Virus record (IMG/VR): IMGVR_UViG_3300048010_000237
Coordinates: 1-31,570 of that record
Source: a virus
Length of the DNA: 31,570 bases
Direction: 5' to 3' (one strand)
The notes beneath the pieces were generated by a model. The model saw only the letters and a program-made list of their open reading frames with translations. It did not search any database and was not told the DNA's origin. Of the stretch, positions 1 to 31,570 are shown one piece after another (the first letter of the stretch is position 1; every line of letters begins with the position of its first letter). The position numbers and the translations under genes were made by a program.

Positions 1-2161
1 CGACAGCGGTGTTTCTTTCACCTAATGTGTTTGCTTCAAGTGCATTATAGCCAAATGCAGTGTTATCTGATGCGGTGGTGTTGCTAGCCAAAGCACCCCT
101 ACCAACACCTGTATTACCATCTCCAGTGGTGTTTTCACCTAAAGCAACATACCCAACTGCTGTATTTGTGGTGCCAGTGGTGTTAGAATAAAGTGCTTGA
201 TAGCCAATTGCCGTCATGCTGTGACCAGTGGTGGAGGCCTCACCTGCTTTATAACCCATAGCGGTGTTGTTGTTGCCTGTATAGGCTTCTAAAGCCTGAG
301 AACCGACAGCAGTGTTGCCTACTCCTGTAATATTTGAGGCAATTGCAAGATAGCCTATACCAGTGTTGTTGGAGGCAGTTGTTTGTGCGCCAAGAGCAGA
401 CACACCCATTGCCACATTGTTTCCACCTGTCGTGTTTGCATCCGCAGCGTTTAAGCCAACAGCGGTGTTACTGTTTCCGGTAGTGTTTGCCCCAAGTGCA
501 TTTGCACCTACGCCCGTGTTCCATATGGCTGTCGTGTTTGCATCTAAAGCAGATTGTCCAACTGCGGTGTTCTGATAACCAGTAGAATTTGAGGTAAGAG
601 CCTGATATCCAACAGCAGTGTTGTTATCACCTGTGGTATTCGTGCCTAAAGCCCCTCGTCCAACAGCCACGCCATTGTTGCCTGTCGTGTTGTTTGTCAG
701 AGCTACATATCCAACTGCTACAAGGCTGCTGCCGGTGGTGTTGTCGTAACCAGCCTGATAACCTACGGCTGTATTGTTGCCTGCGGTGGTGTTACTCTCA
801 AGTGCCTGATGACCAAGTGCTGTATTATTACTGCCTGTTGTGTAACGCAGTGCATAGTTACCCGCTGCTACATTTTTTGTGCCAGTGATATTGCTAAATA
901 AAGCATTACTACCAAAAGCCACATTGTCACTAGCTGTGGTGTTGCTGGATAGTGCTGAATTACCAAAAGCGTTATTGCGTGTGCCAGTGGTGTTTGCATC
1001 TAACGAGTATACACCCACTGCTGTGTTGTTAGATGCGGTGGTGTTTGAAGTTAAAGATTGAAAACCTACGGCGACATTGTTTGAGCCATCGGTGTTTGCC
1101 TCAAGAGCCTCTCCACCAACAGCCACGTTTTGTGCGCCAATGGTATTATTTTCCAAAGAAAAAATACCAAAAGCAGAGTTATTACCACCAGTAGTATTTG
1201 CCCCTAAAGAATGAACACCTACGGCTGTGTTTTTCTCGCCTGTGGTGTTAGCGTCCATTGAACGATAACCCATTGCCGTATTTTCTTGACCAGTAGTGTT
1301 GGACAACAAGGCTTCATAGCCAACAGCCGTACCAGTTCCGCCAGTAGTATTGCTAGAAAGGGCTGAATAACCTACTGCGGTTATGTTGTTTGTGGCGTTT
1401 ACTTTTAGCGCATCTTTACCTACAGCCGTGTTGTTACTCGTTGTGGTATTATCACGAAGTGCGCCTGTTCCAATACCGGTGTTATTGCTGCCAGTTGTGT
1501 TTGAAGACAACGCAACCCTACCTACACCAGTATTTTGGTCGCCCGTAGTGTTTGCAGTTAAAGCATTTGACCCAATAGCGGTATTTTCATCACCGCCAGT
1601 TTGAACACTGTCAAGAGCAGTATCACCCAACGCCACGTTGTTTGCCCCTGTCGGATAGTTACCGTCCAGTTTAATCGTGCCACCGTCAGAAGTAATGCCG
1701 CCCATCTGAACCTGCGACAGAACCTGCGTTACAGTAGCGGAAGCCCCGCCGCCGTCGAACTTCAAAAGAACATCGTGGCCGTTTTCAATCTCAAAATCAT
1801 TAGAAGCATTGTAAGTACCCTGAAATACAATCAGGTTACGTGAGCCAGACAAGCTGTTGCGGATGTGCACGACTTTTTCAGCATCATTGGGGTCAAGCTG
1901 AACATATGCCGTTGCGCCAAGATCCGCGCCGTCATTAAACTCAATAAAGCGATTGCGCCCGTCAGATAGAGCGCCGTTGTTAATTAGCAGGGTGTTAGGT
2001 GAGCCCGAAGTACCCGCAGCGGCTAGCGTGACAGTGGCAATACCATTAGTCGCTTGGTCAATAATGTCGAAGTTAGTGTTAGTCGTTACACCCCATGTGC
2101 CCGACTGATCGCCGGTCCCCGGCTTCTCAATGCCAATATTGACTGTATATGTACTTGCCAT
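1..2161 (-). CDS. Repeat-rich tail fibre / receptor-binding protein (C-terminus off window)
   Basis: The minus-strand frame is open from an ATG at 2161 to the left edge, giving 720 codons with no stop in the parts translated. The first ~165 residues are a non-repetitive head (MASTYTVNIG...), the likely virion-attachment part. From about position 1670 leftward there are some 32 tandem 17-residue repeats of the form NTAVGxxALxxNTTGxx. This resembles the left-handed beta-roll repeats of YadA/Hia-like trimeric adhesins and of phage fibres. I infer a trimeric fibre that spaces a C-terminal receptor-binding tip from the virion. It is the last gene of the structural cluster, 12 bp after another repeat protein. 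The tip and any chaperone domain lie outside the window. Confidence 0.8.
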   Translation of the reverse strand, partial: MASTYTVNIGIEKPGTGDQSGTWGVTTNTNFDIIDQATNGIATVTLAAAGTSGSPNTLLINNGALSDGRNRFIEFNDGADLGATAYVQLDPNDAEKVVHIRNSLSGSRNLIVFQGTYNASNDFEIENGHDVLLKFDGGGASATVTQVLSQVQMGGITSDGGTIKLDGNYPTGANNVALGDTALDSVQTGGDENTAIGSNALTANTTGDQNTGVGRVALSSNTTGSNNTGIGTGALRDNTTTSNNTAVGKDALKVNATNNITAVGYSALSSNTTGGTGTAVGYEALLSNTTGQENTAMGYRSMDANTTGEKNTAVGVHSLGANTTGGNNSAFGIFSLENNTIGAQNVAVGGEALEANTDGSNNVAVGFQSLTSNTTASNNTAVGVYSLDANTTGTRNNAFGNSALSSNTTASDNVAFGSNALFSNITGTKNVAAGNYALRYTTGSNNTALGHQALESNTTAGNNTAVGYQAGYDNTTGSSLVAVGYVALTNNTTGNNGVAVGRGALGTNTTGDNNTAVGYQALTSNSTGYQNTAVGQSALDANTTAIWNTGVGANALGANTTGNSNTAVGLNAADANTTGGNNVAMGVSALGAQTTASNNTGIGYLAIASNITGVGNTAVGSQALEAYTGNNNTAMGYKAGEASTTGHSMTAIGYQALYSNTTGTTNTAVGYVALGENTTGDGNTGVGRGALASNTTASDNTAFGYNALEANTLGERNTAV

Positions 2162-2173
2162 GCTCTTAACCCC

Positions 2174-3076
2174 TTAAGCTGCTATTTGACCCCAACCCGG
2201 CGTCTGGGATGGTACTTCATCCGACCAAGTTGGCGTCTGACTTGGGTCAATGCTATTATACCCTGCATTTTGATTTGGCACAATAGTTCCCCAAACTAAT
2301 ACTTGTCCTACGTTTCCAGTGGCTTGCAGGCCTGCTGGATACACGTTCCCCTTTGCGTCAACGGTGACATCACCGACATCCGCAGTGGCTTCAAGACCCG
2401 TAACAAAAACAAAAGTCTCTGTTTCTACCGTTACAGAGCCCACCGACATAGTGGCTTCAAGACCCGTGACCGGTGCCGTTGCACCAGCATTGACGACAAT
2501 AAAGCCGCCGTAAACAAAGCCTTGCGCTTGGACACCGCTAGGTATCTCAACTACCGCCCCGGCATCTACAGTAACGGACCCTACGTTGCCCGTGGCTGAA
2601 ATACCGGTAACCGGCACGTTTGCATCGCCGCTTACCGTAGCAGTACCGATTTCACCGGTGCCTGCAACCCCCGTCACATTGATGTTAGCCGCAGCGGAGA
2701 CTGTGACTGAACCTACGCCGCTAGTCGCTTCAATACCCGTGACAGGGACATTCGCGTCGCCACTTACTGTGGCAGTGCCTATTTGACCCGTAGCCGCAAC
2801 ACCTGTCGGATAGACATTCGCCGCAGCTATCGTTGTAACAGAGCCTACCTCGCCAGTAGCGGATACTCCTGTTACGCCTATGTTTGCGTCGGCCTGTACT
2901 GTGACAGAGCCGACATTACCCGTTGCCGCCAATCCCGTGACTGGTGCATTCGCTTCAGCAACAACCGTTACCGAACCTACATTACCAGTGGCCTTTGGTA
3001 GGTCTGTTTGGCCCCAAGGCATTTCGCCCCAGCCAAAGCGACCCCAGCCGCCAAGTGGGACGACGACATCGGTCAT
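2174..3076 (-). CDS. 22-residue-repeat virion protein
   Basis: 300 aa. A short Gly/Trp-rich start (PLGGWGRFGWGEMPWGQ) is followed by about 11 tandem repeats of ~22 residues with the pattern ATGxVGSVTVxAxANxxVTGxx, then a Pro/Gln/Trp tail. The alternating hydrophobic pattern predicts beta-strands, and no enzymatic motif is visible. The start overlaps the upstream stop by one base (TAATG). Position between tail-adaptor genes and the fibre suggests a tail, fibre-linker or surface structural protein. The G-x-VGSVTV core also occurs at the C-terminus of the 100-aa protein encoded at 4464-4766. Similar repeat proteins are common in marine phage sequences; the function is unknown. Confidence 0.75.
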   Translation of the reverse strand: MTDVVVPLGGWGRFGWGEMPWGQTDLPKATGNVGSVTVVAEANAPVTGLAATGNVGSVTVQADANIGVTGVSATGEVGSVTTIAAANVYPTGVAATGQIGTATVSGDANVPVTGIEATSGVGSVTVSAAANINVTGVAGTGEIGTATVSGDANVPVTGISATGNVGSVTVDAGAVVEIPSGVQAQGFVYGGFIVVNAGATAPVTGLEATMSVGSVTVETETFVFVTGLEATADVGDVTVDAKGNVYPAGLQATGNVGQVLVWGTIVPNQNAGYNSIDPSQTPTWSDEVPSQTPGWGQIAA

Positions 3077-3525
3077 TAGGCTATCCGAATGATCGCGTTA
3101 CTTGCATCTGCGGTTGGGAAAACAACCGTAAAGTCACCTGCCGTCGAAGTTTTATCCGCGCCAAAGTCCAAAACCACTACCGATGGATTGGTAACAGCAA
3201 TAGACGTTGTGTTTGGCGTTGAGTTGTAAATCAACGCGCCACGTGCGGTAATTGTCGCCGTCGTCCAAGTCTCGTCATCAAAATCAGTTAGCGCCGTAGT
3301 GCCGCTAGTTGACGGATCCACATTAGTCAGCGCCTGTCCACCAGCAGAATAGCCTGTTCCACTAACTTCATTGGTAGCAGAATAAGCCGTTGTGCTAGCA
3401 TCCAGCGTAGCTGAGCTAGTATATAGCGCCATATACATAGTATCCGCGCCATTTGCAAAATCGTGTACACCAAACAAGAGTTCTTTCTTGAAAGATGTAC
3501 ACATATAGTTTCCTGAAAACGCCAT
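3076..3525 (-). CDS. Virion-associated structural protein, unknown
   Basis: 149 aa, acidic and rich in Thr, Ser, Ala and Asp, with a beta-rich pattern and no TM segment or catalytic motif. The first part (MAFSGNYMCTSFKKELL, then an ALYTSSATLD segment) resembles small tail or fibre-associated proteins of marine phages, but I cannot name a family securely. It sits between a 97-aa unknown and the 22-residue-repeat protein, with a TAATG overlap downstream. Minus-strand text just upstream of the ATG reads AGGAGACTGTGAC, a good ribosome binding site. Confidence 0.7.
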   Translation of the reverse strand: MAFSGNYMCTSFKKELLFGVHDFANGADTMYMALYTSSATLDASTTAYSATNEVSGTGYSAGGQALTNVDPSTSGTTALTDFDDETWTTATITARGALIYNSTPNTTSIAVTNPSVVVLDFGADKTSTAGDFTVVFPTADASNAIIRIA

Positions 3526-3526
3526 G

Positions 3527-3820
3527 TCACAGTCTCCTTATAAGTTCGGCCAAATCTTTATGGCCTGCGTCATTCAGTGCGTTGTACACCGTTGTTCTAT
3601 CACTTCTTATGGCTTCGCGCATATAGAAAGTTAGTGTCCTAACTAGCTGTTGGCGAAAAGCCCTTGCTTGGTCACGAATAGCTGGGTTAGCGTTGTCAGA
3701 GATAGAAATAATCTTATCCGCGCAGCGCTCCGCAACCTCTTCAGGTGTAAAGCCCCTACCACTTGTGGTGTGAACCTCTACCTGAAACTCTGGATTTATC
3801 TGTAATGCTTCTACTTTCAT
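3527..3820 (-). CDS. Hypothetical structural-module protein
   Basis: 97 aa, mixed charge, predicted mostly helical in the second half (AIRDQARAFRQQLVRTL, YMREAIRSDR), with no TM segment. The ATG overlaps the stop of the adaptor-like gene (ATGA, 3817-3820), so it is probably translated by coupling. The family is not recognised. Location next to tail-adaptor genes suggests a tail or connector accessory protein. Confidence 0.65.
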   Translation of the reverse strand: MKVEALQINPEFQVEVHTTSGRGFTPEEVAERCADKIISISDNANPAIRDQARAFRQQLVRTLTFYMREAIRSDRTTVYNALNDAGHKDLAELIRRL

Positions 3821-4467
3821 TGTTTCGGCCTAATTACCATTCCTGTGCGATACTGGTCAGTAACTTCCTTAGACTCACCAAACATCTTGAGACCCATAAT
3901 CGACTCACCAAACCGCTTTTCATACAGCGCCTGCATATCCGCCTCACCCTTCATAAAGATGTAAGCTTCCATCAAACTGCCATACAGCATCGCAAGTTCA
4001 GCGTTCTCGCTGAGCCATGTCGTTCCTGTACCGGCCCCCGCAGTTAAACTGGCCGGTCTATAGAAATAGTGCAGTTCTACCGCATAACTACTGTCCGGCG
4101 TAGGTCCAATAATAAAGTTGGTTAAATCGAAAACAGCATAATACCGCGGCCCACCCTCTACCGTTGGATCCGGGTTAAACTGTTGGACATAATCCGCGTC
4201 CTTAAAATCAAGGAAATTTGCGTCATTTCCGGCATCTGTGTAGGCCAAAGAATACGGTGCAAGAAAGTCTGTAGGACAAGTCAAAAACTTGTTTGAGGCT
4301 GTCATGTTACCCGACACGTTCTTCCGAAACAGGCTAAGCTGCACATTCTTGAGAATGCGCTCTTCAGTGTTACGAATAAACACAGGTATGTTGTTGATGA
4401 AAGTCGTTTCATCGTTTTCAGTGTAATCCTGAATAGCCTGCTGTAGTTCCGCATATGTAAAACTCAT
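3817..4467 (-). CDS. Tail adaptor-like protein (SU10/P22-type connector)
   Basis: 216 aa. The start (MSFTYAELQQAIQDYTENDE, then IPVFIRNTEERILKNVQL) closely matches my recollection of the phage adaptor family typified by the SU10 adaptor. Such proteins form the ring between the portal and the tail nozzle. The central region (PDFxAPYSLAYTD, YYAVFDLTNFIIGPTP) is beta-rich and the C-terminus is helical (AELAMLYGSLMEAYIFMKGEADMQ in outline). Overlaps on both sides are ATGA. Two adaptor-like genes lie here (see 4766-5434), as in short-tailed phages with two connector proteins. Family assignment needs a profile search. Confidence 0.65.
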   Translation of the reverse strand: MSFTYAELQQAIQDYTENDETTFINNIPVFIRNTEERILKNVQLSLFRKNVSGNMTASNKFLTCPTDFLAPYSLAYTDAGNDANFLDFKDADYVQQFNPDPTVEGGPRYYAVFDLTNFIIGPTPDSSYAVELHYFYRPASLTAGAGTGTTWLSENAELAMLYGSLMEAYIFMKGEADMQALYEKRFGESIMGLKMFGESKEVTDQYRTGMVIRPKQ

Positions 4468-4766
4468 ACTGTCACCGTAACACTACCAACTTGCCCAAAA
4501 CCCTGTGCGGGCAGCAAGTTAGGTGCCTCTACTAAAGGAACCCCAACAAACACGTCTAGCGGCTCCGTTCTATCGGGACGCGCTTCCTTCAACGCTTCCG
4601 CATCTACAACCTTACGAAAAGGCCCTAGCTGCGGGTGTTTTGGCTCCCATTCATCTTTGCCGACAAGCAAACCGTTCCACTCTTTACGCATATCCTTATA
4701 CCGATACCGGAACCCGGAACGGTCAGATATGGCATATGAGTCTTTACCTGTCGCATATTTAGACAT
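4464..4766 (-). CDS. Small structural-module protein with VGSVTV tail
   Basis: 100 aa. The N-terminal half (MSKYATGKDSYAISDRSGF, RYKDMRKEWNGLLVGKDE) is basic and aromatic. The middle carries a Pro/Glu segment (EPKHPQLGPFRKVVD). The last residues (GFGQVGSVTVTV) copy the repeat core of the 300-aa protein at 2174-3076. This type of short protein is common in the tail/connector modules of marine phages, and no function is established to my knowledge. It overlaps both neighbours (ATGA downstream, TAATG upstream) and is probably made with the two adaptor-like proteins. Confidence 0.65.
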   Translation of the reverse strand: MSKYATGKDSYAISDRSGFRYRYKDMRKEWNGLLVGKDEWEPKHPQLGPFRKVVDAEALKEARPDRTEPLDVFVGVPLVEAPNLLPAQGFGQVGSVTVTV

Positions 4767-5434
4767 CAGGTCGTCCTAAAATACTGGTATTGAGGAACGA
4801 CATTAAAGGAAGCCCGATCCCGGTCTTCTGTAGCCGCCCGCTCAAATTCTTCTTCATAAATAGCCTTCAAAAGCTGCACTCGATTTGGTGCGCGTTTGAC
4901 TGCAATGTAATAAGCCAGACCCGCCGCCAAGCACGGATAGAACCGGAACGGCACTTCCATCGTATTGATGAAGGTGTCGGCGTCCTCAATGCGTGTCAGC
5001 GCATCATAGATAACCACGTCCGTGCTGTTATCTGGAACAGGCCAAAGCTTTAGTTCTGGTGTAATCTGACGATCCAAGAAGAACTGGTTAGCCCTGCTTT
5101 CCGTAGTTTTGGTCGGGATAGACAAGTATTCATCCCGGCTGAGCCTCTCCAGCGCATAATCAGTGCCGCTGCGCCGCACGATAACAGACAAGATGTCAAT
5201 CACGTCTGTGCCGAGCGAGTAATTACCGGTGCCTTGCGTTACCGTTATGCTGCGCTGGGCAATAGTCCACTGGTTCAACCCACGGTTAGCCCAATCCGCC
5301 AACATGAGGTTGAGCGACCGCTTTGCAGACTTAAGGTCATAACCAGTACGAACCTCAAGACCACAGCGCTCAAACGCCTCCTCAATATAATCGGAAACGT
5401 CTAACTCAAAATCTGTGCTGCCGGATGTAGCCAT
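4766..5434 (-). CDS. Head-to-tail adaptor-like protein (gp4/gp11-like)
   Basis: 222 aa. An N-terminal helical part (DVSDYIEEAFERCGLEVRT, SAKRSLNLMLADWANRGLN) is followed by a beta part (RSITVTQGTGNYSLGTDVID) and a C-terminal helical hairpin. This order is typical of the head-to-tail connector proteins of podoviruses (T7 gp11 / P22 gp4 type). Such proteins bind under the portal and seal the packaged head. The assignment rests on layout, length and weak sequence resemblance. The ATG lies just after the 45-aa GGGMVKK peptide gene. Confidence 0.6.
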   Translation of the reverse strand: MATSGSTDFELDVSDYIEEAFERCGLEVRTGYDLKSAKRSLNLMLADWANRGLNQWTIAQRSITVTQGTGNYSLGTDVIDILSVIVRRSGTDYALERLSRDEYLSIPTKTTESRANQFFLDRQITPELKLWPVPDNSTDVVIYDALTRIEDADTFINTMEVPFRFYPCLAAGLAYYIAVKRAPNRVQLLKAIYEEEFERAATEDRDRASFNVVPQYQYFRTT

Positions 5435-5435
5435 C

Positions 5436-5573
5436 TTACTTCTTCTTTACCATTCCGCCGCCGCGCATCTTTTTAACCATGCCACCGCCGCGCATTTTCT
5501 TTACCATACCGCCGCCGCGCATCTTTTTGACCGCGCCGCCTTTCTTCATCATCTTACGGGGTTTCATTGCCAT
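5436..5573 (-). CDS. 45-aa basic peptide with MRGGGMVKK repeats
   Basis: A short ORF: MAMKPRKMMKKGGAVKK followed by three copies of the 9-residue unit MRGGGMVKK and a KK end. It is preceded by an AGGAG ribosome binding site 8 nt upstream of the ATG, and its TAA lies one base before the ATG of the adaptor-like gene. The DNA shows the matching 27-bp tandem repeat. It is strongly cationic, with no hydrophobic stretch long enough for a TM helix. Related Lys/Gly/Met-rich peptides are frequent between structural genes of marine phages. A nucleic-acid or virion-interior role is inference. Confidence 0.7.
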   Translation of the reverse strand: MAMKPRKMMKKGGAVKKMRGGGMVKKMRGGGMVKKMRGGGMVKKK

Positions 5574-6141
5574 TTTTCAGTCTCCTGTAAAGATCGTTGC
5601 GCCTCTGAAAGATATCTTCTGCGTTATACTCCTCCAGATACCTGTCATAATAGCCTTTTTTAACCAGTTTGTCTGCTGATTCCTGCACTTTGGACAAACG
5701 CTGCACAAAAATCATTGCATACTCGTCTTCAACTAAGTGCATAAAGCTCTGGTCGTCAATGAAGTCATTGGCCTCATCGTGTGGGTGAAAACCCATCAAC
5801 CAGATGTCCCTGTCTATAAAAACGCCTTCAGATATAGCGTCGTTCATACTTTCCAGATACTCATGAAAGTCATCGGGATCCTTCTTAAACGCCATGTCTA
5901 CAATAATAACTAAATCAAATGTGTCTTCCCACTGGGATATCGTGCTGTACAACACCTGCATATTGGTGTCATACTTAAACAAAATAAGGACTTTATCTTC
6001 TTCCCACGCCTTCTGGGCATAAGGACAGGGCGGTAACCCGTTATAATACGGATTAGGCTTTTGCAAGGTATGCGCTGACCAAGCTAAAATTTCTTGGCAT
6101 ATCTCGCTTTCTTTATCTATGTAAAATGCTGTGTTGTTCAT
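5554..6141 (-). CDS. Hypothetical protein with CPYAQ motif
   Basis: 195 aa from the ATG at 6141, which forms an ATGA overlap with the upstream stop. A longer reading from 6198 lies inside the upstream gene and is less likely. It is an acidic, soluble protein. The segment NGLPPCPYAQKAWEEDKV recalls the LCPFA-type motif of DUF1415 proteins, but only weakly. A hydrophobic core (TFDLVIIVDMAF) suggests an alpha/beta fold. The C-terminus is helical and charged and overlaps the 5' end of the 45-aa peptide gene by 20 bp. Unlike its Lys-rich neighbours it looks enzymatic or regulatory rather than structural. Function unknown. Confidence 0.65.
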   Translation of the reverse strand: MNNTAFYIDKESEICQEILAWSAHTLQKPNPYYNGLPPCPYAQKAWEEDKVLILFKYDTNMQVLYSTISQWEDTFDLVIIVDMAFKKDPDDFHEYLESMNDAISEGVFIDRDIWLMGFHPHDEANDFIDDQSFMHLVEDEYAMIFVQRLSKVQESADKLVKKGYYDRYLEEYNAEDIFQRRNDLYRRLKNGNETP

Positions 6142-6524
6142 GCTTGTGACACCGATCCTTTCGTTCTTTTGCGCCGCCCGTTCATAACAGCGCCACAACC
6201 ACGTGCCACAGCCGTTCCGGGGATACTACTGCCACGAAATGGGCGCTTTGCCCTTGTCTCGTAGCCTGCAACGCCCCCATTAGCCATCTTTTTTACTTTA
6301 GCCGCTTTGGTATTAGCGACGACAGTCTTTCCCTTAGAGCCTTCACGCTTCTTTTTACGCGCTGTCGCAGCGCGTTCACTTTTCGATAAACTGCTAGCCT
6401 TACGTCTAGGCAAACAACGGTCAGGGTTACGCTTATCCTTTGACGTACCGCACGGCCCCGCGATATTGCCTTTGCTATCAATTCGGACCCAATCTTCATC
6501 TAACCACTCCTTTAATCCGCCCAT
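6138..6524 (-). CDS. Basic zinc/Cys-containing phage protein (DUF5872-like)
   Basis: 128 aa, very basic (Lys/Arg-rich). The N-terminus (LKEWLDEDWVRIDSKGNIAGPCG followed by RCLPRRKA, in outline) matches what I remember of the DUF5872 family of small phage proteins. The middle is a Lys/Ser linker (SLSKSERAATARKKKREGSK). The end carries GGVAGYETRAKRPFRGSSIPGTAVARGCG. Cys residues at 25, 37 and 110 could bind a metal. One-base TAATG overlap with the upstream gene. Its role in the virion or in DNA binding is not known. Confidence 0.65.
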   Translation of the reverse strand: MGGLKEWLDEDWVRIDSKGNIAGPCGTSKDKRNPDRCLPRRKASSLSKSERAATARKKKREGSKGKTVVANTKAAKVKKMANGGVAGYETRAKRPFRGSSIPGTAVARGCGAVMNGRRKRTKGSVSQA

Positions 6525-6751
6525 TATTTACCCTTTCGCTTACCGCCTTTAGACTTTTTGGCGTAATTAGGGTCTTTACAATATTTAGAGGCGGCTAAAT
6601 TAGCGTAAGCCGAGGGATAGGTATCAAACGTGCGCTTTGCCCACGCCTTACCTTCAGGGCATATCGTGCCGCCCTTCTTCATCTTAACGACGCCACCTTT
6701 TGCCATTTTTCTAACGGAGCAAGCGCCTGCGCCTAAATTAACTCGTGTCAT
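6524..6751 (-). CDS. Small basic protein, unknown
   Basis: 75 aa, Lys/Gly-rich with a MAKGGVVKMKKGGTICPEGKA core followed by a Tyr/Ala helix (TFDTYPSAYANLAASKYCKD) and a Lys/Gly tail. Three Cys residues are present. It resembles Lys-rich peptides seen next to tail genes of many marine phages. The start overlaps the stop of the upstream TM protein (ATGA, 6748-6751). No known function. Confidence 0.65.
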   Translation of the reverse strand: MTRVNLGAGACSVRKMAKGGVVKMKKGGTICPEGKAWAKRTFDTYPSAYANLAASKYCKDPNYAKKSKGGKRKGK

Positions 6752-6945
6752 GTCAACACCGCCACTAATGCTATTACTGTTGCCGCAAGTTGCAGAGCAA
6801 TGCCGCCAAGAATAGCCCAGACCTTTACATCCAGACGATCTATGTCTTTTTGCATATGAGCAAGATGGTTGGTCTCCAACCGGTGTAAAACGGCTGTGAT
6901 TACTTCAACCTTCTTGTCTAGTTCTGCAACTGTTGGCTTGCTCAT
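6748..6945 (-). CDS. Small coiled-coil plus single-TM protein (haemolysin XhlA-like layout)
   Basis: 65 aa. Residues 1-42 are heptad-like and charged (VAELDKKVEVITAVLHRLE, HMQKDIDRLDVKV). Residues 43-65 form one TM helix (AILGGIALQLAATVIALVAVL) ending at the C-terminus. This layout resembles XhlA-type or Rz-accessory membrane proteins, but it lies in the structural cluster, far from the lysozyme. The function is therefore open: a lysis accessory or a membrane-active virion peptide. Confidence 0.65.
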   Translation of the reverse strand: MSKPTVAELDKKVEVITAVLHRLETNHLAHMQKDIDRLDVKVWAILGGIALQLAATVIALVAVLT

Positions 6946-6946
6946 T

Positions 6947-7234
6947 TTAACATTTCCACCTTTTACGCGCCTGCCTCAAACGGCTGTTTGGATTTTTTGC
7001 CGCTTTAGGAAACTTTTTCATTTGTCCCGCAGAACGCGCACAGAAAGACTTACGACGCTTTGCATCCTTACTACCTTTTTTGACCTTGCCTGTTACGGCG
7101 GTCTTTAACTTTGAGCCGGGGTTTGCCTTTCTGTATGCGGCTACTCCAGCTTTAGTCATCCCGGCCCCTTTTTTAGTAGGGCGGAAATTCTTCTTGTTGC
7201 GCGGGGGCATTTTGGCTTTTTTGCGTTCAGCCAT
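6947..7234 (-). CDS. Lys/Arg-rich small protein (DUF6321-like)
   Basis: 95 aa, strongly basic. The segments GAGMTKAGVAAYRKANPGS, KLKTAVTGKVKKGSKDAK and RRKSFCARSAGQMKKFPK match a family I remember as DUF6321, common in marine phage genomes. It often sits among virion genes. A nucleic-acid-binding or head-interior role fits the charge but is inference. TAATG overlap with the upstream 249-aa structural gene. Confidence 0.7.
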   Translation of the reverse strand: MAERKKAKMPPRNKKNFRPTKKGAGMTKAGVAAYRKANPGSKLKTAVTGKVKKGSKDAKRRKSFCARSAGQMKKFPKAAKNPNSRLRQARKRWKC

Positions 7235-7983
7235 TACAGAGCATCCCCGTTGCCGATTAACACGCCATTAAAAGATGCGGACAAAGCGTTCGCTTGGTTT
7301 TTATTACAAATACCCCGAACCTCAACGTCGGACTTTTCGGTTACCTTAATTGGGTAGGCAAACGGATAATAAATCTGACTTTCCACAACATCTATCTTAA
7401 CTTGCGTTCTAAACACCCCACCAAAAGGCTTTACCAAGAAACGCACAGTCATAAACACCCCACCAGATGTTCCGGTGCCGTGTGTGGCAATGCCTTCGTT
7501 AATGTAGAGAGTTTTACCCGCAGGAACGGTATATACCGCCATTAGCGTTTGGTTTTCACCATTTGTGATCTGAGCATAGGTAGTGCCGCCGTTAGCTATG
7601 GTGATATTACCGGTAGGAGAAGTTGAACCGCTTACATACGCCCTAAAGACACGAAGAAACAGCCCACTGGTGGTAGCTGTCCCGCTAGCGTTCAAAGTTA
7701 CTTCTTCGTCCAATTCGGCATAATTTGCGTCAAGACCAGATACCAGTACCTTTACACCAGAATCTGTAGCACCCCCTGCGGAGGTGACTGTCATAGCTAC
7801 AGCGGAACCCGGATAAGCGTATAAGCCACCGGCATCCCAAATAGTTTCACTTACATTGATGATGTTAGGATTATAACCGTATTTGAACAGCGTGTTGTGA
7901 TACGCTATTTGGTCACGAGAAGACTGAAGCTCAAACGGCTCCGAAGTCCCTACTCTTGATATGGAACTAACTTCACGAGCCAT
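7234..7983 (-). CDS. Virion structural protein
   Basis: 249 aa, beta-rich and Gly/Thr/Ser-rich, with no TM segment and no catalytic motif. Segments such as VKVLVSGLDANYAELDEEV and GGVFMTVRFLVKPFGGVF look like a jelly-roll or beta-sandwich virion protein. Similar proteins (ANYAELDEEV motif) are annotated as structural proteins in marine phages and cyanophages. It has a good ribosome binding site (AGGAGGCTCGA) upstream and lies between the capsid genes and the basic peptides. Exact location in the virion is not known. Confidence 0.65.
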   Translation of the reverse strand: MAREVSSISRVGTSEPFELQSSRDQIAYHNTLFKYGYNPNIINVSETIWDAGGLYAYPGSAVAMTVTSAGGATDSGVKVLVSGLDANYAELDEEVTLNASGTATTSGLFLRVFRAYVSGSTSPTGNITIANGGTTYAQITNGENQTLMAVYTVPAGKTLYINEGIATHGTGTSGGVFMTVRFLVKPFGGVFRTQVKIDVVESQIYYPFAYPIKVTEKSDVEVRGICNKNQANALSASFNGVLIGNGDAL

Positions 7984-7995
7984 TCGAGCCTCCTG

Positions 7996-8286
7996 TTATG
8001 ACAAGAAGACAGTCACGCTATCCAAAGCGGTTTCGTCTATATACAGGTCTGTATCGAAACGAATGCCGTCATCTGGAATGTTGACTGAAAAAGTGTCACT
8101 TGTTTGAAGGTCAAGTTGTAGCCTGACCGTGCCACTGGCTCCGCCATCCTTTAAAATGATGGCAGGCGAACCTGCGGCTTCGGTATTTACCGTAAGCTGG
8201 CGCAAACGGCACGGTCCACTATAGATCGTGCCGTCTCCGGCTGTGCCTACGTCCCGATATTTGGAAAATATCAGAGATCCAGCCAT
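7996..8286 (-). CDS. Small virion protein, unknown
   Basis: 96 aa, beta-rich (LRQLTVNTEAAGSPAIILKDG, VRLQLDLQTSDTFSVNIPDDG). This looks like a single beta-sandwich domain as found in small head-decoration or tail-associated proteins. No family is recognised with confidence. The start lies 3 bases after the stop of the 27-aa Lys-rich peptide gene. Confidence 0.65.
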   Translation of the reverse strand: MAGSLIFSKYRDVGTAGDGTIYSGPCRLRQLTVNTEAAGSPAIILKDGGASGTVRLQLDLQTSDTFSVNIPDDGIRFDTDLYIDETALDSVTVFLS

Positions 8287-8289
8287 ATC

Positions 8290-8373
8290 TTACCCCTCTT
8301 TCTTTGTTACAGCCTTTTTCACGGCCTTTACGGCCTTTTTAAGAGGCTTTTTGCTACCGTTAAGCTTACCCAT
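8290..8373 (-). CDS. 27-aa lysine-rich peptide
   Basis: The short ORF encodes MGKLNGSKKPLKKAVKAVKK followed by AVTKKEG, about 40% Lys and amphipathic-helical. An AGGGG ribosome binding site lies 7 nt before the ATG. The ORF fills the gap between two structural genes with the same tight spacing as other genes here. It is one of several cationic peptides in the late cluster. It may be real, but its length gives limited statistical support. Confidence 0.5.
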   Translation of the reverse strand: MGKLNGSKKPLKKAVKAVKKAVTKKEG

Positions 8374-8385
8374 GATAAGCCCCTA

Positions 8386-8865
8386 TTAAACAGCAGCAGA
8401 GAAAGGAGTAGCTTCTGTGCCAGTGGCCGCAGTGCGGACTGCAACAGAAAACTTGTTGCTAGCAACGTCCTGAATTTCTACCTGCGCACCAAGAATACCG
8501 CCAGTTGTTGTACCGTCCATAGTGATGGTGTCGGTGTCAGCAGCAGTTTCAAAGATAGACGCAGTGTCGCCACCGTCGTTAGCTACAATAGCCATACCAG
8601 ACATTGTGTCGCTAGAATTAGCAACCTGAATGATATAGTCGTTTGAAGTAACGGTGGTTGCTACAAAGAACTTGTAGATGTTGCCTGTTCCGCTAGCAGC
8701 AGGAAGAGTGACAGTCGCACCGCTTGCAATATCCAAAACCATAGTACGGCCTGCGTTTGCGGCAGATGTCATAGTAGCGTTAGCTGTTACGGAAACGAGA
8801 GAGTCGGAGCCAGAAATAAAACCGGCAGTGGAGGTCACGGGACCCGAAAAAGTTGTAGAAGCCAT
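8386..8865 (-). CDS. Virion structural / decoration-like protein
   Basis: 159 aa, Ala/Thr/Ser-rich, beta-rich, no Trp or His apparent. The start (MASTTFSGPVTSTAGFISG) and the body (MVLDIASGATVTLPAASGTGN) are typical of a protein family found next to capsid genes in marine phages. I infer a head-decoration or surface protein. It is the first gene after the terminator that follows the major capsid gene, so it may be reached by read-through or have a promoter in 8866-8968. Confidence 0.6.
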   Translation of the reverse strand: MASTTFSGPVTSTAGFISGSDSLVSVTANATMTSAANAGRTMVLDIASGATVTLPAASGTGNIYKFFVATTVTSNDYIIQVANSSDTMSGMAIVANDGGDTASIFETAADTDTITMDGTTTGGILGAQVEIQDVASNKFSVAVRTAATGTEATPFSAAV

Positions 8866-8968
8866 TTTATCACCTCTTGCACAAGGGTTCGCTCTGTAGT
8901 CCGTGCAATGTCAGGTGGGCTTGGATCCTGTCTACAAAGCTAAAATTACGCCCAAACTCAGTATATAA

Positions 8969-9001
8969 CAAAAAAGGACGACTGTGAAGCCGTCCTTTTA
9001 A
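8969..9001 (-). terminator. Rho-independent terminator after major capsid gene
   Basis: A 9-bp stem (AAAAGGACG at 8972-8980, CGTCCTTTT at 8991-8999) with a 10-nt loop. On the minus strand the hairpin is followed by a T-run. It lies 20 bp past the stop of the major capsid gene. T-runs on both sides make it potentially bidirectional. The rest of 8866-9021 shows no ORF. This hairpin could reduce transcription of the downstream genes relative to the capsid gene. Confidence 0.85.
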
Positions 9002-9021
9002 GTATCTCAAAAGAGAATTTT

Positions 9022-9927
9022 TTATGCGCCCGGTGTACCGAACACACAACGCCAGTCAGAAACGCCAAAGCTGTAACGCTCACGTGCCTTGAACCGCATA
9101 TTACCGGTGTCAAAATCGCCTTCCATGGCGGTCTTGATTGGTGCACGGTTGAAGTACTTGAAGCCGTTTGGTGCATCTGTCTTGATGAAGAAGGCATCAG
9201 TATCCGTCAGGAAGTGGTTAACCACTGCACCCTCTGGAAGCATACCCATGCTCTTCATTGCGTTCAGATCGTTGTCAGCAGTAGCTGAGCGCAGGTTTGA
9301 GTTGATTACCCGCTCTGCAATGAATTGCAGTTCTTTCGGGATAATCAGCTTCATGCCGCGTACAGCAACCTTCAGACCACGCTCATCAGTGAAGCCTGCA
9401 ATGTCAATCAGCATCTGCTCAAGAGAAGTCTCGTTGAGGTCAGCGGCAGTTGACAGCAAGTTACTCTGTGAGCCTGAAAGTGAAGGGTGTGCTGAAGAGC
9501 AAAGTGCTGCACCGTCGCCGATTGGGCTGCCCGTGCTGAACGCATTGTTCAGGATGGAAGCAGCTTTAATCTGCTTGGTCTGGGCCATTGAGCGGGCCAG
9601 AGCCTTGGTGTAGCGTGATGCCAGACGGTCGTACAAGTTGTCTTCGATAGCTTCCTCAGTGATTGAGAACGCCAGAGCGATTGTTTCATGTGTGTACCGT
9701 GCTGTGTAGGTCTCTTGAGCATCGTCAAAGTTGATGGCAGCGCCTTCACCTTTAACTGGTGCTGTTGAAAAACCACCGAGCATCACCTCTTCTTCAAATG
9801 CACGATCTGAAGACTCTTCATCGAAGATTTCAGCGTGTTCATTTTCGTAGCGATCATACTCAAGACCGAACAAGGCATTTAGTCCGGGCTCAAGCTCTTT
9901 CGCTAGTTGTGCGCGAGAAATAGCCAT
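9022..9927 (-). CDS. Major capsid protein
   Basis: 301 aa. Segments YTARYTHETIALAFSITEEA, ARSMAQTKQIKAASILNNAF and the long-helix/loop pattern (LKVAVRGMKLIIPKELQFIAERV) are typical of HK97-fold capsid proteins of the Mu gpT-like group. A downstream terminator and a strong AAGGAGGG ribosome binding site (10 nt from the ATG) fit a highly expressed gene. The order scaffold - small structural - decoration-like - capsid supports the call. No protease gene is visible nearby, so maturation by cleavage is not indicated. Confidence 0.9.
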   Translation of the reverse strand: MAISRAQLAKELEPGLNALFGLEYDRYENEHAEIFDEESSDRAFEEEVMLGGFSTAPVKGEGAAINFDDAQETYTARYTHETIALAFSITEEAIEDNLYDRLASRYTKALARSMAQTKQIKAASILNNAFSTGSPIGDGAALCSSAHPSLSGSQSNLLSTAADLNETSLEQMLIDIAGFTDERGLKVAVRGMKLIIPKELQFIAERVINSNLRSATADNDLNAMKSMGMLPEGAVVNHFLTDTDAFFIKTDAPNGFKYFNRAPIKTAMEGDFDTGNMRFKARERYSFGVSDWRCVFGTPGA

Positions 9928-9942
9928 TTTCTATGTCCCTCC

Positions 9943-10590
9943 TTAAATGCCAGTGCTTGCTGCTGTAGTCTGAGAGTCAGAGCTAGAGCATGGAGCATTG
10001 TGGTGGAAATTAAACCGAACGACGTAATTTACACCTGCTGCATCGTAATCGAGGTTAGCACTGTCACCAGTGAGACCTACGACACGCATGAACAGTGTTG
10101 CTGTAGTAGCAACTGTGGAAATGTCGAGTTCAGCAGTGGAACGTCCATTGTCGGTTGAACCGGACGTTGCGGTTGCCAAAGATGCGTTAGCAAAGATGTT
10201 TGACAGTGCAGTTGCACGGTCAGTTGAGCTACCATCTGCGGCTACCATGAACAACTGGTTTGGATTGTCAGCAACGAAAGCCTTCACAGGGAAGTTTGTG
10301 TCTACGCTTACGCTGTTGGCACCGGGCCAGTAGTTGATGAAGACAGGTTTCTTAGAAACACTATCCACGTACTCTACGCCCATCAGAACCCCAAGTGCGG
10401 GAACCGTACCACCGTTTGCATTACCAACAATGTCGATAACACCAGCCGCCAGTGGAATTACTGGCGAATACTGATAAATCGCATTAGTGTTGGCTGCTGC
10501 AATCTCATATTGAGTTACACCAGTAGTGTTGGCACCTGCGCCATTAAGCCCGATAGGACGAAGACCAAAGGCAGTATCTTGATTTGCCAT
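9943..10590 (-). CDS. Head decoration-like structural protein
   Basis: 215 aa, Ala/Asn/Thr/Val-rich, beta-rich. It begins MANQDTAFGLRPIGLNGAGA, a start typical of proteins encoded beside the capsid gene in marine phages. Segments GVLMGVEYVDSVSKKPVFIN and LFMRVVGLTGDSANLDYDAA suggest a beta-barrel with one inserted domain. No enzyme motif. The gene sits directly upstream of the major capsid gene (15-bp gap), so a decoration or head-stabilising role is likely but inferred. Confidence 0.65.
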   Translation of the reverse strand: MANQDTAFGLRPIGLNGAGANTTGVTQYEIAAANTNAIYQYSPVIPLAAGVIDIVGNANGGTVPALGVLMGVEYVDSVSKKPVFINYWPGANSVSVDTNFPVKAFVADNPNQLFMVAADGSSTDRATALSNIFANASLATATSGSTDNGRSTAELDISTVATTATLFMRVVGLTGDSANLDYDAAGVNYVVRFNFHHNAPCSSSDSQTTAASTGI

Positions 10591-10616
10591 TTTTGTTTCT
10601 CCTAATCAGAGCGACC

Positions 10617-11105
10617 CTATCTCTGTGGGCCGCCAAAGGTTACACGAGATTGACGATCAGGTTTGTTGATCGTCATGGTTGAATGTGCATTCGTGCTCAT
10701 CATGTCATTATCAACAGCCTGCATCTGATCCGCGTTCCTCTGAGAGAAGTACTCGTTTCGTTCTGCAACCGTTTCCAATGGAATACGAGCAAGAATAAGT
10801 CCACCTACTCCAAACACACCTTCGTATTTACCTGATTCGACTACCGGGGCCTCAAAGTCAGGGTACTCATCCTTACGAACCAGTTCCCAACCTTCGCGCA
10901 TCTTAGCGCTGACGTTTTTAGTATCGTCAAAACCACGGGTTTCAGCCCGGATCCAACGATGCTTAAAACCATCCGGTGCAGGTGGTGCATCTAACATAGA
11001 CGGGGGAGCCCACGGCTTACGCCTTGCCGTTTTTTCCCTAGATTGATTTGCGCGAGAAGTACGTTTGATTTCGCCTTCAAACATTTCGTTTTGATCTTCA
11101 GCCAT
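10617..11105 (-). CDS. Head-module protein, unknown
   Basis: 162 aa with a charged, disordered N-terminus (EGEIKRTSRANQSREKTARR) followed by a compact segment (GFKHRWIRAETRGFDDTKN, REGWELVRKDEYPDF, GLILARIPLETVAERNEYF). The pattern 'W-R-E-x-x-G-x-x-D-x-x-N' followed by 'GWE-V' is shared by unnamed proteins between scaffold and capsid genes in marine podovirus-like phages, as I remember them. It is probably a minor capsid or assembly factor. Function is not established. Confidence 0.65.
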   Translation of the reverse strand: MAEDQNEMFEGEIKRTSRANQSREKTARRKPWAPPSMLDAPPAPDGFKHRWIRAETRGFDDTKNVSAKMREGWELVRKDEYPDFEAPVVESGKYEGVFGVGGLILARIPLETVAERNEYFSQRNADQMQAVDNDMMSTNAHSTMTINKPDRQSRVTFGGPQR

Positions 11106-11110
11106 CTCTC

Positions 11111-11977
11111 TTACTCCTTCACGTATTTCGCGTATTCTTCAAGCGGCACACCCAATTTCTTCGCTATCGCGACTTGGCTAGGGGTGAGTCTAACCTTTTT
11201 CCCACTACTGCGCCCAGATGTACTGCGGGATACGGAAGCAACCGTCTGAGCGGGCCGTTTGCTACCACCGTTAAGCTTATGCGGAAACTCTGTCTGCATA
11301 CGCCTGTCAAGTTCATTATAGTAGTCATTTGACTGCGGGTCAAATCCTTCGTCTTCAACGAGCTTTTTATGTATGCCAAAAGCAGCATATGTCATCGCCT
11401 CATCTTCACCAAACCACGCATTTTTCTGAGCCCATTGTTCTGCTTTAGGGTCAGGCCTACGAGGCTGTTGTTGAGGCATAGGTTGACGTACAGCCGCCTG
11501 CTGCTGTGCTTGGATTTGCTGTGCATAGCGTTGCTGCTGTGCTTTAGCTTGAGTAGCGCGGTCATTTTCAATAGCCAGACGGGTAATCGCCCGTTGAGCC
11601 TCAATAACGCCATTTGTGTCGCCCATCTCAATAGCTTTAGCCAATTTTTCTTCGGCAGAAGCTATCTGTGACTCAACACGAGTGCTGTACTCATTGACAT
11701 AGTTGGTATCCAGCGTATCCATGCGCTGTTTTAGCTGCTGTGCTTCAGCCTGCACGTTCTGAGCATACTTCAACGCTTCTTCGCGCTGGCGCTCTGCTTC
11801 GCGCATTTTCTTTGTTAGGCGGTCAATGCGCTTTTGCGTGGCATTCTCCGCTTTGTCAAAATTATCGTCTTCTGACGCCTGCTGGGTCTCTTGACCCTCA
11901 TCGTCATTAGCTACGTCAACCTCAGTTTCCTGAGAGTCGTCCAGATCCAGTTCAATCTGTTCTTTTTCTTCTGCCAT
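11111..11977 (-). CDS. Scaffolding protein
   Basis: 288 aa. A very acidic N-terminus (EQIELDLDDSQETEVDVAND) is followed by a long coiled-coil (about residues 45-150, KRIDRLTKKMREAERQREE). A Gln/Pro-rich linker (about 150-175) leads to a basic C-terminus (GRSSGKKVRLTPSQVAIAKK). An acidic, coiled-coil protein with a basic C-terminal capsid-binding segment just before the capsid genes is the usual form of a phage scaffold. No protease domain is visible. Confidence 0.8.
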   Translation of the reverse strand: MAEEKEQIELDLDDSQETEVDVANDDEGQETQQASEDDNFDKAENATQKRIDRLTKKMREAERQREEALKYAQNVQAEAQQLKQRMDTLDTNYVNEYSTRVESQIASAEEKLAKAIEMGDTNGVIEAQRAITRLAIENDRATQAKAQQQRYAQQIQAQQQAAVRQPMPQQQPRRPDPKAEQWAQKNAWFGEDEAMTYAAFGIHKKLVEDEGFDPQSNDYYNELDRRMQTEFPHKLNGGSKRPAQTVASVSRSTSGRSSGKKVRLTPSQVAIAKKLGVPLEEYAKYVKE

Positions 11978-11986
11978 TTTTAACTC

Positions 11987-12439
11987 CTAGAAATGCAAAA
12001 TGTCTTCAGGTTCTTGAATACGCGCCAAAATCTCGTCATCGTTCAAGATGCGGACTTCGCCACCATCAATCTTAAATCGCGAACCGGCATAACGGGCAAA
12101 CATCACCCAGTTACCCTTTTCGCACCACGGACCAGACGGAAACTTTTCCGCGTCCTTGTAAGCTAGGGGCCCTACCTTCAGGACATAGCCAACCTGTGTA
12201 GATACATTTTGCTCATCCAAAACTTGGTTTGGTAGGTAAATACCGCCATCGGTCTTACCTTTGCCGCGATACGGCAAAATAAGCAAACGCCAGCCCGTCG
12301 GGTCTGGCAATCTTTCTAGGAGGGAACCGCCGATTTTTTCGGGGTCTAATGCTTTATCAGTTACGTCAACGTAAGCTTCCGCGAGGTTTGCGACGCCTTC
12401 ACTTACGCCTTCGAGATCAAGTTTTTGCGCTTCAGTCAT
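11987..12439 (-). CDS. groES-like: GroES-like co-chaperonin (Cpn10)
   Basis: 150 aa, longer than the ~97 aa of bacterial GroES because of a ~45-residue N-terminal extension. From residue ~50 the GroES fold is visible: WRLLILPYRGKGKTDGGIYLP contains the mobile loop and the hydrophobic I-Y-L tripeptide that would contact GroEL. VGYVLKVGP, KGNWVMFARYAGSRFKIDGG and VRILNDDEILARI follow in the right order. Like T4 gp31, it should pair with the host GroEL to fold the phage capsid protein. It lies just upstream of the scaffold and capsid genes. It overlaps the 65-aa gene by 8 bp. Confidence 0.85.
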   Translation of the reverse strand: MTEAQKLDLEGVSEGVANLAEAYVDVTDKALDPEKIGGSLLERLPDPTGWRLLILPYRGKGKTDGGIYLPNQVLDEQNVSTQVGYVLKVGPLAYKDAEKFPSGPWCEKGNWVMFARYAGSRFKIDGGEVRILNDDEILARIQEPEDILHF

Positions 12440-12629
12440 TGCTTCGCTCCTGTTTTTCTAGCAGGCCCTTGAGTTCCTGTTCCACGTGATCCAGAGATTT
12501 TAAATTTCCCATGAGCTCACGATACTGCTCGATGTTCTTGACGTTGTCATAAATTAACAAGTCTTGAACTGCCCTCCGCCGCTCTTTGATAATCCGAAAA
12601 GCGGCTTCGGCAAAATATATTTCATCCAC
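12432..12629 (-). CDS. Small helical protein, unknown
   Basis: 65 aa, helical and charged (FRIIKERRRAVQDLLIYDNV, DHVEQELKGLLEKQERS), likely a coiled-coil. It lies between the lysozyme and GroES genes. Its 3' end overlaps the GroES start by 8 bp and a GGAGA ribosome binding site precedes the ATG. It has no known domain that I recognise. A role in assembly or lysis cannot be told apart from the sequence. Confidence 0.65.
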   Translation of the reverse strand: MDEIYFAEAAFRIIKERRRAVQDLLIYDNVKNIEQYRELMGNLKSLDHVEQELKGLLEKQERSND

Positions 12630-12660
12630 TCGTATATCTCCGCGTTAAATCTGATATATT

Positions 12661-12669
12661 ATTATACCA
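12661..12669 (-). promoter_or_regulatory. Candidate extended -10 promoter for the GroES/capsid operon
   Basis: On the minus strand this reads TGGTATAAT, a perfect TGnTATAAT extended -10 element. It overlaps the last codons of the lysozyme gene, 32 bp upstream of the 65-aa gene. No convincing -35 box is seen, which an extended -10 can tolerate. It would allow separate transcription of GroES, scaffold and capsid genes. Confidence 0.4.
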
Positions 12670-13174
12670 TCTCTAGCGCAAAGTCACGTGTTTCTTTGTT
12701 CCTTCTTAGCCAACCCTTACCAAAAGTGTTAAACGTCCGAAGGCTCTTGTAAAAAGCCTCGCGCTCATCAGCCACCGCCTTAATCGTTTCCGCCGCGTCA
12801 GCGGCTTCTACAGCTTCTAGGGTCTTGGGGCCTATCGCACCGTCCGCAGTCGCTCCTACGGCTTTCTGTAGCGCTTTAGCAGCCCTTCCGGGGCCAGAGT
12901 TAACCGCCCAATCAAAGATAGCAAAGTCCAGACCCGAAGGCAGATTATCGCCCTTCACCTTGTCCCAGTAGCCCTGCTTGTAAATCAACTGCACATGATC
13001 GTCAGGAATGTTCTTCAACTCATCCACATCTTCCAACGGCCTGCCCAAGAAATCTGAGTAGGTTTTGTGCGTAATCCCCTTATTAGTTGCCCCACCGGGA
13101 TCATCCGGGTGGTCAACAAAGCCGCCTTCGTGCTTTAGCACCATCTCTAGGCTTTTGAAGAAATTGGCTTCCAT
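12662..13174 (-). CDS. GH108-family lysozyme (endolysin)
   Basis: 170 aa. The N-terminus carries the family signature HEGGFVDHPDDPGGATNKGIT with the likely catalytic Glu16. The middle has the YWDKVKGDNLPSGLDFAIFDW and VNSGPGRAAKALQKAVGA segments typical of glycoside hydrolase family 108. The C-terminal part (ADGAIGPKTLEAVEAADAAE) matches the peptidoglycan-binding domain usually fused to it. It cleaves the glycan strands of peptidoglycan at lysis. No signal peptide or SAR helix is visible, so release would depend on a holin; the holin-like gene ends at the base where this gene starts. Confidence 0.9.
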   Translation of the reverse strand: MEANFFKSLEMVLKHEGGFVDHPDDPGGATNKGITHKTYSDFLGRPLEDVDELKNIPDDHVQLIYKQGYWDKVKGDNLPSGLDFAIFDWAVNSGPGRAAKALQKAVGATADGAIGPKTLEAVEAADAAETIKAVADEREAFYKSLRTFNTFGKGWLRRNKETRDFALEMV

Positions 13175-13632
13175 TAACGACCTTTCATATACTTGCTCAC
13201 AGCGCGGTTACCGAACCAAAATGACATAATGGCGGCAAACAGGCCTTGAGTCTCCGGAGTCCACATAAGCGTTACAGCGTCTTTCCAATCGCCGCCAGAC
13301 TCCAATACTTTCACAATAATCACGACTTCCGTCGCAGCGAACATCAAGAAGAAGGCATAAGTAATAACAGGCCTAACACTACCGCGCAGAGCGTTGACAA
13401 ATCCGCCAGCGTCAATGCTTCGATCATGCTCATAGATGCCCTTCGTCTCGGCTATGTCCGCCTGTTTGTCGAGCTCCTCTAATTTTAGCGCGGAGCGCTT
13501 CTCCATCAACTCGGCTTCCATCTTCATGGTTTCGAGTTTCTGTTTGTGCTCCTGCCCCGCCTTGAAGAAATTCAGTACTTCCGGGAGAAAGCTTGTCCCA
13601 AAGCCCAGTAAACTCCCAAGCAAACTCATCAT
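13174..13632 (-). CDS. Holin-like membrane protein (3-TM/GTA holin family)
   Basis: 152 aa from the ATG at 13632, chosen because AGGAG lies 8 nt upstream; a TTG 6 bp earlier is less likely. A hydrophobic N-terminus (MSLLGSLLGFGTSFLPEVLNF) is followed by a Lys/Glu coiled-coil (residues ~25-65). RGSVRPVITYAFFLMFAATE and LFAAIMSFWFGNRAVSK then form further TM segments. This arrangement matches the 'holin of 3TMs' family known from gene transfer agents and phages. The gene shares one base with the lysozyme start, supporting a lysis pair. Confidence 0.75.
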   Translation of the reverse strand: MMSLLGSLLGFGTSFLPEVLNFFKAGQEHKQKLETMKMEAELMEKRSALKLEELDKQADIAETKGIYEHDRSIDAGGFVNALRGSVRPVITYAFFLMFAATEVVIIVKVLESGGDWKDAVTLMWTPETQGLFAAIMSFWFGNRAVSKYMKGR

Positions 13633-13693
13633 TTTCAAGTCTCCTCTTCATCTCCGCTATGCGGCGTTTCAAATCTGCCACTACCTCATCCAT
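13430..13693 (-). CDS. Candidate overlapping ORF in lysis region
   Basis: An 87-codon reading frame starts at ATG 13693. It is coupled to the upstream stop (sequence ATGGATGA) and reads MDEVVADLKRRIAEMKRRLE, a short coiled-coil, before running out of frame through the first ~200 bp of the holin-like gene. The first 20 codons look gene-like; the remainder (Gly/Arg/Thr-rich) looks like a shadow of the holin frame. It may be a real overlapping lysis protein or only a leader that carries ribosomes to the holin start. Confidence 0.3.
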   Translation of the reverse strand: MDEVVADLKRRIAEMKRRLENDEFAWEFTGLWDKLSPGSTEFLQGGAGAQTETRNHEDGSRVDGEALRAKIRGARQTGGHSRDEGHL

Positions 13694-14159
13694 CGGTAAT
13701 CGTAAACCGCACATTCGGATGATCCGGGTAATTAACAACCACCGGACCTTCAGGACACATATAGTCAATGTGCGCCAACAAAGTGGCTTCACCGGTAGCA
13801 ACCTTGCTACGATGACGCTCATCAATCGTTATCTTGTAGCCAAACTTGTCTATTTTATCGTTAGCTGGACCGCTAAACTTAGCTATGCTTGGAACTGCCG
13901 GATGCACGATGTATTCGCTATCCCGAACCTCCAACCGAAAACTCTCAACGGTACAGTCATCACGCAGCTTCTCCCGCGCAACAATGACCTTAAACTCACC
14001 AGTTACCGGGCCGTCTGAAATCTCAAAATATTCGGGAGCCCATTCTAAGACAGGGTCTTCAAAACCAATCTTGTCATAAAGAGTGTATCCGCCGCCTATC
14101 AAAGCAAACGTGGCGGTGACAACGCCAATCCCTTTTGTGATGTTTTCAAAGTCCATCAA
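13686..14159 (-). CDS. Membrane-anchored protein, unknown
   Basis: 157 aa. One N-terminal TM segment (about residues 10-28, IGVVTATFALIGGGYTLYDK) is followed by a ~125-residue outer domain. This is beta-rich (EYFEISDGPVTGEFKVIVAR, FGYKITIDERHRSKVATGE) and contains two Cys (53 and 126). An N-in anchor with a periplasmic beta domain suggests a role at the cell envelope during lysis or superinfection exclusion. The family is not recognised. ATGA overlap with the upstream gene. Confidence 0.6.
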   Translation of the reverse strand: MMDFENITKGIGVVTATFALIGGGYTLYDKIGFEDPVLEWAPEYFEISDGPVTGEFKVIVAREKLRDDCTVESFRLEVRDSEYIVHPAVPSIAKFSGPANDKIDKFGYKITIDERHRSKVATGEATLLAHIDYMCPEGPVVVNYPDHPNVRFTITDG

Positions 14160-14383
14160 TACACCTTTACCGAACCGTCCTTTATGTGTTTAGGCACACA
14201 ATAGGCCGTCACCCTGTCATCCGGGTGTAGATAATCCAAGCTCCTATAATTCCCATATCTTTTACTTACCTGAGAAGCATAATAATTACAATCAATTATG
14301 CTGGCAAAGTACATATCGTTGCTGACGAGCCTTCGGTCATCCCCCGTGCCTAAATAAACCATCAACAAAAATACGTGGATCAT
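14156..14383 (-). CDS. Small secreted or membrane-anchored protein, unknown
   Basis: 75 aa. A short hydrophobic start (MIHVFLLMVYLGTG) precedes a polar domain with two Cys (MYFASIIDCNYYASQVSKRYG, DRVTAYCVPKHIKDGS) that could form a disulphide in the periplasm. The same DRVTAYCVP-type pattern is common in unnamed small proteins of marine phages, as I remember. ATGA overlaps at both ends place it in the lysis/membrane operon. Confidence 0.6.
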   Translation of the reverse strand: MIHVFLLMVYLGTGDDRRLVSNDMYFASIIDCNYYASQVSKRYGNYRSLDYLHPDDRVTAYCVPKHIKDGSVKVY

Positions 14384-14592
14384 TCACTTGGCTTTGCACC
14401 CTTGCTGTTTACATACAAACCAAACCACGCGGCCCCCGCGCCAACGATCACACTGACAAATCCCGCCTGTGCGTTATTCGGGTCGGGCAAGGCCATAAAC
14501 CAAGTACACGTCTTGTAAAACACAATCATGTAACTGAGGATGAGCAACCGCGGAACAATCCGCCACGCATCCAATTTTTCCGGGGTAATCAT
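14380..14592 (-). CDS. Two-TM holin-like protein
   Basis: 70 aa from the ATG at 14592 (ATGA overlap with the upstream stop); a longer reading from 14673 lies inside the upstream gene. Two TM segments are evident: VPRLLILSYMIVFYKTCTWF and AGFVSVIVGAGAAWFGLYVN, joined by the short loop MALPDPNNAQ. The C-terminus is charged (SKGAKPSE). This is the layout of a class II holin. It could be the true holin or an antiholin working with the protein at 13174-13632. Confidence 0.6.
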   Translation of the reverse strand: MITPEKLDAWRIVPRLLILSYMIVFYKTCTWFMALPDPNNAQAGFVSVIVGAGAAWFGLYVNSKGAKPSE

Positions 14593-15065
14593 GCAGAACC
14601 TTTCGTTTTGACAAGCCAAATAAACCCTATCAGAACCACTGCTCCAATAAGGATTGACCCAATTATAACACAAATCTCAATAAATTTCTGCCTGCGCTCA
14701 CGCTGACGATACAGCGTCTCCTGCCGCTGCTTACGGATGTTGCCCTCCATGCGAATGAGCTCGTCCCAAGCAGATATACCCATAGTCAGGCTAATCCATT
14801 GTTTTAATTCATCTCTTTGGGCTTGCGCTTTGCGTTTAGCAGCAAAGGCCTCAATGGCCTCCTGCTCTACAGACTTGCCGTTAAATAATTTTTTGAATAT
14901 AGGGGGGTTCTTGGCTTCTTTTTCCGCTTGGTCAATATCAGAAAGAGCGCCCATCCATCTGGACAGGTCGCCCACCATTGACTCAACGTCACGCCCTACT
15001 GCAAAACCTTTTTTAAGTGCCCCAAACGCCGCTGACGCGGTCGCCATCGCCGAAACTGGATCCAT
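14589..15065 (-). CDS. Coiled-coil protein with C-terminal TM anchor
   Basis: 158 aa. An Ala/Gly-rich N-terminus (DPVSAMATASAAFGALKKGF) and a long charged helical region (residues ~40-125) end in one C-terminal TM helix (CVIIGSILIGAVVLIGFIWLV) and a short basic tail. Proteins of this shape are frequent upstream of lysis genes in marine phages; a spanin-like or membrane-tether role is possible. It is preceded by the conserved leader AACTACGGGA and a TATAAT box, so it may head the lysis operon. Confidence 0.6.
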   Translation of the reverse strand: MDPVSAMATASAAFGALKKGFAVGRDVESMVGDLSRWMGALSDIDQAEKEAKNPPIFKKLFNGKSVEQEAIEAFAAKRKAQAQRDELKQWISLTMGISAWDELIRMEGNIRKQRQETLYRQRERRQKFIEICVIIGSILIGAVVLIGFIWLVKTKGSA

Positions 15066-15070
15066 AACTA

Positions 15071-15097
15071 TTTCCCGTAGTTATAATAAACATTATA
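15071..15097 (-). promoter_or_regulatory. Candidate promoter and conserved CTACGGGA leader (lysis operon)
   Basis: Minus-strand TATAAT (15097-15092) is followed by a small ATAAT-GTTT-ATTAT stem and AACTACGGGAAA (15082-15071), which provides the ribosome binding site for the ATG at 15065. The leader is the same as at 23340, 24509, 28048 and 28675. No strong -35 box is seen. Confidence 0.5.
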
Positions 15098-15242
15098 CTC
15101 TCTTCTTTTTCTTTTTTGGCTTAGACTTCCCAGCTTCAGACAAAGCAATAGCGATAGCCTGCTTCTGCTTGTAGCCCTCGTCCATCAGCTTACTAATGTT
15201 CTTGCTGATGGTGGCCTGACTTGATCCCCGTGCTAACGGCAT
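15093..15242 (-). CDS. 49-aa small basic protein of marine-phage type
   Basis: The ORF encodes [20 protein letters not shown] followed by [19 protein letters not shown] and a Lys-rich tail. It matches a very common short peptide family in marine phages (pattern [33 protein letters not shown]). It starts in a one-base TAATG overlap with the upstream peptide gene. Despite its abundance no function is known to me; the N-terminal part looks like a compact helical DNA- or protein-binding unit. Confidence 0.75.
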
Positions 15243-15436
15243 TAGCTACAACTATTGTAGCCGCCACCTTTTACAGCAGCACCCATGCCACGAGCCGTTG
15301 CACGACCCATGCTCATTGGAACCTTTACGTCGGCTGTCTTGCCATAAGGAATGCGACCCTGACCCTTAATGTCAGCATATTCTACTGCCTTGGGTGCCGC
15401 CCCCGGCTTATTCGTTACGATTTTTACTGCGCCCAT
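15242..15436 (-). CDS. 64-aa small basic protein, unknown
   Basis: [20 protein letters not shown] followed by [20 protein letters not shown] and an Arg/Gly/Met-rich end ([20 protein letters not shown]). An AGGAGG ribosome binding site lies 8 nt before the ATG at 15436 and the gene begins 1 bp after the portal stop. The long reading frame that extends further upstream is antisense-like noise inside the portal gene, so the short form is preferred. No family is known to me. Confidence 0.65.
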
Positions 15437-15437
15437 T

Positions 15438-17879
15438 CTACTGGCCTCCTCTGCCAAGTTTAAGTAATTCACGCTCCATAGCAGACTGGATACGTGCCTG
15501 TGTCTGCCGCTCTTGCGCCGCCAACCTCTGCTGGAACTGATCCGCCCGCAACTGCTGGTTCTGTGCATCAAGCTGCAATTTGGCTTGGTCATTCTGTGCG
15601 TCCGCCTGCTCAGCCTGTGCCTTAATCTGAAGCTCCTGCTCTTTAAGCTGAACCAACGGATCAGGGCCCTGACCAGACACTTGTGCAGACATCTCTTTGA
15701 CCATCTGCATACCTTCAGCAACAAACTGTGCTGTAAGTCCCTCAATTTGCAGCATCTCGTCCTCAGTAGCCGCCTCGCCGCCCGCGGCCTGCCTGCTCTG
15801 AATAAACTGCACCGCCGCCTTCTCACGAGCAGCAATCCGAACGTGCTCCATGATGTGCTTCTGCAACGACATCGCAATGGCAGGCATACCACCAACCATA
15901 GGCGTCGAACCAAAGACCATATGCGCCATAATGTGCGCCTGATGCTCCTGACCCTCAAAAGCCTTCAGCGGTATCATGTCCATCGCGTCAATGTTTTCCT
16001 GCGCCGGATCCTTCGGAGTCGGCTCATCGTCAGGAATGCGCCGCATAATACGGTCCACGTCCCGCACACCAAGCGCATCGTACATATCCCGATACACCTC
16101 ATACATATTGTGCATCTCAGGAGCCGCACCAGCCAACTGCAACTTGGTCTGTGCCAAAGCAATCCGCTGCGCCTGACTAAATACATTCGGATCAGAGACC
16201 GGTATGATGTCCACGCGGTCATCAAAGTCCTTACGCATCACAGTAGCGTCCGCACCCTCTACAGAATACGGATACTCCTGCGGCAAGCTCTCACTCATCA
16301 CACGAGCCAAAATCCTGAACTCAACCCGCATCGCGTTGTGCAAGCGCTTATGCACCGCACTCATCACACGAGAGCCCTGCTCCAGCATCGCGATAGTCGT
16401 ACCAACAGCAGCCTGCTGATTACCATCGCCCACCTTCATGTCAGTAATGGTCGCGAACCGCTGACCCGCCTGTACTACAAAGCCAAGCAAGTTAAACAGG
16501 GTTTGGTCCGGGCCCTTGAATGGCAGCGGCATCAGGCTGTCACGAATAGCCCCACCGGGAGCGTCCACATCGCGGAACTCTCCGGGCTGCAACGGGTCGT
16601 CGTCATCCCTGATACGCAGTCCACGGGCTTTGAAACCCGCTGGGAGGTTGGACAATGTACCAGCGTCGATCAACTGTCGCAGCGCCGCCGTGGCAGTCCG
16701 TGACAGACCGCCAATGGTGTGAATAAGGCCCAAACCATAAAAACCAAAGCCCGGAAGGAACTTATAATGCACAAAATACTGTATCTTGCGCTTTAACTCG
16801 TCATCCTCACGGTAATTTCGGCGAATTGCCAATACCTGCCCGTTGTCCTGACTGATGGTGACAACATATGGTACTTTAATACCTGTCGGCTCACCGTCAT
16901 CGTCAAGCTCCTCATACCCCTCAAGGTCTAAATCAACGTGACACTCCAAAATAGTGCAGTCATAGTCAATCTGCGTAGCTGATGTGCCGTCAATACGGTC
17001 AATCTCATCACCCACACTGTCCATTTCTGCCTGCGCCGGAATAACCGGCACGTCCAAGTAGAACCCCGCAACCTGCTTCTTCCGCAAATCGTTCAATGAC
17101 ATCCGAACAACCTGCGTAATATTTGGGCAAGTGTCCAAATCTGCCGTCTCATACGGCACAATCAAGTTCTCAGCAGGGATAAACTTACTTACTGCACGGC
17201 CCAAAGTCTCGTCATAGTAGACTTTCTTGAATGTACTACCCGCCAACGGTAAGTAGAACAACATCTGGTCCATGTCAGGGGTGTAATCCTCCATCACATT
17301 CGTGATGTAGTAATTCATAAAATGCCTTACGCGCTGCGCTTGGGACTGCTTTTCTCGTGTCTCGCTTCCCATAATAGCAGTTCGCACGGGGCCGCTGGCA
17401 GGCAACAACTCATTGAACGCCTGCGCTTGAAACTGCGTAGCCGCCTCGGCAAGCAACGGGTGCGTAACCCCAGAAGCTCCTCTAAAAGGCTGGGTCCTCT
17501 CCTCGTAGTTGAACCCAAGAAGCTCCAAACCGTTTGCATAAGCATCTTCCCAATCCTGTCGGCCAGCCTTGTTGGCCTCAAACTCGCCCAACAACTCACC
17601 GGCTATACGACCAAGTTCCCTGTCGGGCATCTCCTCGGCCAAGTTAGTATAAAAATCATCACTCTCGCCGCGCTGATCCGCAGGCTCAAAATCAATAGTG
17701 ACACCGCCATCCTCTTCCGGCGATATCTCAATTTCCATATTCTCCGCCGCGCCCTCAAAAGCCACGACATTGTCCATGCTGCCCGGAACCTCTAGCTCCA
17801 CTTCAGCCGCTAAATCCTCTGGATCCAACTGCGACGGGACATTCTTGTCCATCATTCCGCCAATAGGTTCACGTGCCAT
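15438..17879 (-). CDS. P22-like portal protein
   Basis: 813 aa. An acidic N-terminal region (residues 1-90) is followed by the portal core (DWEDAYANGLELLGFNYEER, RGASGVTHPLLAEAATQFQA, MLFYLPLAGSTFKKVYYDE). The stem and crown regions (FLPGFGFYGLGLIHTIGGLS) follow. A Gln-rich helical C-terminus (about 715-800, QIKAQAEQADAQNDQAKLQL) is typical of the barrel of long P22-type portals. The portal is the dodecameric gate for DNA packaging and ejection. AGGAG ribosome binding site before the ATG. The large size fits a podovirus-like portal. Confidence 0.9.
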   Translation of the reverse strand: MAREPIGGMMDKNVPSQLDPEDLAAEVELEVPGSMDNVVAFEGAAENMEIEISPEEDGGVTIDFEPADQRGESDDFYTNLAEEMPDRELGRIAGELLGEFEANKAGRQDWEDAYANGLELLGFNYEERTQPFRGASGVTHPLLAEAATQFQAQAFNELLPASGPVRTAIMGSETREKQSQAQRVRHFMNYYITNVMEDYTPDMDQMLFYLPLAGSTFKKVYYDETLGRAVSKFIPAENLIVPYETADLDTCPNITQVVRMSLNDLRKKQVAGFYLDVPVIPAQAEMDSVGDEIDRIDGTSATQIDYDCTILECHVDLDLEGYEELDDDGEPTGIKVPYVVTISQDNGQVLAIRRNYREDDELKRKIQYFVHYKFLPGFGFYGLGLIHTIGGLSRTATAALRQLIDAGTLSNLPAGFKARGLRIRDDDDPLQPGEFRDVDAPGGAIRDSLMPLPFKGPDQTLFNLLGFVVQAGQRFATITDMKVGDGNQQAAVGTTIAMLEQGSRVMSAVHKRLHNAMRVEFRILARVMSESLPQEYPYSVEGADATVMRKDFDDRVDIIPVSDPNVFSQAQRIALAQTKLQLAGAAPEMHNMYEVYRDMYDALGVRDVDRIMRRIPDDEPTPKDPAQENIDAMDMIPLKAFEGQEHQAHIMAHMVFGSTPMVGGMPAIAMSLQKHIMEHVRIAAREKAAVQFIQSRQAAGGEAATEDEMLQIEGLTAQFVAEGMQMVKEMSAQVSGQGPDPLVQLKEQELQIKAQAEQADAQNDQAKLQLDAQNQQLRADQFQQRLAAQERQTQARIQSAMERELLKLGRGGQ

Positions 17880-17964
17880 GCGTTATCTCCTTCAAGACTA
17901 ACTTACCATAGTCCTATACATATTTCTAGCAATTGGTGATAAACGAGCCGTGGGCCGCGGTCCA

Positions 17965-18993
17965 TCAATAATACCCCGAACGACTGGTCTGGAAGAACCC
18001 CTGCTCATTGCGCGGGAAATACACGTCAAGGCCACCTTCCGGAGACCTGAATGAGCGTTCTCCCGGTTCGCGGCCCAAGATCCTGTCCAATTGCTCAAAT
18101 AATTTACTATCCACCATCTTAGCTAACTGCTGCGGGGTAGCATTAACACCTGCCTCCCTCAACAACTTCACGCCAAACGCATTGTTGCGCTTGTCCATAG
18201 CCACATCTTCAGGAGTAGCATTACCAATAAGCGGTATAGGCAAAGCGTCTATACCCTCCGCGAAATTTCCTAATTTAATCGCGGTCTCCGGGCCAAACTG
18301 CCTTGCCATCTCAGCAGACATAAGCGCATGAGCCCGCGCATCTTCTAACTCCTGAAACGTCGGCATATCATGCCGTGGCCGCTGGTTACGAATGTCTTCG
18401 GGGGCATCACTAAACTCACGTGGAACCTCCGCATACCCATACTTTTGCTCCAACATCTGTTCAAATGTCGGGGCCCCTTCAGGATAATATGTCTGTGAAC
18501 CCTCGCTGCTCTCTCTTCCAGAGGTGCGAACAAGATTCTGAGCCTCCGCGTTTGGCGCGTTATACAAAGCAGACAAAATGCCCGCTTCCTCAATGGCCGG
18601 GTTTCCGCCTTCCTGCATATAAAGTTCCGGGGCCCCTTTGTAACCACGAAGATCCGTGGGCCGCGAACTGAAATCCGGGGTGGACTGCCGCGTCAACGGC
18701 TCAGCCATACCCTCATACGGCGAATAGCGGGGCACATCTTGTTCAAAATACTGGCCTGCCATGCCTCGACTACGAGCGTCAGACCCTAAATCAACGCGAT
18801 AACCCTCTTCATCAATAAAAGGCCGCGCTTCGTCGTCTACAAAATAATAGGCTTCGCCCGTCTCAGAGTAAGAGGGCCGTGTGCGGCGGGAAATCTCTAC
18901 CGGGTCGTTGGTCCCGTATAACGCCTCGTCCATCGACATATTACCAAAATCGGTAAAACCGCCCGCCCCAAGATTTACCGCAGAATCCGCCAT
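17965..18993 (-). CDS. Hypothetical protein between terminase and portal
   Basis: 342 aa, acidic, Pro/Tyr/Arg-rich and probably partly disordered in residues 1-200 (SRRTRPSYSETGEAYYFVDD, TYYPEGAPTFEQMLEQKYGY). A more compact helical C-terminal half follows (FQELEDARAHALMSAEMARQ, NNAFGVKLLREAGVNATPQQ, VDSKLFEQLDRILGREPGE). No catalytic motif. It shares one base with the terminase stop (TAATG). The position suggests a virion or packaging accessory protein; unnamed proteins in this slot are common in marine phages. The 85 bp to the portal start hold only the portal ribosome binding site. Confidence 0.65.
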   Translation of the reverse strand: MADSAVNLGAGGFTDFGNMSMDEALYGTNDPVEISRRTRPSYSETGEAYYFVDDEARPFIDEEGYRVDLGSDARSRGMAGQYFEQDVPRYSPYEGMAEPLTRQSTPDFSSRPTDLRGYKGAPELYMQEGGNPAIEEAGILSALYNAPNAEAQNLVRTSGRESSEGSQTYYPEGAPTFEQMLEQKYGYAEVPREFSDAPEDIRNQRPRHDMPTFQELEDARAHALMSAEMARQFGPETAIKLGNFAEGIDALPIPLIGNATPEDVAMDKRNNAFGVKLLREAGVNATPQQLAKMVDSKLFEQLDRILGREPGERSFRSPEGGLDVYFPRNEQGFFQTSRSGYY

Positions 18994-20438
18994 TAGTAAT
19001 ACGCCCTAACCCTTACATTTGTGTCCTCGTCATCCCAATCGTCACTGGGCAACTGAACAAAGTTACCTTGCCGGTAGCGCATCAAAGCCTGTGTCATACT
19101 ATCAACCAAGTCATCGTGCTCCCCGTTTGGAAACGCCGCCACCTCCTCAATCATCTCATCGGCAAAGACGGTGTCGGGGGCCCAAACCATACCAGCCTCA
19201 AACAAAGGCGATACAGAGTGAACTCGTGTTATCTTATCATTTCCTTTGCTTGGCGTAAAGTTAACAACGGGGATGCCCATGTTTCTTAATTCCTGCGTCA
19301 AAGGCAGACCAGAGGCCTTGGCTTCCACAATTACTGTGTCGGGTTCCCAATACTTATATTGCTCCAAAGCCATGTTTTTTAATTCAGGAAAATCCCACCG
19401 GTCCTTTTGGCTGTCCAAAAGTATGAGTCCCGGAGGGCCCCCAACCTCCTCTGGACGAAATACGCCCCACGTGGTTATCGCGCTAAAGTCAGCCGTCTCG
19501 CGTTTACTAAATGCCGTATCATAACTCTGAATGACATATTCAAGATTTGGAATCTTGTCTTTCTCCCAGCGCCTCCACCATTGACGTGGGATGATCGCGT
19601 TCTCTTCGCCCGTCGGATTCTGCTGATACTGCGCGTTCCACTTGCTGGGCGGGATAGATGCTTTGACCGCGGTCAGGTCTTCGATTGACCAAAACTCAGG
19701 CCAGCACGGGACGCCATCATCAAAAATCGCAGGAAGTTCCACAACTTCCCATTGGTCCGCTAGGGGGTCTTTAGCCATCGCCTTCAAAAGCTGGCCCGTC
19801 ATATCCTTTTCTGACCACCGGGTCTGGACCAAAACAATCGACCCACCCGGCTGGAGCCTCTGTCGGGGGCCCCCAGTGTACCAATCCCAAGCATCGTCAA
19901 ACCCGTTCGCAGACATCGCCGTCTGTTCCGAATGCGGGTCATCAATGATTACCAAGTCGCCACCACGACCCGCGAGGTTTGATCCAACACCAACGGCATA
20001 GTACATCCCGCCAGCAGAAGTGTCCCAACGACCAGAAGCTTTACTGTCAGCAGCCAATTTAACATTCGGAAACACCTCCTTAAATTCATCACTATCCAAA
20101 AGATTTTTTGTCTTACGGCCAAAGTTGACCGCAAGCTCTGTCGTGTGCGTCGCCTGAATAATCTTCATCCGCGGGTTCTTGCCCATCATCCAAGCAGGAA
20201 ACAGGAAGGATGCGAACTCTGACTTCGTGTGACGCGGGGCCATGTTGATGATAAGTCGCTTTAGGTCGCCTTTTGCAACCCTTTCTAACTTTTCGGCAAT
20301 AATTTTATGATGACGACCGGCAATAAATTCCGGCCACATAGATTTTACAAAAGTCAAAAATTCTTTCTGACAAGCTTCATTCTTCTCGATTTGCGCGAGT
20401 CGCAGGCGAAGCTTTAACTCCTGATCTGAAACATCCAT
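18993..20438 (-). CDS. terL: Terminase large subunit
   Basis: 481 aa. The ATPase domain has a variant Walker A (MAPRHTKS, residues 66-73), Walker B with catalytic acid (DLVIIDDP, 162-168) and a coupling motif near VLVQTRWSEKD (202-212). The C-terminal RNase H-like nuclease has acidic residues at D307 (QSYDTAFS), E372 (VIVEAKASG) and D442/D443 (NGEHDDLVDS). It cuts concatemers and drives DNA into the head through the portal. AGGGG ribosome binding site. It is separated from its small subunit by ~4.4 kb. Confidence 0.95.
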   Translation of the reverse strand: MDVSDQELKLRLRLAQIEKNEACQKEFLTFVKSMWPEFIAGRHHKIIAEKLERVAKGDLKRLIINMAPRHTKSEFASFLFPAWMMGKNPRMKIIQATHTTELAVNFGRKTKNLLDSDEFKEVFPNVKLAADSKASGRWDTSAGGMYYAVGVGSNLAGRGGDLVIIDDPHSEQTAMSANGFDDAWDWYTGGPRQRLQPGGSIVLVQTRWSEKDMTGQLLKAMAKDPLADQWEVVELPAIFDDGVPCWPEFWSIEDLTAVKASIPPSKWNAQYQQNPTGEENAIIPRQWWRRWEKDKIPNLEYVIQSYDTAFSKRETADFSAITTWGVFRPEEVGGPPGLILLDSQKDRWDFPELKNMALEQYKYWEPDTVIVEAKASGLPLTQELRNMGIPVVNFTPSKGNDKITRVHSVSPLFEAGMVWAPDTVFADEMIEEVAAFPNGEHDDLVDSMTQALMRYRQGNFVQLPSDDWDDEDTNVRVRAYY

Positions 20439-20934
20439 CGGGGGCCCCTAAAGTTGCACATATTACAGGCATAAATATGCACACTTTTTAGTCAGTTAAC
20501 AAGTCCCATCTAATTGCACAAAAAATAGGCAATGTTTCACGTGAAACATTCATATCATTTTTCACATGATTATTTGAGAAAAACATGGCCCTTGCCTGCG
20601 CAGCCAGAGCCCGTGGCCGCGTTGCGCGATTTTTGGTAAATGATTGATTTATCACGGTTTTTGACCCGATACCGGAATCCTAGTTTTTAAGGCCGCCGCC
20701 CGCGTTTCGACGCCCGCCGCCCGCGTATCATGCGCCGCGCTATTCGCCCCGCGTTGCCCGTGCCGCGTTCCGCCGCCCGTGAAAATTTTTAAAAATACCG
20801 ACGCCCGCGCCCCGCGTTTTTTGGATTGCGCCCCGCCGTGATTTTTCCGCCGTATGTTTTACGCAATCCCCGCCCCGCCGCCCGCGGCATGATTAACTCT
20901 AATAAACGCCCTAGGAAGCCCGACAAGCGGGCAT
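20439..20934. other. Gene-free regulatory region upstream of terL
   Basis: About 500 bp with no plausible ORF. The terL-proximal part (20439-20590) is AT-rich, with three TTGCACA-like words (on either side of 20460-20520) and the parS site. From 20590 to 20900 it becomes GC-rich on a C-rich plus strand, with repeated GCCCGC/CGCCCG words. A promoter for terL must lie here; TGTAATAT near 20463-20470 (minus) is the best -10 candidate. It may also hold packaging signals, which cannot be recognised by eye. Confidence 0.6.
20531..20550. promoter_or_regulatory. parS-like ParB binding site (perfect 20-bp palindrome)
   Basis: AATGTTTCACGTGAAACATT is a perfect palindrome whose central 16 bp (20533-20548) equal the chromosomal parS consensus TGTTtCACGTGaAACA bound by ParB. 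A weaker half-match (TTTTTCACATGATTAT, 20558-20573) lies 10 bp away. No ParA or ParB gene is present in the window, so the host ParB is the likely ligand. Confidence 0.8.
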
Positions 20935-20968
20935 AAAAAAACCCCGCTAGGGTTATAGCCTAGCGGGG
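20935..20968 (-). terminator. Rho-independent terminator after the 82-aa gene
   Basis: Perfect 10-bp stem (CCCCGCTAGG at 20942-20951, CCTAGCGGGG at 20959-20968) with a 7-nt loop. On the minus strand it is followed by seven T (20941-20935). It lies 32 bp past the stop of the gene ending at 21001. Confidence 0.92.
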
Positions 20969-21000
20969 CGTTGCGGGCGTTGTATGGGGCTTAAATCGCC

Positions 21001-21249
21001 CTAAAATGTAAACCCGACAAAGACGGGCGTTTCTTCCGATAAGAATATTTCACGGTTGCTATCGTCAAAAGGCGAAAGCGAATAATAAGCGGGCTTGCCG
21101 CGTTTCGCACGTTCACGAAAATTAATAATATAAACGGTTTTAGAATTAACCGCCCGCTTTATAAAATCGCCCGCGCCCATATTGCCAAGCGCAATTTCCC
21201 TCACGACGTCGCCATCATTAGTCTGGAATAGTTTAGATCGTTTAAGCAT
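21001..21249 (-). CDS. 82-aa protein, unknown
   Basis: Read from the ATG at 21249 (MLKRSKLFQTNDGDVVREIA); an upstream ATG at 21264 has no ribosome binding site, while GGGA lies 11 nt before 21249. It is soluble, with a mixed alpha/beta pattern (KTVYIINFRERAKRGKPAYY, EIFLSEETPVFVGFTF). It forms a single-gene unit with its own extended -10 and a strong terminator. No family recognised. Confidence 0.7.
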   Translation of the reverse strand: MLKRSKLFQTNDGDVVREIALGNMGAGDFIKRAVNSKTVYIINFRERAKRGKPAYYSLSPFDDSNREIFLSEETPVFVGFTF

Positions 21250-21283
21250 GATTTTAATTCCCATATAAAGTTAATGAAGCCCC

Positions 21284-21292
21284 GTTATCGCA
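21284..21292 (-). promoter_or_regulatory. Candidate extended -10 promoter (82-aa gene)
   Basis: Minus strand TGCGATAAC, matching the TGnGATAAT pattern seen upstream of other genes here. It lies 35 bp before the ATG at 21249 and 15 bp after the previous terminator. It sits within a tandem TTATGCGAT duplication (21285-21306). Confidence 0.5.
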
Positions 21293-21302
21293 TAAAATCG
21301 CA

Positions 21303-21334
21303 TAAAAGAAAAGCCCCGCATTTAAACGGGGCTT
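21303..21334 (-). terminator. Rho-independent terminator after the Cys-rich gene
   Basis: 8-bp stem (AAGCCCCG at 21311-21318, CGGGGCTT at 21327-21334) with an 8-nt loop. It is followed on the minus strand by a T-rich tract (CTTTTCTTTT in the complement). It is 22 bp past the stop at 21357. Confidence 0.8.
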
Positions 21335-21356
21335 ATTCGGGGCAAGCGGGGCGGGT

Positions 21357-22079
21357 TTATTCTTTTCCGATATCGCCCGCCACATGATGCCGAATAATTG
21401 ACCGCGGCGGCAATGTTTTAACAAAAGCCCGCAATTTTTCGCCGTCGGTTTTCCCGTCGTCGGCGGCGTCGGTGACGGCTTGCCAATGAATGCGGGTTTT
21501 TCCGCCGTCGGCATAACAGCCGCCCGCGTCGTCGGGGTTGCCCGCTTTCTTTTTGCCCGCCCCATGCGCCGTAAACATGACAAAAAAATCACGGTCTAGA
21601 CGGGCGCATAATGGGGCTTTTTCCCCGCCGCAATTAACGCAACCGACGCCCGCCAAATATTCGGCGGGGCAACGCACGCCCCGCACGCCGTCGGCGGTTG
21701 TGTTTTTCGCATTCCCGTTCTTTTTCCAAAAATCAGTGGCAACGACGACAACGGCTGGAACGCCCGACGCAACCGACGCGGCGGCGGCTTTAATAGAGGC
21801 GGCGGAAAAGTTTATCACCGTTTTAAGCGGGCTTAATTTATGCGCCCAGAAAAGCGGGTTAAAATGGGAGTATGTAAACCCATGCCCGCCGCGTGGCTTG
21901 CTATCCAGAACGGCGTCTAGATATTCGGCGTCTATTTCCGACGGGGCGCAACCGCGCCCGCTTGCGTTTAATTCGCATGAAGCGGGGCAGGTATCATATT
22001 TGTTAGCCTTGCCCGCCCGATAGGTAACGGCGCAACCCGCCGTCTTATTCGCTTGTGATAATTTAACAGTTTTAAGCAT
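21357..22079 (-). CDS. Cys-rich protein (DUF7227-like), unknown function
   Basis: 240 aa. The N-terminus (TYRAGKANKYDTCPASCELN) starts a Cys-rich part. The centre is Ala/Val-rich with an alpha/beta pattern (KTVINFSAASIKAAAASVAS, GVPAVVVVATDFWKKNG). A second Cys cluster follows (RCPAEYLAGVGCVNCGG, APLCARLDRDFFVMFTAHG), so it probably binds metal. The AGKANKYDTCP...SYSHFNPLFWxHK type pattern recalls a phage/plasmid family I remember as DUF7227; this is not verified. AGGGG ribosome binding site. It is a single-gene unit with promoter and terminator in the GC-rich module. Confidence 0.75.
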   Translation of the reverse strand: MLKTVKLSQANKTAGCAVTYRAGKANKYDTCPASCELNASGRGCAPSEIDAEYLDAVLDSKPRGGHGFTYSHFNPLFWAHKLSPLKTVINFSAASIKAAAASVASGVPAVVVVATDFWKKNGNAKNTTADGVRGVRCPAEYLAGVGCVNCGGEKAPLCARLDRDFFVMFTAHGAGKKKAGNPDDAGGCYADGGKTRIHWQAVTDAADDGKTDGEKLRAFVKTLPPRSIIRHHVAGDIGKE

Positions 22080-22123
22080 GGTAAGCCCCTTTAGAAAATT
22101 TAAAACTTTCCGCTTTATCTCAT

Positions 22124-22152
22124 ATTATCCCATATATGGCAAGCCCTAACAA
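22124..22152 (-). promoter_or_regulatory. Promoter of the Cys-rich gene
   Basis: On the minus strand TTGTTA (22152-22147), a 17-bp spacer and GATAAT (22129-22124), with TG upstream giving an extended -10 TGGGATAAT. It lies 45 bp before the ATG at 22079. The -35 overlaps the A-run of the preceding terminator. Confidence 0.7.
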
Positions 22153-22179
22153 AAAGCCCCGCTTTTTAAGGCGGGGCTT
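22151..22179 (-). terminator. Rho-independent terminator after the DUF932-like gene
   Basis: 9-bp stem (AAGCCCCGC at 22154-22162, GCGGGGCTT at 22171-22179) with an 8-nt loop, followed by T on the minus strand (22155-22151). It is 21 bp past the stop at 22201. Confidence 0.9.
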
Positions 22180-22200
22180 GTCGTCGTTATATGGGGCGAT

Positions 22201-23340
22201 TTATGCCGCAATGGCAACCCGTTGCCAGTCGGCGGGACGCATGGATAGCAACGCGCCGCCGCGTTGTTGCCACAAGTCGACGTCGTCGGCGTCGGCTTTA
22301 TGTGAAACGGCGGTTACGGCGTTAATGAGGGTTGCACGGGAAAGCGGCTTTTCCCGTTCATAGCCCGCTTGCCCGATAGTATCAAGCAACCCGTTTAAAA
22401 CGTCGCCTGTTTCTTTTTTGGTTAATTTCATAACCGCGCCCAAATTATCGACGACGGCGGCCTTGTCGGCGTCGGCGTCTATAACGTCGGCGGCGGCGGC
22501 TTTCATGCTTTCCAAAACGGCGTCAAAACTATCGCGACTTGAATAAACCCCGACAAGGTCACGGATTTTTAATTCAAGGGCGCGGTTGTCGGCGTCCTTG
22601 GCCTGATCGGAAAGCAAGCCCCAGTCGTCGGCATCCCGCCCGCTTGTAATATGCGACGAACGGGTTTTATTTTGGGTTTGCATTCCATTAAGGCAAGCCA
22701 AAGTCCATGCGATTTGATAAACAGAAACAGAACCCGCCCCGACTTCGCTATTCTGCAAGCCGATACCGTTCGCCATGATATCACCGACGCCCGCGCCCTC
22801 GCCCATATGGACAAGGGATTTAAGGCGCAGATATAACCGCTTATCGGTCACGGTTGCGTTTACAACTTGAAAGCGGGCGTCGCTTTCCATAAGTTGAGGC
22901 AACGCCGATTGAAGCAAGTTGACGTTGTCAAAAGTTTTAAACTTGTCTGAGACGAAAGCCCGCAATTTACCGCGCCCGCCGTCGGTTAGGGCAAGCCCCT
23001 CATATGAGCGCAACATACGCACCGACGGTTCTTTTTGCCAAATAGCGTTGATAAGCCCGTCGAATTGATCCGCATAGCCCACTTGAAGGCGGCGGGCGGT
23101 TCTAACATCAATTCCCGCATGACCCGCTATCTGCCCAAATGAAACGTCGTTTACATCCAGAATGGTTGTCGGAACGCCGCCCCGTTGCTCAATAACAACT
23201 TGCGGAACGCCGTTAGCGTCGGTTGTTTTTTGCAAGTCATGCGTCGGGGCAATAAAGTCGGCTTGCCGCGCCGCGTCGTCACGCACCTTTTCCAAAAGAC
23301 GTGTCAGGGTGTTTTGGCTGTTTTCGATTGAATGGTTCAT
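22201..23340 (-). CDS. DUF932 family phage/plasmid-type protein
   Basis: 379 aa. The segment RMLRSYEGLALTDGGRGKLR followed by AFVSDKFKTFDNVNLLQSAL is the DUF932 signature (R-x-x-x-SDKYxxxDNxxLL). The gap VTDKRLYLRLKSLVHMGEG also fits. C-terminal helices (KAAVVDNLGAVMKLTKKETG) follow. DUF932 proteins are common in plasmids and phages; their biochemical role is not settled. It is preceded by an extended -10, a leader with hairpin potential and the CTACGGGA motif. It is followed by its own terminator. Confidence 0.8.
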   Translation of the reverse strand: MNHSIENSQNTLTRLLEKVRDDAARQADFIAPTHDLQKTTDANGVPQVVIEQRGGVPTTILDVNDVSFGQIAGHAGIDVRTARRLQVGYADQFDGLINAIWQKEPSVRMLRSYEGLALTDGGRGKLRAFVSDKFKTFDNVNLLQSALPQLMESDARFQVVNATVTDKRLYLRLKSLVHMGEGAGVGDIMANGIGLQNSEVGAGSVSVYQIAWTLACLNGMQTQNKTRSSHITSGRDADDWGLLSDQAKDADNRALELKIRDLVGVYSSRDSFDAVLESMKAAAADVIDADADKAAVVDNLGAVMKLTKKETGDVLNGLLDTIGQAGYEREKPLSRATLINAVTAVSHKADADDVDLWQQRGGALLSMRPADWQRVAIAA

Positions 23341-23347
23341 TTTACTA

Positions 23348-23419
23348 TTTCCCGTAGTTTTGGGGCTAGGCCGACGCCCCGTTAAAAAAGGCCTATGCGT
23401 GTTGTCTCATATTATCGCA
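23348..23419 (-). promoter_or_regulatory. Extended -10 promoter and structured leader (DUF932-like gene)
   Basis: Minus strand TGCGATAAT (23419-23411) opens a ~65-nt leader. The leader can form a hairpin TAGGCC/GGCCTA (23367-23372 with 23390-23395) and an alternative GGGGC/GCCCC pairing. It ends in AACTACGGGAAA (23359-23348), the ribosome binding site for the ATG at 23340. Confidence 0.6.
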
Positions 23420-23460
23420 CCCCGTGCAAGCGGAAATTTTAAAAAATACTGTCGGGGGCA

Positions 23461-23492
23461 AAAATAAACCCCGCCGTGCTAGGGCGGGGCTT
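23461..23492 (-). terminator. Rho-independent terminator after the 31-aa peptide gene
   Basis: 7-bp GC stem (CCCCGCC at 23469-23475, GGCGGGG at 23483-23489) with a 7-nt loop, extended by A/T pairs and followed on the minus strand by a T-rich tract. It begins 8 bp after the stop at 23500. Confidence 0.85.
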
Positions 23493-23499
23493 GTTTAGT

Positions 23500-23595
23500 T
23501 TATCGACGACGCCGTCGTCGGGTTCGGGGCTTGCGGGCGTGTCTTTCCCAGTCGTCGCCATGGATCAGGCGGGCTATCCAATACAATAAGAACAT
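23500..23595 (-). CDS. 31-aa peptide with hydrophobic start and Arg tail
   Basis: Short ORF with MFLLYWIARLIHGDDWERHA followed by a tail of six consecutive Arg. The ATG overlaps the upstream stop by one base (TAATG) and a terminator follows immediately, so it looks like the last gene of a small operon. The hydrophobic start (~11 residues) is too short for a stable TM helix but could insert peripherally. Function unknown; possibly membrane- or RNA-interacting. Confidence 0.5.
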   Translation of the reverse strand: MFLLYWIARLIHGDDWERHARKPRTRRRRRR

Positions 23596-23816
23596 TATTC
23601 CTGCAACCCCCAGTCCGCCGCCGTCGTCATATGGATATCGGGGTCTATTGTTTGAACATGACCTGACCGTTCAAAAATTTCCCAGTTTTCCATATTGTCT
23701 AAGGTTCGCTTGAATTGCGCGACGATTTCATCCGGCGTGACTTTGTCGGGGTCAGCCTGAAAAGACGGCACGGTAAAGACAAAATCGAAGTCGTGGATAT
23801 ATACAGGTTTTGTCAT
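23595..23816 (-). CDS. 73-aa acidic protein, unknown
   Basis: Acidic and soluble (YIHDFDFVFTVPSFQADPDK, FKRTLDNMENWEIFERSGHV). It is coupled to the upstream gene by ATGA and to the 31-aa ORF by TAATG. No family recognised. It belongs to a three- or four-gene operon of small acidic proteins starting at 24509, typical of early host-takeover functions, which is inference. Confidence 0.65.
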   Translation of the reverse strand: MTKPVYIHDFDFVFTVPSFQADPDKVTPDEIVAQFKRTLDNMENWEIFERSGHVQTIDPDIHMTTAADWGLQE

Positions 23817-24184
23817 GCCGCCACCTCATAATCATCGGTAAAGGTTGCGTTTAGCATCTCCAATATATCATCGGGCAAAAACAATTCGGGGTCAGTGTAT
23901 CCGATATATTGCTCAGATATGTTTGTGACGCCGTTTTTAGTCATGCGGGCTATGGTTTCAGCATTCCATGAACCGCGTTCATCATCAAACAGGATGGATT
24001 TACCGTCTTTTTCAATATCCATAATCAGATAATTATGGCATCCCCAACCGTCCGGCACGGTGTTATAGCCAAGGGCGTCTATCGCACGACAAACAATGTT
24101 TGTCCCGTTCCACCCATCGCCGTCGTCAAAACCAAATTTTGAAAAGGCGTCTTCCCATGTCCATTCAACTACTGTTCTAGGCAT
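23813..24184 (-). CDS. 123-aa protein, unknown
   Basis: Read from the ATG at 24184, which has a GGGGG ribosome binding site 8 nt upstream; a start at 24205 is less likely. Acidic, Trp- and Gly-rich (VEWTWEDAFSKFGFDDGDG, GTNIVCRAIDALGYNTVPDG), soluble alpha/beta-looking, no known domain. It overlaps the upstream gene by 8 bp. Confidence 0.65.
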   Translation of the reverse strand: MPRTVVEWTWEDAFSKFGFDDGDGWNGTNIVCRAIDALGYNTVPDGWGCHNYLIMDIEKDGKSILFDDERGSWNAETIARMTKNGVTNISEQYIGYTDPELFLPDDILEMLNATFTDDYEVAA

Positions 24185-24509
24185 AACGCATCCCCCTTGC
24201 ATCACTATGGTGACCTTCCAAAACCAGTTCGACAGAATAAGTGTCGCCGTCGTTCCAACCGTGTTCTTTTAACGCAACCTCGACCGCCGCGTCAGCATCA
24301 GGGGCTTCGACCAGTTCATAAATGCTATGCGGATGGTCTAAGAAAAACAGAACAGAAAATTTTAATTTTTTCGGCACGGCAAAGCCAAAAACATATATTT
24401 TCTGGTTGTCTTCATCGTCGGTGAAATCATGGTTCACATAAACGCCTGTAGGGCAATCATCGACCCAGTCCCAAAAGCGTTGGTCTATTGTTCTATTATT
24501 TTCAGACAT
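24177..24509 (-). CDS. 110-aa acidic protein, unknown
   Basis: Acidic soluble protein (DQRFWDWVDDCPTGVYVNHD, KLKFSVLFFLDHPHSIYELV). The mid-region has beta-alpha character with a C-terminal helix (ADAAVEVALKEHGWNDGDT). No family recognised. First gene of its operon, behind a TATAAT box and a CTACGGGAG leader. Confidence 0.65.
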   Translation of the reverse strand: MSENNRTIDQRFWDWVDDCPTGVYVNHDFTDDEDNQKIYVFGFAVPKKLKFSVLFFLDHPHSIYELVEAPDADAAVEVALKEHGWNDGDTYSVELVLEGHHSDARGMRYA

Positions 24510-24517
24510 CGTTTTTA

Positions 24518-24559
24518 CTCCCGTAGTTTGTTAACGATGCCCCATCGTATGCGATTATA
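24518..24559 (-). promoter_or_regulatory. Promoter, 5' hairpin and CTACGGGAG leader (24509 operon)
   Basis: Minus strand TATAAT (24559-24554) is followed at the expected transcript start by a perfect 6-bp hairpin ACGATG-GGG-CATCGT (24548-24534). AAACTACGGGAG (24529-24518) then provides the ribosome binding site. A TTGACT lies too close (12 bp) to be a standard -35. Confidence 0.6.
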
Positions 24560-25022
24560 TAGGACTTATCAAGTCAAAAATAGTTTCCCACTGAAAAGGC
24601 TGTTCACAACGGAAAATTGGCTCGACCGCTTCAAGCCCGTCCATCTTTAAATCGACCGCCGCATTAGCGGGATACAAAAAGCATTCGGCGGGTTCTGTCG
24701 GCTTGGTTTGTTTCTTAATCAATATCCAGCAACTGGCATGGCTATGCCGCGACAGCCACGCGACTTGCGACGGTTGCAGGGTGACGGCGTTGCCCGTTAA
24801 AAATTTTAGTTCGACAAAATGAAAGTCGCCTTTTTCATCGCAGATCATCAGGTCAGGAATACCCGCCCCGACCCAGTTCTCAATCCGCGTCAGCAGAAAT
24901 TTCCTGTTCGACCTCTGCGCGGCTTCCTTCACTTGCTTGTAAAAGCCTGCCTCTCGCTTTGTTGCGATTGCTGGTATTTTCGTCTTTTTCTGTCGGGGTG
25001 ACGTCGATGGTGATCGGGGCAT
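24555..25022 (-). CDS. VRR-NUC-type PD-(D/E)xK nuclease
   Basis: 155 aa. ENWVGAGIPDLMICDEKG followed by DFHFVELKFLTGN shows the PD...ExK core with D57, E71 and K73; E24 and Q83/Q86 complete the usual VRR-NUC pattern. These nucleases act on branched or flapped DNA (resolvase-like) or serve phage recombination and packaging. The first ~47 codons overlap, out of frame, the 3' end of the small terminase gene (143 bp). The ribosome binding site GAGGAG is inside terS. It ends at the promoter of the next operon. Confidence 0.75.
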   Translation of the reverse strand: MPRSPSTSPRQKKTKIPAIATKREAGFYKQVKEAAQRSNRKFLLTRIENWVGAGIPDLMICDEKGDFHFVELKFLTGNAVTLQPSQVAWLSRHSHASCWILIKKQTKPTEPAECFLYPANAAVDLKMDGLEAVEPIFRCEQPFQWETIFDLISPI

Positions 25023-25500
25023 AACTATTTTTTATCTCCTCAAGTGCTTTCAGGACATCCTCTTTGCTCATGCTGTCGATTGACCCATGACGGATTTCCG
25101 ATTTGCTGACATAGATGTCGCCTTGCGCTTGCCCCCTGCGATACTCAGCCTGAACGGCGGCAGAATAAGCCCCGTTTTCCAACGCCATATCCCGTATGGT
25201 CTGTAAATCTCTAAGATGACGCTGATAGGTCACCCCGTATTTTTCATCCAGTTCCCGCCGATACGCCTTTATCGCCGCGACGACATGAGGCGACATATGC
25301 GGGTTGGTAAGTTCATAAGCCCGTGAGTGCGCCGACCCTGCGGCATAGCCCGCGTTTATCGCGGCTTCTCTCAAAGTTATCTGCCCGTCTTTGCTTACCA
25401 GTTCTTTTACAAAAAGTTCCTGCTTGCGTGTCAGGGCTTGCTCCGCAGTGGCCTTCTTTCGACCCCGCGTCTCAGTCTTTACTACAGATTTTCTCGCCAT
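24880..25500 (-). CDS. terS: Terminase small subunit
   Basis: 206 aa from the ATG at 25500 (GGA 6 nt upstream); a GTG at 25542 is less likely. A basic start is followed by the terminase-2-like DNA-binding region TRKQELFVKELVSKDGQITL, REAAINAGYAAGSAHSRAYE with TNPHMSPHVVAAIKAYRREL. A helical oligomerisation part (RDLQTIRDMALENGAYSAAV, QAEYRRGQAQGDIYVSKSEI) and a polar C-terminal tail follow. It recognises the packaging site and recruits TerL, which lies 4.4 kb downstream. Confidence 0.85.
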   Translation of the reverse strand: MARKSVVKTETRGRKKATAEQALTRKQELFVKELVSKDGQITLREAAINAGYAAGSAHSRAYELTNPHMSPHVVAAIKAYRRELDEKYGVTYQRHLRDLQTIRDMALENGAYSAAVQAEYRRGQAQGDIYVSKSEIRHGSIDSMSKEDVLKALEEIKNSYAPITIDVTPTEKDENTSNRNKARGRLLQASEGSRAEVEQEISADAD

Positions 25501-25855
25501 AATCTTTCCACAGTTAAAAAGGTCTACTTGTCTCTTTAACACAATTTACACCTATATAGGCTGAAAAACAAAAAATATTTTTTTTTGATTTTGGGCGCAT
25601 TAAGGCAGTTTTGCTATTTAACTCTGTTACATTTTAGTAATTATTGGTGTAACACTTTATGTAACAGAAAAAACCTTTGTATTAAAACAACTTAACTACG
25701 ATGTTACATTTGTTACACCTGTTACACCTATTTTTTAACTTTTTTTATTTTTTATAATTTTGAGCCTATATAGGTGTATCGCGTAACAACGCCTTTGAAG
25801 AGGAGTATTCGTTCTCTGGGTTTTGAGCCGTGATCCGCGGACTTATCTTCGCGCT
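25501..25855. other. AT-rich iteron region, candidate origin or control region
   Basis: 355 bp with no plausible gene. It contains six copies of TGTTACA(C/T) or its complement. Three are in tandem at a 9-bp period (25702-25709, 25711-25718, 25720-25727); the others are at 25625-25632 (same strand) and 25647-25654 and 25659-25666 (opposite strand). Long A/T tracts flank them. The block lies between two palindromes CCTATATAGG (25551-25560, 25765-25774) whose surroundings form a ~16-bp inverted repeat. This layout fits a replication origin or a regulator-bound control region. Confidence 0.6.
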
Positions 25856-25954
25856 TCACCGATCTTTCCAAGCGTCCCAAAAAAGATAGGCCAGCAGGGC
25901 GAACCCGCTGACCAGATAGGTGATTATGAAGATGTCATCAAATCCAAGAGCCAT
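25856..25954 (-). CDS. 32-aa single-TM peptide
   Basis: Encodes MALGFDDIFIITYLVSGFAL followed by LAYLFWDAWKDR: one TM helix with acidic N-terminus and charged C-terminus. It overlaps the 40-aa TM peptide gene by 31 bp in another frame. The ribosome binding site is weak (AAAGG 14 nt upstream). The well-formed TM segment and charge pattern argue for a real peptide. Confidence 0.45.
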   Translation of the reverse strand: MALGFDDIFIITYLVSGFALLAYLFWDAWKDR

Positions 25955-26046
25955 TGCGTTGGTTTATACCTTTCCGCCAGCCAGAGCATTATTGCCATCG
26001 TGACAAGGAGTGTCGTTGCGCCCACGGCGTCCATGAATTTTTCCAT
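25924..26046 (-). CDS. 40-aa single-TM peptide
   Basis: Encodes MEKFMDAVGATTLLVTMAIM followed by LWLAERYKPTQWLLDLMTSS: one TM helix near residues 8-24 and a polar end. GAGGA lies 9 nt before the ATG. It starts inside the 3' end of the 92-aa gene. Function unknown; a membrane regulator such as an antiholin or exclusion peptide is possible. Confidence 0.5.
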   Translation of the reverse strand: MEKFMDAVGATTLLVTMAIMLWLAERYKPTQWLLDLMTSS

Positions 26047-26267
26047 ATCTCTGCGTCCTCAGTTAGTTTCGCTTCGATTTTTGGATGAGATACCCAACTT
26101 TTGATGCCCAGTTCATCGGTTCGTTTGAATTGCTGGTATTGTTCGCGCCAGTATGTTGGGTCTTCATCGTTCCATTCTGCCTCTTCTGCGTAGAATTGGC
26201 AAATTTGCATACAGGCGTAACCTGTAAGCCACCCGTCGGGTGTTCTAGTTATTTGTGGTAAGCGCAT
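25989..26267 (-). CDS. 92-aa protein, unknown
   Basis: Trp-rich and acidic (YAEEAEWNDEDPTYWREQYQ, FKRTDELGIKSWVSHPKIEA). A strong GGAGG ribosome binding site lies 9 nt before the ATG at 26267, inside the end of the GIY-YIG gene (23-bp overlap). The last residues overlap the 40-aa peptide gene. No family recognised. Confidence 0.6.
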   Translation of the reverse strand: MRLPQITRTPDGWLTGYACMQICQFYAEEAEWNDEDPTYWREQYQQFKRTDELGIKSWVSHPKIEAKLTEDAEIWKNSWTPWAQRHSLSRWQ

Positions 26268-27561
26268 TAAATACTTCCTCCAGCGGTTTATCTTTGTTTT
26301 TTAGGATCATGTCCCTGACCGTATGCACTTTTGGTATCCCGTAGGCTTCGCCTATTTCTTTGAGCGTTCGATATGTTTCGCCGTGAATTACATAGGTGCG
26401 GTAGGGTTTGGGGCGGCTATGTGGCAGAACATCGGTGGTTAATGCGTCCTCTAATGTCCACCCGCTGTTTCTGACCCGTGAGGCGACTAATTTGGGGTTT
26501 GCCCCGAAGGCTCGTGATGCGTGGGTCATGGACTTATATTCGACACCGAAGGCGATAACGGCTTTTAGCGGCTTATTATAAGGCGTGATCCGCGGTTCGA
26601 TTTCCAAGGCTTGTTCGGCAGACCAGTTCAGCACCGCTATGCGGCGGTGGGCTGTTTTGTAGTCTACCGTGCCGAAGTAGTCGCAAGCGTCGGTCAATGT
26701 AGGGAAGATTTCCCCAGAAACGGATATGTCGGTTATTTTACGGACGGAAAACTTGGTTAGGCCGTGTTCTTTTTTAAGACGGTAGAGGGTGTGCTTAGCC
26801 ATACCGTATTTTTTGGTTATATCGTCGTCGGTTGCCCCACCTTTAACCTCTTCGATTATTTGTTGGCGGACGGTGTCGTCGTATCGGACGGTCATTTCGG
26901 CGCGGGTTTTGGTTGCCCCTGCTCGTTGCAGGATTCGGTTTATGGTGCTACGCCGGACATCATATTTGTCGGCTAGTTGTTCGGTGGTGATTTTGTTTTC
27001 GGTGTAGTCGTTGATAACGGCTTGGATTTCATCATCTGACAGTTTGATACCATATCCGCCCATCGGTGCGCCGACTAAGCCGTTTAGATGGACGGCGTCG
27101 GGGAAGGCGGCTTGGACTTTGGCAATGAGCCGTGGTTCGCGGTGCGCGATCTCTGTTGCCTTGTATTTTTTACAGAAGATTTTAATTTTGCACGGTTGGT
27201 CATTTTTTAGGAAAGCGCGGTAGATGAAGCGGTCTCTTTTATTGACGCCGTCTTTGCCGTCGCGCTTTGCTTTTTGGATGTGTTGTTTGAACCGCAGTTC
27301 GGGGTCTGCGCTTGACCCGATATATATGCCTTTTCCATCGACAGTTAAGGCATAAAGTTGGCAAGGCCTGTCGGCATGACCTGACAGTTCGGCGGGCGCG
27401 AGGGGCTTGAGCCCCAGTTTTTTGCCCCAGTTACGGACGATAGCGTAGTCGTTGTTGGACAGGCCTTTATTTCGGCAGGCCTGTAACACGGAGATTTTTT
27501 CCTGCGCCGCGTGTTCATACATATCGCGGATTTGTTTGTCGGAAAACTTACGACGGGGCAT
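26245..27561 (-). CDS. GIY-YIG endonuclease with HTH/NUMOD-like repeats (homing-type)
   Basis: 438 aa. Residues 1-50 form an N-terminal HTH-like region. Residues 68-155 are a GIY-YIG domain with LYALTVDGKGIYIGSS (69-84), R90, H94 and a catalytic Glu at ~142 (AHREPRLIAKV). Two HTH units follow (LSDDEIQAVINDYTENKITT, then RYDDTVRQQIIEEVKGGATD). Three ~40-residue repeats of NUMOD-like DNA-binding form complete the protein (TLTDACDYFGTVDYKTAHRR, SMTHASRAFGANPKLVASRV, TLKEIGEAYGIPKVHTVRDM). This suggests a free-standing homing endonuclease that nicks or cuts a specific site. AAGGGAG ribosome binding site. Confidence 0.85.
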   Translation of the reverse strand: MPRRKFSDKQIRDMYEHAAQEKISVLQACRNKGLSNNDYAIVRNWGKKLGLKPLAPAELSGHADRPCQLYALTVDGKGIYIGSSADPELRFKQHIQKAKRDGKDGVNKRDRFIYRAFLKNDQPCKIKIFCKKYKATEIAHREPRLIAKVQAAFPDAVHLNGLVGAPMGGYGIKLSDDEIQAVINDYTENKITTEQLADKYDVRRSTINRILQRAGATKTRAEMTVRYDDTVRQQIIEEVKGGATDDDITKKYGMAKHTLYRLKKEHGLTKFSVRKITDISVSGEIFPTLTDACDYFGTVDYKTAHRRIAVLNWSAEQALEIEPRITPYNKPLKAVIAFGVEYKSMTHASRAFGANPKLVASRVRNSGWTLEDALTTDVLPHSRPKPYRTYVIHGETYRTLKEIGEAYGIPKVHTVRDMILKNKDKPLEEVFNALTTNN

Positions 27562-28048
27562 CGTTTGCTCCCTTCAGATACCAGCGGCGGCGCGTGTCGG
27601 TTGACCAGTAGTCATTGTCATACGGATAGTCATTGTCATACGGATATGTTTTTTGCCGGAAGCATTCGTAGACCACGCAGACCTCAGACTGTGTGTCTTC
27701 ATCTTTCCAGACGCAGAGGTCGAACATCCGCTCACCGACTTGGATGCCATACCAGTCCATATCATCACTGTCGCGCCCACTATGCTCATTTTGGATATGG
27801 GCATCACTTTCGTAGAACGCGGTCAGATAGCCCTTTTCATAGTCGGACAAAACCAGTTCGTCGTCATCAGAACCGTGATCCGCGGACTGCGGGTATTGGT
27901 TATCCCAAGTGATTTCCTTTTGAGCGACATCTTCGGCGGTTGAGATAGCCAGAGCAATGTTTCTCCAGCCGTCATCCGCGTGTTCTGATTGGTCATCACA
28001 AATGTCGTATAGATCGGTCAGTTTTTTCAACACTTCCTGCTTTTTCAT
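27548..28048 (-). CDS. 166-aa acidic protein with YPYDND duplication
   Basis: Acidic, Asp/Tyr-rich soluble protein (MKKQEVLKKLTDLYDICDDQ, DELVLSDYEKGYLTAFYESD, RMFDLCVWKDEDTQSEVCVV). Near the C-terminus YPYDND is duplicated in tandem, matched by an exact 18-bp DNA duplication (27611-27628 and 27629-27646). No family recognised. It is the first gene of the GIY-YIG operon, behind an extended -10 and CTACGGGAG leader. Confidence 0.65.
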   Translation of the reverse strand: MKKQEVLKKLTDLYDICDDQSEHADDGWRNIALAISTAEDVAQKEITWDNQYPQSADHGSDDDELVLSDYEKGYLTAFYESDAHIQNEHSGRDSDDMDWYGIQVGERMFDLCVWKDEDTQSEVCVVYECFRQKTYPYDNDYPYDNDYWSTDTRRRWYLKGANDAPS

Positions 28049-28054
28049 ATCATT

Positions 28055-28083
28055 CTCCCGTAGTTGATATAAGATTTATCCCA
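28055..28083 (-). promoter_or_regulatory. Extended -10 promoter and CTACGGGAG leader (28048 operon)
   Basis: Minus strand TGGGATAAA (28083-28075) and, after a short AT-rich leader, AACTACGGGAG (28065-28055) 6 nt before the ATG. The promoter starts 18 bp after the terminator of the preceding operon. Confidence 0.6.
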
Positions 28084-28093
28084 TACATAATAT

Positions 28094-28119
28094 AAATAAA
28101 AAGGGGCGTCAAGCCCCTT
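28094..28119 (-). terminator. Rho-independent terminator overlapping a stop codon
   Basis: 7-bp stem (AAGGGGC at 28101-28107, GCCCCTT at 28113-28119) with a GTCAA loop and a T-rich tract on the minus strand. Its outer arm contains part of the TAA stop of the gene ending at 28118. Confidence 0.85.
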
Positions 28120-28363
28120 AGTGTTTGGTCTCTGCATCATAATCATATGCGGCGGCGATTACTGCCGCTTGGTTCATGGCGGATGACAGCATACCCATTG
28201 TGGTATTTGTGTCGGGGCTTTGCACCATAAGACGGAACAGAAGCGCGGTCAGCGCACCGCCCATCACGGCTCCTGCGTTATAGCCTTCGGCTTCCATTTC
28301 ATCTAGCAGGGCGTTCATTTCATCCCCTGCAAAATCAAAATCGCGTTCTAGGTCGTTTTTCAT
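28118..28363 (-). CDS. 81-aa protein with hydrophobic helices, unknown
   Basis: Read from the ATG at 28363 (ATGA overlap with the upstream stop, AAGGA 10 nt before); a TTG at 28384 gives a longer form. An acidic helical start (KNDLERDFDFAGDEMNALLD) is followed by two moderately hydrophobic helices (AGAVMGGALTALLFRLMVQ, MLSSAMNQAAVIAAAYDYD). No family recognised; a small helical bundle or a membrane-associated protein is possible. Confidence 0.6.
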   Translation of the reverse strand: MKNDLERDFDFAGDEMNALLDEMEAEGYNAGAVMGGALTALLFRLMVQSPDTNTTMGMLSSAMNQAAVIAAAYDYDAETKH

Positions 28364-28545
28364 CCCCGTTGTATCCTTTGCCAAGCCGCCTGTATTTCGG
28401 CGGAGCGTTCAACGGCTTCACGGCTAAATTGGCCTTCTGCCGCGATCCGTGATGCGTAGAGCGAGACCACCTGATTGAGGTGTTGAACGGCTGTTTGCCA
28501 GTCCATCGCCCGTGCCTTCTCATTTACGATATCAGATTTCTTCAT
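28360..28545 (-). CDS. 61-aa helical protein, unknown
   Basis: MKKSDIVNEKARAMDWQTAV followed by QHLNQVVSLYASRIAAEGQF and a charged end: mostly helical, soluble. GGAAG ribosome binding site 6 nt upstream. It overlaps the upstream 47-aa gene by 14 bp. No family recognised. Confidence 0.65.
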   Translation of the reverse strand: MKKSDIVNEKARAMDWQTAVQHLNQVVSLYASRIAAEGQFSREAVERSAEIQAAWQRIQRG

Positions 28546-28675
28546 TTTTGTCTTCCTTTACATAGAATTGGATTTCGACGAGCCCTTCTTCGGTTCGGCT
28601 ACAATGCCAGACATCCTGATGGAGGTTTTCAAACAAAAGCAGATACAGTTCTTCGCGAGTTAGTTCTTTAATCAT
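28532..28675 (-). CDS. 47-aa protein, unknown
   Basis: MIKELTREELYLLLFENLHQ followed by DVWHCSRTEEGLVEIQFYVK and an acidic end: alpha then beta, soluble. It starts 7 nt after the CTACGGGAG leader of a strong promoter, so it is probably expressed well and early. No family recognised. Confidence 0.65.
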   Translation of the reverse strand: MIKELTREELYLLLFENLHQDVWHCSRTEEGLVEIQFYVKEDKNEEI

Positions 28676-28681
28676 CTTATT

Positions 28682-28736
28682 CTCCCGTAGTTATATAAGA
28701 TAACTCCTATATAGACTTACTACTACATATTGTCAA
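28682..28736 (-). promoter_or_regulatory. Strong sigma70-type promoter, 5' hairpin and CTACGGGAG leader
   Basis: Minus strand TTGACA (28736-28731), 17-bp spacer, TATATA (28713-28708). The transcript then starts near a hairpin AGTTAT-CTTAT-ATAACT whose 3' arm runs into ACTACGGGAG (28691-28682), the ribosome binding site of the 47-aa gene. Best consensus promoter in the window. Confidence 0.8.
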
Positions 28737-28741
28737 CAAGT

Positions 28742-28776
28742 AAAAAAAGACCCCCAGAGCCTGAACTCTGAGGGTC
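28742..28776 (-). terminator. Terminator shielding the 28736 promoter
   Basis: Interrupted 11-bp stem (GACCC and CAGAG at 28749-28759 with CTCTG and GGGTC at 28766-28776, one mismatch) with a 6-nt loop. It is followed by seven T on the minus strand. It sits 6 bp upstream of the promoter and would stop minus-strand read-through from the zinc-ribbon operon. Confidence 0.8.
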
Positions 28777-28921
28777 TCACTACGGGAATGTAAAGCTTGG
28801 GGGCTCTACAAACCCTAATATAAGCGACTGTATGGGAATTGCAACATATATTTGGGTAATTTAATGGATTATTTTTGCTTAACTTTTGAATTAAATTAAG
28901 TCTTTAGCACGGGAGGTGTTT

Positions 28922-29335
28922 TTGGGGGCTTTTGAAGCGGGTAAACTTGGTGAGTATATCTGTGCGTCGCGGTTGATGAAGTTAGGTGTTTCCTGCGAAG
29001 TAGTCAATTTAGACACAGTGGACATTGTGGCTTATGTCGATCAGCGGCTGATCCGCATACAGGTGAAATCTAGCGTTTTAAAAAAGCACGGCAAGTCGCT
29101 GGGGTATCAGTTTGCTACCAGCATGGGCGGCAGAAAAAAGCCGCTCACTGTAGAGCATTGCGATATAGTGGCTCTTGTGGCTACTGATTGTGAACGGGTG
29201 CTGTTTAAGCCCGTAGAATGTTTAAAGGGGCAGGTTACTAAGCGTATCCTGCCCCGTAAATTTGATAGAGACGACTTAGAATATAAGTCTTGGCATCACT
29301 GCATGGATTATCTCAATCAAGATCGTCAGGGTTGA
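28922..29335 (+). CDS. PD-(D/E)xK endonuclease (Holliday-junction-resolvase-like)
   Basis: 137 aa; the only plus-strand gene. The start is taken as TTG at 28922 because GGGAGG (28911-28916) lies 5 nt before it; a GTG at 28916 would overlap that site. The core reads GKLGEYICASRLMKLGVSCE, NLDTVDIVAYV and RIQVKSS, with E, D and QxK in the order of the PD-(D/E)xK fold (E13, D36, Q49, K51 counted from the GTG). Related to group I intron-associated and Hjc-like nucleases. Its 3' end overlaps the convergent zinc-ribbon gene by 23 bp. The region 28777-28921 has no other gene; no clear plus-strand promoter is seen. Confidence 0.8.
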   Translation: MGAFEAGKLGEYICASRLMKLGVSCEVVNLDTVDIVAYVDQRLIRIQVKSSVLKKHGKSLGYQFATSMGGRKKPLTVEHCDIVALVATDCERVLFKPVECLKGQVTKRILPRKFDRDDLEYKSWHHCMDYLNQDRQG

Positions 29336-29636
29336 TCCAGCCCTTTTCTAAGGCGTCCAACAGTTCGTCGTCAGATAGTCGGTCAATGGCTGACGCCGAA
29401 TACATTTTCTTTTTTTGGCGGCGTTTTGCCACTACTTGTTTTTGGACGGGTTTTGCCACTACTTGCGCTTCGGTAGGTGGTTCTACATCCACTACCTTTT
29501 TAATATCCGCTGATACCTCAATTGTGGCATAACGGTGGCTACATTTAAGACACTCCCTGTTCCGGCGAATTGTGCCGTCGTCCGTGGGTCGCGAGTTGTA
29601 GACCTTACTCTTTGATTTGCATTTTGGACATATCAC
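29313..29636 (-). CDS. NrdR-like zinc-ribbon protein
   Basis: 107 aa from the GTG at 29636, favoured because GGAG lies 6 nt upstream; a TTG at 29648 overlaps that site. The N-terminus CPKCKSKSKVYNSRPTDDG followed by TIRRNRECLKCSHRYATIE closely matches the zinc ribbon of NrdR (CxxC, SR, RRRxECxxCxxRF). The ATP-cone of NrdR is absent; instead there is a Lys-rich linker with a duplicated QVVAK unit and a helical end (SDDELLDALEKGWINPDDLD). It may bind DNA as a partial NrdR mimic. Confidence 0.7.
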   Translation of the reverse strand: MICPKCKSKSKVYNSRPTDDGTIRRNRECLKCSHRYATIEVSADIKKVVDVEPPTEAQVVAKPVQKQVVAKRRQKKKMYSASAIDRLSDDELLDALEKGWINPDDLD

Positions 29637-29790
29637 GATAGTCTCCAATAGTTAGTAGGCAGACCTTACAGGTTACTGACCCGTCGTCCGCGGGCTCTGG
29701 CAGGTTAATCAGGCACTTTGGGCATCTGCCCGCGTCTAACGCCTTTTGTATTACACCAGCATCCCCGAAGGGTTCCCTATTCTTCGTCAT
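29605..29790 (-). CDS. 61-aa zinc-ribbon protein
   Basis: Two CxxC pairs (GRCPKCLINLPEPADDG, VTCKVCLLTIGDYRDM) in a compact ribbon. GGGGAGG ribosome binding site before the ATG. It overlaps the upstream GTG-started gene by 14 bp and the downstream one by 32 bp. Function unknown; likely a small DNA- or protein-binding zinc module. Confidence 0.7.
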   Translation of the reverse strand: MTKNREPFGDAGVIQKALDAGRCPKCLINLPEPADDGSVTCKVCLLTIGDYRDMSKMQIKE

Positions 29791-29941
29791 TTTCGACCTC
29801 CCCTGACCCGCCGCAGAGTTCGCACTCCATCATACGGCCTTCTAGCCAGCCGCCGCGCCATGCCATAGGGGCGGGGACAGCGACTTCATATTCACACTGT
29901 CCCTCACCCCCGCACTCAGGGCAAGTAATATACTCAGGCAC
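29777..29941 (-). CDS. 54-aa zinc-finger protein (GTG start)
   Basis: ORF from GTG at 29941 (PEYITCPECGGEGQCEYEVA, then WLEGRMMECELCGGSGEVE). CPECGGEG and CELCGGSG are DnaJ-type zinc-finger half-sites. The start overlaps the stop of the 136-aa gene by 8 bp and the end overlaps the 61-aa gene by 14 bp, so the ORF fills an otherwise empty gap in a coupled chain. Confidence 0.7.
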   Translation of the reverse strand: MPEYITCPECGGEGQCEYEVAVPAPMAWRGGWLEGRMMECELCGGSGEVENDEE

Positions 29942-30344
29942 GGCCTAGATCCCTCTGGCGTTGATACCAATTACGGTTGTGCTGTTTTACGCGCTCATTA
30001 TTATTTTTGTTCCAATGCTTTTTGGAGCATTTCTTTGAACAAAACTTGCGCTGTTGACCCGTGAGCCGCGTTCCGCAGTTCGCGCAGTTTTTTCTGCCGT
30101 TCTTGCGCTTTTTAATTGGTGCGCGTTCCGGCATTGACACGACATTAGTAGGCGGGGCAGGTTCTGCGGCCTGTTTTTTAGCCTTTTCCCTAGCAAGGGC
30201 TTCGGCTACTTCGCCTTCAATTTCATAACGGAGCAAGATAGCCCGTGCGCCCAGCATTTCCATCGTGCGACGGCTCACGGCTCCTGTTTCGTCATACTCG
30301 TGCAGAACAAACTGCAAGGCATAAAGTGTATTGTGCTTTTCCAT
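29934..30344 (-). CDS. 136-aa protein with C-terminal zinc ribbon
   Basis: A helical N-terminal part (EKHNTLYALQFVLHEYDETG, RRTMEMLGARAILLRYEIEG) and a Pro/Ala linker lead to a basic zinc-ribbon end (NCANCGTRLTGQQRKFCSKK followed by CSKKHWNKNN). The CxxC...FCSxxC pattern is typical of phage zinc-binding tails. It begins behind the ACGGGAGA leader. Probably DNA-binding; function unknown. Confidence 0.7.
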   Translation of the reverse strand: MEKHNTLYALQFVLHEYDETGAVSRRTMEMLGARAILLRYEIEGEVAEALAREKAKKQAAEPAPPTNVVSMPERAPIKKRKNGRKNCANCGTRLTGQQRKFCSKKCSKKHWNKNNNERVKQHNRNWYQRQRDLGRA

Positions 30345-30350
30345 TCCGGT

Positions 30351-30382
30351 CTCCCGTATAAGAGTTGATAGAAATTATCCCA
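30351..30382 (-). promoter_or_regulatory. Extended -10 promoter and ACGGGAG leader (zinc-ribbon operon)
   Basis: Minus strand TGGGATAAT (30382-30374), followed by a leader ending in ATACGGGAG (30359-30351), a variant of the AACTACGGGAG motif, 6 nt before the ATG at 30344. A TTGACC lies 22 bp upstream, too far for a normal -35. Confidence 0.6.
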
Positions 30383-30424
30383 TACCATAGGTAAAAAAAG
30401 AGGTCAACTACATATAGTAGTTGA

Positions 30425-30583
30425 CTACTTATTTTTTAAATATTCGATACGGGTTTCTTTATAGACTTCCCACATAATGCGAAGTTGGCCGCTAATCGTG
30501 CGGCCTTCTGCTTTTGCGATTGTCTTTATCTGCTCGTAGACCTCTATCGGCACGAGAACAGACTTCCATTTGGTGATATCCAT
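30425..30583 (-). CDS. 52-aa ribbon-helix-helix-like protein
   Basis: MDITKWKSVLVPIEVYEQIK followed by TIAKAEGRTISGQLRIMWEV. A beta-strand (KSVLVPI) followed by two helices with the GRTISGQ turn is typical of CopG/Arc-type DNA-binding proteins. The length is right for one RHH unit. GGG lies 9 nt before the ATG. It is likely a transcriptional regulator; the TGGGATAAA word at its start also occurs in several promoters here. Confidence 0.7.
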   Translation of the reverse strand: MDITKWKSVLVPIEVYEQIKTIAKAEGRTISGQLRIMWEVYKETRIEYLKNK

Positions 30584-30617
30584 TAAATTTATCCCAATAT
30601 ATTGTGTTCTGTAAGCG

Positions 30618-30646
30618 AATATATAGGAGATATAGTATTAAGGCAA
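30618..30646 (-). promoter_or_regulatory. Promoter of the RHH-like gene
   Basis: Minus strand TTGCCT (30646-30641), 17-bp spacer, TATATT (30623-30618), giving a ~30-nt leader. It follows directly after the polymerase-operon terminator. Confidence 0.55.
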
Positions 30647-30647
30647 G

Positions 30648-30679
30648 CAAAAATGTGGCTCTAGGCAATGCCTAGAGCC
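30648..30679 (-). terminator. Rho-independent terminator of the polymerase operon
   Basis: Perfect 10-bp stem (GGCTCTAGGC at 30657-30666, GCCTAGAGCC at 30670-30679) with a 3-nt loop, followed by ACATTTTTG on the minus strand. It is 26 bp past the stop of the 28-aa gene. Confidence 0.88.
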
Positions 30680-30704
30680 GAGTTTAGGGAGGAAATGCGT
30701 AAAA

Positions 30705-30791
30705 CTACTTACTTTTGAGTTGGTAAATGATAATAAGCATCAGGGCTATCTGAATAGCGTCGATCCAAGGAACCCCAAAACCCGTTGTCAT
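30705..30791 (-). CDS. 28-aa single-TM peptide
   Basis: MTTGFGVPWIDAIQIALMLI followed by IIYQLKSK: one TM helix with a basic end. GAGG lies 10 nt before the ATG and the gene begins just after the polymerase stop. Function unknown. Confidence 0.5.
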   Translation of the reverse strand: MTTGFGVPWIDAIQIALMLIIIYQLKSK

Positions 30792-30792
30792 A

Positions 30793-31570
30793 TCATTCCG
30801 CCTCTCCCCAGCTTGGGCCGATCTCGACGTCACACTTGCTGGGTATCTCTAATGGTACAGCATTTTCCATAATTTTGGCAATACTTTCTGCATCTTCACG
30901 ATTTTTCACAGAAATTGCTATCTCATCGTGGATTTGAATGAGCGGGGTGCGCTCTTGTTCATAAATATTCACCATTGCTTGCTTTGTCATGTCTGCGGCG
31001 GACGCTTGGATAAGCCTGTTCAGGGCTTTGTAGGTGTATGCCCGCTTCAAACGGGTGGTCTCACCGTATTCTTTGACGGCATCTTGGTAGGGCAGAGCCT
31101 TATTCATGGCGAATGTATCGGGCTCCCAGAGGTCAAAACGGCACTTTCTGCCCAGTATAGAGCGGACAGAGCCGCTTGAGCCGCGGTCGTTGAGCCGCGC
31201 TTGGACGCCATTCATCAGGCCTTTAACAAAGGGGACACGCTCATGGTACTGACGGACTAGGCCTTTGGCTTCATCTACATCAATATCTAGCTGGTCAGAC
31301 AGTTTGTTCACCCCCATGCCATACATCATGCCAAGATTGATTGTCTTTGCCTGTTTGCGCGGGATCGACGCCATTTCTGCCACCATCGTATGGAAGTCCA
31401 TATTGGGGTCGTTGCGGTAGGCATCGACAAATTCTTCGACGCCAGCCATCTGCTTGCCGCGGGATTTGCCATATACATATGAGTAATGCACCAAGATGCG
31501 TGGTTCCTGTTGCGAGAAATCAATCGCCGCCCACTGTTCCCCCTCTTCCGGCAGGAACAGGCTACGTATG
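30793..31570 (-). CDS. polA-like: Family A DNA polymerase (PolA), C-terminal part, 5' end off window
   Basis: The frame is open to the right edge. Motif A reads DFSQQEPR (31498-31521), motif B RKQAKTINLGMMYGMG (O helix) and motif C LIQIHDEIAI, in the normal order of PolA-type polymerases. By alignment to E. coli Pol I (RRxAKxINFGxIYG) the position of Phe762 is Leu (codon 31333-31335), while Lys758 and Tyr766 are kept. The exonuclease domain lies outside the window. It is the replicative polymerase of the phage. Confidence 0.92.
   Translation of the reverse strand, partial: IRSLFLPEEGEQWAAIDFSQQEPRILVHYSYVYGKSRGKQMAGVEEFVDAYRNDPNMDFHTMVAEMASIPRKQAKTINLGMMYGMGVNKLSDQLDIDVDEAKGLVRQYHERVPFVKGLMNGVQARLNDRGSSGSVRSILGRKCRFDLWEPDTFAMNKALPYQDAVKEYGETTRLKRAYTYKALNRLIQASAADMTKQAMVNIYEQERTPLIQIHDEIAISVKNREDAESIAKIMENAVPLEIPSKCDVEIGPSWGEAE

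Follow-up and report, generated by a model that had tools for sequence, protein, structure and literature searches.

A chromosomal-type parS site upstream of a phage terminase gene and its exact counterparts in other phages

Why would a marine phage genome without a visible ParB gene carry a perfect copy of the parS site of bacterial chromosomes? The question is raised by the virus record IMGVR_UViG_3300048010_000237 of the IMG/VR database, a stretch of 31,570 bases (49% GC) that was analyzed over its whole length and is called the window here. A perfect 20-bp palindrome, AATGTTTCACGTGAAACATT, is located at positions 20531 to 20550, as claimed in a first-pass annotation made from the sequence alone. 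Its core at positions 20533 to 20548, to which no strand is assigned, reads TGTTTCACGTGAAACA, the form given for the chromosomal parS consensus (PMC10197239), and is an exact match to the 16-bp consensus TGTTNCACGTGNAACA. The earlier expectation of about 7e-6 occurrences for a given 16-mer is correct for this length (31570/4^16). The exact site is present in a single copy; the next best matches, at 12478 and 25711, have two mismatches, and allowing up to three gives an unremarkable total (4 matches versus a shuffled mean of 1.44, with 6 of 100 shuffles reaching 4).

The site and its neighborhood in the window

Open reading frames (ORFs) run open-ended into both termini of the window, which is therefore a fragment; for comparison, the genomes of the cultured relatives HTVC027P and DSL-LC04 measure 57.6 and 61.5 kb, respectively. 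TerL was the sole criterion applied for kinship with HTVC023P and HTVC027P, and by this criterion the window phage is related to both: its TerL shares 61.7% identity with the protein of Pelagibacter phage HTVC027P and 53.6% with that of HTVC023P (over the whole TerL in both cases), as well as 58.9% with that of DSL-LC04. The window is probably a piece of an HTVC023P-type podovirus genome. Portal, GroES-like, endolysin, head, and DNA polymerase genes were also recognized, along with a terS-like small terminase gene on the minus strand (24880 to 25542; phrog_51, E 1.8e-12); no tRNA was found in the window. Just upstream of the terS-like gene, TGTTACA/TGTAACA repeats in direct and inverted orientation (25625 to 25726) look operator-like or origin-like, and a long open-ended ORF on the minus strand at the other end of the window (2 to 2161), tail fibre-like as judged from its sequence, contains degenerate NNTA-type repeats. 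HTVC027P, which is described as obligately lytic (PMC12753301), has a GroES gene like the window phage but, unlike it, lacks an exact parS; a scan of 20 kb of its genome revealed a single one-mismatch site, which lies near terS in the gap between convergent genes. A whole-record count for DSL-LC04 gave zero exact sites.

The parS site begins 110 bp upstream of the start codon of terL (18993 to 20438, minus strand; phrog_38, E 2.7e-109), which encodes the large terminase subunit of 481 amino acids and is the first gene downstream of parS. On its other side, the site is flanked by a predicted intrinsic terminator on the minus strand (20941 to 20969), consisting of an 11-bp stem and a T run. No ORF of 60 or more amino acids exists between 20439 and 21000, in the stretch that had been described as gene-free. 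Because the terminator would stop upstream transcription, terL probably has its own start, and it is probably transcribed from its own promoter. A sigma70-like candidate is located on the minus strand at 20474 to 20502, 30 bp downstream of parS, with a -35 element TTGTTA (20497 to 20502), a 17-bp spacer, and a -10 element CATATT (20474 to 20479). A strict consensus promoter scanner missed this candidate (0 found), and the assignment rests on conservation: TTGTTMACTG and CATA, separated by a 17-bp spacer, are kept in all 16 near relatives. Among the 14 near relatives with both parS and the promoter, the distance from parS to the -35 element is 29 to 31 bp in 11, 7 bp in L142, and 74 bp in L129 and L130.

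Further short elements surround the site. A conserved element, CAAATAATNATGTGAAAAA / CAAATAATCATGTGAAAAA, is located just upstream of parS (20558 to 20576, minus strand) and occurs once in the window when as many as three mismatches are allowed (0.06 expected). The degenerate parS half-site that had been noted 10 bp from the palindrome turned out to be part of this element. Because the element persists in two relatives that lack parS (L133 and L134) and drifts from the parS sequence in others, the half-site is not parS-like, and its interpretation as a second parS was rejected. On the terL side of parS, the alignment reveals a degenerate copy of the palindrome TGCCTAATNATTAGGCA (20515 to 20531, minus strand; at most two mismatches), a possible operator; the palindrome comes after parS in many near relatives. 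Another palindrome, GGGGCCCC, is found just upstream of the terL ATG (20441 to 20448), where near relatives have a similar GGGNCCCC in the alignment. A role of the parS palindrome itself as an RNA hairpin was rejected (z of -1.1 for the fold of 101 nt), the terminator-like site being instead the one described above.

Conservation and movement among terminase relatives

For the selection test, we used 80 IMG/VR loci, the best 80 of the TerL matches listed, which were chosen by TerL similarity alone and amounted to 515,033 counted bases. They contain 49 exact copies of TGTTNCACGTGNAACA, distributed over 40 of the 80 loci, plus three copies with one mismatch and none with two. Four control palindromes of the same construction gave no copy at up to one mismatch in the same loci and three two-mismatch copies altogether. 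Chance, judged unlikely in the first-pass annotation, was rejected on these counts and on those of the other control palindromes. At the two free positions, the 49 exact copies have either T..A (39 copies) or C..G (10 copies) and nothing else, so the palindrome is preserved. A mixed form, C..A, exists in one clade record outside the 80 loci (that of L192). Several relatives have one T..A form and one C..G form 23 to 24 bp apart, in either order.

When the window was aligned with 16 near relatives, 14 of these and the window itself were seen to carry the site, and among the carriers none of the 16 parS columns varies, whereas only 59 of 243 other columns are invariant. In L133 and L134, parS is missing together with the palindrome that elsewhere comes after it, while both flanks are intact, which indicates deletion and not scrambling. 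The absence or scrambling in close relatives that had been named as evidence against a functional site is therefore seen in part: the site is deleted in two of 16, whereas every base is kept wherever it is present. A broader set of 87 terL-selected rows was obtained by dropping TerL matches shorter than 380 residues or below 45% identity as well as identical TerLs, and by adding the window, HTVC027P, DSL-LC04, and loci from metagenome-assembled genomes (MAGs). In this set, 33 rows have a site (at most one mismatch) in the 400 bp preceding terL and 7 have it elsewhere in the available stretch, while 40 are siteless even though their upstream sequence extends over 400 bp or more, and 7 are too short to judge. 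Likewise, among seven IMG/VR clade records longer than 45 kb, four have the exact site, one has a one-mismatch site, and two (L171 and L175) have none. From the siteless rows and these two records it follows that parS is dispensable. Judged by these sequence comparisons, the site is a chromosomal-type parS under selection.

Is the site tied to terL? The parS 16-mer matched at least 120 IMG/VR stretches, versus 1 for the reversed palindrome, and 37 of the 120 listed were assigned by hand to the wider clade of the window on the basis of TerL, portal, major capsid protein, GroES, TerS, or polymerase similarity. Within the clade, parS is placed upstream of terL, upstream of a portal or GroES gene, right after a stop codon, or within an ORF. 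The same parS-promoter module occurs about 1.06 kb upstream of terL in L135 to L138; in L136 (identical with L045), it is followed by a gene for a TerS homolog, which is the first gene behind parS, then by a VRR-nuclease gene and terL, and L135, L137, and L138 have sequence similar to that of L136 in the TerS region. In the subclade of the window, parS and the packaging-operon promoter thus move together. Under a crude gene model, genes are avoided by 27 of the 42 sites in the clade, including that of the window, compared with 10% of random positions, and 15 lie inside ORFs. The corresponding values are 19 of 28 sites for named phages (18% background; the named loci were picked around sites) and 41 of 105 for other stretches (10% background).

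In a TerL tree built from 101 rows, some of which were brought in by parS itself, the label of a site upstream of terL needs at least 14 changes when rows too short to judge are excluded; when these are counted as lacking the site, at least 8 of the label changes fall on starred branches. Loci L002 to L121 were selected for parS, and no prevalence was drawn from them. The site has been repeatedly lost, gained, or moved and is found at nonhomologous places. The link to terL and packaging drawn in the first-pass annotation is weakened: in the subclade of the window, parS sits beside the packaging-operon promoter, which favors regulation there, but the link is not a general explanation, because other relatives and unrelated phages have the site elsewhere; for the same reason, a strictly terL- or packaging-linked role was rejected as a general account. 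In a distant phage group with a TerL about 28% identical to that of the window, five exact parS sites are found within about 0.8 to 0.9 kb near a terL homolog (L017:2657-3444 and L044:10535-11462), and L053 and L075 have three and two sites, respectively.

Exact sites in other phages, ParB genes, and likely hosts

A search of 50,697 phage records yielded 315 matches (A/T flanks) or 297 matches (T/A flanks), counts that include near-identical records, RefSeq/GenBank duplicates, 16-mers displaced by a base or two, and “Listeria phage LM ...” and “Enterococcus phage Efs ...” pieces that are possibly host contigs; two control palindromes gave 0. Several unannotated records of the “Listeria phage LM ...” kind, OR846756 and OR848404 among them, contain as many as about five parS sites each and are possible host contigs, so that counts in the phage collection call for caution. 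From the matches, 16 named carriers were chosen for variety, of which 15 are titled complete genomes and one, B103, “genomic sequence.” Whole-record counts of exact sites are 3 for Ruegeria phage DSS3P8 and 2 for DSS3_MAL1 (MAL1); 3 for Lactobacillus phage Lpa804; 1 each for Listeria phage A511, Arthrobacter phage Huntingdon, Microbacterium phage KaiHaiDragon, and Enterococcus phage CUB-FM; 2 each for Bacillus phage B103, Gordonia phage Woes, and Glutamicibacter phage Voltaire; 3 each for Chedec 11 and Butyrivibrio phage Arian; and 4 for vB_BcoS-136. The inovirus bajarodino 3 has six exact sites spread along its genome of 6,183 bases (L229:704-5936), and the microviruses Spiroplasma phage 4 (SpV4) and phi-CA82, with genomes of 4.4 to 5.5 kb, have one each (L233:693-708 and L237:3904-3919). 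The control palindrome was absent from every whole-record count (the 16 carriers, HTVC027P, and DSL-LC04).

Some of the carriers are lytic (A511 and the phi29-like phages). No phages of named enterobacterial, Pseudomonas, or Vibrio hosts were present among the matches listed (60 rows per listing, in which records repeat and many hosts are unnamed). Enterobacterales are not known to have a chromosomal ParABS system. Mycobacterium, whose members possess ParB, was not among the ten leading organism names of the matches, about 20 names falling outside these tallies.

In all five multisite phages larger than 60 kb that were examined, the sites are close together: 4 sites in 1.0 kb of 160.6 kb in vB_BcoS-136 and 3 sites in 6.8 of 142.6 kb in Lpa804, which are the clearest clusters, 3 sites in 5.8 of 146.1 kb in DSS3P8, 2 sites in 2.5 of 149.6 kb in MAL1, and 2 sites in 0.4 of 73.8 kb in Woes. 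No clustering was seen in B103, Chedec 11, or Arian. When nine multisite phages were treated as circular, with the inovirus outside the test, the combined Fisher p value was 9e-10. Both Woes sites and one DSS3P8 pair have common flanks, DSS3P8 and MAL1 share site flanks and so are probably kin, and the Voltaire sites are only 19 bp apart; hence, local duplication or kinship may explain part of the clustering. Without Woes, DSS3P8, MAL1, and Voltaire, the p value is 1e-5, and it rises to 0.10 when vB_BcoS-136 is removed as well. The signal rests mainly on vB_BcoS-136 and is weaker evidence than it first appears. Within vB_BcoS-136, the flank scores of two of the six site pairs barely exceed the 95% null, and one of these pairs consists of neighbors 36 bp apart with overlapping flanks. 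In Woes, both sites are centered in longer perfect palindromes (L226:2071-2106 and L226:2495-2524, extended by 10 and 7 bp per side, respectively) within a partly duplicated context.

If these phages use parS, where does ParB come from? The ParB_N domain (PF02195) was absent from all 18 clade records of a first set, which mixed records carrying parS with records lacking it and included the whole HTVC027P and DSL-LC04 genomes and otherwise mostly fragments. Likewise, it was found in none of 37 hand-picked, mostly fragmentary clade records that carry parS, two of which are common to both sets. In positive controls, the search detected ParB_N in 11 of 14 and 10 of 14 control genomes, and among the 16 named carriers, one (KaiHaiDragon) has the domain. 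Within this mostly fragmentary material, the earlier statement that no ParB is visible is upheld, and a phage-borne ParB, as in a ParABS cassette of the P1/N15 type, was rejected on the same PF02195 results, with the window and most records being fragments. Tyrosine integrase (PF00589), our criterion for a temperate phage, was found in none of the 18 records, most of which are fragments.

The MAG bins that contain relatives of the window phage belong to Rhodobacteraceae, Maricaulis, Rhodobiaceae, Verrucomicrobia, and other groups; these phyla contradict each other, and viral binning is unreliable. We sampled the family of a Rhodobacteraceae-titled MAG into which one relative had been binned. 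The parS consensus is present in 56 of 61 genomes of this family (control, 0), with exactly two copies in 42 genomes, one in 10, and three to five in 4, and the listed pairs are mostly about 1.9 kb apart. The phage site thus matches the parS consensus on the chromosomes of a candidate host family.

Possible roles of a phage-borne parS

The occurrence of parS in many unrelated phages suggests, at the level of sequence, that phages borrow the chromosome-sorting machinery of their hosts. Positioning, condensation, segregation, or protection of phage DNA, timing of packaging, and titration of ParB had been put forward as candidate uses in the first-pass annotation, whose interpretation is supported in part. 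As the best explanation for the window, to which we assign a probability of roughly 0.47, the phage parS would act in cis as a site at which host ParB is loaded and through which host ParA and possibly SMC would position or separate phage DNA (“centromere mimicry”). After injection, host ParB would recognize the site, load as CTP-gated clamps, and slide onto the adjoining phage DNA; host ParA, and perhaps SMC, would then treat the ParB-coated DNA like an origin region, with the outcome that phage DNA is positioned, spread, or separated during infection. The phage would contribute only the 16-bp site, and the work would be done by host proteins. In Caulobacter, ParB is reported to cover about 10 kb at its native sites and to spread from parS at any location; a plasmid-borne strong parS is reported to lower viability about 1,000-fold, which the authors attribute to segregation of the plasmids instead of the chromosome (PMC5815017). 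Since HTVC027P is characterized as strictly lytic (PMC12753301), inheritance at cell division would be no obvious gain. We infer that host ParB binds the site and that the benefit would lie in positioning or segregation rather than in regulating genes or damaging the host. That such mimicry is widespread and largely unnoticed, with unrelated phage groups, lytic ones included, having repeatedly taken the host parS so that ParB, ParA, and SMC position, separate, or shield their DNA, seems to us marginally better than an even bet.

Parts of this picture have precedents. P1 and N15 encode their own ParA and ParB with their own parS sequences; these phage-plasmid partition cassettes likewise place parS on phage DNA, whereas no ParB was found in the clade of the window. 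The sites described here have the same 16 bp as the chromosomal parS of ParABS systems (Caulobacter, Bacillus subtilis, and Rhodobacteraceae) but differ from it in being phage-borne, often in one copy; a bacterial origin is absent, and searches in cis revealed no ParB gene. The closest parallel is SGI1, which carries mimics of the parS of the IncC plasmid and is stabilized by the ParABS system of that plasmid (PMC10954446). It is a parasitic element bearing a site for the ParB of another replicon, as the window phage may be; the ParB in that case is plasmid-borne and the element is integrative, whereas here the presumed ParB is chromosomal and the carriers are phages. The phage tubulin PhuZ centers phage DNA during infection, by means of a phage protein rather than a DNA site only (PMC4244570). 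The parS sequence element and its mimicry by a parasite (SGI1) were already known; new are its wide distribution among phage groups, its occurrence in phages for which searches revealed no ParB gene, and the evidence for selection. A literature search of open-licence PMC papers, with bioRxiv outside its scope, yielded no recognizable report of a natural chromosomal-type parS in phages among the papers listed, and a report elsewhere is possible.

If ParB does bind, many phage groups would exploit the chromosome-segregation machinery by means of 16 bp of DNA, with hardly any coding cost. Binding would open tests of phage DNA positioning in ParABS hosts and of ParB and SMC as pro-phage factors, and it would become testable whether bacteria use a foreign parS as an infection signal. 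Engineered lambda carrying parS has been visualized with fluorescent ParB (PMC13190303), and a natural parS might let unmodified phage genomes be watched via a fluorescent fusion of the host ParB.

The main rival for the window is that parS acts as an operator: host ParB sliding from parS over the promoter 30 bp away would repress or delay the packaging operon until ParB is diluted by the many phage copies, so that packaging follows replication. KorB, a plasmid-encoded member of the ParB family with its own operator, offers a likeness. Its sliding clamp silences promoters at a distance on RK2 (PMC11790492), and in Pseudomonas aeruginosa ParB is reported to repress genes adjoining parS3 and parS4 (PMC5521831). 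The spacing of 29 to 31 bp between parS and the conserved promoter in 11 of the 14 near relatives with both, the recurrence of the module in L135 to L138, and the terminator that insulates the operon in the window all agree with an operator, but L133 and L134 have the promoter without parS, and elsewhere the site is found after stop codons, within ORFs, and beside other genes with no common regulated gene seen. An operator function is thus strongest within the subclade and weakest across phages, and we consider it unlikely overall. Both functions may apply: a cis-acting ParB site gained for DNA handling may later have been recruited at the late promoter.

The phage copies might instead serve as decoys that titrate ParB or ParA off the few chromosomal parS sites and stall host segregation or division to the benefit of the phage. 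Since 42 of the 61 genomes in the sampled family have exactly two chromosomal consensus sites, a handful of phage genomes would be enough to exceed that number; some phages have 3 to 6 sites, and the roughly 1,000-fold loss of Caulobacter viability with a plasmid-borne strong parS (PMC5815017) also fits a decoy. A decoy would be expected to form arrays, whereas the 49 sites over 40 site-bearing loci amount to one or two each (in partial genomes), and lytic phages kill the host regardless; we therefore regard sabotage of the host as quite improbable. Under convergence, the palindrome would bind a phage-encoded protein and resemble parS by coincidence. Further conserved palindromes upstream of terL show that phage regulators may act there, but the identical 16-mer recurs in tailed phages of many hosts, in an inovirus, and in microviruses, for which host ParB would be the common factor, and we give convergence very little credence. 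Chance or host contamination is of negligible probability. Host contigs may be present in IMG/VR and among some phage records, such as the “Listeria phage LM ...” pieces; however, controls gave only 0 to 1 matches, nearly all named carriers are titled complete genomes, and the clade sites adjoin terL or other phage genes. For the clade of the window, chance and contamination are ruled out by the counts in the terL-selected loci together with these phage-gene neighbors.
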